DNA of 64,000 bases from Karstenula rhodostoma CBS 690.94. Taxonomy: Eukaryota > Ascomycota > Dothideomycetes > Pleosporales > Didymosphaeriaceae. Below, in pieces: positions 1 through 64,000 of the stretch. How positions within the stretch are numbered: the stretch's first letter is position 1; each line of letters opens with the position of its first letter. The position numbers were made by a program, and so were the translations under genes. The stretch spans positions 708,228-772,227 of the forward strand of contig MU001492.1 in the NCBI GenBank assembly GCA_010093485.1, written 5' to 3'. The notes beneath the pieces are model-generated. The model was not told where the DNA came from, searched no databases, and worked only from the letters and a program-made list of their open reading frames with translations.

Positions 1-874
1 GGATGCACCAGACAAGAAGACGCAGTAAGCCGCATATGCTCGTGGATCAGATCTCAAGTTAACTTATGCTCCACAGGTTGTTTCGGAGAGATTCCCAACT
101 TGTTTTTGGCGCATCATGTAAACGAGCATATGCGGATACCAGCCCTCTTCAAGGCGACTCACGGCTTCGAAGGCTTGATCTCATCGATCTTCCGCTGGAA
201 CGGGTGTTGTTGTGTCGGAGTCGGAACCGACACTGATACGGTGGAGGAGCTCTGCATGACGGTCAGCGTGCGAACAACGAGCACAGCGTAGCGATAAAAC
301 GTACCATTATGGGCTTCGTATCCTCATCCGACGTCCATGAGTGAGTGAGAGACAGGCGGCCCGGCCGCAGTCGGAGGTGCTGGCGGCGCGCAGAGTTTGC
401 CGGCTGTGGTGGGAGAGGAGTGAGGTGCGGTGGAGCTCGCAGACAGCTCTGCTTTAGCGAAAAGGCCGTGCATGGCTTACATAAGGGCCAGCGTGATGGT
501 GTCTGTCAGTTGTACAAGCCGTTAGGCAAGCAGGCGACACCTTCAACCCATGATGAGTAGACACGAGAGAGCAAGAAGTTTGCTACTGTAATTGAATGCG
601 AGTGTATGCAGGTGTGTGCAGAGAAGAGCCCTGAGAGGCATGCGCGAAGTTTTTGATGTGGGACCTTCGTGCAACCGTGCGCACTTACCTAATCGCGCTT
701 TCCCTATCTGTTTCGTCCCGCATTCAGGTGGCCTCGGTCGAGTCCAAAGCGTCGAAATTCCACTTTTGGCCGGGCACTGTTTTTTGGAGGGTGAAATACA
801 AGAGATAAATTTGGGCAAAGCATGAGGTGATCGTACAAGAATTTTGTTGTCTGCTTCAACTTTAATTCTCGAAC
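1..874. other. left-edge stretch, no gene recognised
   Basis: I see no supported gene here. Short open frames exist on both strands, but none has a recognisable domain or a convincing splice pattern. The stretch just before position 875 should hold the promoter and leader of the uridine kinase gene. The far left may be the tail of a gene outside the window, but nothing in the sequence proves it. Confidence 0.5.
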
Positions 875-2319
875 ATGACTTCCACGCCGACCTCCCGTAT
901 CCATTACTCCCCGCCATGGGGAGACGCAAGTATTATAGGTGTAGCGGGGAGCTCAGGTTCTGGGAAGACGTCACTTGCGTTGGCCATTGTGGCCAGTCTA
1001 AACCTCCCTTGGGTCGTCATTATGTCTATGGTGCGCCACCAACATACAACTGTCACGTGTACACCTCTCACTGTCAATCTAGGACTCGTTCTACAAGCCG
1101 TTGACTCCAGAGCAATCTGAGAGGGCGTTCAGAAATGATTATGATTTCGATTCACCAGAAGCTATCGATTTCGATGTCCTGGTGGACAAGTTAAAGGACA
1201 TCAAGAACGGGTACACATATCCTTCGAGGTGTATCACTCAACGACTGACATCCACCCAGCAAAGTAGCGGAAATTCCCCTCTATTCTTTCGAAAAACACG
1301 CCCGTCTCCCCCAAACTACCACCATCTACTCTCCCCACGTCCTCATCGTCGAAGGTATCTTTGCGCTGCATGACCAGCGCGTCCTCGACATGCTCGACCT
1401 CAAGATCTTCGCTGAAGCAGATGCCGACTTGTGCCTCTCCCGGCGTCTCCAACGAGATGTCAAGGAACGAGGCCGCGACATTGAGGGCTGCATCAAGCAG
1501 TGGTTCGGTTACGTCAAACCAAACTTTTACAAATACGTCCAGCCGCAACGCGACATCGCCGATATCATCATCCCGAGAGGTATAGAAAACAAGGTCGCGA
1601 TTTCTATGGTGTCTTCGCAGATTAAGAATACGCTGGCGTTGAAGTCGGGCAAGCACCAGCTGGAACTTCTAAGGCTTGGGAAAATTGCGGAGGATAGCCC
1701 GCTGAGTCAAAATGCCCTCGTCATCAAGCAAACGAATCAGGTCAAGGGTATCCACACGCTGCTCATGGATCCAAAGACCAACCGCGAAGATTACATCTTC
1801 TACTTCGACCGCATCGTTTCTCTCTTGATTGAGCAAGCGGTCGACTTTCTGCCTTTTACTCCAGCACAGATACAGACGCCGCAGGGTCACCTGTACATGG
1901 GCCTGCACAAGAGCAAGGAAGTGTCCGCAGTGGTTGTCTTGCGTGGTGGTTCAGCCTTCGAAACTGGTCTTAGGAGGACTATTCCCGACTGCCGGACGGG
2001 CCGTATTCTTATCCAGACGAACTATCGCACGGGCGAGCCAGAGCTTCATTACCGCGCGCTGCCGTCGAACATTGCGGAGCATGGGCTGGTACTTGTGTTG
2101 GACCCACAGATGAGCAGTGGCGGTGCGGCATTGATGGCCGTGAAAGTCTTGGTCGATCATGGAGTACGCGAGGACCGAATTGTGTTCGTGACATACATGG
2201 CGGGAAGGATCGGTGTCAATCGTGTACTGAGAGTGTTTCCTGGGGTTAGGTGTGTCGTGGCGCGGATGGGCGATGAGAGGGAGGAGCGGTGGATCGAGAC
2301 CAAGTATCTGGGATGTTGA
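875..2319 (+). CDS. URK1: uridine kinase with C-terminal UPRT-like domain
   Basis: Uridine/cytidine kinase of the pyrimidine salvage pathway, phosphorylating uridine to UMP in the cytosol. Exons are 875-1030, 1083-1210 and 1260-2319 (447 aa); both introns (52 and 49 nt) have GT-AG ends. The N-terminal half carries the P-loop GSSGSGKT at residues 25-32, then DSFYKPL across the first splice and VLIVEGIFAL further on, as in the uridine kinase family. The C-terminal half resembles uracil phosphoribosyltransferase (GHLYMGLH, LPSNIAEH, VLDPQMSSGGAA). The usual UPRT tail with its GDFGDR uracil loop is absent, so this domain may be structural or regulatory. That last point is inference. The ATG at 875 is the first in frame and leaves about 20 residues before the P-loop, normal for the family. 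Confidence 0.93.
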
Positions 2320-2482
2320 TTTGTTGGACATACGGCGGTTTGATGTGGAAGCCATCTGGTGTTGGCTACAATTGCACTTATTGGAGTATCACTGAAGCAC
2401 ATGCATTGGTTGAGGCAATCTCATGACAGATAAAGGCATTGAGCGTTGGGAAGGGTATCATTCATTGTAGCTGCGAAGGGTA

Positions 2483-3547
2483 TCATAAGAAGTACTCGGT
2501 CGTGACCTCTCTCCCTTGCTGTTGCTGCTGCTCTGCCCGATGCACATCGTTCTCAGGACTCGCATCAAAAACATTGAAGAATCTCTCCCCAGTATCGCTG
2601 ACCTCGAGCACGCTTGCCAGGTTACCGCATCGGTAACAGTAGTTTGGAGCACTCCAGACTGTGCTTAGTCTGTCATCGTATAACACCTGGAACCCTTCCT
2701 GGCATAGCTGATGTGCCCGCAGTATGTGGGACATGGCATTCACCTCCAAGAATTTCTTCACCACCTGCGCTCCGAAAGTGTACCCCGCTCCTCTCGGGCT
2801 TAGTGAGAACTCATCGCGTTCGGGGTCCGGGTCGCTCCACACCAGATCCGCCATGGGTCCCTCGTGGGGTATCTCCCTGAACCGATCGATGATCTTGATC
2901 TGGTCTATCGAGTGTATCGACGGAGAAAGGCCGCCGTGTACGCAGAAGATCTGGTCGTTGATGACGACAGACAGTGTAAGGAAGTCGAACATGTCGGTGA
3001 AGTAGTGCCATACATTCGCGTTTCCGTATTTTCGCGAACATTCCGTGTAGAAACCGTATGACTGCGTAACGCCGCGAGATTCGTGGTTTCCGCGGATGAG
3101 GTGGACTCGGTGCGGGTAGCGTAGCTTGAGACACACAAGCAGCGAGATGGTTTCAACGGAGAAAAGGCCGCGGTCGACGTAGTCGCCTGGACAACAACAG
3201 TCAGCTATCGGCGCGTGCCACGAGGGGCAGGGAAGTCGGCAACATACCGAGAAAGAGATAATTCGTGTCCGGACAAGGGCCCCCGATCTTGAAGATCTCA
3301 ATCATGTCGAAGAATTGTCCGTGTATGTCGCCGACGACGGTAACGGGCGCTCTGATGTGCACGACATTGCTCTCCTTCATAAGCAGCTCCTTCGTTTTTG
3401 CGCATATGGCTTCGATGACGGACTCGGCCAGCAGCTCCTTCTTGTACAGGCGCGAAATACACTCGTCGAGGTCGACGGTAGCTAGAAGGCATCAGCAGAA
3501 GCTCGCACCCGGCGGCGTCGGCGCAGCGTACACGGAAGACCGGGCAT
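2483..3547 (-). CDS. PPG1: PP2A-like Ser/Thr protein phosphatase PPG1
   Basis: Catalytic subunit of the PPP phosphatase family. Exons on the minus strand are 3541-3547 (7 nt), 3248-3481 and 2483-3186, giving 314 aa, the usual catalytic-subunit length. Visible metal-site motifs are GDIHGQF, GDYVDRG and [17 protein letters not shown] and the C-terminal YFL (the PP2A-group methylation tail) follow. [23 protein letters not shown] and RAHQLCQEG match yeast Ppg1 better than Sit4, PP4 or PP2A. In yeast Ppg1 acts with the Far/STRIPAK-type complex and binds Tap42, whose homologue also lies in this window. The 7-nt first exon (Met-Pro plus one base) is needed to reach the conserved TVDLDECI start; its donor GTCTTC is weak, so the start is the least certain part. 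A short glutamine run lies near the C-terminus. Confidence 0.9.
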
Positions 3548-4327
3548 GGTGGGATTTGTAAGGCGGTCGAGGCAGCTCCTGCGTGCGCTTCGGGCTCAGG
3601 GCGCGGAGTGAATACTGGTCGCGAGCAGATGGCGATACCGTACAATCATCCTCGGGGAAGCATCGGGGCGCGCAGCTGGGGGGTGGTGGCGGCGAAAGCG
3701 CGTGGGCGGCGGGAGTGTGTGGGGAGGGGAGGGGAGGGGAGGCAAAACGTCGCATCGTCGTTCCGCTTGCCATCTCCATGCCGCGAGGGTCTGTGCTCGA
3801 TGCGGTATAGTCGGAATTTCTTTGGCAGACCGACCTCATGTCTCGAGCCTGTCCAGGACATCCCACGCTCCGCTGCCCAGGCGTGCCATTGTTGGATTTA
3901 ATTTCATCCCCCTTGCTTTGGTGATTCAATCGGTGCCAATTCCGCCGTTACACGTCTTTTCCGCGTCTCCCCGACCATCTGCACCCGCCCGTATCTGCTG
4001 TGGCTGCTTCTTTCCCCTCACATCAGCAGCCTCACGTGTCGCTCCGCCGCTTCTTCTCAGTCCCTGTCTACTCTCTGCAACTGCTTTCCTGCTCGCATCG
4101 TTCTTTGCGGTAGCTGCGCTCTACCAGTTCGTACTTCTCAACCCATCTGGGACCATTGGCCATGTTCACCGCCTTGGCACGAGTTTGGATCCACGGTTGA
4201 GCACTGCAGCTATCCTTTATTGGTTTCCACCTCTTATTGAGTCGCCTTCCCTCTTCTCTCACTATCTCTCATCTTTTCTTCAATCAACACCCGAAGAGAC
4301 CTTTCCGACAAACATTGACTATTCGGC
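3548..4327. promoter_or_regulatory. divergent promoter region, PPG1 / Pro-Gln-rich gene
   Basis: About 780 bp between the divergent starts of PPG1 and the next plus-strand gene. The PPG1-proximal third is GC-rich with a G-tract; the other side is pyrimidine-rich on the plus strand (many TTC/CTC runs), as is common in fungal leaders. A 298-codon open frame runs across it but has no recognisable domain and overlaps the downstream gene out of frame. Confidence 0.5.
3721..3739 (+). repeat. four GGGG tracts separated by single A (G-quadruplex motif)
   Basis: The sequence reads GGGGA three times followed by GGGG, directly after a TGTGT. Four G4 tracts with one-base loops satisfy the textbook G-quadruplex pattern. 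It lies about 175 bp upstream of the PPG1 start codon, with the G-rich strand opposite to the PPG1 coding strand. Confidence 0.85.
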
Positions 4328-6343
4328 ATGTCCTGGAACGGGGTGGCAACGGGTGCTGCACCGTTCCAACAATCATCGTATGCCAGCGGCTATCCCAGTC
4401 AGCCACCCTATGCAAATCAACAGGCGTATCAATATGGGAAATACCCAGGGTATAATCAGTACCAAAGTGGCTTCCCGCCTTCTCAACCCGGCGCTCCTCT
4501 GCAGCCTCCGAAGAGCTTGTAAGCAATCCTTGTACTCTTTACCCAACATCGCGTCGTCTTCCAGAATGTGGCAGGAAGTTTTGCCCGTCATATTCTAACA
4601 GTATGTAGCCCCCCCAAGAAGAAGGGAAATCCAATAATCACTCGCTATCCTCCCCCACCGGGTTACCGAGGCCCCGCGCCACCTCAAGGACCGTTCGGAA
4701 CCGTCCAATTTCCAACGCCGCAGCAAGGGTATCCCCAAGGTCCACCTGCTCAAGCCCCTTATCCTAATCAGCCTTATCAAGGCCCTGCTCCAGTTCAAGG
4801 GTTTTCACCGCCGAGCTACGGGCCACCACAGAGTCATCCTTCCCAGCAAGGGTACCAGGCGCAGAACTACCAGTGGCCGCCACAGCCGCTACAGAACTAC
4901 CCTCCTCAGACTTCTGTGTCACAGCCACCATCCTACCCCACTTCGCAACATTATCCACTGCAGCAAACTGGATTTCAGTCGTATCCAAACCCACCGCCTC
5001 CTATCAACACAAACCAATCAGCCTGGCCTAATGCGCAAGGATGGCAGCAAACTCCTGGCTCAGCAACATACCCGCCTAAAAACCAGTACAGTCCATATGG
5101 TGCATCTCCTGCAAACAGCCAGCCGACTATTGATCCCAACGCAACCCCTACTCCATCTTCAGCGATGCCGACGATTGCGCAGCCTACTCCAACCAATACG
5201 CAGCCTCCGAGCGCTACAAGTGAGACGGCTTCGGATAAGAAAACACCATTGTTTCTCGGGTGGGATGATTGGGACTTCGATTTCGATGGTGCCATATGGC
5301 CAAAGGCAAACGAGCCAGTCGATCCTGATCTGAGCCTTGGTGTTATCACCTGGCGACCCGCTAAGCAAGTGACTCGAGCGCTACCAGCAACATTCGAAGA
5401 CGCCGAAGAGCAGTCGCTCAGGCCACCAGCAGAGAAACTCGGCAACGGAGAATCTGTTTCTTTGTACTTCACAGCTGAAAACTCGTACGAAGCTTTCCTG
5501 GACGTACGAAAGACGGACGATTGGTACAACATCAAAGAAGACCCTGCTTTTGTGGTTTTTACCGACGAAGAGATGGAGCGAAACCTTATTTCGATCGAAG
5601 ACTGCATAGCTCTACGCGACCGACCCGACGAGCTCGTACCAGAAGTGGCCTGTAAAGGAGATGAAGACATGAACGATCCTTCATGGAATGTCATGGACAA
5701 TCTCGAGCAGGCCTTATCAGGCGACATGGAAGACGTCAAGAAGCCAACTCCGCCGCGTCCATTTGGAAACCCCTCAAGAGATCAAGCACAGGAAGATATT
5801 CTGGCTAGGCTTGGTGTTACCGGCTCGCCAAAGCCTCCTTCTGACCAGACAGTGCCCGTTCCGTTCCTGCGCGACGATAAGATGCCAGCATCGCTACCGC
5901 CAAAGCCTCCAGCACCGCCCTTTGCGAATATTCCTCCACGTCCCGACGTTGGTCCACAGAGAGCTCAGTCTTACAGTGGTCATCGCAACGCGGCGTATGG
6001 CGCTACAGTACTTCGGCCATATGGATCCATGTCTTCCACAACTTCACAGCAGCCTTCGTCAGCACAGCCCTATGAGCGTACGAATTCTTGGGCTTCGAAC
6101 CCTCAGACACATCACCAAATCAGTCCTACGCATTCCGAATCTAACAATACGACGGGCTTTGGGACCGAGGAAGGACATCACAAAATCGAAACAGAACTTG
6201 TTCCGCAACTCAAGCGAAATGATAGTAGCTTCGCTCGTAAGAGAAGTTATGAAGACACTGATCAAGAAGACGGTCACACGCGGCAGCAAGATGACCACAC
6301 GAAGCGGAAAAGACGATCTCAAGTCGATGCAGCTTACAGGTAG
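4328..6343 (+). CDS. Pro/Gln/Tyr-rich fungal protein of unknown function
   Basis: Not recognised. Exons 4328-4518 and 4609-6343 give 641 aa; the 90-nt intron ends at TGTAG and joins TT to C so that the Pro/Lys frame continues. Residues 1-235 are low-complexity, rich in Pro, Gln, Tyr and Gly (YPQGPPAQAPYPNQPYQG is typical). A compact acidic/aromatic block follows (LFLGWDDWDFDFDGAIWP, then ITWRPAKQV, VSLYFTAENSYEAFLDVRKT and EDPAFVVFTDEEMERNLIS); it looks folded and is the part likely to be conserved. The tail is again disordered and ends basic (KRKRRS), a possible nuclear signal. The last codons are uncertain: AG|GTAGGA near 6340 could be a donor joining to 6389 and changing the end to Ser-Arg-Arg. 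Confidence 0.75.
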
Positions 6344-7763
6344 GAACTGTCTTGTTCAAAGTTGGAGCGGCGGGCTCACAATCTCCAGTCGTCGATAGTC
6401 TCGTCTTCTTGAAAGCCTTCGCTCGCCCTTTCATCTTTCCGTCGGTTAGCGTCATGCGTTCAGTCTTACTCGCCTATCAAGTTTACCCCTCTTTCGATTT
6501 CCGATGCTTGCATCCAACGATCACGGCTGACCAATTACATCACATTTCTCGATCATGGTAGTTTCTGTTTCCAGCGTCTTCGCATCCACAAAAGGCACGT
6601 GGCCCGGTAGAAAAAATGTTTCTATTTCGCATGGACATTGGAGTTTCGAGATGTTTCGGTCACGAGGCGTTATGAACATTCTCACGTCCAGTCCCTTTAC
6701 CATACTTCATATGGAAATGTTGATTCAATTCTTCATCCTTGTCACTATTAGTACTTGTTGTTCCAAACAGTACTATCTTTATCTTATAATAATTCATACA
6801 CGTTTTCTCCATGTCTTCTGTATCCCACCTTCGCATTTCTTCTCTGTCGACACAGCTACATGTCACCTCGCTTCCTCACAGCCTCACATGTATCCATGTC
6901 CACCCAAGAAGTGGCTCTTTGAACAGTCGATGAAAGATCGGTCGTCACTCATCTACTGCAGACACTCTATTGATGCAACCCAGCCAACACCAGGGAGTCA
7001 ACGATCCAAATACCCAAACAAGACAAACCGAGCCTCTCAAAACACATCATCGTGGCCAGTGAGATCTGTCCGCGGGAACTCGCATCACGACAACTCACGG
7101 TAGACAGCTCTGCAAGTGCAATCGCAGTATCCACGTAAGATTCCCAAGGTTACGCTTAACAACACCACTTCGATGAACACGTTGAGGTGGTGCGTTACGG
7201 GATGTACCCACACTGGTTAAGACATCACAGATCTGTCTACTATTATGAACGAAAAGTGTGGAAATGTGTAGGCTTCGGTGATGACATGCCTTGAGGTGGC
7301 GTTATTCGATCCCCAAAACAGCTACGGGTGACTTTGCAGGAACACAATTGATCTTCTCGACGGTGACGTTTTAACGGCGAAGTTGTATGTCTTAACTTAC
7401 CTGGGCAGACTTCCGGATACCTTCCGCGAGCCCTGCTTCTTGCGCTGGCGAGGCATTTGAGGCGGGCACGTAGAAGTAGACAAAGAGGGTCCCAAAAAGC
7501 CGAGAAGGTCGAGTCAACAGAGGCCGAGAGCTCCTTTCGCGTACGTTTTGACCTGTTCACCCAGAAACTGCCGTAACTCGCTGAGCACAGATCCGATAGT
7601 CGATCTCAAGGTTCAAACTCCTACTCTGATCTAACGCGTTCACGCCTTCACCTTCACCACTATAATTAAACCCTTTGGGTGCCAGCCCAGCTCAGTCCAA
7701 TTTCCCACGTGATTCACCTTCACCTCGACCCAGCTCTGACCCCGCAAACACAACCCGACCCAA
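6344..7763. other. intergenic, no gene recognised
   Basis: Holds the presumed 3' end of the Pro/Gln-rich gene and the upstream region of the next gene. A 182-codon plus-strand frame (6555-7103) has no recognisable domain and composition unlike its neighbours. I see nothing else I can support. Confidence 0.5.
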
Positions 7764-7771
7764 TATAAATA
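7764..7771 (+). promoter_or_regulatory. TATA box upstream of the small Cys/Ala-rich gene
   Basis: TATAAATA lies about 115 bp before the ATG at 7886, followed by a C/T-rich leader. Position and sequence fit a fungal TATA element. Confidence 0.55.
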
Positions 7772-7885
7772 GACGTTGCCCTCTCACGCCCTCCAGCACC
7801 GCTTTCCCATCGACTCTCTCACCACCTCGCACGCCCGCCTCCCATCTGCCGTCACCTGCTAACTGTCCAATTCTAATCGCTCATC

Positions 7886-8628
7886 ATGTGCAAATACTTC
7901 AAGAAGGCAAGCCTTCTTCCTCTCCCACACTCCCCCACACCGACTAACACCCCCGCCAGGTCTTCACCTGCGGCCACCTCAGCCAAGTCTACGTCGAGCG
8001 CTGCCCGGCCGCATGCAAGCCCGGCACCGAAGCCTGCACGACGCACGACTCGTCGCACGACGCGGAGCAGTTCGCCTCGCAGCTCCGACAGGAGGCGCGC
8101 CGCAGCCACTTCGAATGCTTCGGATGCCTCGAGGGCAAAGCGGCCGCGGAGAGCGAGGCCGCCGTCGCCGCGGAGCAGGACCCCCAGAAGCGCGCTGAGA
8201 TGGCGGACAAGCACGGGCGGCTTGCGTCCAAGGCTGCAAAGGCAGACGCGAACCGCAAGACGGCCGAGCAGAAGATGAAGGCGGAGCGCGAGGCGGATGC
8301 CGCGGCGGCCGAGGCGCTCAAGGCGGAGAAGGAGCGCGCCGCGAGGGGCGACGGCGTGTGGATCGAGTCGGGGAGTGCGCGCAAGAAGAAGGGGAAGCAT
8401 GGGAGGGGCTTCCATGATCCGCGGAGCCCGGCGCAGTCTGCGCCGCCGACGCCGACGTTTAGGATGGGCGTGGATGCTGGGGTGGGAGGCAGAGCCGGCA
8501 AGATGGGCGAGTTCAGGAATGAGCCGAGGAGCGCGAATGAGGTGGATGCTGCGAGTGGTGTGGGGGCTTGGCCGAAGAAGATCCTGTCCAAGGGGGAGGG
8601 TCAGCGGGAGAATTGGGGGTGGAAGTAG
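7886..8628 (+). CDS. small Cys-motif/Ala-Lys-rich fungal protein, unknown function
   Basis: Not recognised. Exon 1 is 21 nt (7886-7906, MCKYFKK) and exon 2 is 7960-8628, giving 229 aa. The intron 7907-7959 uses a GC donor (AAG|GCAAGC), a clear GACTAAC branch site and a CAG acceptor. Without this splice the conserved-looking start would be lost. Residues 8-60 hold paired Cys and His (TCGHL, RCPAACKPG, FECFGC) that could bind zinc. Residues 75-155 are an Ala/Glu/Lys-rich helix likely to be a coiled coil. The tail is basic then Gly/Pro-rich and ends NWGWK. The M-C-K plus CGH start is a pattern I associate with small fungal orphan proteins, but I cannot name a family. Confidence 0.75.
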
Positions 8629-9358
8629 AGATGAGCCGGGGGTGGTGGGAAAGGAGGTTCACGAATTGGAATCAGGGCTGGAATTCAAGCCAAGCTGATC
8701 CTGATATGGCGGACATGAGTTTGCTTATAAAGCTCTTCGTCGACGGTTTGGGATGCGATATCAAGCATGGCCGATCGTGTGGCCTCGGTACATGAAAGAA
8801 ATGGAGTCCCTACGCATGAGTAAGGTACAGATGACCGGTTCGGATGGGCCTCGCTGGTATATACAAGTCGAAGATTCTGGTATCAACAGGCTATTCTCTG
8901 TTCATACTCATAGTAACGTATGCATGATCGGTGGTCCTTCTCAATCTCAGCGTGAGCCTGTGTGATTTCGTTACTTCATTGATTGGGTATCAAACGCCAT
9001 CCCTCCATCTCCATATGACCACAACGCCTGAATGCAGTTGCCTGATTGTCACATCTTGTATGTGACACGACATCTTCGCCGACATCTCTCCAGTGCACGT
9101 CACTAGGTATTGGTCACAACCTCACTTGATGACCACCCACGTCTCATCCAGCGCATCGCCGTTCCAAACGTGGTGCTCGTCGGAGCTGCTGACCTTCCTC
9201 CCGGCACGGCTGGGGTGATGGAACGCGAAGCTCTCTTGCAAGAGGTATTCATCACTCCTATTTCCGCATGTCAGTTTAGCCGGGAATACCTTTATGTCAT
9301 ATACGCGGCTAGACGGGATGGATTGGGGGCATGCCAAGGTAGTTCAGGCTTCGGGGGC
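8629..9358. other. convergent intergenic region
   Basis: Lies between the 3' ends of the small Cys/Ala-rich gene (plus) and eIF2B alpha (minus). It should contain both terminators. No coding signal or repeat recognised. Confidence 0.5.
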
Positions 9359-10462
9359 TCAGAACCAAATCTTGATCAGCTCCTCCGACACGGCGGAGGG
9401 CGTCAGCACGCCGGATTCTGTGATGATGCCCGAGATGAGATCGGGTGGCTGGTTACGCGGTTAGCTTTGATTGGGAGACATGCAAAGGGGTTGTAGTACA
9501 GTGAAGTCAACAGCGTCATGGGCATTGACGCCAGAGCACTTCGGTTTGGCGCCGTGCATGTCGAAGAAGCCCTCGTCTTCTGAGGGCTTTGAAGCGGTGC
9601 CCTTGGTATCATCGGCAACGCGGAACTCGAGCACCTTCTGCTCGATGGGAAGATCGAATTGGCTGAGCGGGTACAGCCTGACGAACTTGTGGCTCTCGGC
9701 GACAACGTAGAAAGGCTTTCCTTTGCTCTTGGCCAGCAGGCCCATCTGGTAGGTCCCCAGCCTGGATATGATGCCGCCATTCTCGACGACGCCCTCTGCA
9801 CCGACAATGACCATGTCGACCTCGCCCAGGGAGTATGCAACGGCGGAATCGGGCACTGTAGCCACGGGGACGTTGTGGGCGCGCAGGTCCGCGACAATCT
9901 GATCGCCCTCGATGGTGTCCGAGGACTCTGAGCCGGAAAGCACGTAGACGACTCTAAAGCGCATGGTGCTAGATTCGGCGGCGCGCCGCAGCAGCGCGCC
10001 GACAACTCTTGAGCCGCCGTTGGTGAGCACCGTCGCGCCGTCGCGGATGAAGTGCTTGCCGAAGCTGGCAATCTTCTCCCTGCTCTGTTTGGCGCGGTCG
10101 ACGAACAGGCGCCCGTTGGACAGCAGGTGGTTCCGGATGGCCCTGAAGTCATCGCCAGGGGCCAGGTTCAGGGCGGCAGGCCTGTTCAGGGTGGTGATGA
10201 GGTAGCGCTGGAAGAGATCGGTGCCGGCGGAGAGGGAGATGGGGTTCGCGATCTCGGCTTTGAGGACGGCCGTGTGGTGCTCGAGGAGGGCGAGCGTCTC
10301 GGCGACGGTGGACACGGACGAGTGGGCTATGGCTTCGACGAGGGCCTCGATGGCGGCCACGGGCATGGTGAGCTCGGCGTCGCCCGCGAGGATGGACCGG
10401 TACGTCGAGACAATGTCGAAGTCGGGCAGCGGCTTGTCCGCCGTGGGCGTGTGGACGCTCAT
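9359..10462 (-). CDS. GCN3: translation initiation factor eIF2B subunit alpha
   Basis: Regulatory subunit of eIF2B, the GDP/GTP exchange factor for eIF2; it senses phosphorylated eIF2 in general amino-acid control. Exons are 9500-10462 and 9359-9448, joined across a 51-nt intron, giving 350 aa. The protein has the IF-2B fold signatures NGGSRVVGALL, SDTIEGDQIVADL, VDMVIVGAEGVVENGGIIS and LGTYQ, and the typical alpha-subunit end PPDLISGIITESG...EELIKIWF, which lies entirely in the short last exon. I chose the ATG at 10462 (MSVHTPTAD) because the family begins shortly before FDIVSTYRSIL. An in-frame ATG at 10516 would add 18 residues (368 aa). The leader contains a short upstream ORF. The gene is divergent from the aldehyde dehydrogenase gene. 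Confidence 0.93.
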
Positions 10463-10553
10463 TATGGGGAGCTTTGGATTGGGAAGGGGAAGTGTTGCGG
10501 GTTGCTGTTCCTGCATCGTGGGAGTCGCGAATGAAGTTTTGGCGTGGGTTGAG

Positions 10554-10586
10554 TCATTGCCAAGCTTCAGCGGGGTCGTCAACCAT
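10554..10586 (-). promoter_or_regulatory. upstream ORF in the eIF2B alpha leader
   Basis: ATG to TGA, ten codons plus stop (MVDDPAEAWQ), 91 nt upstream of the chosen start and out of frame with it. It acts only if transcription starts upstream of 10586, which the sequence cannot show. Upstream ORFs are a known way to control translation factor and amino-acid-control genes in fungi; here that is inference. Confidence 0.4.
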
Positions 10587-11082
10587 GTACGCGGGGCGCC
10601 CTCGTTCACAGCCAGGTGCTTGTCTACTGTCCGCTCTGCATACTCGCATGCGCCAAAGAGTTCTGAACATTACCCCCTGGTCGGACTGTTGTGATGTACC
10701 TTCCAGCGACGCCTAATCTCCCGTGCAGACTCCTCGCACGTACCTAGGTCTCTTACGGGCTCACCTCACGCTTGGAAACGTTGGACACTCTGCTTCATGC
10801 ATCGTCGCCTTGAACCTTTTGGAGAACAGCAAGTCCTTCAGGGGTATCAAATCTGACACTTCGCGCACTTTTGCAAGCCGCGGCACCTTCAGGGGTACAC
10901 GTCTTGGTAAAACTTCCATCACACCCCAGCCGTCGCCTGATAAACATTCTCCGAGGTCCACCGATTAGTACCGTGTAGACCTGCCAAGACGCCCTAGTCC
11001 ATCGGCCATCTCCGCGACTTGTACTCTGCTGCTTCCATGCTTATCATAACAACTGTCCATTGAACTCTTTCTCATACACACC
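10587..11082. promoter_or_regulatory. divergent promoter, eIF2B alpha / aldehyde dehydrogenase
   Basis: About 500 bp shared upstream region of two divergent genes. No clear TATA box. The plus-strand leader just before 11083 is pyrimidine-rich. No other element supported. Confidence 0.45.
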
Positions 11083-12740
11083 ATGGCTGTAGAAACTTAC
11101 AAGATGTGGGTAGGAGGACAGGAAGCCGAAGGTCAAGCGGAGCAGTCAGTCAGCCTACCCCTCCATGGAAGCATCTTCCAACCATCTAACTACATCTAGA
11201 CTATCCGTTGAGGATCCCTCGACTGGCGACATCTTTGCAACGTGCCACGCTGCTTCTCCCGAAGATGTCGACTCAGCAGTCCGAAATGCACATGCCGTCT
11301 TCAGGTCAGGCGTCTGGTCAAAAGCACCCCGCCATATCCGCGCAGACACCCTGGAGCGTGCTGCAGATCTTCTGACCAAGAACATATCGCGGTTGATTGA
11401 GCTGGAAGTTCGACAGAGTGGACGCGCCATCCGAGAAATGAATGCCCAGGTCCCGACGTTGACCAAATGGTTCAAGTACTATGCCAGCTTGATCCGCGTC
11501 GAAGAGCGAAGCGTAATGCCTACCATGGGGAAACTCCATAACTGGATTGATCGTGTGCCGCTGGGCGTCGTTGCCCAAATAACCCCGTTCAACCACCCGA
11601 TGCTCATCGCGGTGAAGAAGATTGCCCCTGCGCTTGCGGCAGGGAACTGTGTGATCCTAAAGCCCAGCGAACTTACCCCTCTTACGAGTATCGAGTTGGG
11701 CAAGTTGCTGAAAGAGGCGGGGCTTCCTGATGGCGTCTTCAACGTTCTTCCTGGAGACGGCGCAACTACTGGAAAAGCACTTATCTCGCATACCCTCATC
11801 AAGAAAGTGGACGTAACAGGCGGCACCCCCGCAGGCCGTGCGATTGGCGCCATAGCAGGCGGTAATCTCGCGCACTTCACTGCGGAGCTCGGCGGCAAAG
11901 CACCCCTGGTCGTCTTTGAAGAAGCCAACATCGACGCCGCCGTGAACGGGATTGTTTTCGGAAGCTTCATCGCGAGCGGCCAGACCTGTGTCGCAGCCAC
12001 TCGCATCATCGTCCACAAGAACATTACCAACAAAGTCCTCGGGAAGCTTCGCAAGAAGGCCGAGAGCATCGAGCGTCGCATGGGCAGCCCTTCCAATACG
12101 GAATCCATGATGGGCCCGCTCATCTCAGCCAAGCAACTCGAAAATGTGCGCTCGCTTGTGGACGATGCGCTCGAGTCTGGTGTATGGGTGTACGCGGGTG
12201 GCAAGCGCATGACCGATACTTCTCCCCTGGACGGCACCGACTTCTCCAAAGGGTACTTCTACCCGCCGACCATCCTTGCCGATAGCCCTGATCACAAGAT
12301 CGTGGACACGCGAATCTGGAAAGAGGAAGCCTTTGGTCCGGTCATAGTGGTGGTAGAGTTCGACACAGAAGAAGAAGCGCTCAAGCTTGCGAATGACAGT
12401 GAGTTTGGCTTGGGCGCAGCGATATGGACACAGGATCTGGCTCAGGCGTATCGCGTCTCAGAAGCAATTGAAGCGGGTATCTGTTGGGTGAACACGCATC
12501 ATCGGAACGATCCGAGCAGCCCGTGGGGCGGGATCAAGAGCTCAGGTGTGGGGAGTGAAAACGGTGTTGGTAAGTTACGACCATCGACTACGACCGAGCA
12601 AGACGCTAACATTGAGACCAGACGCCTACCATGCATACACAACAACCAAGAGTACCATCATCAACTACGCCACCGCAGAAGAGAGCATCGCAAACGACGA
12701 CTGGTTCCGCGAGGGCACGGGTGAGGTTAGATACGGGTAA
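11083..12740 (+). CDS. NAD(P)+-dependent aldehyde dehydrogenase (ALDH superfamily)
   Basis: Oxidises an aldehyde to a carboxylic acid. Exons 11083-11144, 11200-12569 and 12622-12740 give 516 aa, a normal ALDH length. Catalytic residues are visible: Asn152 in ITPFNHP, Glu250 in AELGGKAP and Cys284 in SGQTC. The cofactor region KPSELTPLTS and the KEEAFGPV and NTHHRNDPSSPWGG(I)K blocks are in the expected order. Splicing restores the frame at both ends: CA|A (Gln) at intron 1 and G|AC (Asp) at intron 2, where the continuous frame would otherwise run into unrelated residues. The N-terminus (MWVGGQ) has no targeting signal, so a cytosolic enzyme is likely. Substrate cannot be told; the betaine/aromatic-aldehyde branch is possible. 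It converges with the coiled-coil gene. Confidence 0.92.
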
Positions 12741-13152
12741 AGTCACTGGCCGATCGACAATAGATAAAAGACAGTTTCTTGATAACGAACCCTCAAAACA
12801 TGTGATGCTATTCATACACGAAGATCAACGTTCAAGATCCATACAAAATACAAATACAATACAACCGCGGCACCCAATCATCGCCGCTACCCAAGACACC
12901 AAATCGCACATTCCACCTATCCAAACTAACAAAACTCAAGCTAATCTACCTACTTACTCTCCAATCCTATCACGCCTAACGTCTCTAATCATTACCATAA
13001 TCCTCACCCATCTTCTCGAGAAAGCCCCCCGAGGCAGATGATCCTCTGTCGTCCTTCTCTTTTTCCTCTCCCTCGCCTCTTGCCCTGGAAGAATACAACT
13101 GTTCATTCGGGACGTCAAAGCCCTTACTAAGGTCCTCAGGAAACTCTTACTC

Positions 13153-16100
13153 CTATTTCCCAGCAGCAGGCTGTTCCTGCGCCTGCGCCTGCGCGGGGTC
13201 GTAGTCGTCCTCGAGCCTGGGATCGTCCCCCTCGTCATACAAGTCGTCCCAGCCCTGGTTGAGCATGCGCGTCCTTTCTTGCAACTCTTCGGGTGAAATT
13301 TCCGGGTCCGCACTCGTGCGACGCGCCGCGGCACCCCCGGTGGTCGCGTCACGGCCGTTTCCACCGTCGCCACCGTTTGCGTTATGGTGGGACCCGGGCG
13401 AGTCCAAGTCCAAGTCCATGCCGTCGCCGTGTCCATCGTTCCCGGTCTGGCCGCCTGGCTGTTCCTCCAGCCAATCCTTCGACAAGTCCACGTCCTGCCC
13501 CGCCGCACCACCCGCGTTCACGGCCCCGGTACCCGCGGCTGTCTGGCTCGGTACGGAGCGTGGGGGGGTTTTGGGCATCGCGTTTTCCCATTCCATCGAC
13601 TCGTTACTCTTCTGCGAGACGTTACCGTACATAGAGCCATTGGAATTCCGCCTTTGGGGAGACTCTTCCTCGGCCTCGCCCCGGTAGTCGGCGAATGTCC
13701 CCCGGCTCTCGCGTGCTGCGGCGCCGTCGTCCGGCCGTGGGGATGGTCGGGTGCCTTCGTGCGGATCCCTGCCGCGTGTGTTGCTCGAGTAGATGGACCC
13801 GCTATTGTTTTCGCCATTTACGAAGGTCGGGTTCCTGTTTGGTGGGGAGGAAGTTCGTCCGTATGATCCACCCCCTCCCCAAGGCGGGTGTGTGGGCTTT
13901 CCGGTGGACTCGCCTTGGACGGATGTCGTGTTGGGATTTTGCCATTGTTCATTCCAGGCCGTTAACCCTGGAATCGGCATTTGAAAGGGGTCTGGCTTGG
14001 CCGGGCCGCTGGCTGCCAATCCTGGCAAGGGTGTGTATGGGCCTTGGTAGGGGGTATAGACGCCTGTGGTCGGGTTTTGGCCTGGATACCTATTGCACAT
14101 GTAGTCGTCGCTGGGCTGCTCCTGTGGTTGGCCAAACTTTCGGCGACGCTCGGCTTCCTCTTTGGCGGCCTTCTCCTGGTTTTGTCGCAACCTCTCTTTT
14201 TGCGCGTCGTTGTTTGACACAGGTGGTTGGTATTTATACTGGTCATAAGTATCCGTGCCTATGATTTCCATTCCATCGGAATCATAGTCGTTAAAACTCG
14301 GAGAAACTGGGCCTGTATATGGAGCATCGTTTCCGGAAGGGAGGTTGGTGGTAGGCTGAACCTGGGGGACGCCAGTGGCGGCAGATCCCTGGCCTAGGAG
14401 CGAGTCATGGACCGGTGCTTGCTTGTTTGGCGGCTCTGTGCCAGTGTTTGATGGTGGGACTTTGAATAAGGGAGCCGGGGTCAGATTTTTGAAACTGGAA
14501 CCGAAACTCCCAAAAGGATTTACACTAGTATCAGCGAAGTTTACGCCGGGCACAGCCTCAGTCGTCGAACGCTGTGGCTGATTCTGAGTTTCCCACTGGA
14601 CTCCTTTGCTGGCGACCGGGACTTCGCTCAGATTAAACTTGAACGGTTCGTGTTGTGCTCCCAGCTTAGGCATATTTTGGGGTTGTGGTTGACCAGTCGT
14701 TGTGGATCCAGCAGACACGCCAGCCTGTGGCTGCTGCGGCTCGTTAGGACGAGAAGATTGTTGTCCTGCAGTCGATGCTGGACTGCCCTTCTGTGTACCC
14801 GACAATACAGGCGTCTTACTGTCGTTACCTAGATTATTGGAAATCGCCTTTTGAGACGTGTGTGGCGGCGCCAATATCGCGGGTGGATTCTCAAAAAGGG
14901 AGGCACGAGGCGGTTTTGTCTCCGGTACCGGGCCCTCATTCGATCTCCTTTGCTTCTTCTGTTCTGCTGGCTTCTTCTTGACACGGACCGTCAGTGCTTA
15001 GTTGAGAGTATCACGGGACATAATTACCTTGCTATCCTCATCATGTTCAGTTCCAGTTTCTTCCCTTTGCTTTGGTGCACGGGTGCTTGACACACCGCTG
15101 GTACCTGACCTCTCTGGCTGCTTTGTCGTGGTAGATGGTCCACCGACGGACCGGTTTTCCGTTTTTGGTGGCTGAGACGATTGGGTCGTTCCGTGTTTTC
15201 GAATCCCCTTAGCTTGGGCTATTTTACGCGGAGGCCGTTCTTTGGGTGATTCGGCGGGCGTTGCGGGCTCCGAGGAAGATGCGCCAGTTGATGATTCACT
15301 GTCTGGCAGTTCAGCCTTCTTATACTTTCTCTCGCTTTTCATACTGAATGGACGGAGCGGAGGTTTTGACGAAGGTGCGCCGGCTGTGTTTGTGGTCCCA
15401 TCAACTGGTGCCTTTGAGTTATCACTCGTAAGTTTGACTTCCCTCTTCATCTCTTCGAGTTCATCTTCTGCTTTTTCCAGTTTCTTTTGACACCTCGCCA
15501 GCTCATCAGCAAGTTTCGCCTCTGTCTGTCCCCAAGCCCTACGGCTTTTCGTGAATTCATCTTGGTATTCGACCAGTTGAGACTCAGCACTGTCCGCCTT
15601 CGTTTTCTCGGCATCCATCTCCTTTTTAAGCTTTTCGTATTGCTTGTTGGCAGTTTTGACTTCTTCCTGTAGTAACACATTCTGATCATCCAGAGATCTT
15701 TTATTTCTGGCCAGTGCCTCGTTCGTATTTTCCAAATCCTTGATCATGATTTGAGCGTCCTCCAGGTCAGTGGCAAGATCACCTTCTGAATTTGGCGGTG
15801 GTTGAGATTGGAGCTTTGCAATCTTGTCGTTCAGCGACCTGACTTCATTCCGAGCACTATCACGCTCTTGCGTCAATGTTCCAACGCTCTTTTCAAGATC
15901 GGTGACCGTCTTTTTCAGTTCTTTCGCATCACTGTCTCCTCCCTGCGTGCTACCTTTGTTCATTGGAAGAGCAGATTTAGCCTTCGTTTCAGCTAATCCG
16001 AGATCTCTCGTCAACTTTCTCACTTGCTCCTTCAAATCGGAAACTTCTTTCTCGGCACTTTGTTGCTTCTCTTTCTCAGCTGTAAGCTGGTTCTCACGGA

Positions 16101-17211
16101 GCTGTGACTGCTCGATAGCTTCGTTGCGCGCTTCCGTCAGCTCTTTTTGCAGCTCGTCGTTCCGGGCACGTAGATCGTCGTTACGCGCTTCTGTCAGTTC
16201 CTTTTTCAGCTCGTCGTTGCGGGCACGTAGATCGGCGATCTCCTTCCGAGCCTTTTGTTCTTGTTGATCTTGGGCTATCCCCACCACCATCTCCTCGAGG
16301 TTCTTCTGAAGGGAGAGGCTGGTGGTCTCCAGTTGCTTGACCTGGGATTGGAGCTTGTTCTTGATTTTGCTTTCATCTTCGATGGTTTTCTCTGCATTCC
16401 TCAATGCTTTCTGCATGCGTTCAGCGGCAGCCCGGCCAAGTACGCTCTTTAACCGAGACTCTTCGAGCTCTCCGAGTAACGACGCGATCTGTGACTGAAG
16501 CTGGGATTTTTTCTCTCGCAGTTCATCGCGCTCGCTGGCTACAGAAACCCCATCGGCCTTAAGGTTTCTCAATTCCCGTTCGAGATTTTCTTTTGCCTTA
16601 CGTTCTCGATCAGAACTCTTTTTCCACCCGTTGGCGAGCGATTGCTCTTTTTCGAGAGCGTCCTGCTGCGAAATAAGTTGGGCTTCAAAGTCGCGAAGTT
16701 TGGACTCGGTGTCCCTCAGCATCTGCCAGCCTTCATTCGGATCGAGATTCTTCTTAACGTTCTCAATGGAAGCTTCAGCAACTCTCAATTTTTGTGTGAG
16801 TTCCTTGACTTGGCCTCGTAATTGTGTTGTTTGGAAGTTCTCTCCAGTGTTGGAAGTACCCGTGCCATATTCTGTAACATGGTTGCTTCCCGTTCCATCG
16901 CAACGACAATTTACAAGAATTTTGAGAGTCACCGGGGATGGTGACTTAGTATGTTCTTCTGATTGATTATGGTCATCGTATCCGGGTCGCTTTTCCAGGG
17001 GTCGCACCGTTGATTTGTAGCACGAACGACCCAGCAGGTATACAAGGAACAGGCCCAAGCATACAACCGAAAATACGATTAGCCAAGCAGCGAAATGGAC
17101 ATCATCTGGCTCGTCGATGGCAGTTCTGCGCATGTTTGGATCCGAGGCGACGAGAGTGTCGTCGGGGTAGACTCCGTTCATACTGGAATCTTTGATATGA
17201 CCGTGTTGCAT
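13153..17211 (-). CDS. membrane-anchored long coiled-coil protein
   Basis: Not recognised by family. Exons 15028-17211 and 13153-14976 give about 1,335 aa. The two open frames look like separate genes, but the first ends in a TAA inside an apparent 51-nt intron (AAG|GTAATT ... CAAG), and the second has no ATG near its start while splicing keeps the phase. Residues 40-62 form one transmembrane segment (AAWLIVFSVVCLGLFLVYLL), with a short polar N-terminus before it. Residues about 130-600 are heptad-rich coiled coil (LRARNDELKKELTEARN repeats). The C-terminal half is disordered, Pro/Gly/Gln-rich and acidic at the end. The layout suggests a tether or scaffold on an intracellular membrane. A motor, SNARE or septal scaffold role cannot be argued from the sequence. 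Confidence 0.78.
16121..16234 (-). repeat. 57-bp tandem duplication inside the coiled-coil gene
   Basis: Two adjacent, nearly identical 57-bp units (16121-16177 and 16178-16234), each encoding 19 residues of the pattern DLRARNDELxKELTEARN. The few differences are mostly single bases. Nineteen residues is not a whole number of heptads, so the copy shifts the coiled-coil register. Confidence 0.85.
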
Positions 17212-17573
17212 GGGTCAAAGGGTTCAGTACTGGAGAAGGAAATGAAAAACTATGTATTCTTGCATTGAGCAGAGAAAAAAAGGTGGAATGGCTTACCATC
17301 ATCTGCCAGCCAGTTATACTTGTTTCACAAAAGAGATCGTTTGTGTGCGCCAGCACTACGGTTTGCAAATGAGACAAAGAGCGGTGCAACGCCATCAGTC
17401 CGATACATCACAAAGAACGACAAAGCTAACCACCTCGGTGCTTAGAAATATACAAAGGCTCCGTCAAGCCATTGAATCATGTGGTCAATGGAGCTGAACG
17501 AGTGACATGGATTGGCTGCGCCAACCGTCAACAGTGAGCGCTGAAAATTAGATACTTTTACTATTGGATTGCT

Positions 17574-20500
17574 TTAATGCGCCGAGGTATCGCCTATTCT
17601 GCTCATGCCACCAGCCACTGCACTGGCTTGTAGTCTGAAAGCTCTTAAGCTGTTGGTGGTACTCCTTGAGCGCATATGTGCATTGCCCATCGACGACGCC
17701 TCACGCGCCGACTCTTCTCGGATAGGCAGCCGTTGCATAGAGCGAGCACGGTCTTTGAAATTGAATTGTGTCGACTCTATAGCGCTGTGAGGCGGTGAGG
17801 CAAGTCCAACTTGACCTGGTTTCGGGCGGGTGTTCATCTTGTTCATCAGAGCCGACATTGTGGCCGCTGGCGACATGTGTGTAGGAGTCATAGCACTGTC
17901 TTCAGAAGTAGCAGTATTACGGCGCTGGAGCGCTGCGCCGGAATGGTTGTCTGCAACCGTATTCCGCCTTGCCAGACTCAGACTCCCGCGCCCGCCATTA
18001 ATTGATGGCGAACGGCTAGTGGAGCGACTTGATGGTGGCGTGGGAAGGCCGTTGGGAACTGGAGACATAGAACCATAAGCCTGCATTAGTTGTTCGAGAT
18101 TAATGGCCTGAGGGAGTTTGCTAAGCCGTCGGATTGCGCGTTTGTTGTCACTGATGAACGCTGAAATTGCCTTTAATGCATTGGTCTGGTTGTGTTGTTC
18201 ATACGCAGGAGCACCGTCGCTTGTATTCATGGCCCTTACTGCATGTTGTTCGTTCAAGTCGAGGTTGCGATGTGATCGCAAATCAGCATGTTCCAGATTC
18301 AGTTCGATTTGGGAAACGATTTGATCGAAATCCACAAATTCTCCAACGGCAGGCTGGTAGGTTGATGCAGTGCTGATGTTGACGCTGCGAGACAAGACAA
18401 AGAAAGAGCCGTCGCGTATTCTTCTCTTGAGGATGTTCCAACGAGCACGAGCGGGGTTCCTCTCCAGTCCAGGCTGAAATACTGAGTGTCGGGCAAGCTT
18501 GGTGTAGAACCCTTCAAGCCGTTTAGCCATGCGCTCTAGCACCTGCATCAGGAATGCAGAGAGTGCTGCAATGCGTTGGCTGTCCGAAGCAGCGTCGAGC
18601 TCCATGATGTTCCCAAAAGAATCCATACCAGTACAGGCTTCATCGCGAATAGCTTCCAGAAACTCCATGTCGTACTGCACAGAGCGTTGCGCGTAGGCGA
18701 TAATACCCTTTTCGTGATGCCGAGCAGATTCGCTGTTACAAGTAAACTGCCCAATCTGCGAGATCTCATTTGATGCTTTGACTGCATCGCTAGATCCCTT
18801 GGCACGAGCAATGATGCCTAGGACGTCGGGAAGCTTGGAAGGGGTTGCAGACGAAGCGGCGTTTGCGAACGCGAAGGAGATTTTGAGATACATCTCCTGT
18901 ACTTTAGGTCCGAACAAAGCAGAAAAGGCACCCTGGAGTAGTCGAGACTGATAATGGTAGAATCGGCGAACACCGCCCATATTGAAAAGCTCCCCTTGGA
19001 ACCAGACGATGGACGACTCCATAATCATCCCGACTTCGAAGTGAGAGGCTACCACCTGCTCAGTGGCGACCCGAAGGAAGCTGTTCCAAAGGTCGTACAG
19101 CATGCCGATTTCTTCGGAGTGATATGCCGGTTTGGGAGTCAATTCTCCGATGTAGTACTTTGTGAGAAGTGAAGATACTTCTGGATTGTTCGTATGCGCA
19201 AGAAGATCGAAAGACTTTGAGCAATCGACACCGCCGTTGGATTTGATGATGTTCGTACCTGTGCGGATTAGCTTGGGTGCGTCAGAGCCTAGGGTTGAAC
19301 TTACCTCCTGGATGCATCGGACAGAAGTCGGTCACATCATAGACTTTGCCGTGAACGCCTATCCAAACGCGAGAGTCGGGTGTGTGTCCAGTGTGAAGTG
19401 CCAGCTGGGAGAGCGGTATGGTTGGCTGGTTACACGGTAAAGGCTTCGGAGTCATGAAAACGTCAAGCATGAACCGGCGTTCGGCGAAGGCAGTAGTGAG
19501 AATGGATTCCACGGTCTCCATGGTTGGCGAGCGGTGATTGTAGAGGGCTTTGCGGATGCCGGACATGACAGAGTCAAAGACGCCTACTGAGCCACAGACA
19601 TAGATATATCCGCCGATGCCTCCCTGTTTTTTGCTCATAACCTATGAGAACACTACGTTTAGCGTATTGTGGGATATTGCATTTGTAGAAGTTACACTTA
19701 CCAAGTCGCAGATAGCATGCCCTTGCTCTATAATGAGACCGTCAATATAGCGTGGAGGAATATCTTTCTCCACGAGATCTTGAGTTACAGGATTGTAGAC
19801 CAGACCCCGGGAGTCACGGGAGAATGCAGTGTGAACCTCCATCAAGCCTTCGTTGACGTAATGGCGAAGCTCAGACTCGTAGCAAAACTTCTCTCGCGAT
19901 TGCACACCAAGATAGAGTGCAGTTTTACCCCAGGATCGTCCGCAACGTGCTTGCCAGAAACTGCGAAATGGTGCAATACCACTGCCGCCCGCAAACAATG
20001 CTACTGGTGAGGTATCGTCGAATGGAAGCTGGAACGCAAACGGTCGGGAGACTCCCAGCAACAATTCCTCGTCATCAAGAACATCTAACTCATCTCCTAC
20101 AGGCGGATTCAGGAAGCCGCTGCTGACTCCATGCCGCACAATCTTGGAATTGCCTGCGAAGGTCGAGCATAGTTCGTAGTTTGATCGTGAGATGGTGAGG
20201 TCGACGGTCCCTTCATCGGTCAGAAACATTTACCAAACAATAGAAGAACTTACCTGGCAACAACTCGTCGGAGTGTGTAGAGATGCTATAGGTCCTTGGA
20301 ACCTCGACGGGAATCAAGTCGGCTAACCATGAAAGATCACCAGATAGTCCAAATGCTTGGTCCCAGATCTTTGTTGGGGTGTCTTGGACTGCGGCTTGCA
20401 GCAAGTCTCCTAAGGAGGCACGCACCGGCCATTCATCTGTTGCGAGGACCTGGAGGACGGTATTCGAAGATGCTCGAAGCATTGCGTGTAGCTTCGTCGC

Positions 20501-22747
20501 AAGTCCCTGCGTGATCGGCGCCAGATGACCCTTACGCAACACATCAATGACTGTGAGCCGGGGCTTTCCAGACCGAGTCACACTCGCGATATGGTCAGCA
20601 TAGCGCGACCAGACGCGATCGAGTGCAACGGTATCTTCGAGCATGGAATCGAGACCAAGAGCCGCGGCGACCTTGGCGCACTCTGTCCATGAGTTCATTG
20701 GCATGACCGCAAGCCTATCACCAGGCTGGAATGTGATACCGGCCTCTTGAATATCGAGAGTGACCATAGCAATTGATCGAGATGGGTCTGAATCGACGAA
20801 ATTCCGGCTTAGGATGCGTCCGCGGTAACGGCACTCTTCGAATGTGCCGCGCATCTCATGTGGTTCAAGATCACGCTGGCCCCGGAATGGCTCAAGGCGC
20901 TCTTTCATAGACGCGGAGAATTCGTGATGTGTTTGCTCCCATGGTCGCATGTCATTCGAAGCTCCCGAAGCACCGTTTGTCTCAGTACGACCTGTCTTGC
21001 CAGCGCATTCGAGGAGCTACAACCCAATTAGCATACAGACGGTTTATCCTAGAGATTTCCCAAACCTACCCCAAAGACTTTGTAACGATGAACGCCCATG
21101 AAGCCTCGCTCGCCAGTATAGGCTTCGACAACCCCATCGAAGACACCCATGAGCCGAGGGTCTCCAGATGTTTTAACGTATTCTGGGATGCTGTAGTGAT
21201 ATTCGATGGCAGCAATAAATGCGCGGAGGTTGGAAGGTAGCCATGCTCGTAGATGAACGCCCTCGGCCCCAAGGAACGAATCGTACTTTTTCCTTCCGAG
21301 GAATGCATCCATGACAAGATATCTGATTATTGTTAGGCGCGAGTTAGCATTTTAGAGATGCCAGAGACGTACGGAGGAAACTGTAAGCCAGAGGTAGCGG
21401 GGCACCTCTTTGACAAAGGTGCAGAAAATTTGGCCCATCGCACCCATTCGGCCGGTGAGACGTAGTTCTCTCCCGATCCAGCTAACGAGATTGTATGGAA
21501 TGCTTGCGGCATGCGTTCGAGAATCTCTTTGAGACGGACGAGCTCCCGTAGAAGGCCTTCATTGTTCCTGTTCATTACATGCTCCTGGCACGCCGCAATG
21601 GCGTCAGGTCCATGCTGGAAGCTTGCGGAAGTCTCAGCGCACCCCTTCAAGAAGGCTCGCTCCGCACTGTCACCGAACATGGCCCAACGTAGTCTCTATA
21701 AGGGATTAGCTGGATTTTCCAAGCATTGAGGGGCGCATACAGTATTGTCAAATCGACCAACGTAGGGATAGTCCGACAATGGATCAATGTAATCGACATT
21801 GTAAGATGACTGATCGAAGAAGGTGAGGTGAGGGATCGATCGGCCCATACGTCTGCAAATTTGAACGTAGGGCAGCCCGATGCTGCATGGAATCCCTTTA
21901 ACCTCATCGCCAAGATCGTCGCTCATCGGCACGCCGTCTAATTTGAGAGATTTCGTGGCAACATTGATTCCCTCGTTACCATCATGCCTCTCCTCGTACC
22001 GATATATTGAGCAGAGCATCCCTAGAGCAACAAGTGCTGCCCATAGTGCCTTGTCGGGGATGATGTCGGCACGCCCCTCAACAATTGGCAGTGCAGCCAC
22101 TGACTCTCGCACGCGACCGCGAGCAATGCAGCCCGGCATGCGCTCGCAAAGGTCCATCCACACCCTTCCGGGTGAGTTTCGTAATGCGCCTGGTGCTTCA
22201 CTTGTGTCAGGAGGCTGGAATCCGTACTCGACACTCAGGTAGCCGTCCCTCCAACCTGTGCTGGAGCCAACCTCTTCAGCTCGTAGGATGACCTGGCGGG
22301 CAGGTGCTCCAAGAGCAACAGCAAGCAGATCTCGCTCATCAACGTTAAGCTTGTCAAGGCTCTTCACCCCCTTGGCGTTTTGGATGGCCTTGATCTCGTC
22401 CATTGAAGGTACATCGGAGTAGAGCAGCTCATTGATGGCTTTGCGTTCCCTGGCTTAGTTAATACTACTCCGAGACTTAGATCTCCTAAACGTACCTTCG
22501 ACGAAGGAAGTCTTCCACGTTCGAATCTTGTGGGATCTAGTGTCTGTGAGCATGCATCGGAACTGACCCAAGACGATATACTTACCCCAAAGGCAGCATG
22601 CAAGTCGCCTGGCTGTGCAAACCCAGAGAGGGTGCATCCGCGAGGACCGATCCTACTACTCCTGCTGTTACTCCCGGGAGCGGATCTTGAACATGCACCA
22701 CCCGCTCGGCCAGACACCGGGCACCCCGACATAGCGATCGAGGACAT
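17574..22747 (-). CDS. IDO-like haem domain / FAD-NADPH reductase / cytochrome b5 fusion
   Basis: One nine-exon gene, 1,593 aa. Exons: 22586-22747, 22496-22536, 21741-22449, 21373-21695, 21070-21322, 20254-21016, 19702-20210, 19305-19641 and 17574-19258. All introns are 43-60 nt GT-AG and keep phase. Residues about 65-510 resemble indoleamine 2,3-dioxygenase: DYPYVGRFDN, SGLQFPPYLVMDAFLG, LRAWLPSNLRAFIAAI and FMGVHRYKV, with His490 as the likely haem ligand. Residues about 520-960 are a CPR-type FAD/NADPH module: RTYS (737-740), GVSSGF (778-783), AGGSGIAPFR (824-833), YVCGS (934-938); no flavodoxin-like FMN domain is visible. Residues about 1000-1062 are cytochrome b5, with HPGG (His1030) and His1054 24 residues later. 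The last 520 residues are helical, then Ser/Arg-rich, and unrecognised. No signal peptide or membrane segment. Likely a self-sufficient NADPH-driven haem enzyme; substrate unknown. Confidence 0.88.
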
Positions 22748-22953
22748 CTTGGATTAGACAAAAACGATTTTGGGTAACCTGCCCGAAGAAATCAAAAAGA
22801 GAATGGAAAGACTTGCAAAGTCTGAAAGTGAGTAAAGAAAATATGTCAAAGATGAGATTCCGTAGAAGGGAGCATCAAGCCACAGAAGACGAGATGCACA
22901 GCAAACCCGCGTTCTATGAGGCCGCTGGCCGTAGCGCAAGGGAGGACTTCTTC

Positions 22954-22975
22954 GATGCCATGCCATGTCATGCCA
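22954..22975 (+). repeat. short ATGCC direct repeats, copy 1
   Basis: GATGCCATGCCATG followed by TCATGCC: three or four tandem five-base ATGCC units with one change. It lies about 210 bp upstream of the fusion gene start. A similar run occurs 400 bp further out. Confidence 0.6.
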
Positions 22976-23350
22976 AGAAGCTTTCCGGTATGAATGGGGA
23001 ACAAGACCAGGTGTAGCCTTGGCTGGAACAGGAGACGCGCTGTTCGGTGGAGTTTAAGCGGCTTCACTTATGAGCGGAAAGCTGTCCGCTCATCGGAGAA
23101 ACAGCCGGTTCAGACTACGCTCGGGGACTTTGGCAGTCGCGACGGCTCTCTAGCCGCTTCAGAGTCGATCTTGCATACTGTGGTGGAGCTTGTCCTGTCC
23201 ATGTGTGTGAAGCGACGTGTGTAGTGACGCGTCTTGTATGCAGGCTAGTCCGAATTTGGGTTTGGATTGAAACGCCTTGACAGCGGCACGATCTTCATCT
23301 TGATTCTTGACAAACACTTCCCCATTGTTCTACCAACGCTACAAGCTGAG

Positions 23351-23368
23351 CATGCCATGCCATGCCAG
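23351..23368 (+). repeat. short ATGCC direct repeats, copy 2
   Basis: CATGCC repeated as three overlapping ATGCC units. It matches the run at 22954. Both lie in the upstream region of the IDO fusion gene, so they could be clustered regulator sites. They could equally be simple-sequence drift. Confidence 0.6.
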
Positions 23369-25013
23369 CTACGACAAGGTGCAACTTGATGGAATTGTAC
23401 AGGTTCGGATGAGTGAGGCTATCCAATGCGTGCCTACCATAGGTCCAGTACACAAAATTTTCAGGTTTGCCCACGCGCACAACTCGATGAACGTACCGTC
23501 AAACTATTCTTCTTCGCATGTTTCTGGGCATCTATCGCGGAATTACAGGGCATTCGAACGAAATCGTACGAAAGAGTTTCTATTACGACGTATTTTCAGG
23601 CAATCGTAAGGCTGGAACGAGTGCCTTGCCCGTAAATTCCCCCGGATGTTTCGAAAATGCCGCCTTGCGTCCAGACACCTTGACAGTTCCAGGACCCTGG
23701 CCTGCAATCTCGATATTCTCGGCTGAATACCCAAGCCCATGAACTTGGATCACGAAGCGCACAGTCCGAATGCGTCACTGGTGATGACAGCGGAGAACGA
23801 CGTTACAAACATGTGACCTTGTCCCGGCCTTCAGGGACTGACTCGTGTCTTGAGGTATCATGTCTAAAACTCCCTCAAAGCTTTGCCTCGCTGGCTATGG
23901 CATCTCCGTTCAAGCCCGCCCACCAACTCCTACCACGCTCCTCCGCTATCTACTCTCTGGTGCTGATAGTCGCACTGCTGATATGGAACATGAGAACGCG
24001 TCTTTCCTGGCGCAACATGGGGTGGTCTTTGGCAATTACAGGCTCGCCCCCTATAACATCAAACCCCGTGCCAAAGATCTAACCCTGCTCAAGTGCATCG
24101 ACCAATGCGTTGGTGTCTACCACTGCTTCTTGTGTCAGACCAAATTATTCTTCCTGAATGGATTGCCCTGCGTGGGACGTCAGAAACCGCGCGTCCTTGA
24201 CCCCGAAACCGATGAGCCGCTTCAAAGTGGCCTGGGCATGCGGGGATCCCGGAGTCGTGGAAGGCAATAGGGAGGCGCCCGCGAGGAGGAGGGAGTGTTG
24301 GGGTGATCGGTGGGGTGAGTCACGTGTGACCGTGGCTCTGGGATTATCGTCGCCTCAACCATCTCAACACTGCTACTCGTGGCCTGGGCAATGCGACTAA
24401 AAACCAGAAAGCCGACTGTCGAGGCACGAATGTCAGGTCCGATTATGAGCGAAAGAATGCTATGGTATCTGGGGCCATTGTTTAGCCACTAACTCTGCCG
24501 GTTCTTCTTGAACCTTCAAGATCAGCATGGCACTGATAGCAGCGATGGCGTTCGTTAGGCAGGTCGGCGTATATCCAAGTCGAATGTTACCTTGCTTGGG
24601 CAGTGCGCAATCAACGTGGTATGCCCCAACCGCGATGGATGCGATGACATCTAGCTGACGGCATGCAATGGCGAGTAGCTCTTCATCCACCTGGTCATAT
24701 ATCCCGAGCAGCATGCTGGATGCCCTTTTGATGGAATCTCGTTCGCGTGCAACATACCCCTTCTCAGATTTCCATTATACTACTTCTAGACCCCCGTTTG
24801 TATCTACAAGCCTCCGAGTCTTGTCGAAAAGGTTTAGCGGTACAATGACTTTGATCTGATGACATTTGGACGTCTTCGAAGCTACCGTTCGATTGTTTTC
24901 GTTGTCGCGAAGAACGACAGGACAGGCTACACGATAGTGCCCGCGTCGTCAACCGGCGACCTACTTGCATTTCAGACCCACTCCCCACCTTCTTCCCTTC
25001 TCCCCGCTTCAAC

Positions 25014-25394
25014 CTACTTAAACCACTTCTCCCGACTCCTCACCCCAACAGCAATCCCGGGAACCACGCCCTCCCCCACGAAATTCCCAACATCCCTCAC
25101 AGCCTCCTCCTTCGTCAACTCCACCGCCTTCTCCAGCCCCTCCAGCCCCTCCATCGTCTCAAAGTATCCCACGTTCTGATACGCGTACTCGGGCGGCTCC
25201 CCCGTAAGCGGATTCGGGTTGGCGTGCTCGAGGAACTGGTACCCGAGGTAGCCGAAGGGGGCCCAGGCTTTGGCGACGTTGGCCATGTGCACGTTGAAGT
25301 AGTAGTCCTTGTTGAATGTGATGGGGGCGCCGGTGGTGGGGTTCGTGGCGGGGAAGGATACGACGAGGGTGGCGGGGGTGGTGGTGGAGGACAT
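25014..25394 (-). CDS. EthD-family dimeric alpha/beta-barrel protein
   Basis: Small single-exon protein of 126 aa. The fold is suggested by the EthD/ABM-type pattern: a beta strand TLVVSFPA, then ITFNKDYYFNVHMANVAKAW with the conserved His, a Gly/Tyr-rich hairpin, and ETMEGLEGLEKAVE as the second helix. EthD-like proteins act in degradation pathways or as small polyketide-tailoring enzymes; the actual reaction here is unknown. I chose the ATG at 25394 because the strand begins eight residues later; upstream in-frame codons encode Pro/Thr-rich sequence without domain character. A TATA box sits 100 bp upstream. No neighbouring biosynthetic genes support a cluster role. Confidence 0.8.
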   Translation of the reverse strand: MSSTTTPATLVVSFPATNPTTGAPITFNKDYYFNVHMANVAKAWAPFGYLGYQFLEHANPNPLTGEPPEYAYQNVGYFETMEGLEGLEKAVELTKEEAVRDVGNFVGEGVVPGIAVGVRSREKWFK

Positions 25395-25492
25395 TGCGGT
25401 GGGTGGTTTGGTTGTTGGGTTTGATGGGAGGTGGGTTTGAGGAGTGGGTGGTTGCATGCTGAGGGTACGATGGTGAGTAGCGTAGCTTGTCT

Positions 25493-25498
25493 TATATA
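25493..25498 (-). promoter_or_regulatory. TATA box of the EthD gene
   Basis: TATATA about 100 bp upstream of the ATG at 25394, in a short AT-rich patch within GC-richer sequence. Confidence 0.55.
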
Positions 25499-26271
25499 CA
25501 CACATGTTGTCAGCTGCCGTTTCCTAACCTCACCGCCATCGAGACTACTCGCGCGAGGTTGGTGCAAATTCAGTCGCTGGTGATACTGGCCAAGAATACT
25601 TGACCTGTTGGAGTAAAACTCGCAATTCCTGCTTATCCAAATGTCAGATATTCAACCACACTTGTTCTAGCGTTTTGTGTTACCTCTGTGTGCTTAACCG
25701 CTGTTGCTTACGCGGACGATACGCCTCGCTCGACCTGTGGAGTCTAAACCCGATTGGTTGGCACCCCACTGAGTTCCTTTATCGAGTTTTGCCGCGGCTT
25801 GCCCAAGCTCGCGAAGTATCACATTTGAAACCCGATTGGTACTTAGTACGCCTTGTCACAAGGGCGCATTCGTCTAGAATCCTGCTTGTAGACGCATCAT
25901 TCCAACCTATTGTGAGCTTTGAACTCCACAAGGGTTAATCGGAAGTACGTGCCAAACTGCGCTGTTGTGGCACAATGGATGTGAAGTGGATACTCCGCCG
26001 GGTAAACCATCGCACCGTGACGCCGATTCGAAATGATGTTCCAGCAGACAATGTTAACGCGCGCGACATTATGGCGTGATAATAGCTCTCGAAATCATTG
26101 AATTTAGCAAACAGTTCAGATGGGAAGATGCAACAACGCAAAACACTGACGAGCGGGAACGGAACTGACACTGAACCTTCAGCAAGGCAATATGCATTTT
26201 GACATTACTCATTACTTCTACTATACATCATTCGATCGTCGTCATGCATCACTCATAATCACTCCCTTCCT
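25499..26271. other. intergenic, no gene recognised
   Basis: Upstream of the EthD gene and downstream of the aminopeptidase gene (both minus strand). Contains the phrase AAACCCGATTGGT twice with variation (near 25748 and 25829), spaced about 80 bp. No gene supported. Confidence 0.45.
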
Positions 26272-27858
26272 CTACTGGAGCAGAGAACCCTGGCCACAAG
26301 GCGCGGCGTGCACGTGGCCCTTGTGAGCCTCCTCGAGAGTGTCCGCGAATCTCGCCATGTACCTCGAGACCTCGGCCTCCCTCTTCCTGTGTGTGATGTT
26401 TGCCTTAGGGATGCCCTTGAAGCTGACAGCGTACTTGGCGACCGAGTTCGCAATCGACTGCGTGTTGATGAGGAACGCCTCAGTGGAGAGGTTATCGATC
26501 GTATCACCAGGCTGGTGGTAGTTGACGTCGAGCGCGACACCGGCCTCTCCACCGAAGAGAGCGGCTTCGTCTTCAGTCTTGAGCTCCTCGGCACCGGTGA
26601 AGAGACCACCCGATGGAACACCATTCTGCAGGAATGCGGCGTAGTCCGAGCGACCACTGAAGATGGATGGGACGGATGGGACACCACGGTTCTTGAAGAA
26701 ATTCTCGAAGTCCTTCTCAATAGTGTCGGATCCAGTAGGACCGGTGAGGTTGAAAGCGCTACCGTCTCCGTCGTAGATACCGAGAACATAGTTGGGCGAT
26801 GCGATCATGTCGAAGTTGAGGTAGGCTCGGATCTTAGCGACTTCGGCAGGGGAGCCGCTGATAGTTCCGTTGAGGGTCTTGATGTAGTGGTAGGAGCCGA
26901 GCAGGCCGAACTCTTCGGCGGCCCAGAAACCAAAGCGGACAGCGTTCTTGATCTTGTACTTGGTGAGGGCTTTGGCGACGGTCAGGACGCCGACTGTGCC
27001 TGAGCCGTCGTCGTTGATACCGGGACCAGCGAAAACAGAGTCTGTGTGGCCTCCAAGAACAAGCACGTTGTTCTTGTCACCGGTCTTGGTCTCGGCGATG
27101 ACATTGTAGGTGGTGCGGTTCTCCGCAATGGCGTCTACGATCAAGGTAGCTGAAACGTCACCAGCCGAAATCGCGCTCAGCAGAGTTGTGCCAGTTTCCT
27201 GAGTGACTCCCACTGTTGCGGCATAGTCGCCAACACCACCAAGGGTGCCGGCAAGCGCACCGGGGACGTTGTTGTAGATGACGGTTCCGACAGCGCCCGC
27301 AGCTTTCGCCAAGGTAGCTTTCTGAGAGAACGGGCAGGTTCCACGTGAAATTAGAGCAATGTTACCGGACACCTCTGCAGGGTAGTCTGCGGCATCGCAA
27401 CCAATGTTCGCCACTGGCACCAAGGGCGCAGTTACATTGCCGGAAGGCCCGTATGTCTGGAATTCAGCCGTTAGAGGTAGCGCGATTGAAGCGAGGCGTA
27501 CTTCACATACCATGTAAAACGCATCATACTCGGTCCCGCCCGCTGAAAAGTCGATTGTGGCAGCAGTAAAAAGCTCCACGAAGGGTTGCTTCTTGACATT
27601 GTAGTACCCGGTCTTTTTGAGCTCTGTGTATAGCCAGTTGACCGTGGCATTGTGCCCACCGCCTCCAAAGGCTCTGTTTCCACCGTTCGCATTCGCAAAG
27701 TCCTGCAGCTTCTGGGAGCCAGCAAGGAGGTTCTTGAGCTTGACATCCTTGATGAGTTCCCTCGGAGTGACAAGTTTCTTGTTATTGTGTCCCTTGTCTC
27801 CTCCAGCAAAAGCAGGGGCGATCAAACCCGCTGCGGCGACAATTGCTGAAAACTTCAT
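26272..27858 (-). CDS. secreted M28 zinc aminopeptidase with PA domain
   Basis: Extracellular or vacuolar metallo-aminopeptidase, 510 aa, exons 27511-27858 and 26272-27456. The 54-nt intron (GTATGT, CTAAC branch, CAG) is a multiple of three without stop codons, so the unspliced frame reads through with 18 extra residues. Residues 1-19 are a signal peptide (MKFSAIVAAAGLIAPAFAG). A protease-associated domain spans about 115-230. Zinc ligands of the M28 family are visible: His253 (GGHTDS), Asp265 (GINDDGSG), Glu297/Glu298 (WAAEEFG), Asp332 (NFDM) and His430 (NYHQPGD). N-glycosylation sequons are present (NATV, NRTT, NGTI). A KR site at 474-475 followed by EAE could release a 35-residue C-terminal tail. 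A TATA box is about 90 bp upstream. Confidence 0.93.
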   Translation of the reverse strand: MKFSAIVAAAGLIAPAFAGGDKGHNNKKLVTPRELIKDVKLKNLLAGSQKLQDFANANGGNRAFGGGGHNATVNWLYTELKKTGYYNVKKQPFVELFTAATIDFSAGGTEYDAFYMVCEVRLASIALPLTAEFQTYGPSGNVTAPLVPVANIGCDAADYPAEVSGNIALISRGTCPFSQKATLAKAAGAVGTVIYNNVPGALAGTLGGVGDYAATVGVTQETGTTLLSAISAGDVSATLIVDAIAENRTTYNVIAETKTGDKNNVLVLGGHTDSVFAGPGINDDGSGTVGVLTVAKALTKYKIKNAVRFGFWAAEEFGLLGSYHYIKTLNGTISGSPAEVAKIRAYLNFDMIASPNYVLGIYDGDGSAFNLTGPTGSDTIEKDFENFFKNRGVPSVPSIFSGRSDYAAFLQNGVPSGGLFTGAEELKTEDEAALFGGEAGVALDVNYHQPGDTIDNLSTEAFLINTQSIANSVAKYAVSFKGIPKANITHRKREAEVSRYMARFADTLEEAHKGHVHAAPCGQGSLLQ

Positions 27859-27946
27859 GTTGACCAAGTTGAGATCCTAACAGGAAAAGGGAAGGACAAA
27901 GCAGGTGAAAGCTGTGATACGATGGAGGCCGATACACACGCCGCTC

Positions 27947-27952
27947 TATATA
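27947..27952 (-). promoter_or_regulatory. TATA box of the aminopeptidase gene
   Basis: TATATA about 90 bp upstream of the ATG at 27858, in otherwise GC-rich sequence. Confidence 0.55.
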
Positions 27953-28738
27953 GTCACCCGAACACCCTGCGCACATCATCGCCTCTGCGGCAGCTCATTT
28001 CCAGATGAGGCAGCTCGCAGTTGAACATCGCCCAGGTACCGTCAGCCGAGGTGATAATCCGCGCGGTACACAGCACCAGCAACCTGGCAGCAGGGAGCAC
28101 AGCGTTTTCGCTCTTCTTGGCGGGATGGCAACATGCCCTGGATCCGGGCATCATGACGATGGATTATCTGCAACGCCATGATATGGTATAATTCGGGAAG
28201 GAGCATCGAATAGCCTCACGACGGGTCGTTCTAGGCGCACCATGGGTACGCTCGCGAGCGCATGCTGATTGGGAAGGAAATCAAGAATGCCCAGGTGCCA
28301 AGGTCGTGGGCGGGGAAGGAAGACGCCACAATTTGGAGGTCGATAACGCGATCGAATATTCCAGTGGCCAATTTTTGCGCGTTGGCTTCGTTTATGTGCG
28401 ACTTGTGTTACAGCGATGAAGAGACGGATGAGATGAGGCTGCGAGCCATGGTTGAGTACTGACAGGCGGAAGGATGGAGGGAACGACGGCGGCTCCACAA
28501 CCGTTGATCGGCGGCAAGCGTTCCTGTTCTAACTGCTTCGGGCATGTGCTATCGCGACATCGTGTTGGGGCACACCACGGCGGAGTAAAGCCATTGAGGA
28601 AATATGGAGCGACGCCTGGTGGAGACACGATCGAACACGAAGGCGTTAACATTGGCATTATTCTAGATGTTCCGTCCCTCCACCAATCCAACAGCGCATC
28701 AACAGAACTCTATCGGTGGGCCCCATCGCAGTTGCCTT
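27953..28738. other. intergenic, no gene recognised
   Basis: Promoter side of the aminopeptidase gene and 3' flank of the LVIVD-repeat gene. Short open frames on both strands show no domain. Nothing else supported. Confidence 0.45.
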
Positions 28739-30309
28739 CTAGAACGCACCTGCCTGCTTCTTCAAGACGAACGCGCCTCGCTCCTGCCAAAAGTTAGCAA
28801 GCTTGCTATTCGCACGTATCGGAAAACTCACCATCGTATTGACGAGGATATAACCGGACTTGAAAAGAGCGTAGCTGCTCCAGGTTCCGACAAAATCAAT
28901 AACACCACCGCCGGCCTGGTTGTCGTCTTCGGGGTAGACGTCAAAAAATCCGACTTCCTTTACACCAGCACCGGTTGGGTCGCTCGGTATCGAAGAAACA
29001 TCAAGAACACGGAAGCCAGTGCCATAGTTAGACTGGTAAGCGAACCCACCCGATACATACTGGTTGTGATCAATTCCCTTGGCACCCGACTTGTAAAGAC
29101 CCGTTTGTTTCGGTTTCTTAAGCGACGAGATATCCCAGATGTAGGTGATTGGGTTGCCAGCAGCTCCAGGACCAGTCTTATCGTACTCATCATACTCGTC
29201 ATCGAGGAGGAGGTAGCGTTGGTTTTCGACGTCCAGAAGTGCGCCTTGGTGAGTGTACGAGGCTCCGGTGTAAGACGTCCTGGATAGGACTACGGGGCTC
29301 TTCTTGTCGGTGATGTCGTAGATTGTGAGGGTGTCTTCATTGTAGCCGTAGCAGATCTCACGCCCGTTATACTGGGTATCGGGACCTTTGTAGAAGACAC
29401 ATTGTGCGTCATGGACGTACCCGTCTGCAGACGCACATCCAGCACTGACAGGCTTTGACGGGGTGGAGATGTCGATAAAGATGATGCCCGATTTGCATGC
29501 ATCGGTTCTTGGCTGAGCTCCCACCGAGTAAATATAGTTGCCTTTGGGGTTGGTGACAACGTTGTGGGTTCGACCCGAAGGAAGCTTGTTGTAATGACCC
29601 ACCAAACCGCTACCAACAGTGTTAGTAAAGGTTACGGGCTTGGCAGGGTCAATGGTCAAGAGCTTCTTCCAGTCGAAAATCTGGATGCCATGGCCGGAAG
29701 CTTCACTGCCGATGATGACGAAGTCGTTGTGCCCTCTGATCTCGCGCCACTGACTAGGAGTCGAGAACTGAGGAAGGCGTCCCAAGTAGGAGAGCTTGCC
29801 AGCCTTAGTGATCTCCGCAAAGGCAGTACCGTCCGACTGGCCGATAGCAACAAATTCGCGTCCATCTGAGCTGGTCCATCCCCAAGAGGAGGAGCCAAAA
29901 CCTTTGGTGCTACCGAGCGCCGAGTGGGAAAGGAAATGGTAAAGGTCAATCTGGTTTTTTGTTAACGCGCAGCCTGTGACTGACAGGGACAAGCAGAGAC
30001 TGACGTTCTTGCACCTGAAGGTGTCTGTGTCTGTTTTGGCGGTACCATTCGAGCAGGCTACAAAGTCTGCGAGCTCAGCGTACTGCTCTGATGCATAGAC
30101 GCCAGCCGCCTCATGCTTCGCCCAAGATTCCTACGTGTGTCAGTTGAAGTTGAAGAGATACACTTGTTCGACAGTACCTGCTTGAGCGCGACGTTGTTCG
30201 CATGCTTGATACCGGAGTCGTAAAGCTGGGCACCTTTTACCTCATCCTTTGGGATCTCTTTGGCAGCTACAACAGCCGACAGTGAGAGGAGGATGGTTCG
30301 CACAAACAT
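28739..30309 (-). CDS. secreted LVIVD-repeat (beta-propeller) protein
   Basis: Exons 30178-30309, 30005-30130, 28832-29950 and 28739-28783 give 473 aa. Residues 1-16 are a signal peptide (MFVRTILLSLSAVVAA). Residues about 90-440 contain repeats typical of LVIVD/choice-of-anchor-B proteins (GHGIQIFDWKKLL, GIIFIDISTPSKPVSAG, TLTIYDITDKKSPVVLS, ITYIWDISSLKKPKQTG, GFRVLDVSSIPSD), consistent with a beta-propeller. The family is widespread in fungi and bacteria, with no settled enzymatic role. The last intron (48 nt, GTGAGT, GCTAAC, CAG) is in frame and stop-free, so an unspliced reading adds 16 residues. Exon 2 encodes ESWAKHEAAGVYASEQY and is invisible as a long open frame. A TATA box lies 80 bp upstream. 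Confidence 0.88.
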
Positions 30310-30388
30310 GGTGGCAGGAAAGTCTCGTGGCTGTTAAACAGGAAGACCTTGACCTCGACAAACTTCCAGTACAGATCACCGCCACTCT

Positions 30389-30394
30389 TATATA
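30389..30394 (-). promoter_or_regulatory. TATA box of the LVIVD-repeat gene
   Basis: TATATA about 80 bp upstream of the ATG at 30309, flanked by GC-rich sequence. Confidence 0.55.
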
Positions 30395-31864
30395 CCGCCC
30401 CATCCCAGCGAGAGTGACGGTCCCACATCTAACAGACAACCATCTGTTTCGTTCAAGGTGGCAGGTGGATAGAGCGCCTTCCTAATCGCGCTGATACTGT
30501 CATTTCCAAGGATTTGGTCTTTGTGGGCATGAGTCTCCAGCGAAGAAGAGGCTGTTGAGTGGTAATGGCGACTGAAGGGTCACATTGGTCTGAATATATT
30601 AACCAGACCTTGCCGAGCCCTTTCTAGAAGTGTAATTGGAAGGAGGGATAATCACATCAGCCTTGGCGACAGCGATACCCCATCCTCAAACAGCAGTGCA
30701 CGCGATGCCTAGACCGCTCAGAGTGCCGATCCCGCAGGCTTAACCACGATAAAGATATAGCACATGTTAAACAATGCGGGAGAAGCCCCGTTTCTACCAG
30801 TTCTTCAACGCGTTTGGCCTTGTCAGAGAAGAAGCCAAGCACGATTTCGCTTGCGCCCGCCGTAATGTGTCGCATGAACATCCGAAGTAGTAATGCTCCG
30901 ATTCGCCGCGTGCGACTTGAATGGAAGGTGGATTGGTTTCGAAGCTTGACTCTTATCGGAGCCCAGATCAACAACACATCACTATATTAATTGGTGTGGT
31001 CGCGCAATAGCCAGGGCCGAATGGGCAAAGGACGGAGCATCGAAGCCTGCATAACAGAGCTGCCATTTTCTGATGGAGAAAGATTACCGACAGTACACCC
31101 ACAGGTTTGCGCGATCGTCAAGGGACTTCGCTCATATATTTTGTATGGGTAGGTGAGAAGAGGTGAGTAACGGTCGGAGGTCGGTGTTCATTCGGCGTTG
31201 ACGCAATTAAGCCCCAGCAACCGCATCGTCACTTTGAAATTGATCTTCAAGTACGACAACAGACATTGTCTGATTTTTGAGCGAGATTTTCCCGCTAGAG
31301 AAGGTACAGGTCTCTGGTGAATATGTCGACCTCACCTTGCGTTCAATTTTTGAAAAGTAAGCGAACGCGGCAAAGCCTCACACATGCGCAAATGCCCAGG
31401 TACATCTTATGCCCCGTGATATTGGAGACGTTCCGATCCCGAAGGGTACATTGTGCCACAGAGTCACTCTTAGGCCGGGACACACAACCGGTAGGATGGG
31501 AGTGAGGGCCTAAATTTAGAGGCTAACAAGCTGACTACAGTGTAAGCATGAGCCCGTTGGCGGCTACCCGAAGCCTGGATGGAGTCAGCGCCGTCATCAG
31601 CCATATCCACTTTGGACAGGACGGCTTCGTAGACGGAGTCAACCTACAGCAAACGTGGAGAAAAGAAACACAGATCGGGAATGTTGACATTATGGAGCAG
31701 GTCTAATGCAGATCCTTTGTCTACCTATGGTATTTTTCAGTCATGAGCCGTGTTTCTCGTTATCCATGTATGATGCACTATCAGGTGTGATCAAATGGTT
31801 TTCTGCCTGCGACCACTTCCCAGTCGGCCATGAAGTCGTCACCCTCCCGCCGGCAGCAAGATGC
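30395..31864. other. 1.5-kb intergenic region, no gene recognised
   Basis: Mixed composition with no long open frame of protein-like character on either strand. It lies upstream of the LVIVD gene and downstream of the HAD hydrolase gene. Confidence 0.5.
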
Positions 31865-32666
31865 TTACAGCTTGGCCTCGACCTTCTTGAGCACCTCGGG
31901 GAACTCCTTCCAGTCGTACATGATGGCAAGGCACTTGGTCTCCTCGGCGAGCAGTTTGGCCATCTGCTCCATCTTCTCCTTGCCGTCTTCGATGCCGTAT
32001 ATGCCGACGTAGCCGATGCAAGGGATGCCAGCGCGCATGGCCGCCGTGGCACCGCTCTTGCTGTCCTCGACGGTGATGGCCTCGCTCTCTTTGACGCCGA
32101 GCTCCTTGCAGGCGTGGTGGTAGATGGCGGGGTCGGGCTTGGAGCTAGGGGGGGTGAGTGAGGTGGCGGCCGAGTAGACGTGCTCGTCTGTGAAGAAGCG
32201 CTCCAGGTTGGTCTTGCGGAGAGAGGCGACGACACGGCTCTTGGCCGATGTGCTGACGACGGACATGGGGTAGCCCTCCTTCTTGAGCCACTCAAGCTGC
32301 TCGGTCACGCCGGGGCACTCGACGGCCTTCTCGCTGAGCTTCTGGGTGACGGCACCGAGCTCGGCCTCGACGAACTCGTCGAGCTCTTCGTCAGACATGT
32401 TGAAGTTGTGCTTGGGCTGCAGGGCAAGCAGCATGCGGCGGAAGTTGTAGCCAACGAAGTCCTCGAGGAGGCTCTCGGCCGTGTAGCGCTTGTCGTTGAT
32501 GCCATGCTTCTCGAGCACCTTGTTGGTGAGCTCGGCGCAGGCCTCGAAGGCCAGGTGCTCCGACTGGCAGAGGGTGTTGTCGCAGTCGAGCAGGATGTAC
32601 TTGGCCTGTCTCGCGGTTAGCGCGGAGCAGGTGGGGCAGCCCGCGCGTGTGGCTCACCTTTCCCAT
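31865..32666 (-). CDS. HAD-superfamily hydrolase, subfamily IA
   Basis: Cytosolic phosphatase or phosphomutase-like enzyme of 249 aa. Exon 1 is only 9 nt (32658-32666, Met-Gly-Lys), then a 52-nt intron with GTGAGC donor and GCTAAC branch, then 31865-32605. The nucleophile motif LLDCDNTLCQS (Asp10, Asp12) follows directly after the splice, so the short exon supplies the only plausible start. Motif II is VVSTSAKSRV, the motif III lysine lies around SSKPDPAIY, and motif IV is VEDSKSGATAA, as in phosphoglycolate phosphatase/beta-phosphoglucomutase relatives. A helical cap domain lies between motifs I and II. Substrate unknown. The upstream flank is C/A-rich and without a TATA box. Confidence 0.9.
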
Positions 32667-33982
32667 GGTTGCGGTGTGTTGATGGGTGGTGCTAGGGCAG
32701 ATGAGGTCGGGCAGGTCACGAAAGGGTGCAATCGAGGGCGGATGAGGATGAAGAGTTGTGGAGTTTGCGGATGGGGAGGAAGGGTATTTGTTGGGCGCGC
32801 CGATGTAAGTAAATAAAGGTGAGGGCGCAGGGACAGGTGAGTTGGCACGGAAGGCGCAGTGGGCTGCAAGGGCAGGAACGAACCAGAAGTACGTCATAGA
32901 ATAGCGTGGGCTGGTGAGTGGGCGGGGGCAGCCCACTTTGCATGCACCCGTAGTCTACCATCGGTAGCCGCACCCGCTAGTGTCTACAACACCCGTTTGT
33001 ACCCAACATGATCAGTTCACCACCTTCTCACCGTCTTTCCCCCGCACCACCATCCCACCCTCCCGCGCGACATGCTTGCTTTTGTCATTCGTGTCGCGCC
33101 GCTCACCGACATGCGCCAGCCCCGTTCCTCGCCCTGTCGCCCGTCACGAGCGCGAAAAGAATGCACCCAACGCCGCCCAGCGCCTTCGCCCCGTTGCCCC
33201 CAGCTGTTCGCGCATGCCTTTCCCCGCGAGCCTACCAGTAGTCACCCGCAAGTGGATCTGGGGTCGTTAAAACTGTGCGCTAGCGAGGGTGTTGCCGTCT
33301 TACTAGCCAGCAAAGCAATCCTCTGCAGCCCGTGTCACCCTTGGGCCGTGGGGCATTCACCACGCTCCAAATTCGCGCCCGGCCCTCCGTTCCTGACAAA
33401 GGATAGCTCTCTGTGAAGGCCCAATTCTCCGTGGTGCGTGCCCCAGGTACCTTGCTCTGCCAAGACGGAGGCCTCGACATCCTCAAACCCAGCCGTAACA
33501 GCGCGAACTCCACGGCGCCCAAGTCAAACGCCAAGCAAGCCAATACAGATGAAGAGTCCATGGCCAAACATGTGCCATCCCAGCTTACGGAACCTCAACT
33601 TCCATCGCTATCATGGAGGTCCTCGCAATGGAGAGCGCCAGCTTCCATCCGGCTTGCCAATGGGTTACGCACTTTACAGACAAAACCAGCCAAGAGACTA
33701 TACTCACTCGCAGATCTCTTGATGGCATGAGAATACATCGCCGCCCTTGCATCGAAGATCAGACAGGAAAGGTTAAGCTTTCCACGTTTCATCAGCATTC
33801 TGCAACTTTGTATAGAATACACATCCCATGTATATCCATATATCTTAACGACCCCCAGAATGGCTATCTTCCCGTTTCCTCGCTAATGATAATCGAAATT
33901 CACTATATCCATAATCTTTCTGTGATTGAACGCTACATTCCGAGCACTGAAGTTGCCGTGTACATAGCCAAGTATTTGCTAC
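32667..33982. other. 1.3-kb intergenic region, no gene recognised
   Basis: The left half is C-rich on the plus strand with many CCGTC and CCACC runs; the right half is more AT-rich. Open frames here are artefacts of composition; none has a domain. Confidence 0.5.
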
Positions 33983-35581
33983 TCAGCTCTTCCCTCCACC
34001 AACAGGTCCGTCCCCCGTCTCCGGCACCTTCATATCCATCCTCCCACCGAATCTCGCATTCCCAACTCTCTCCTCATTAATCGAGAAGCTCCTCGGAAAC
34101 CACTCCAACCCCTCCACTTCTCCACCGCCCCCAATCATGCCCACCAGCGCCTCCGCCGCCTTCAAACACAACACCATCCCATGCCCGTTGAACCCCGCGC
34201 TCACCCATACCCCCTTCATCCCCGGCACCCCACCCACAAACGGCCTCCCGTCCGCCGTCGCGCCCATAATGCCCGTCCACTCGTGCACGAGCTCGTACTC
34301 GGGCGCATCCTGCACGGCCGGAGTTGACGATGTGGGCTGCCCAAAGTACCCCGCAACCGTGCCGTGGAGGTACGCCGACACGTCCGGGTTGAGCGCACTG
34401 TCGTCTACGGTGCCGTACTCTGCGGCGCCTGCATTGGGGAGGCGACCCAGGCCGCCGCCGATGACGATGTGCTGGCCACCGTCGGGGAGTTGGCGCGGGA
34501 TCATGTATTCGTACCCCGAGGCGTAGATGAAGGAGTATGTTTTTGGGAGGACGCTCGGGTGGCGGGCTGTTGGGGGTGGTTCTGACGCGACGATTTGGCC
34601 GCGTAGGGGGACGATGGCGCCTTGGAGGGTGCGGAGGAGGTACGGGGTGTAGCCGTTTGTTGCGAGGATGACGTTGCGTGCGGGGAGGGTGGTGCGTTGT
34701 GTGAAGATGTCCCAGAGCGGGCTGTCTGGGGTGGAAGATGGCGAAGGGAGGAAAGCGTGTACAGGGGTGTTGGCGCAGAGTTGCAGGCCATGCTTTTGCA
34801 CGAGGACTTTCAGGACCCCGGTTGTGAAGCGGTAAGCGTGGATCTTGCCGGCGAGGTACTCGAATGCGCCTGCGACTTTCTCTGCTCCCACCGCTGGGTT
34901 CGTGTTTGCGTTGTCGACCCAGAACTTCTGCTTTATCCCGTCGTCGGGGTGGTAGATTCTGTACGACGCCATTTTTCCGGGCTGGCGCTCTTCTTTGGTG
35001 GCATCAGCTTCCAGCTCCTCGATAGCTTTCTTTCCTTGCTCAAACGTTTGTGTGTCGTAGATGATGTCCACGGTATTGCACACGTGATTCTCACAGTCGA
35101 TCTCAAGCTCTTCCGCTAATGCATGTGTTTCAATAATATTTGCGTACTCCAGCCTCGCTATCCTCAAAGCCTCTTCCTTCCCCAATTCTTCTTTATGTTG
35201 CAGATACGTGCGATACGAAGCAGCTTTCGTGTGTCCACCGTTGCGTCCAGTCGCTCCAGAACAAATTTCTCGTGCGTCGATCATGACGACCCGCGCTGAG
35301 GGGTTGGTCTTGAAGATGTTGTATGCGATCATCGTTCCGGATATGCCTGAGCCGATGATGGCGTAGTCATATGGCTGGGCAGGGTTCGAACATTCCGGTT
35401 CGATTGTTGCTGCCAGTGGTGACTTGGGATGCTGCCAGTACGAATGGAGAGGGTTGGCGATAGGTGGGCCCACGGGGATGCGTGCTCGGTCGTCCATTGT
35501 GCTCTGGCTCTGCTGTGGTCCTGTCCCAGTGTACAGCTGATGCGCGCCCGGGTGTTGGTGATATGAACCTTCGATCTTCAT
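33983..35581 (-). CDS. FAD-dependent DAO-type oxidoreductase
   Basis: Single-exon 532-aa flavoprotein of the D-amino-acid oxidase/glycine oxidase/sarcosine oxidase fold. The dinucleotide-binding motif YAIIGSGISGTMIAYN lies at residues 73-88, followed by a conserved Glu/Asp-type FAD-ribose site (VVMIDAREICSGATGRNGGH). The C-terminal FAD motif is GVWVSAGFNGHGMVLCLKAAEAL. The N-terminal IANPLHSYWQ phrase is typical of a large fungal DAO subgroup. Substrate is likely an amine or amino acid but not identifiable. The start may be at 35581 or at the in-frame ATG 35497 (MDDRARIPVG); the longer form adds 28 residues with no targeting features. The C-terminal part is Gly-rich and less conserved in character. 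Confidence 0.88.
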   Translation of the reverse strand: MKIEGSYHQHPGAHQLYTGTGPQQSQSTMDDRARIPVGPPIANPLHSYWQHPKSPLAATIEPECSNPAQPYDYAIIGSGISGTMIAYNIFKTNPSARVVMIDAREICSGATGRNGGHTKAASYRTYLQHKEELGKEEALRIARLEYANIIETHALAEELEIDCENHVCNTVDIIYDTQTFEQGKKAIEELEADATKEERQPGKMASYRIYHPDDGIKQKFWVDNANTNPAVGAEKVAGAFEYLAGKIHAYRFTTGVLKVLVQKHGLQLCANTPVHAFLPSPSSTPDSPLWDIFTQRTTLPARNVILATNGYTPYLLRTLQGAIVPLRGQIVASEPPPTARHPSVLPKTYSFIYASGYEYMIPRQLPDGGQHIVIGGGLGRLPNAGAAEYGTVDDSALNPDVSAYLHGTVAGYFGQPTSSTPAVQDAPEYELVHEWTGIMGATADGRPFVGGVPGMKGVWVSAGFNGHGMVLCLKAAEALVGMIGGGGEVEGLEWFPRSFSINEERVGNARFGGRMDMKVPETGDGPVGGGKS

Positions 35582-36740
35582 GTCATAAGATGAGGGTTGG
35601 GGGATGAGTTAAGTCGGATGAATTCTCGAGGCGGGCAAGACGATGCTACTATGACGTTGCGCTAAAGCTAGCAAGTACGATCGTTCAGGGTTCTCATTTG
35701 ACGAATTTATCGGAAGCTGAAGTGTATTGATACTTAAAGGCATCCATCAACAGCTTCCAAAGTAGGCAAACACTCCGGGGCCTGTTGTAGTCACACGCTG
35801 CGGGGCAAGATATTGCATGCACCTACCTCATTAGGCTTAGATCGGCTTCTAACATTCACGAACTTCACTTTTCTGATACGAACATTTACTATGCCATTAT
35901 TGCATTTCCGTTACGTTCATTCGTGATGTTAAAACACGGATTTGCCGGGTGCATATGGCTGCCTAGGTATACAGATGCGGAGTGTAGAGCATCTCTTCTC
36001 AATGAACGATAACGTTTTTCCAGCCCCTAGTTCTTCTTTTCTACCATATGTGTAATCAAACTGTTGTCAAATATTCGATGGGAAAGTAGTCGCAGAAGAT
36101 TAAAATTTCTAATAGAGGTTTCGAACAGCTCTGTGCAATGGGTTCGGCTGCTGTCTCTTTCTTTTCGGGTGGATAGATTCCATCGTCGATTGAGATTCGA
36201 AAAGCGTTCTTTCCCTACAGAAACACACGTGTTTGAATGCCACCCGTGGTTGAACTTCGTAGAAGTCAATTCTTGGATTTCTAACACAGTCTGGTAGGTT
36301 TGGGCCATCATGAAGGAGTAGTCCTGCTGCCTAACAGAAAGAATATATTATCCGGGCAGAGAAAAAACACATGCTGACAGGACTCAATCTTGTTGAACAA
36401 ATTGAAATAAGTGGCTATCAGTCGTGGCCTTCCGAGAATGACTGGTTTGATATTCAGCATCATTTTTCACGCAAACAGGCTAGGTAACGCACGATTATAT
36501 ACCCTCATCGACTTTGAGGATACAAAGTTTTCTTTAAGCTATAAGAAACAAGCCTTAACATGAATATGAGAGCAACCAGACACGACTAACCCGAGCTATC
36601 CGTGAGCAGATTGTTTGATAAGCAATCTTGTCGAAGGTAACCCCGTGGTTCGCGAAGGGTAGATTAATCTCCACGTGTTCGTAAAAATCCGCATCACCCA
36701 ACCACCACATGACCTATCCGCATAAGGCACCGAGATGGGG
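35582..36740. other. AT-richer intergenic region, no gene recognised
   Basis: About 1.16 kb, noticeably more AT-rich than its neighbours, between the oxidoreductase gene and the 3' end of the Dicer gene. Short open frames (for example 36027-36311) have no domain. It could be a decayed insertion, but I see no terminal repeats or transposase remnant. Confidence 0.45.
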
Positions 36741-39700
36741 CTATATTACGTCTTGCTCCGCATCGGTGAAAACCGGTTCACTGCAATCGCACCCATACCG
36801 CCTCTTGAATTCATACTCAGGGAGGCCATCCAGGCCCTCGAGCGCAATGTCGGCCACCTTCTTCTTTGCGTACCGACCACTGACCGCGACGCCGTGGAAA
36901 TGAACTTTATCATGGATCATGACCATTGCGACAACCCGGTCTTTCTCGTGAGGAAGCATCTTCTCCGTTGTATGCGTGGCGATCCGATGGTCCCTGCATC
37001 CTAACTCGTCCTCAAGTCGCTTTTTAAGGCGAGTAAGTGGATGTTTGTTCGCGAACTCGTCATAGATGGACATGTCAAGGAAGAAAGGCTTCAGATTTAT
37101 GTCGAAGAACTCTTGAACAACGCTGAAGTTGAACTCGGAGTCGACGAAAATGGCGCCAACGTAGGCTTCAACCACGTCGGCCAGGCACTTGGGGGCTTTA
37201 TCCACTGCGGTCCAGTAATTAACTGCGCCGTCGGACTCGCTCTCTGCTTCTTGGATTTGGGTAACATAGTCGCAGATCTCGCTTGTGAGTTTCTGAAGCA
37301 ATATGTTAGCACTTGCGTTGGTTGACAAAACAAAAACGTTCACTTACCGCGTTGTTCTGCCGAATATGCTTGTGAAAGCCGAGCTTCACGCATATCGCTC
37401 CCAGGAATTGATTCGAAACCATAGGCGTCTTGTGCTCCGTCATCCATTGAGGGTCTTTGTTAGGATAGTTGAAGAACTACAGTAGAATTAGCAAGGCCCA
37501 CATATGTTGGAGTGGATGTTCTGCCTTACCAGATGCATGATGAAAGCTTGATCAAGCAGCGAGTCACCGAGAAATTCTAAGCGCTGATAGTTGGGAATGT
37601 GCTCCCACATGAAAGCCTGGGATGAATGAATGAAGGCAGATCGCAGTAGACGAGGGTATTTGAAGTGGTAGGGATGCCTGATGGTGTGGTCAGCTTTTAC
37701 GATCATCATGAGTTGCCTTGTGACTCACAGTTTCTCAACCTTGGCGGCGAGGTCTAGTTGTGCGGCAGTCGCTTCGGCCAGTTGATACTTTGGCAATTGA
37801 TATGCCTTGTAGTAATCTGTCCACTTCTCCATAACGTGATCCTCATTCATTACCAGTTTGGTGACTGCTTTAACAGCTTCATCCCACATCTGAAAATCCC
37901 ACTGGCCCCGTTGGTTATGCTGCATGAAAGCGGCACCAATCAGAGCTTCGCAGACATCGGCAACGGACTTATCACCAAGTGCGTGCGTGATGGTCTGATT
38001 GTGATGGTCGGCTCTTGTGCCGGCTTGGGCGCCCTTTCCCTTCAGTAGTTTGAGCGTCGGATACCATGTGCGCCTGTACATATTAGTCTTGCGCTCGCGT
38101 AGGCTTGCAGAGCCTTATGATCACTTACCGAGAAAATGCTGCTGTTCGAATGTACTCGACAAGATTTGTCCTCTTTACTGCTGTTTTGAAAAGGTTGCTG
38201 TTGCAGAGCATTTGCATGCGGCGCACGTGAAACTCAAATTCGTTCTCATCGGGCTGCTGTACGAACGTGGAGATTGACGTAGCCATCTTCAAGAAACAAT
38301 CACCGAGGAATTCCACTTCAGTCAATCATTAGTGGATTTCTCAGATAAGCAGACAAGATCTGTAGCTTACGCCTTTCATAGTTTGGACCCATCCCGCTCC
38401 TGAAGTTGATCTTCTCTTGGCCGTGCTCATCAGAGTTTTCAGAATCTTTCGTAGTGGCTTCCAAAGCAAGAGCAGGCCCGATATTGAGGTCGAACATCTG
38501 ACAAGCCTCTAGTGCGATAAGGTAATCTTCCACCCGGTGTATGATTGCTGGAAACACGTAGCACATAGCCACAAAAGGAATAGGTAGCTGGGGAAGAGTA
38601 AGCACCTGACAAAAAGTATTCACAAAACCCACTTACCGCCGATATGCGAAGGGGTTCAGGACATAGATAAGTGATATTGTTCCCTTTGATCTCTTTGACT
38701 TCTTCGTCATCTTTGGTGTCAACCACAGCTAGCCAATTGCGCCGATGCCCGATTTTCTCCACTTGCATAACAGGCTGATTCACGTCCCACACTCGGCGCG
38801 CACGATCCTTTTTCCAGAGACTGACAGAATAATCGAGAATGTTATCGTTCCACTTCCACGCTGGAGCGTTGTCAGGGACGGGGTCCAATGGCTTCATATC
38901 CGGCATCACGCGAATTGAGTAGAAGCGTCGACCACCCGCACCGCGATCAACAATGTATTTGTCCGGGAGCATCTCTAGGGGAAATTCTGGTGTCCATCGG
39001 TACTCAGGCTGGTCGCAGACGGAGCGCACTTGGACCATGTCAATGACATCTTCTGGATCTGCTGACGTCGAGACCGGAGCCTTTGAAGGGCGGAGCGGAA
39101 CTTGCCAGTAATACATTTTGGCAGAATCAGTCTCGAAATCCTTGTGGAAAATGTCTTCGTAAATGTGATGGAAGTACTCCGTGAGTAGCCCAAGAACCTT
39201 GGCTGTGACCTTGAGAGGCTTGCTGAGAGGGACCGTTACAACGTTGGATACCCGGTCGTCTTTCAAGTAAATTGGGAATGCAGGAAACTGGGGAAGTGGC
39301 ATGCGCGTAAGAAGTCCAAGGCCTTGGTGCGGCCGATCAAGACCGGCATCCACATCCATAACCGTCAGGTAGAGGAGCTCAGGCGCACTCCCCAGACCAG
39401 TTTGCCAAAGTTCTGGTTTGACTCGCATTGGGTATTGGTTCTTCTTTTTCTCGCTAACAGCAGAGCGTTCGTTGGCATGGTCGGGTGCCGTCTTTCTCAT
39501 TGTGGAGAGTAGATTTTCGTCTAGGTATCCCTTGTTCCGAAACTCGAGACACATCTCGAAAGCTGCAGAACACTTTGCGAGGGCTTTCTTTCGGTGAACT
39601 CGCCCTGTCTTGAAGGTAATAGGCGAAGTTTCTGGGAGAATTACTTCGCATTGAAAGCCACTCTCACACATGCCGTTCGAATCGGTGTTGACTGCTCGGG

Positions 39701-41792
39701 ATGTAACGTAAGTGGGTTGAATGTCAACTTGCTCATTTCCCCTCTTGAGACATGCCACGAAGTACCCAAGGATTGACAAGCTCGAGCTGTATGTGAGTCT
39801 CGCTCCAGTGGTGGGATCTTGATAAGAAGGAAGATTGGTCTCCGCCAGAAGAAGCTGGGTGAGGCGTACATCCGGCTCATCAAGCAATCTATCTCCACTC
39901 AGGCCCTGACAAAACGATTTCATACGTTGTTCTGCACTCATTGCTTCAAAGATAAGTGCCTCCTGATGAGGGTTGTCTTTTTCAATCATATGTAGATATC
40001 GCGAGTTTTGGTGTCTCGCCCGGCCTCGCGATTGCACATACCCGATCATTGTCCTGTAAAGGTCAAAGCGAGCCACGAGATTGCACTGAGGTATGTCAAG
40101 TCCTTCTTCTGCGACAGATGTAGAGAATATGCAGTTCAAATCGCCTTTCCTGAAATCGGACACTGTTCTGACCTGCTTGCTCAATGAAACATTGAAATCT
40201 CCAATGCTTCCACTGACACCAACCAGGATACCGCCATGGATATGGGGTCCGCCAATGTGCATAAAGATTCGATGCAGAAGTCGAGCAGTCTGACGCTGCT
40301 CCACGAACACGATGCACCTATTGTTCCCATGGCGATGGTAGTACTGGTCGAGATACCAGTGGAGCAGAAGTACTTTCGAGCTCAAATCTTCTGGCGTGAT
40401 TGTAGGGATACCATTGTCAAAGTTCTTCACGTACTTGGCTGCCTCGCGAAGTTGTGCAATTTGTGTATTCAGCTTGTCGACAGAGTCGTTGGTGAGCGTT
40501 TTGTTGAACTTATACTCTTCTCGAATCTCGCGTTTGCGACTCTCAGCTTCCGTAAAAGCAAAGGTCCAGTACTCGTCAGAAGCCCATCTTCCAAGCTCCG
40601 ACGCAAAGCGCTTTGACTGATTGAAGAGCTTATTGAAGACGGACAAGTGTCCAAAACGAGCTTTCAATTCCTGGTGAAACTTTGTCTCGTAGCCACCTGA
40701 TAGTCGTGCATATCTAGCAATCTCCTCCTCTGGTCGATTGATAGCGTTCGCAGCCAGGGTGATGTCGGATGTGGTTGCAATCTTGCAGTCAAGCATGGCC
40801 TCAAGCTGGACGGCTGCATCTTTGATGTCTGTGTTGGCATCAACAGGGGAAGCAGTCATACCAAACACTCGAGGTCGCTGTGAGCGATCTGATACGGGAA
40901 AGTAATAGTCCTTCATCAGCCGGGCATAAGGATGCCCGCTCTTGGCATGATGAGCTTCGTCAAAGATGAGCATGTTGATGTTGGTCATGTTGATGAAAGA
41001 GTGCATCATGCAGTCTACAAGCACTTGAGCTGTACATACGACCACCATGTTCTTGTCGAAATGTTTCTGCCATGTATTTTTGTTCCATAGACTAGGTCCC
41101 ATAGAGCCGCTTATGCCTTCGACCGCATGACCACCGAGACCGCAGTCCAAAACGTTCGACTGTTGAAACACCAGGTTAACTGAGTTAACCAAGAAGAACG
41201 ATATTTTCGGCGGCTGTCCCTTTTTGCGCGCATCAAGTTCAAGATCAAGAACATGGCGAAGGAGCAGTGTAGCAATGTGTGTTTTTCCAGAGCCGGTGCC
41301 TAAAACCGCGATGATGTTGTCGTCCTTTGCGCGTTGGAACAGCTCGGTCTGATAGTCTCGGGGACTGGTAATGCTGAAACTGGTCTCCTGTTTCTTCAAC
41401 AGCTGTTTGATCGAGAGCTTATCATCCTCGATATCTTGAAGCGCCTCTTTGACTTCCTTCTCGGTGATTTGAGCTTCCTTCTTGACTGCAAAAGATCGAA
41501 AGATGGCGTTCTGAGCGGCACGCTTCTCCTTCGAGGTCGCAGCCCCATGAGAAGGGGGTCCGTCTTTGTCAATGTCGCTATCAACGTCCTCGTCCGCATC
41601 TTCTGGGTTTCTGTTTTTCGTATCATTTTCGTCTGCGCTGTCATCTTCGGGCTGCAATTCTAGGGCCGACAGCTCAGGAAGTGGATCCTGCAACGTCTTG
41701 TGGACGTCCTCGGACGCGCCGACGCAGGAATCATCAAGAGAACCGTACTCCTCGTCTTGGATCGGGTCATAGTGGCCCCAAGCTGGAGCCAT
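36741..41792 (-). CDS. DCL1: Dicer-like ribonuclease III, Dcl-1 type
   Basis: Makes small interfering RNAs from double-stranded RNA. Seven exons: 38637-41792, 38371-38587, 38129-38315, 37729-38073, 37530-37677, 37348-37476 and 36741-37292; 1,577 aa. Domains in order: DExH helicase (GTGSGKT at 165-171, DEAH at 278-281), helicase C-terminal ([23 protein letters not shown]), Dicer dimerisation domain, a degenerate PAZ region, RNase IIIa ([14 protein letters not shown] near 1121), RNase IIIb ([13 protein letters not shown] near 1333) and a short C-terminal dsRNA-binding-like tail. Both RNase III domains keep the acidic residues ([22 protein letters not shown]). [11 protein letters not shown] and [17 protein letters not shown] are characteristic of ascomycete Dcl-1. 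The open frame extends upstream, but the first ATG is at 41792. Divergent from TAP42. No Argonaute or RdRP gene is present in the window. Confidence 0.95.
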
Positions 41793-42316
41793 TGAGGAGT
41801 GCGTTCGTGCGCCGCAAGACGAACTGGGCCACCCCCCGAGAGGGTACAACTATGAATGGTTGGTTCGAGATGAGAGAAGGTTTGAAGAGATGTAAGCGTA
41901 TGACGATTGGGTTGCAGAGATGGAGTCAGGAAAGCTCAAGAAAAGCGAGCTTGCCTTCCGTTTGTATTGTGGTGACTAAGGAGCAAACGGAACGCGCAGA
42001 ACAGCAGGCACGCTCCGCCTCCCACAGAGCAAACCGAAAGCACGCGCCCTGCACGGTCGTTCACCTACAGTTATACGATCGGCCGCTCAGGGTATTCGAG
42101 TCACGATACAGTTTAATGAGCGATGTAGGGCATCGAGCCGTATAGTTGACCGTCTCGTGGACGTGGAGACGAGCGGGGCAGAGAACGCGCGGGGGAGGAA
42201 AGAGTGTCCGAGCGCTGCTTACTTACCGACGCCAACTCACGTGCAGCCTCCAATCTTCCACTACGAAGGTCCCTATCACGCTCCAACGCGTCGAAACATT
42301 CCAAATACTCCCAAAC
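41793..42316. promoter_or_regulatory. divergent promoter, Dicer-1 / TAP42
   Basis: 524 bp between the two divergent start codons. No clear TATA box. Contains short open frames but no supported gene. A change here could affect both genes. Confidence 0.5.
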
Positions 42317-43469
42317 ATGGCGGACGACGAACCCAAAAGCATACGATCGCTGTTCCTCACCGCAGAACGCTTGCGCAACACCCTCAACAGCTTTCCTGAT
42401 TCTAATAGTCCCACCTACCAGGAAAACCTCACAAAGGCCATAGTCAGCTACGAATCATGCCTCGAGCTCTCAGAACAAGTCTCACTCTTCTCTCCAAATG
42501 AATCGCTCGACGACATCTCATCATCAGACATACAGTACGTACTCCGGCACAAAATCTACAACCGCTATAATGTGTGCCCCGCAATCTCCGACCTTGTCTC
42601 ATATCCCTGCCAGATACATGTCCATAACCTACCACCTCTCGGAGCTCATCCAAAAAATCAAAAGCAGAGATGTCTCAGAGCGCAAAGCGCACCTATTAAG
42701 AGCACGGGACTACTACGAACGCTTCTTCAAGCTGCTGGACACCTACGACGTGCTCAGCGGCAGCGACGCCAAGCTCTGGGAACTCTACCTCGACGACAAG
42801 TCCAGCTTCTCCGTCGCCAGCACGCGCGATGCTGCCGCGCGGCGCGAGGCCAAGATCGCGCGGTTCCGCGAGGAGAAGGAGCTCAAGCGCAAGATCGAGT
42901 ACATCCAGGCTAACCCCAAGCTGGCCGAGAACGACGAGCAGGTCGTCCGCGAACTGCACCTTACGAACACGGCGTTCATGGTGCATCAGGTATTTGCGGC
43001 GCTGGAGAGCCTCGCGCAGGAGCTGCATATCATCTCCTTGGCTCCGACGAGCCCGCCGCAGGGCGAGCATGCGGCGCCGCAGGATGGCAGGGAGGATGAG
43101 CGCAACCGCGAGCAGTACTCCGAGCGCCTTGATAGCCAGCTTCCGGGCCTGAGGTACAATGGACCGATCTTGAGCAGTGATGGAAAGCCGATGCGGCCGT
43201 TCACGCTGCTTGATACTAGGCAGCGTCTGCAACAGGGCGTGTTTAGGCCGGACCACAGCCTGCCTACTATGACGATTGACGAGTACCTGGAGGAAGAAAA
43301 GAGGAGGGGAGGGATTATTGAGGGAGGCGGCGAGCAGTCCGGAATCCGACCGGAGGTGGACGAGGACGATCTACGACTGGCCGATGAGGAAACGATAAAG
43401 GCACGTGCGTGGGACGAGTTCAAGGAGGAGAACCCGAAGGGGAGTGGCAACACCATAAATAGAGGATAA
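42317..43469 (+). CDS. TAP42: PP2A-associated regulatory protein TAP42/IGBP1
   Basis: Binds catalytic subunits of PP2A-like phosphatases (Pph21/22, Sit4 and Ppg1 in yeast) and links them to TOR signalling. Exons 42317-42534 and 42614-43469 give 357 aa. The 79-nt intron joins CA|A to make Gln before YMSITYHLSELIQK. The N-terminal helical repeat domain carries the family phrase LFLTAERLRN and the helix with ARDYYERFFKLLDTYDVL; KIARFREEKELKRKIEY is the charged helix. The C-terminal half holds SDGKPMRPFTLLDTRQRLQQGVFRPDHSLPTMTIDEYLEEEKRRGG, strongly typical of TAP42, and ends in an acidic region. The ATG at 42317 (MADDEPKS) is the first in frame. PPG1, a possible partner, is also in this window. 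Confidence 0.95.
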
Positions 43470-43607
43470 TGCCGTTCCATCTGCATGGGGCTAAAATCAA
43501 TACCTCCACATGACTGAGACCTCAGCGTACAGCCGCGCCGCTTCACCGTTACTTTGCTTGGACCCAGCGGCAAGGATCTGGCCCCGGATCTTCACCCCCA
43601 CACCATC

Positions 43608-44609
43608 TCACGTCCCAATGCGCTCGGGCGAAAGCTCAGGCCATTTCCCAATCACCGTCTCCGTGAGCACCCTGGAAAGGACATTGTACGCCTGCGTGAC
43701 ATTAGTTGCCCAATCGAGATACCATTGTGCACAATGTCTTACCTTCTTGTCCAGATGCAACCCATCCGTGAACCACCCACCCCCAAACTCCTTCGCCCCA
43801 CTCAGCCCGCATCCCGGAAACTTATCCTCGTCTACCTCCGCCGGTCTCCCCTGGTCCGCCAAACCCGCGTTCACCAACGCGCTCCAGTAATCAAGCCCTA
43901 CAACCCTGCCTGTCCCCTCGTACTCTCTCGCGATTGACATGATGCCCTCTGCATACCGTTTCTTACTCATATACGTCATGTACCCCCGATCCTGCTTTGG
44001 ATCCTTCCCCTTCAGCGCCTTGGCCATCGCCGGACCCAAATCCTCGTCGTCACTAGGGAACGGCTCTGGGACGTTGATCGGAGGAGGCGTGATGAGAACA
44101 ATCTTCGCGTCCGCGAGGTTATCCTGTGTAAGGATCTCCTCGACGAAGGAGCGGATGTTGTCAGAGAATTGTGGGAGGGGGACGTATTCTGTCTTCCCCA
44201 CGAAGCAGGCGTCGTTCGCGCCGAGAAAGATGGTGAAGAGGAGGGTTGGTGGGGCGTATGGTGCTGTGATTTGTGTTATCAGGCGAGAGAATTCGCGCTT
44301 GACGTGTTCAGAGGTGAAGCTAGGGAATTGGTTAGTGCTTATGTGGAGGGAGGGTGTGGTGAGTTTTACCCGGCGTAGCCTAATGTTAACTGTTAGTAAG
44401 TCTAATGGATTTATTAAGGGTGCTTTGTCTATGGGGGTGCAGGATAACAATTCAGTGGTACCTTCGTTGACGATCTCAGCCTTCCCCTTGTACCAATCTG
44501 TGAGATACCAGCCAAACCCCTGCGTGGAGTCGTCGAAGCTCCATTCTGTGAGCGAATCGCCAAAGAGAACGACTTGCGGTAGTTGCTTTCCGGAGCTGTT
44601 GTAATCCAT
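43608..44609 (-). CDS. IAH1: SGNH/GDSL hydrolase, isoamyl-acetate esterase-like
   Basis: Esterase of the IAH1 group that hydrolyses short-chain acetate esters. Four exons: 44462-44609, 44370-44379 (10 nt), 43743-44319 and 43608-43691; 272 aa. Catalytic Ser19 is in LFGDSLTEW, block III is FLGANDA and the His/Asp block is DGLHLD. The 10-nt microexon contributes GYAG, the conserved Gly block II (usually G-x-S/A-G-F/Y). Without it the frame gives unrelated residues. The last intron (51 nt, GTAAGA, ACTAATG, CAG) is in frame and stop-free, adding 17 spurious residues if unspliced; removing it joins LHLDKK to AYNVLSRVLTETV as expected. The ATG at 44607-44609 (MDYNSSGKQLP) precedes the first strand. 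Convergent with TAP42, only 138 bp apart. Confidence 0.9.
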   Translation of the reverse strand: MDYNSSGKQLPQVVLFGDSLTEWSFDDSTQGFGWYLTDWYKGKAEIVNEGTTELLSCTPIDKAPLINPLDLLTVNIRLRRVKLTTPSLHISTNQFPSFTSEHVKREFSRLITQITAPYAPPTLLFTIFLGANDACFVGKTEYVPLPQFSDNIRSFVEEILTQDNLADAKIVLITPPPINVPEPFPSDDEDLGPAMAKALKGKDPKQDRGYMTYMSKKRYAEGIMSIAREYEGTGRVVGLDYWSALVNAGLADQGRPAEVDEDKFPGCGLSGAKEFGGGWFTDGLHLDKKVRHCAQWYLDWATNVTQAYNVLSRVLTETVIGKWPELSPERIGT

Positions 44610-47260
44610 TTTGGAGCGATGGCCTCTGGGGCTGGTGGTGGTAGGTTTCAACGGCGCAGTAACGCTAGGCAACAATGCGGAAGGTTTGAATCAGGCGCCT
44701 GGGCGGCAAAGACGACCAGAGCAGATGAGTCGATTGAATCTACCAGGAGTTCAACACGAAGGGCAAAGATGACTCTGCGACGCGAAGGTGGAGTTTTCGT
44801 GTAGGCTCCTAGGCTGCTGTTCCATGGAGTGGTATCCGTTGACGCTTCTGCTGCACCTGATTGGCTCGCTTCAAGGTTAACCCAGAGGCAGCCTTTCCGC
44901 CTTGTGCACTATATGCCATGATACGCCACCAGTGCCATGAATAAACACCGATCTGGTCAAGAATGCGTTCGCAAAAGCTGCAAACGAGAGTGCATCAACA
45001 CCGCTTGTCAAAGCGCGACTATCCTAGACAGTAGCGCCGTCCAGCCATCGCATCCGAACGTGCTATGCCTCATTTAACAATTTCTCCGAGTGTCGCGCGT
45101 GTGTTCGTGGCCACGAATGCTTTGAGATTTCGACAAGTTCAAATTGACCGGCATAGGTAGGAAGAGTTTTGGACTAAGAGACCTGTCTCGGAGCGTTAGG
45201 GAGGCTCCAATTGAATTTGATGGTCTAGTGCAAACTGTTAGAGGCGTAGAAACTGTGCATGGGGAAACGGGAGTGTGGGGCTCCAGAACTTGGAGACAAA
45301 GCACTGAATCGAGGGTGGATGACGATGCTACTCGATTATATCGTCTTCTAGGAGTTACGCTTCAAGATTGGCTTATATGCCGGTGAGAAGGTAGCCATGG
45401 ATCGACAAGCCAGCTGGAGACACTTCGGTACTACTCGACGGTTAAATTAGGTCGAGGTCACAATCTTATCCACGGTAGAAGGTAGCATGGCCTTCACGAT
45501 GTGGACTGGCGCCGCCAATGGGACAAGAACCCGCAGGCGATGCTTCCTTGTTGGCCAATGATGTTGGTAGAGGATGATACTATAGATGTTGTACAACTCG
45601 AGTTAGTTGCATTCGGATCGAAGAAGATAAGGGCTAGGCAGATGCATGCTGCTTTGCGTATTGATTACATATGGCCTTGGGTGAGGTCCCAATATGGAGT
45701 CCGAAGTACGCCGCGTTGCCGAGCCTGCCTCAAGAATCAGTGTGCCTCTGGTGGCGCCTTGAAACGTTGAACATGTACAAAGGTGTGTCAGGGGTAGGAT
45801 GCTAGCGGGGTTGCGAGTATCACGAAAGCTTGTCTTGGGTGGTCTGTTCGGGTGATTGTTCGAACAAAGCGGCGCACAACGGTATTGCAGGAAGGCTTTC
45901 AAGCGGCTGATGTATTGAAATAACCTGCAGACGTTCACCACCAGTCGGATGGTACCGCACCACCGGTAGGATACGAGAGCGAGTAACGGTTGCGGGGGTT
46001 GCATCTTCGCTTGTATGTACTACCATCCAGACTCTTCTCAAACCCCGTCCGCTTATGCACGCAGGTCAGCCTCGCCGCTGCGTCGGTAACGGTACACGGG
46101 GTAGTTTGAATCGAGCGAGTCTTGCGATTCGTACGCGTGCGTGCCGCTGCCCGCACCGCATGTTCGTATCAGATGCAACGCAAGCTCCCTATCTACGCGA
46201 TGAAGCCTAGATTATCATGAGGTCTAGGCCACAGGGCATGGTGGGTGGGCACTGGAGATTATGTGATGATGATCAAGAGGCGGGCAGGCCGGATCTGGGG
46301 TGTTGTCCGAACAGGCCATTTCGATGTGAGCATGCAGGGCGCAGGGGCAATAACACAGCAGATAAACTTTGAGCTTCAAACGTAATTCAGCAGTATAAAG
46401 CCAAGGCGTAGGAAGAAAAGAAATGGTCCGACGGATTGGTGGAGTAGGAGGCGGGTGTCGGTATCCCACGTCGGAGGCGAGCGGTTCCTGGCTGTTCCTG
46501 AATGCTTCCACATATCAACCGGCACCGGGGGCGCTTGGCAGCCGGCACACATGGTGATAGCAGAAGGCAAAGGCAATCCACATCGCATGGCCAAGACGTG
46601 CTGACGTCCAAGGCTGACGTCCAAGAGATGCAGTGGATACGGATCCGAACAGATGAAGTGAGATGGGCATGCAGGGAGGCACTGCGACGTCCGCGTACAA
46701 CGACAGCAGAAGGTGAAGGTTCCCACCCAACGCAAGGTCCGAGGGCAACGACGCCGGGAATGGCCACGGTCGGCGGCGGAGAAAGCCTGGACAGAAGCAA
46801 GCGGAGGGCACAGGCGGGCGTTGCGATAAGGACAGCGGAGAGCCCCAAGTTTACTCGAAACTATGTCCAAGGCGCCGGCCGCACCCCTGCTAGCTCCATC
46901 GCCCGAAGAAGCAAAGCGGGACCGTTCCGGAGGACCGCAGAGGCGCATGTCGAGGTTATGTGTGATGCTGCACGTCGACGGCGTCTGATGGTTGAGCGTG
47001 CCAGGATGTGTGCAATGTCGCCGACGGACTGTCTGTCGCGACATTCACTGCGCACTTGTGCTCGCCCACTGCTTGTGCTACCCCACGCGTGCCCGCTGTC
47101 AACCACGACTAGCTCTGTCAATCGCCCTCTACACCACCCTCGAAGCTTTTTGTAGCGCACACGACACCTCACATCCACACGTCGACAAGCTGGACACCGG
47201 ACACGCCGTCGATGCGAGAATACCGCCTGTTCTAAGCAGCACAAGGAGCACCCTCTCCGC
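44610..47260. other. 2.65-kb intergenic region, no gene recognised
   Basis: Long gene-poor stretch between the esterase and TSC1 genes. A pair of overlapping antisense open frames (46376-47044 minus, 46502-47155 plus) mirror each other and look compositional. A perfect 12-base core repeated in tandem lies at 46601. Nothing else supported. Confidence 0.5.
46601..46626 (+). repeat. tandem 13-bp repeat with TGACGTC core
   Basis: CTGACGTCCAAGG followed directly by CTGACGTCCAAGA. The TGACGTC core resembles a CRE/bZIP-type half-palindrome. It lies about 660-730 bp upstream of the TSC1 start. Confidence 0.65.
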
Positions 47261-47331
47261 ATGGCTGGGTCAGGGTAGGCAGTGCCCGACTCGACCGCCT
47301 CCAAGCGCTTTGCTCACCAGCAGCCAGGTCG

Positions 47332-50300
47332 ATGCGCGAGACGCTCAAGGCGCTCACCACCACCTTCGCTGCCCCGCCGGCTCCGTACCCGCTGCCCGAA
47401 GAGCTCCGCGACACCATCGACCGCTTCCTCGAGAAATATGACGCCATCGACGATGCCGATTCGCAGCGCTTCCACGACGACCTGCTGTCCCTGTACCACA
47501 AACATGTCGCCGGAAATCCGGGCAATCTGGGACCCTTCCTTGGCGTCTTGCGAGCTGTCAGACCTGCGCTCACGGGAGAGGCACGGCTGGGCGAGTGGTG
47601 GGACCTGGTGCTCAAGCCCACGATTGACAGCGTCGGCCACAAGCGACGCGAGGTGGAAGACGCAAAGGAGCTACTGCTAAGCTTCCTGATATACGAGGCA
47701 GACGATGACAACGACAAGGAGTGCGCGCGGCTATCAGACCTGTTCCTGCGAAAGACGTTGGACGTGTACCTTGCGCGGACCAAGGTGCCTTCAGAGACCG
47801 AGCACATTGCTTCTCCCGAAGACGATTACATCTCCAATGAGGTCGAGTCGGTATTGGTTGCATTCGGACGGAAACAACCGAAAGAGCTCCTTCTCGCCGT
47901 GGACGACCTCTTCGTCCAGAAACGATACCGGGTCCAAGCCCTCATCCTGCTCAATGCCTTTGTCCGACTTCAAACGCCTCACCTCCACGTGGTTCTCGAG
48001 ACGCAGCTCATACAACATCTTGAGAAGTGTTTGCTCATCGACACCTCCTCCAGTGTCGTTGGCCAGGCCCTGGTCGTGCTCATCATGTTTTTACCACACA
48101 TCACATCTGCACTCACCTCTGACCATCATCTTTCACGGTTGTTCCTCATCTACAGCAGGCTAATATGCTGGGACAAGTTCGGCAACCCAGGTGATATAAC
48201 ATCGACCGATTCCGCTCTGGACGACGATGTTTCGGACAGCTCGGACGACGAAGAGCCCGACCCATCATGGGAACAGCTGCAACACGCTCCCGACCATGGG
48301 GAATCAACCCCACCCACTGCGCTTCTGCACTACTTCACCTTCCTCTACGGTCTTTTCCCACTGAACTTCATGAGCTTTATACGGAAACCCAGGAAATTAC
48401 TGAAGTCGATGAACTTTCCTGGAGCTGACGACTTTGACCTGGACCCTGATCTGCTCCACAGCAGGACAGAGCCATACCGACGCGTGCATCTCATGCATCC
48501 CAACATGTTTTCGACCACGACCGAGGATGAGTTGACGGAGAACAGGTGGCTCGACAGCGATCCCGCAGACGTGGTCATCGAATGCATGGAACTGTGTGTA
48601 GCTGTCTCTACCACGCTCGACGACCCTGGACCACCTCCAACGTCTAAGCTGCCCGATATTCCTGCCCCACCTATTCCTGAGTCCGGCTTTGCCCTCGATG
48701 ATGACGCAATTGCGAATGAAGCGACAGTCAGTTGGAGGAATACGCAGTCAACAACGGTGGCGTCTTCGGCGACGAGTCAACCGGATCTTACGGAAACTCC
48801 TGAGCTTCCACAGAATGCCAAATCTGGCACACCAGCCTCTCCGCTGTTGCAGTGCAAAGACGTGATTGAGTCACCAACACTCCCGCCAGCGAAGGAAACA
48901 CCAAAGAAACAAAGTTTCCTCTCTGCACCCTCCGCCGATCCACAACGTCTGACCTTGCGTACACCCAACGCCGACAACTTTGCGCAGATCATCAGTGTCC
49001 CAGGTTCCCCTACGCAACCAGACTTTCAGAATCTAAGCATGGCTGTGTTGCAGAGGGAGATCATGCTACTCCGGAACGACCTGAACTTCGAGCGGTATCT
49101 CAAGGCTCAGCATAGCGCTCATATTGGGCAGATGCAACGGAAGCACATCAAGGAAGCTACTGCCGAAGCCGACACCCAGAACCTCATCAATACCAACAAG
49201 ACTCTGAAGGCCAAGCTTGCTAAGATGAACGAGCAGTATGCCCAACTGAAGAAGGAGACTCTCACCCGGCGTAATCAGACGCAGAACTGGGAACGCGAAC
49301 TCACCGGAAAAGTCAAGTCGTACCGAGAAGAGAACAAATCACGGCAGGGCGATGAAGAAACCCTTCGTTTTGAGCTCAAGAAGGCCCGAACAGATTTCGA
49401 GCATCTGAAGAAGATTGTCGAGAACGCAGAGGCCCAGGAATTGCGTGCTAAACAACGTACGGAGGCTCTCGAGTTCGAGCTACAAGACTATGGCAATATG
49501 CGACAGGAGCTTGATGCTGCCCAAGACAAGATTTCGGAATATGAGACCCAGAACAAGGAGTTACACTCGCTCATCCAGCAACGTAACGAGCTGCGCAACG
49601 ACCTCGAGCTTACCCACATGCGTTTGAACAGCCGGGAATTGGAACGGGAGCGAGCCGTCAAAGCATATGAACGGCGAATTATGGAACTTGAATCGCGACT
49701 GCTGTCTGCAGAGAAAGGCGCCATCAAGCCGGGTCAACTTCCCCCATCTATGCAACAAATGGTGGACTCGGTAATCGCTCAAAACAACTCCAAGATGGCC
49801 AACATGAAGAAGATGTATCAACGTCTGCAAGAGCAGAAGATGGAGCTCGAAATGGAATATCACGAGCTTCGGGGCGAGCATCAGGCTCTTATTGGGCGTC
49901 TGCACAATGCCGAAATGGTGGAGCCCAACGACCCGGAGAGAGACGCACTAAGTCGTAACTTTAGCACTCGTTCAAGTGGAATGTACGACTCCAGACCCCT
50001 CCCCCCTTTGACAACCGACATCTCCCCTGGCTATGATGGCTATAGCCAACACCTCTCACCTACGTCTCCTGTCAGCCCTACTTCGGGTCCACCTCCGCGA
50101 CAGCCACGCTTGGACTCTCTAGCACGGCCACAGCACAGCTACGGACCCGACTTCTCTGGACCCTATGAGCAATCCCTCAATGCCCTTTTCGAGAACCAGA
50201 ACGCCCAGGCGCTTGGTCAATCGAGCGGCAAGAGCGAGCATTCTGTGGAGACGAGCAGCAGCAAGGGTGACAAGAGAGACAAAGCAGCCGCGAAGGCGGA

Positions 50301-50480
50301 TCCGCGACCTTTCTACGGCGGTCGTGGTAAGCATTGATTATGATCTGGTCGCAAGTTCACAAGCTAACTTTACTAGGTGGTGCACAAAACTACTCGGGCA
50401 AGAAGAAGGAAACGAAGGATCCCAAGAAGACGGCTGAGAAAAAGACGGGAGGTTTTCGAGGGCTGAGGAACATTGTGTAG
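47332..50480 (+). CDS. TSC1: tuberous sclerosis 1 (hamartin) homologue
   Basis: Scaffold of the TSC1-TSC2 complex, which keeps the GTPase Rheb inactive and so restrains TORC1. Exons 47332-50326 and 50377-50480 give 1,032 aa. The N-terminal 350 residues are the helical hamartin core (FLEKYDAIDDADSQRFHDDL, LVLKPTIDSVGHKRREVEDAK, YFTFLYGLFPLNFMSFIRKP). Residues about 570-860 form a long coiled coil (QREIMLLRNDLNFERYLK, typical of TSC1). The end is Pro/Ser-rich, and the last exon gives a Lys-rich tail ending RGLRNIV. A 14-nt upstream exon (47261-47274, MAGS plus GG) can splice to 47328 in frame and would add MAGSGS; otherwise that ATG makes a five-codon upstream ORF. Confidence 0.93.
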
Positions 50481-51486
50481 TGCCTTCATGCATCTCGATT
50501 TCCTTCACGTACGTTGTTATTCAAGGTTGCTAACTGCCTCGCCAGTCAGGCGCGAGCGTGGCTTCTTGAGCGATTGCGGTTGGGACCAATTCAGGAAGAG
50601 CTTTGCCCTTTTTATTTACGCGGGAACTATGGTCTTTCTTCGGCCTTGAGCATCAGCATCACACGATGCGTTTGGCGGTCTGATGCACCCTTTGGGTTGG
50701 CCCATCACACTGTCAGGACAGCTTTGCTTACCAGGAAACCACGGCGTTGAAACAATGTTTGGGCGGCACTCGTCGGCATTGCATGGTGGGACCTTTGACG
50801 AGCGTTCATGCTTTTCTTGCTTTTCCTTGCACTCCATTGTATATCATGTCTACCTTAGAATATGTACTTTGCATCAGCTCGTCCCTCGAGCACCGGCACC
50901 GGCACTGGCGTTCCTCACTCATACACCATCAAGCATACGAATCAACTGCCGGTCCAACGTAGCCGATGCAGCTTTTCACGATATTCATCACGCGCGCACG
51001 CTGCAAGCCGTGGATTGTGCTACATACATGCATCATCGGCGTGGGGTAAGTAAGTGTGATTGATGCAAAAAACACCCTTGGCCCATCTCGCATTCATCAA
51101 TCGATCGACCTGATCGGTCATTGCGTATTCGCCTCTTTCGCTCGTGCGGGCAGGACAGGGGCGTGACTGGGGTTGCGGCGCGTTCGCGTGGGGCGTGGGG
51201 GTTTGGCAGGGCTGGGACGGGCTGGCGCGTGGTGGTGACAGAGGGAAAGAGATGAGTGAGGGCGATTGAGGGGTGGATACTAGGTAGACGATGTTTGAGA
51301 GGACTGTGTTTTAGGATGAGGTAGGGAGTGCGGGGGGTCAGCGGCGTGGAGCGTTGGGAAGTGTGGCGTAGGTAGTCTCTCAGGAACGGCAAGCTTGGTC
51401 GGAGGGGCTACCCTACCGCCACCGATAGGAGTGGGATGTTCAGACTTGGGATATCATTTTTCGTCTACAGAGAGGTGGAAACCCCA
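50481..51486. other. convergent intergenic region
   Basis: About 1 kb between the 3' ends of TSC1 (plus) and ASA1 (minus). No coding signal. The right half is G-rich on the plus strand. Confidence 0.5.
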
Positions 51487-53241
51487 TCAAAAGACTTCCC
51501 ATAAGCTAACCCTCCCATCCTTGGCCCCAGCAGCAACCCAGTGCTTCATCTGAACAGCTTCCTCTCGCTGTCTCTGCAGCTTCGCCAACCCCGTCTCTCT
51601 CTTCACCGCTTCCGCCCCATCCCCTACGGCCTTGTGCTCCCCCGCGGGTTTCCCCACGTCCTCCCGTCCTAGCACTTCCCCGAAGTCCACGGCATAGACA
51701 CCCACCTGATGCCACTTCAACACTGCAACCTCCCTCAGCGTCTTGGTGCTGTAAACGCGTACACGACTGTCCCACCCGCCTGTGACTAAAACTCGGCCGT
51801 CGGAACGGACGCGGAGGGATTGCTGCCCTGCGTGTTTTGTACTGACGGTCTTGTGCGCGGGTTGGATGGTCACGAGCGGCGGTTGTCTGGGGATGGGTGC
51901 GAGGTTCTGCTGTGGAGGTGCTGAGGCGAGGAGAGCAGAGAGACCGGAGGTGCGGCCGGCTGGGTTTGTAGTATCTGACGCGGGTCTTGAGTTTGTGGTT
52001 TGGCGTGTTTTGGGGAAGGCAAGAGGTTCGGTTGGCTCCGTATCACTGTCGACGGGTTGGGAGGACTTGGAAAGTGTCTCCGCAGCTCCTGAAGTCGCTC
52101 CGGAGAAATTCGCTGCGCGGTCGTGTTCAGTCAGCTCGTTCATATTAGCTTTTTCGCCTTCGTTTGGATCCTCGGCACTGGAGACAGGTTTTTGCAGAGA
52201 GGTGGGCTCAACATGGTCACGAGGTAGATGGGGGATGCGGTGCGCGGCGATGATGGCATCTGCAGATGATGAGAAGTATGTCGAACCGTCAGGCAGAGCA
52301 TCGATAGATAGTACGGGCTGTGTATGGGGCTGGCTGAGGTAGATGGTCTGGGCCAAAGCTAGTACGGGTTCTTGTGGTCCCGTCCGGTTACGAGGCACTA
52401 GATGTACAGCTGTGATGCCGGCCTCGTATCCAGCGATGACCAGAATAGCGTTGGAGGGCTGATGGAGCACGAGCTTTAGGGCCATGACCATACCTGGGGA
52501 TGGTCAGCTGCAGACGACTATTTCACGACAGAAGACTGGTTTTATTGGATGGTGGTGAAATTCTCGCCAAGACGGCATTCGATAAAGTCGAGCAGTCCAA
52601 TGTGCAAACTTACCTGTTTCTGAGTTGTTGATGCTTGGCACAGGACATATCAGCTTCTCGTCTGGGAATTGATACACGTCAGCTTTCTTGTCGTCGCGTC
52701 CTGGCACGGCGACGTAGATGGATTCGTCAGACGCGGCATTCGGACTTGCAACACGGCCTCTTTGATAGCACATTGCAAAGGCGCAGAAATTGAGCGTGTT
52801 CACGGGGAGGGTATGCAACAGCCACGGCTTTGGCCTGTGTGTGTCTGCTCCGTCTGCAGGCAGCACGGTCGAGTAGGATGCAGCGCCACCCCTCAGCTGC
52901 CATATGCGCAGCGTGTTGTCGCGTCCATGTCTATGGAGCGACGGGCATCAGTCAGCACGCGCATTGGGCCGAAGGAGATGAACGCACGTTATGACTTTCT
53001 CCAGACCCCATTCGGCAGTGGCGAGGATTGCAGCATCGTGGGCCTTCCAGACCGCGAGAGGCCGTTTTGTGTCCAATTTCCAGCAGACCAGCCAGCCGTC
53101 GGCGTCGCCCGTCAGGAGGCACGTGTTGCGGCGCAGAAGCTCGACACTGTGGATGTGGGCAGCGTGGCCGCGGAAGATGTAGCTGGGCCGGGCGGCATCT
53201 TGGGCGGGCTGCTGGCGGTCGACGTGCACGGGAACGGGCAT
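51487..53241 (-). CDS. ASA1: WD40 protein, ASTRA-associated protein 1
   Basis: WD-repeat subunit of the ASTRA complex, which works with Tel2-Tti1 in maturation of PIK-related kinases (Tra1, TOR, Mec1/Tel1). Exons 52988-53241, 52614-52930 and 51487-52493 give 525 aa. Repeats are visible: YIFRGHAAHIHSVELLRRN, LLTGDADGWLVCWKLDTKRP, THGRDNTLRIWQLRG (created by the first splice), LSIDALPDGSTYFSSSADA, VRSDGRVLVTGGWDSRVRVYS and WVAAGAKDGRVSLWEVF at the end. An Asa1-like insertion of about 100 disordered residues lies before the last repeats. The ATG at 53239-53241 (MPVPVHVDRQQPAQD) precedes the first repeat closely, as in the family. It is divergent from the Zn2Cys6 gene, with 355 bp between starts. 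Confidence 0.88.
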
Positions 53242-53596
53242 GCTACAGACGTATACAGAGGTCGTGAGTAGGTAGTCTTGACCAGGCTTGTGGCGTCTAT
53301 TGGGGCGTGGCTGGTTGCAAGAGGATAGCGGAGGCGAAGGCACTTGTTAGACTCGGCTATAGCTGCAACAAAACTGCATCGCTCCCCACACCCACACCCT
53401 GGGCCAAGCTTCACGCACCTCTCTCGTCGCCGCCCACCGCAATTCCCCGTGGAGCCGGAGCCTGACTGAGCCTGAGCCGGAGCCTGCACCGTCCTGCCCG
53501 CCGTCGCCCTGCTCTAGCATCGCTCTAGCTTCGGAGCGCGCCTCCTGCGCAGGCGCCTCCACCCTGGGAGTTGATCGTGACTTGACTCGGGCTACC
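53242..53596. promoter_or_regulatory. divergent promoter, ASA1 / Zn2Cys6 regulator
   Basis: 355-bp shared upstream region. The centre contains GGAGCC/GAGCCTGAGCC-type short repeats near 53450-53490. No TATA box seen. Confidence 0.45.
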
Positions 53597-55820
53597 ATGT
53601 CGGGCGCAATCGCCCTGGCCATCCAGGCAAACCAGCATGCCGCCATCGCAGAGCAGCAGAGCGCCGACCGCGACATGCACCACCCAGACACCCTCTCGGA
53701 GCACACGCCGCCCGCCCAGCCAAAGGGCAAGTCGGCCAAGTCCACCCGCACCCGCACCGGCTGCCTCACGTGCAGGGACCGCCACCTCAAGTGTGACGAA
53801 GGCTCGCCCAGCTGCCAGAACTGCCTCAAGTCGAATCGAGAATGCAGAAAGGGCATGCGCATCAACTGGATCGACACCCAGGTCAAGGCCCCGCCCCATC
53901 TCATCCCGCCTACTGGTAAGTGTCCTCGGTTCCATAGCCATGCCCACTGTACTCTTTACCCTGACTAACATGTGTCGCCTGAAGACAATTGGGCCGTCGA
54001 ATTCAAGGACGAGTCGCGCAAAACTGCCTCCGAGTACATAGGAGGCACTGAGATGTACCCATCCCGCGGTCCGGCACACGCGGGAAACCGCAGCTTCGAG
54101 CCCACTGCCTATCAAACTACGTATGCCCATCATCATCGCATTTCTGCTTATTCCGACATGGCATCTGAGTACGGCTCCCAGGGCGGGTACGCTCCCATGA
54201 GATCGTATCAGAATCCCCAACACCATCAGCTCGCCCATTCAACACCCTCGGACAGCATGAGCGCACAGGCCTCGGTGAATGCCTTCATGACGCCTAACCC
54301 CGAGGACCATCATTTGTCTCGCGCTGACCCCCGAGATCTGCAAGAGCTCGATGGGCCAGACTATCTCGTCGACCAGGAGGAAGTGCTCTTTATGCAAGTT
54401 TTCGTGGAAGAAGTCGGCATTTGGATGGATAGCATGGACGCCAAGAACCACGTAGGTATCTCTTTCCTTACTTCACCGTCTACTACATTTCCATCATGTC
54501 CCTCCAGACACTTACCAGACTTAGTTCTCGCGGCAACTTCCTTTCCATGCTCTCAAGGAGCCCATGCTGTTGAATGCTTTCCTAGCTTCCGGCGCGAGAC
54601 ATCTTGCGCTGGTCAACAAGCGGTATAGCCAAGACAGAGCGCTGAAATACTACGACAAGGCCACGAAACACCTACTGGACGCACTGCAGGATCCGAACCG
54701 AGATACGGTGCTATGCGCGACTACGGCCGTCATTCTGAATGTTTACGAAATCATGGGTGAGCGCGCGCTCCAACGCATGAACCACATCGCCGGCGCCCGA
54801 GCTCTCATCAAGGAGTGTGGATGGAATGCCCGCTCGAGCGGTATTGGTGCCGCATGCTTCTGGCTCAACGTTGGCATGGAGCTGCTCAGCTGTTTGCACT
54901 TCAACTGGCAAGTGGCGTGGGATCCTGATGAGTGGGGCATCGACATGAACCTTGAGCCCGAGACTGAATCCGGACGAGAGGAAACCTGGACCCATCGCAT
55001 GGTGTACATTGTCGCCAAAGTCTGCAACTTCCGCGCTTCCATACCCCGAGACGAAGAGGCTGCGAAACAGAGTGCGCAAGCACGCTACGTGAAGTGGCTC
55101 AGTCTCACCGAGTTGGCTGACAGATGGAACGCGTGCATTCCTCGGACGATGCATCCCATGGCATATCTTTATCCCGGACAAACACTCTCTGGCTCATGTT
55201 TCCCAGAAGTTTGGCTTATAAAGCGAGCCAGTATAGTGGCGCGCCTGTTTTACCATACCTGTATGTGCTTGCTAGCGCAAATCAATCCTCTCCAAAACTC
55301 GCACTCTCTGGAGATGCACCAAATGCTTACCGAGCACTCGCAACTCATCTGCGGTATCAGCGCCCACGTCAAAGACCGTGGTGTTGCTTCAGTGGCCCTC
55401 CGCTCCCTCCACATCGCAGCCGAGTGTCTCACCCGCCGAGATTCTCAAGAAGAAGTCCTCACTATAGTCGACAAGATCCGCACAGAGACTGGTTGGCGTG
55501 TAGGCTTCATCAACGATGAGCTCAAAGAGAAGTGGGGATGGAACAAGCAGGAGCAGCAGCCGGTCCAGGCGCCACCACCACAAGAACCGCAACAACAACC
55601 ACAACAGCTACCCGCACCACAAATGCAACCTCGGCCACGCATGTATCCCATGATGAACCCCTTAGCCGGCGTTGATTTTAGCAACGCTCAGCACCCGTAT
55701 CAGGGGCATTATATACCGCCAAACATTAATATTATGCAACAGCAGGATCTGTTACAGCAACAGCATGGGGCGGTACAGCAGCATCAAGAAGCCTCGAACA
55801 ATGCGTATCCTTACTACTAG
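53597..55820 (+). CDS. Zn2Cys6 transcription factor
   Basis: Nuclear regulator, 693 aa; exons 53597-53915, 53985-54451 and 54525-55820. The binuclear cluster is complete at Cys56, 59, 66, 73, 76 and 83 (CX2CX6CX6CX2CX6C; GCLTCRDRHLKC then CQNCLKSNREC), preceded by a basic KSTRTRT stretch. A disordered linker follows, then a fungal-specific regulatory domain of about 350 residues (QLPFHALKEPMLLNAFLASG, ATTAVILNVYEIM, HIAGARALIKECGWN, GAACFWLNVGMELL) of the Fungal_trans_2 type. The C-terminus is Pro/Gln-rich and ends NNAYPYY, a possible activation region. The target genes cannot be told from the sequence. The ATG at 53597 is chosen; an upstream in-frame frame extends but with no ATG. Confidence 0.92.
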
Positions 55821-58239
55821 AAACAGAAGGATGTTGGTTCGCGTTTGGATTCACCGCCGGTTTCGGAATCGCAGTCTTGGGCTTCCGACTCGTCCCCCTC
55901 CAATCCGTCCGTCAACGAATCGCTCACCCATCGCAACGACTCTGCTATTCGGCGAGCCCCAATGAGAAGCGCCCAGACGCATGCAGTCTCCACCTTGCTC
56001 GCCCCACTCACAACTGTATCCCTGCTCCTGGGGATCGGGTCACGACACAGCCTCCGAATGTTTTGGATACTGCACCTAATCGTGCTAGTTTTATCGTTAG
56101 CAACAGTTCGGTCACAAACCGATTTTTCTCATCTTTACGCACATCATTTTTCTCATCATCGACGCAACATGCCAACCAGCGTCACATCTCACATCTCATG
56201 ACATATGTCTTTCCCCCCGCACACTGTTGTACAATAGGTACTCTTTCACTTCTCGCTACACATCATTTGGCTTTTGGAAGAAAAACAGGGATATCACGAT
56301 GGCTTCGGCCTTGCAATGGCGTTTGGGAAAGCACACATTAGCGTCCTCGTTTTGATTTTGTCATGTTTTCTTGCGACTTGTTGGTCGCGTGTACTGTTTA
56401 CGACGATACATTTGCTTGCGCATGGGCGGTTGTATGAAGGCTGGTTCATCCTAGTGGAGTGGTTGGTAGTTGTTGAGGAGCATACATGGATGGTGGGACG
56501 AAGGCATGAATAATACGTCGACACTGCGTTTGCATGCATTCAAGAGTTACCTCCTGGGGTCACTTGTGTGATTGTGGAAAAGAACATCTGTGGGTGCTGC
56601 TTCGAGTCCGGGTGGCTACCTTGCGTCGTGGCAGGAACACTGTTCGTCACAAGGAATTTGCTGCCTTCATCGGTCATCGTGTAGCGGACCTTGATAGGGC
56701 CACCGGCTATGAGAGTAAGATGATAGATGATGTTCCGAATCTCTCCAGGAAGTGAAGTAAAAGAGGCACGCTCCTTCCTTGGGATTTGAAGTTCGTGATC
56801 GAGAGCGTCCCGCGAAGCGGAGCTGACATGGTCACTTTACGAAGTTCTCAGTGTGGCTGGCGCGACGCACTAGCGTGGTTCACCTCGCAACCTTGTCTTT
56901 ATTATAACCAAGTACACTTATTAGAACGGTCATCTGCTTCGAAATATGACAAGACACGCAATGAGGAGCTTGGAGAGTGGGTGCTCGGCGAGGTTGATAA
57001 CTGAGGTTGTAAAGCTGATGTCTTGGTGCGCTTATTGGAGCGCCCCTTCCTACTACCGATGGATGGTTCTTAATCTCAAAGGCTGCTTTACTCCAATTTT
57101 ATTTTGATAGCTCACCATGTAAATATATATTTTGAATGGCTGAAAGGAGTCAAAAGGATCGGCGATTGGTGATGAAGGTTCACGGTTTCCATGGCGAATT
57201 CTATACATGGCTCGCATGCACTATACCTCACTAGTACAGAGTCATTGGCTTCAAGTCGTTGTATCCATACGCGTGGGCTCGAAATGTAAATCCTGGCACC
57301 CAATGCCGCAGCTCTTCACCCATAATGGTGCGGGATACGCACTATCGTAGAACCGGCCCCCAACAATTTACACCCAACACGATGTTCACCCAATGGATGA
57401 TCACTAATTTCTAAGCCCCTTCCTCCTCGCGAGCGTGTCTCCCTACTCCAAATATTGCAGTACCGGAACACATCATCTTCTCCCATATACCACCAGAGCA
57501 TCTCGATGGACACTCAAACCAGAGCTAAAAGGTCGAGCAAGTCGCAAATGCCAAACAGGGACACGACCTCAATGTTTGCATCCAGTGTCACCCCCTGCAG
57601 CTTTCTTGTTGCTCGCTGATACCGTTTATAGCCCAGGTGAAGGCGAAATGCGCAATTATCAGCTACATTTACCTCGTGAATAATATACTGGCATTCGATT
57701 ACCACCACACGAATCAATATCAGTTTTTCAAATTGTCGATCTAAGTGGAATCGGTTTTCGACTGTCATTTGAGTTAATTCTCTTGAGAATCTTGTTTTGC
57801 ACTCACATGGAAATTCTACTGTGTTCTGTTAGGACCCTCGACTGGAGACGCGGTACTGCACTACAGTGCGGTGTTTGCGATGCCAATCCCTCACCCTAAC
57901 AAGGCTAGGCAGGACAAGATGCATTCAATACATCGTATACTTCAAAATTTCCCGAGTTACGCAAAAACTAATTCAAGGTTCGGAAAGTTACAGTATATGC
58001 ATCTCGACTAATCCAATATTCCCGCACAACGTAACCCACAGAGATAACTGTACGCATTCTTTGATAGAAGTGTAACAAATCTCCAGGAACACAGGTGATC
58101 CAAACGCGTTCCCCAACCCGAGCAGGGCCGATGCTCCGTTGACTACACACGTCACCCAATCGTTCCGGCCACCATCTCGCGGTAACGCTTCTTGCGCCGT
58201 CCATCCAAGTCTATTTCACATGTCTCCCTCACCGTCTTC
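55821..58239. other. 2.4-kb gene-poor region
   Basis: Follows the Zn2Cys6 gene and precedes the 3' end of the 2EXR-like gene. The right part (57000-58100) is AT-rich. No open frame with domain character on either strand, no terminal repeats, no RNA gene recognised. Confidence 0.5.
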
Positions 58240-58905
58240 CTAACAACGTGGCACTTCGTCCCATGTCCACGCCTTTTTTGAAGGCCCGAAGATGTCTCGA
58301 AGCCCCAGACAAAGTTCTGGTAGACTTTTCTCAGCAGGCATTTCTTCGTCTCTTTCGGCGCAATAGACTACGTGGCCGCAAGTGATGATGTCCAGCACCT
58401 CAAGGGTCTTGCACTGTTGCAGTAGGCGAAAGAAGGTATCGAGGATTTCCGGGTCGCCGTGTAGAAGTTTGTGTTCTGCTGTTCCCCTACGCTTGCCTTC
58501 GATAGTCAGCTTCTTCAGTGAAGCTCGGCCCTGTGTGCCGCAATGCTCGAGGAAGTCCACGCATCCCTGCACAAAGGGTGTACCAGACTGGTCCACTTTG
58601 ACACTGAACGCGTTGTTGGCGTAGAAGAAACTCTGGGATTCGTTCATGACTTGCTTGTTGAGTAGCGCGAGGCTTCGCAAGGCTGTAGTAGCGGTTCCGT
58701 CAGAGCAGTGGAACGGGAAAATCTCATCGAGACCGGGTGGCAGGCCGGAGCGACCTTTGTCATTGACATAGGTCATCTGTATGGACGTCTTTCCGACTAG
58801 CGTCAATTCGTAGATCTGGTTTCTCAATTCGGCCGGGAGTGACATGAATGATACGCTGTTTCTCTTATCCTCACTGGTAACACCGGTGCGCTGTGAACCG
58901 TCCAT
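58240..58905 (-). CDS. 2EXR/F-box-like fungal protein
   Basis: Single-exon, 221 aa. SFMSLPAELRNQIYELTL at about residues 18-35 is the hallmark of the large fungal 2EXR/F-box-like group, in which the Leu-Pro-x-Glu-Leu-Arg motif starts a short helical module. The remainder (ALLNKQVMNESQSFFYANNAF, CVDFLEHCG, LEVLDIITCGHVVY) matches the usual layout: a predicted helix with N-K-Q, then a leucine-rich stretch. Function is unknown; these proteins are highly multiplied in Pezizomycotina. The open frame extends upstream to 59136, but the ATG at 58905 (MDGSQRTG) is closest to the domain. The upstream portion would add 77 residues without domain character. Confidence 0.7.
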   Translation of the reverse strand: MDGSQRTGVTSEDKRNSVSFMSLPAELRNQIYELTLVGKTSIQMTYVNDKGRSGLPPGLDEIFPFHCSDGTATTALRSLALLNKQVMNESQSFFYANNAFSVKVDQSGTPFVQGCVDFLEHCGTQGRASLKKLTIEGKRRGTAEHKLLHGDPEILDTFFRLLQQCKTLEVLDIITCGHVVYCAERDEEMPAEKSLPELCLGLRDIFGPSKKAWTWDEVPRC

Positions 58906-59376
58906 GTTGCGTAATCGGATATTCCTCCAAAGGGTCGCGTCGATGGGTGTACCCAAATTGGGTGATGATAGAAGTAGGGCCCAGGTGATGTCTGTGTACT
59001 GTTTGCTGAGCTGGAGGCTTGACCTGATGGTCCGAGCGCATTTCACCACGTGGGGCGGTTTCTCAATGCGAGCGGATCTGCGCACGAGCACAGGAGAAGG
59101 AACTTGAACGAGCAAAAACCAAGCCGTAGGTTTCAATTACTGTTCTTTACTTCTATCGCTATATTCACCAAATTCGCGATAACAAACAGAACAAGGTTGA
59201 AAGAAAATGGTATTTCGCAAACGACAGTACTCCAGAGCTCCTCGCTATACCACGACCCTGATGATCCAAACACCATGCTCAAACGCAACAAAAGGCCGAG
59301 ATAAACTCAAAGAAATCAAACCGGAAAAGTTATACAGCAAGACGTCAAGGACCAGTAAAAACCAGCTGCGTTCCAC
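58906..59376. other. intergenic, no gene recognised
   Basis: 471 bp between the 2EXR-like gene and the 3' end of the rhodopsin-domain gene. The region around 59110-59360 is A-rich on the plus strand. Nothing supported. Confidence 0.45.
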
Positions 59377-60476
59377 TCAGACGCGTGACCCAATCTTCGC
59401 TTGCTCCGGGTGTGTCACAAAGTAGGCTTCTTCGTCTCTGTCATACCACGTCTCTGAAACTCGCATAGGCACCTTGTTTCCACTATCAACCCTCGTGATA
59501 CTCTTGTCCATTGAGCTCTCCCCACTCGATGGCTGGCTGACCAGCCTGATTGCACCAACCGGCCTGTTGAACCCATGCTTTCTCACGAATGTCCTGAGTG
59601 AAGGCAAGCACACGGCCAAAATCGACGAGACAATTTCGACCAGCGCCCACACATCGATGGTATGCGTGATGCTAGCCCTTGGGATGGACTGCACCAGCTT
59701 CAAGCAGATGAAGCGCACGAGCGCCGCGAGGATGGAAATGCTGCCCATGAGGAAGACAAAGGCGAGGCCTGCGCGCTGGGTCCGGTTCAGCTTGGTTGCA
59801 AGGAGGGTGCTTATGGGGATGCTTAAAATGACGATGTCGGTCGCTATGTTGGTGAACGTGGATATAGTGACGCTAGACATGCTGTGCACAGCAGAGCATA
59901 AGTGCTCGCCTGGAGGCGGAGACCAGTTCAACGATACTGGCGCGCACCAAAATGCTATGAGGAACATGTGCAGCAAGAAAGTTGCCGCAGTGAAGATACA
60001 AGCTGCTGCAAGTCCAACCCGAGCTCTCCGGCCCTGTAAAGAGAATATGCTGTAATAAAAAGCCAGTAAACAGGCTTTCGCGCTCCAGAGGCTAATGTAT
60101 ATGAAAAAGAGGCTGATCCAGGAAACGTAGAGGAGGTGACCTGATAGTGGTTCCGGAACGCCATAATAGAGCGTTTCTGGTGGAGCGGACAGATATTGCA
60201 TGCGGAGATTGTTCTTCCAAGTGTTTATGGAAATCAACACACAGCCGGAGAGCCAGGCGAGTATGAGGAAGCCATCGGCAATATTGGAGGCGATCGTGCT
60301 GAGGCCGCGGTTCCGTGTGCGCATTGAGACACGAATTAGGATTGGGACGAGTGCCACACTCATGAGTGTCCAATCTAGGGCGACGAAGCCTCCTTCAAAA
60401 GGTGTTAGCTTGCGTCACTAGCCGTTATGAGAGGGCATCGCTTACTCAGGGGCATGTCAATGTCCGAATACACCAT
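59377..60476 (-). CDS. seven-TM fungal rhodopsin-domain membrane protein
   Basis: Integral membrane protein of 348 aa; exon 1 is 60446-60476 (MVYSDIDMPL plus one base) and exon 2 is 59377-60392, joined across a 53-nt intron. Splicing gives RGFVALDWTLMSVALVPILIRV, in which the first membrane segment has the D/A-W-T pattern common in this family. Seven hydrophobic segments can be counted (for example LYVSWISLFFIYISLW, AACIFTAATFLLHMFLIAFW, TNIATDIVILSIPISTLL, LAFVFLMGSISILAALV and VEIVSSILAVCLPSL). The conserved family phrases DIVILSIPI and RAGLAFVFLMGS are present. The C-terminal 75 residues are cytoplasmic and polar. The family is named for a rhodopsin-like fold, has no retinal lysine requirement and mostly unknown function. 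A TATATA lies about 135 bp upstream. Confidence 0.85.
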
Positions 60477-60607
60477 CTTGGGTGCTTAGGAGGGCCGAAT
60501 AGGGATTGTAGGGACAACCTTGGTAGTTGACAGTATTATGTCGATGACAAAGTCGTCCGATGCTGATGGTATCGTGTAGTATAACAAAGGCAAGGGTCTG
60601 CTTTGCG

Positions 60608-60613
60608 TATATA
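60608..60613 (-). promoter_or_regulatory. possible TATA box of the rhodopsin-domain gene
   Basis: TATATA about 130 bp upstream of the ATG at 60476. The distance is slightly long and a second TATATATA occurs near 60715, so the assignment is tentative. Confidence 0.35.
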
Positions 60614-61743
60614 AGATATTCAGCACCAGGCTGAGATGCCGTAGATGTCGGATGCGCGAAGCTGCGGATGACTATTCTTTTCCTCACTTACGAAAGGCAA
60701 GCCCAGACGCTAGCATATATATTCGACCCACCATCATGGTGTAACAGTCGGCAGTCGCATCCGCCGTCTCTCGCCAGCTCCGATGTCAAAGCTCTGATCG
60801 ACCATGGTCTACGAGGCTGAACACCCTTCGCAATCAAGTCCCTAAAACGTCACTGAACGCTTCACCTCCATTCCGTTTATCGACCAATACAATCCCAGCT
60901 CTTTCTTTTTCATGCTGCAGGTAAGCAATCAAGCTTCTTACCATCCCCACTGTGTATAAGCGCACTGCTAAATCTAATTCGTGGGGTTTTCCGTACAGGA
61001 TCGCCTACCCTGGCTTGCGTGCGCCAACGTTCCTCAGCCCCGTTAAGTAAGCCGCCGTTTTGGGAGTCAGCACAAAAATAGCTGTAATCGCACGGCGAAC
61101 CCCGCGTTCGTATGGATCGTGCAATACGATCTGAGCTTGACATTATACTGGCCATGATGCTAAATCGGAGGAGAGTGAGAAGCCATCGAAGGATTCCGAG
61201 TGCAAACTTCAGGGGGGGAACTGAGCTGCAGCTTCATCAACAGGCGATTGTTCGCTTGGTGAACATTAGCATTGGTTGGAAGATCACAGCGGCCTGTGTG
61301 CTGATACCACTCTTGCAAATCTTGTCTGTAATCTTTGGACAGGGTACTGATCTCGCCAGAAGCAGGAATGATGATCGAAGGTCATGAGTAAACTCCGTGT
61401 AACTTCATTGGCGAAGGGTTCAATTGATACACAGTCGCAGATGGACCCCGCAGTGTTGTCTCAGCCGTGTGTTAGCTAGCGCGATTCTAGAATATTGTGG
61501 GTGTCTTGCAATGCGAACCTACATTGAGAATACATTTTATCAATAACCTGTTAGTGTACAGTGCAAGCACGTGCTTGAGGGCTTTGAGTTGGGTCGAAAC
61601 AATGACAACCATCCTTACTAACTTAGCAGTTTCAGATGACTGTATGTGTATATATATTTACGAATATTATTTTCACAGTGGGTGTTCTCATTGGCCAGCT
61701 TTGCCCGTAGAGTTCCCGGAGATTGTACAATGAGTAGTGGGGG
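60614..61743. other. 1.1-kb intergenic region, no gene recognised
   Basis: Lies upstream of the rhodopsin-domain gene and downstream of SHE9. AT-rich in parts (61580-61700). No gene, repeat or RNA supported. Confidence 0.5.
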
Positions 61744-63591
61744 CTACTTGTTGAGTATCATCGCAACAACGGCAGCCGTTATGACAGCACCAGCAGCAGC
61801 CCCCTGAAGGATGGCGGCCGTGTAGTCTATCCTCCGCATAGAGATCGTTCGTTCGCTAATTATATCTGTGGCGATGTTTGCGATCTTGTCTTGCCATGAC
61901 TCCGGCGAGGGTGCGGAACTACTTCGGATCTCCTCCTCAGTTTTGATAGACTCCGGCTGAACCTTCATTTCCTCCGTACCTAAAGGTGTTGAAGGCTGAA
62001 CGGGCAAGTCTGTGGCTGGTTCAGGCGAAGGCGTTGTAAACACAGGCGGCGCTTCGGTCACCTTGGTTGGTTGTTCGGAAGAGGCCTTCAGGTCCTGTTG
62101 GGTCGGAGATCCGATGTCAACTGTATCTGCAGCAGCTGGGCTCGTAGTGATAGGCTCGCTCGATTTCTCGACCACCGTCTCGGCTCCTACCTCAACGATA
62201 GGTGGGGCTGCAGCTGTCAAAGGCTCCACAGCAGCAGGCTTTTGGGCCTCTAAAGCGGCTCTGATCTCACGCACCATCTTACGCCGCCTCCACGGCTCAA
62301 TCACTATCATTGTCGCTAACAACAAGAAGATGTTGAGACCCATCAGGCCGAAGGTCACCCAAGTACTGTTGCGTCTGATGGTGTCGCTCCAGATCTGTTC
62401 CTCGTGGTATTGTGCACGTTCACGCTTTTCCAGCCGGGATCGCGCCTCTTCTAGTGCATTTTCGGCCTGTGCGATGGACTCTTTGGCTTCTCGTACGGCC
62501 TGGTCGTTGATGTGCTCGGATCTGATCAATGACATATATCGCTCCAGGTCAGAGTCTGACCACGAGTGTTTGCGCTCCAGCAGTGCAACGACCTCTTTCT
62601 GCGCCGACGCCTGCTTAGAAAGAGCGGCATCGAGGGCTTGCTTGGCTTCTTCAATCGCGGCGCGGCGGGTTTTCACGAGTTTCTCTGCACCTTCGTTAGC
62701 CGTAATCCAAGCCTTGCATGGCTACGTCCTACCTTGGTCCTTGATCTCCCGCTTCAGAGCTTCAATACCAGAATAGTCGGTCCCTGTGTACGTGTTGACT
62801 TTATGCGTGACCACTGCGAGTTTGGGTAGGATATCGTCCATCAAGTCCTGGAACCGCTTCGACAAATCCCATCGTTGTGCTTGGTGGTGTGACGGCAACT
62901 GATCCGCTGCTACGCGCTCAACGTTGTCCTTGACTGCATCTTTGGTAGACCCGTTGCTGCGGACATCAGTGTTGCTGGTTCTTTCGTTCGTCGATGGAGG
63001 CACGGTTTTCGACGACGAGACTTCGGCGACATCTGACAAAGATCCACCTTTTGTTATCGGCGCAGAACGTGGGTTCGATGATCCAAGTTCAATTCCGTTC
63101 GACAAAGGCTTGTTCTGAGACGGCGCCTGCCGTTCCCTATCCTGTCTTTCCTTTTCCAGCCGTTCTCTCTCCTGTCGCTCCTCCTCCTCCTGGCGCTCCC
63201 TCTCCTGCCTTTCCTTCTCTAGTCTCTCTCTCTCCTTCCTCTCGGTTTCTAGCCTTTCCTTCTCCAGTCGCTCCTTCTCTTGCCTCTCCCTCAGTGCTAT
63301 GTCTGCTCGTACTCTGGCGAGTCTTTCCTCTGGCGTTTCGTTGTCTGGTTTTGATCTTCCATCATCCGAGGGTTGGTGCAGGCTGCGGCGGTTCGACGCA
63401 AAGGATGGCCATTGGGGCCTGCGACTCGATGGAACGGCTACGGAAGCTCGGCACGGGCATTGTAGGTACACTGAAGACGCTCGAGACACGGCCTTGGCTG
63501 CATGCGAGAACGATCGCGATGGATGGTTAGAGGCTCCGAGACTGGCATTGGCGAATAAGGAGCGCTGCGCATGCTGAAGCAGCGGCCTCAT
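61744..63591 (-). CDS. SHE9: mitochondrial inner-membrane protein She9/Mdm33
   Basis: Inner-membrane protein needed for mitochondrial shape. Exons 62733-63591 and 61744-62690 give 601 aa, with a 42-nt intron that joins G|GT. The start (MRPLLQHAQRSLFANASLG) is Arg/Ser-rich and acidic-poor, a good matrix-targeting presequence. Residues about 80-130 are an ERERLEKERQ-type charged helix, longer than in the family. The conserved core is RWDLSKRFQDLMDDILPKL, TGTDYSGIEALKREI, then LVKTRRAAIEEAKQALDAALSKQ, LERKHSWSDSDLERYMSLIRSEHIND and the first membrane segment WVTFGLMGLNIFLLLATMIVI. A second segment lies at the C-terminus (GAAAGAVITAAVVAMIL). The middle is Pro/Ser/Thr-rich. The ATG at 63591 is chosen for the presequence; upstream residues in frame have no ATG. 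Confidence 0.92.
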
Positions 63592-63925
63592 TCTTATCAC
63601 GTAGGCGCACACTTACATTGGATGCGTTGCACCGACAGCCCGCGGCAGAAAAGACGAAGCTCCTCCGAGCTTTGACGCGCCGCCAAGCCACGTCGTCGAT
63701 CTCGCGCTGGGCCATTCTTCCGAAGCGCGGGATTCCGATTCAGGCTCCGCCTCCGACTTTTTCTCAACACCTACATCGCCGCGTATTCTAGCCATATCTT
63801 CCGGTCATTCGTAAATCGCACAGTCCATATCCGCCAAATATGGGAGTCCAAAATGCCGCAGCGGAGCTGCCCGCCATGAAGTCCAACCCCAAAGTTCGTG
63901 TCATCGGGCCGTTCCGACGCTCGGA
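63592..63925. promoter_or_regulatory. divergent promoter, SHE9 / right-edge HAD gene
   Basis: 334 bp between divergent starts. Two short closed open frames lie inside (one plus-strand ATG near 63878 ends within 60 bases), which could act as upstream ORFs for the right-edge gene. Confidence 0.4.
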
Positions 63926-64000
63926 ATGCTAATCGATTCAAAGTTCATCTTCTTCACCGACTTTGATGGCACCATCACGCTGCAGGACAGCAATGACTTC
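63926..64000 (+). CDS. HAD-family phosphatase, partial (5' end only)
   Basis: Only the first 25 codons are in the window. They read MLIDSKFIFFTDFDGTITLQ, followed by DSNDF at the edge. FFTDFDGTIT is HAD motif I with the two catalytic aspartates (Asp-x-Asp), and the DSNDF phrase is typical of a fungal group of phosphoserine-phosphatase-like HAD enzymes. Start and frame are well supported; length, splicing and substrate cannot be seen. Divergent from SHE9. Confidence 0.75.
   Translation, partial: MLIDSKFIFFTDFDGTITLQDSNDF

Follow-up and report, generated by a model that had tools for sequence, protein, structure and literature searches.

A gene of Karstenula rhodostoma CBS 690.94 joins an IDO-fold haem domain, an FAD/NADPH-binding reductase and a cytochrome b5 in one polypeptide chain that ends in a tail of no known family. 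The gene probably belongs to a family of self-sufficient haem enzymes that is old and uncharacterised and in which electrons would pass from NADPH via FAD and b5 to the haem of the IDO fold, held by H490, for the introduction of O2 into a small organic substrate that is probably not free L-tryptophan. This reading is strongest in the single-frame bacterial members, the match to the IDO fold and the fact that every domain examined has lost the tryptophan anchors, and weakest in function, substrate and tail.

The window, i. e. the whole stretch of 64,000 nucleotides that was analysed, carries the coding region on its minus strand (22747..17574) in nine exons (22747-22586, 22536-22496, 22449-21741, 21695-21373, 21322-21070, 21016-20254, 20210-19702, 19641-19305 and 19258-17574). 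These form one frame of 1,593 aa, interrupted by eight introns that are all of the GT-AG type and 43-60 nt long. Enumerating the splice choices within eight preset junction regions left 44 combinations free of stops, among which a simple donor/acceptor score of our own ranked highest the very 1,593-aa model that the sequence-only reading had proposed. The product agrees in every residue with the public protein P0001 (P171DRAFT_5856) of K. rhodostoma CBS 690.94. Among ten long ORFs scanned in the neighbourhood, six matched a Pfam family (aldehyde dehydrogenase, M28 peptidase, DAO oxidoreductase, Dicer-like helicase, hamartin and IF-2B), and no evident pathway was found among them in this Pfam scan.

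A Pfam search of the protein returned, in the order previously claimed and all above the curated cut-offs, IDO (PF01231; residues 140-373, E = 1e-10, 41.4 bits with a cut-off of 26), FAD_binding_1 (PF00667; 566-763, E = 1.5e-11), NAD_binding_1 (PF00175; 823-886, E = 6e-7) and Cyt-b5 (1006-1072, E = 4.6e-15), with no further family at E ≤ 1 over the 1,593 residues. The proposed single chain of IDO-fold haem domain, FAD/NADPH reductase, b5 and a tail of no known family is therefore upheld. The extent of the first domain needs correction: its boundaries are better placed at about 106-545 than at 65-510. The preceding N-terminal segment (approximately aa 1-105; 22338..22747, minus strand) has one intron pair inside. 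Its first 60 residues contain CP dipeptides in 85 of 118 aligned relatives (two in 72, one in 13) and none in the other 33; this alignment comprises the 120 listed relatives minus two dropped for length, and A1 and A2 each took 10 of 14 diverse sequences.

The architecture is not peculiar to Karstenula, as the family extends over Ascomycota, Basidiomycota, metagenomic relatives and at least three bacterial phyla. Searching with the whole protein gave 298 relatives. All four Pfam domains are present in 117 of the best 120 listed (the window protein's own entry included), while P0026, P0064 and P0068 each have three of the four. Some of these 120 are metagenomic proteins; the genera among them are members of the Dothideomycetes, Leotiomycetes and Sordariomycetes, plus one Phaeomoniella. 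A search with a Serendipita piece yielded 90 relatives, among which Serendipita, Marasmius, Rhizoctonia, Dendrothele, Ceratobasidium and Mycena are represented by proteins or pieces. Three metagenomic proteins of 1,305-1,336 aa share 31% identity with the Serendipita query over 99% of its length and match each of the four domains above cut-off. Alignment of P0309 with the window protein gives 30% identity over 1,248 columns. Members are named in databases as sulfite reductase flavoprotein, NADPH-haemoprotein reductase or 'related to nitric-oxide synthase'. A search for stand-alone relatives of the fused IDO type, which reaches only sequences with exact words in common, yielded 122 matches at E ≤ 1e-3; no entry among the 120 listed carries a bacterial name, and the ten sequences inspected all proved to belong to the fusion, as pieces, as variants or as complete members. 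In viral contigs, 20 stretches fitted a pattern and none was a relative.

Bacterial members were found by a peptide-pattern scan of the GTDB 220 species genomes, which returned 58 distinct loci. Three of them, all from Aquimarina, match from IDO through b5, and in the remaining 55 the match covers only parts, mostly the reductase. The scan is not exhaustive, since it used two short patterns and missed members from Myxococcota and Actinomycetota that were found later. The Aquimarina proteins, that of A. agarilytica included, are single-frame ORFs of 1,070 aa; one that was scanned matches IDO with E = 8e-39 (134 bits) and FAD, NAD and b5 likewise above cut-off. Across the genus, 9 of 66 genomes contain a match, namely eight full-length genes and the version in genome G326, a 677-aa protein of IDO, b5 and tail without the reductase, in which b5 is still joined to the IDO domain. 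At family level one of 299 genomes matched, and in the phylum sample 6 of 395, with a full-length gene in one; in both cases the latter was the starting genome. All eight full-length Aquimarina genes adjoin a divergent HxlR-type regulator, a protein of about 200 aa of no known function and a DsbA-like CGWC protein. Pfam supports the HxlR assignment at loci L009 and L088, the two that were scanned, DsbA scored above cut-off at L088 and below it at L009, and the remaining six loci were assigned by eye. None of these neighbours occurs in the 9.9 kb read for the reductase-less G326 gene.

A survey of the IDO family covered the phyla of Neorhizobium (matches in 7 of 349 genomes), Kibdelosporangium (3 of 246), Myxococcaceae (10 of 187) and Aquimarina (1 of 296), presumably Pseudomonadota, Actinomycetota, Myxococcota and Bacteroidota, respectively. 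Nine regions with unusual IDO matches were inspected, and five of them hold chains, three from Myxococcota and two from Actinomycetota, that fit the family profile from IDO through b5 with E-values of 1e-176 to 1e-223. IDO, NAD_binding_1 and Cyt-b5 are above cut-off in all five, while FAD_binding_1 exceeds it in L117 and L118, falls short of it in L116 and L122, and has no match in L121. The three full-length Myxococcota frames all start with a domain of gamma-glutamyl-cyclotransferase-like type (GGACT/AIG2); in two further proteins from Myxococcota the IDO domain is combined with a cyclic-nucleotide-binding domain instead. The existence of related bacterial proteins indicates that the design is old.

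The IDO-fold haem domain (approximately aa 106-545; 20870..22337, minus strand) is interrupted by introns. A good structure model was obtained for an Aquimarina relative that is 26% identical to the window protein, and structure comparison assigned to this model the same fold as IDO1 and IDO2. Modelling of the fungal IDO domain by itself, with 10 close sequences, gave a poor result (pLDDT 41) that was discarded. The column of the proximal histidine (IDO1 H346) is His in 40 of 40 IDO-domain rows and in 90 of 90 family rows. In Aquimarina this residue is H348, and in the window protein it corresponds to H490, the predicted proximal haem ligand, whose codon lies at 21088..21090 (minus strand) within GERGFMGVHRYKVFG. 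An ungapped alignment instead puts M487 at the H346 position, but this residue was dismissed as axial ligand because L, I or F replaces it in some members while H490 is kept.

In human IDO1, R231 and T379 take part in L-tryptophan binding (PMC5758539). In a sequence alignment of low identity, made without residue-by-residue structural superposition, both residues are kept in all 17 stand-alone IDOs (one human, three fungal, 13 bacterial) and missing in all 21 fused domains examined, where the R231 column holds Ala (19) or Gly (2) and the T379 column is never Thr. The two cyclic-nucleotide-type proteins have Gln at R231 and retain T379. The F226 column is Trp in 21 of 21 fused domains, the equivalents of F163 and S263 are kept, a KxGRxxTxG region is strongly conserved, and the position of the distal S167 varies among C, Q, I, P, F and M. 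From the alignment, the fused domains are predicted not to bind L-tryptophan in the manner of IDO1, and, as R231 and T379 are gone in all 21, the substrate is probably other than free L-tryptophan. Near the lost R231, most bacterial and metagenomic rows read WAK, ascomycetes VRW, and basidiomycete-type rows are mixed. Such a Lys or Arg may hold a carboxylate by another route, and an acidic substrate is thus conceivable.

In a tree of 40 IDO domains (21 fused, 17 stand-alone and two of the cyclic-nucleotide type), a branch supported by 100/100 sets off all 21 fused domains, and another (99/96) the 17 stand-alone IDOs. Fungal and metagenomic rows nest within the fused group (100/100). The attachment of the cyclic-nucleotide type to the fused group carries a long-branch warning and is therefore uncertain. 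A single origin of the fused IDO type is the simplest reading of this topology.

The reductase (approximately aa 553-985; 19447..20848, minus strand, interrupted by introns) belongs to the CPR/NOS class and lacks the FMN domain. Sequence matches of the window protein in the PDB are CPR, NOS and sulfite reductase, and the top Foldseek rows for the modelled reductase of the relative are the BM3 FAD domain, P450 BM3, sulfite reductase flavoprotein and CPR. No flavodoxin/FMN family and no NOS oxygenase family was matched by the window protein in Pfam at E ≤ 1, its haem domain being of the IDO type. In the Aquimarina model, the predicted reductase strands start at residue 404, directly after the IDO domain, and b5 follows from about 806. 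Hence, the description as a CPR-type reductase holds for the FAD/NADPH halves of the CPR/NOS/P450-BM3 class, but this is no full CPR, as the FMN half is missing. Cytochrome b5 (aa 1006-1072; 19140..19386, minus strand, one intron inside) has H1030 and H1054 as axial residues. In the 90-row alignment, every row that has a letter in these columns shows His (83 of 83 and 84 of 84, respectively), and the FAD-site R and Y and the Cys of YxCG are likewise kept in 88 of 88.

Since no FMN domain was found, b5 seems to take its place as one-electron carrier. NADPH would deliver a hydride to the FAD of the CPR-type reductase half, b5 would take single electrons from FAD and pass them to the haem of the IDO-fold domain, held by the proximal histidine H490, and the reduced haem could then bind O2 and oxygenate a small organic substrate. 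Occupancy by haem, FAD and b5, the direction of electron flow, the oxygenase activity and the class of substrate are what we infer. The sequence-only reading had pointed to reported support of IDO1 by b5 and NADPH-cytochrome P450 reductase, and PMC4191572 and PMC13142367 agree, reporting support by b5 and by NADPH-CPR with or without b5. According to PMC4191572, human IDO1 shows lower activity when b5 is the reductant than when methylene blue is used, and PMC13142367 still calls in vivo support of IDO1 by known reduction systems unclear.

The C-terminal region (approximately aa 1073-1430; 18066..19139, minus strand) is moderately conserved across fungi, and its equivalent in the Aquimarina model is predicted to be helical. 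It has no Pfam match, and the best hit of a PDB profile search has E = 0.22. Comparisons of tail profiles gave E = 0.27 for fungal vs Aquimarina, 0.037 for metagenomic vs Aquimarina, and 0.003 at a probability of 10% for fungal vs metagenomic sequences, i. e. no convincing likeness between the three. The Ser/Arg/Pro-rich, low-complexity end (aa 1431-1593; 17577..18065, minus strand) is poorly conserved.

Several other explanations have to be weighed. It is highly improbable that separate IDO-like, reductase and b5 genes were mis-joined by the gene model. The joined model was indeed read from genomic sequence, and partial database models such as P0026, P0127 and P0131 exist, but the exact match to the public annotation argues against it, and the co-occurrence of the four domains in 117 of the best 120 listed rows, together with uninterrupted bacterial ORFs of at least 1,070 aa, speaks for neither chance nor mis-joining. 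A genuine tryptophan/indoleamine dioxygenase, in which the fused reductase and b5 serve no more than to restore the reduced haem once it has autoxidised, as is thought for external b5 with IDO1, would account for the IDO1/IDO2 fold, the proximal His, the retained F163 and S263 equivalents and the choice of reported IDO1 reductants. It is nevertheless unlikely: with the equivalents of R231 and T379 absent from every fused domain, a tryptophan-cleaving IDO with built-in reductant is not the likeliest function, and three further IDO-family loci in the same genome, whose open frames resemble ordinary IDO genes, could serve kynurenine and NAD synthesis.

We also consider it rather improbable that the protein acts in electron transfer or O2/NO handling (as NO dioxygenase, reductase or redox sensor) with an IDO fold that no longer oxygenates an organic substrate. 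The unconserved S167 position, the IDO-like myoglobins with lost tryptophan activity mentioned in PMC4191572, and the regulator and DsbA-like gene beside the full-length Aquimarina genes, which would fit redox stress, are consistent with such a role. On the other hand, conservation of F163 and the KxGRxxTxG region suggests a bound substrate, and the cyclotransferase-like fusion of the three Myxococcota members suggests metabolism. A role as fungal NOS was considered and dropped; the candidate genes of N. crassa named in PMC10889981 and PMC4948021 could not be linked to the window gene. Returning to the self-sufficient oxygenase, a more specific and still tentative version is that these are undescribed, ancient IDO-fold oxygenases that spend NADPH electrons via FAD and b5 in each turnover, which would imply monooxygenase-type chemistry on a non-tryptophan substrate. 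This might perhaps be an amine or, because of the cyclotransferase-like domain fused in Myxococcota, a gamma-glutamyl conjugate.

Compared with IDO1/IDO2 and fungal IDO alpha, beta and gamma (PF01231), the window protein differs in its fusion to reductase and b5, and the family in the lost tryptophan pair and its separate grouping. It resembles CYP102/P450 BM3, CYP505 and nitric oxide synthase in coupling a haem oxygenase domain to a CPR-type FAD/NADPH module, but has an IDO-fold haem domain with a predicted His ligand, and b5 instead of the FMN domain. Ncb5or fuses b5 with b5 reductase, an FAD/NAD(P)H reductase, in the same chain; the window protein differs by its CPR-type reductase and IDO haem domain. 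PrnB belongs to the IDO/TDO superfamily and catalyzes an unusual reaction, on 7-chloro-tryptophan (PMC11791213). As a stand-alone protein, it is not known to carry a reductase or b5. No description of an IDO-reductase-b5 fusion was found in the open PMC literature searched, in line with the earlier impression that no enzyme of this architecture has been characterised.

Taken together, the family is real, widespread, built from known modules and, as far as found, uncharacterised. Its members occur in many filamentous fungi under database names that may mislead, so that its function is truly missing from the picture of metabolism in fungi and bacteria. With FAD, b5 and IDO in a single natural chain, the path of the electrons is fixed and can be tested, and without the tryptophan-binding pair the IDO fold is predicted to accept a new class of substrate. 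If NADPH is indeed consumed in each turnover, the family would add to the P450 and NOS types another self-sufficient haem oxygenase of natural design.

The N-terminal segment of the window protein (aa 1-105, window 22338-22747) contains CP dipeptides and a GPRGC motif, which are common to many relatives and are likewise found in the protein records P0200 and P0222. CP motifs can play a haem-regulatory role. Elsewhere in the window, ORFs match the aldehyde dehydrogenase (11114-12721), Dicer-dimer/helicase (38442-41849) and hamartin (47236-50334) families, none with an evident pathway link to the fusion. In Aquimarina, all eight full-length loci (L009-L011, L087-L091) share a neighbourhood consisting of the fusion, an HxlR-type regulator, a DsbA-like CGWC protein and a ~200-aa unknown protein that terminates in SYxLN.

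One Aquimarina genome (G326) encodes a 677 aa IDO-b5-tail protein without reductase (L086:4529-6562), close to genes for a TIR-domain protein and a BCCT transporter. The fungal record P0131 (Didymella keratinophila, 700 aa) also combines IDO and b5 and is missing the reductase domain, which may reflect either a faulty gene model or a further reductase-less variant.

Two proteins from Myxococcota (L119:3103-6045 and L120:4803-7682) join IDO to a cyclic-nucleotide-binding domain, and a domain search of both returned neither reductase nor b5 matches. Judged by sequence, this is an IDO fusion distinct from the IDO-reductase-b5 type; alignment places Gln at the position of human IDO1 R231, while T379 is retained. 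In all three full-length Myxococcota members of the IDO-reductase-b5 type that were found (L116, L117 and L118), a gamma-glutamyl-cyclotransferase-like domain precedes IDO-FAD-NAD-b5 within a single open frame. This additional domain may provide a clue to the substrate of the fusion.
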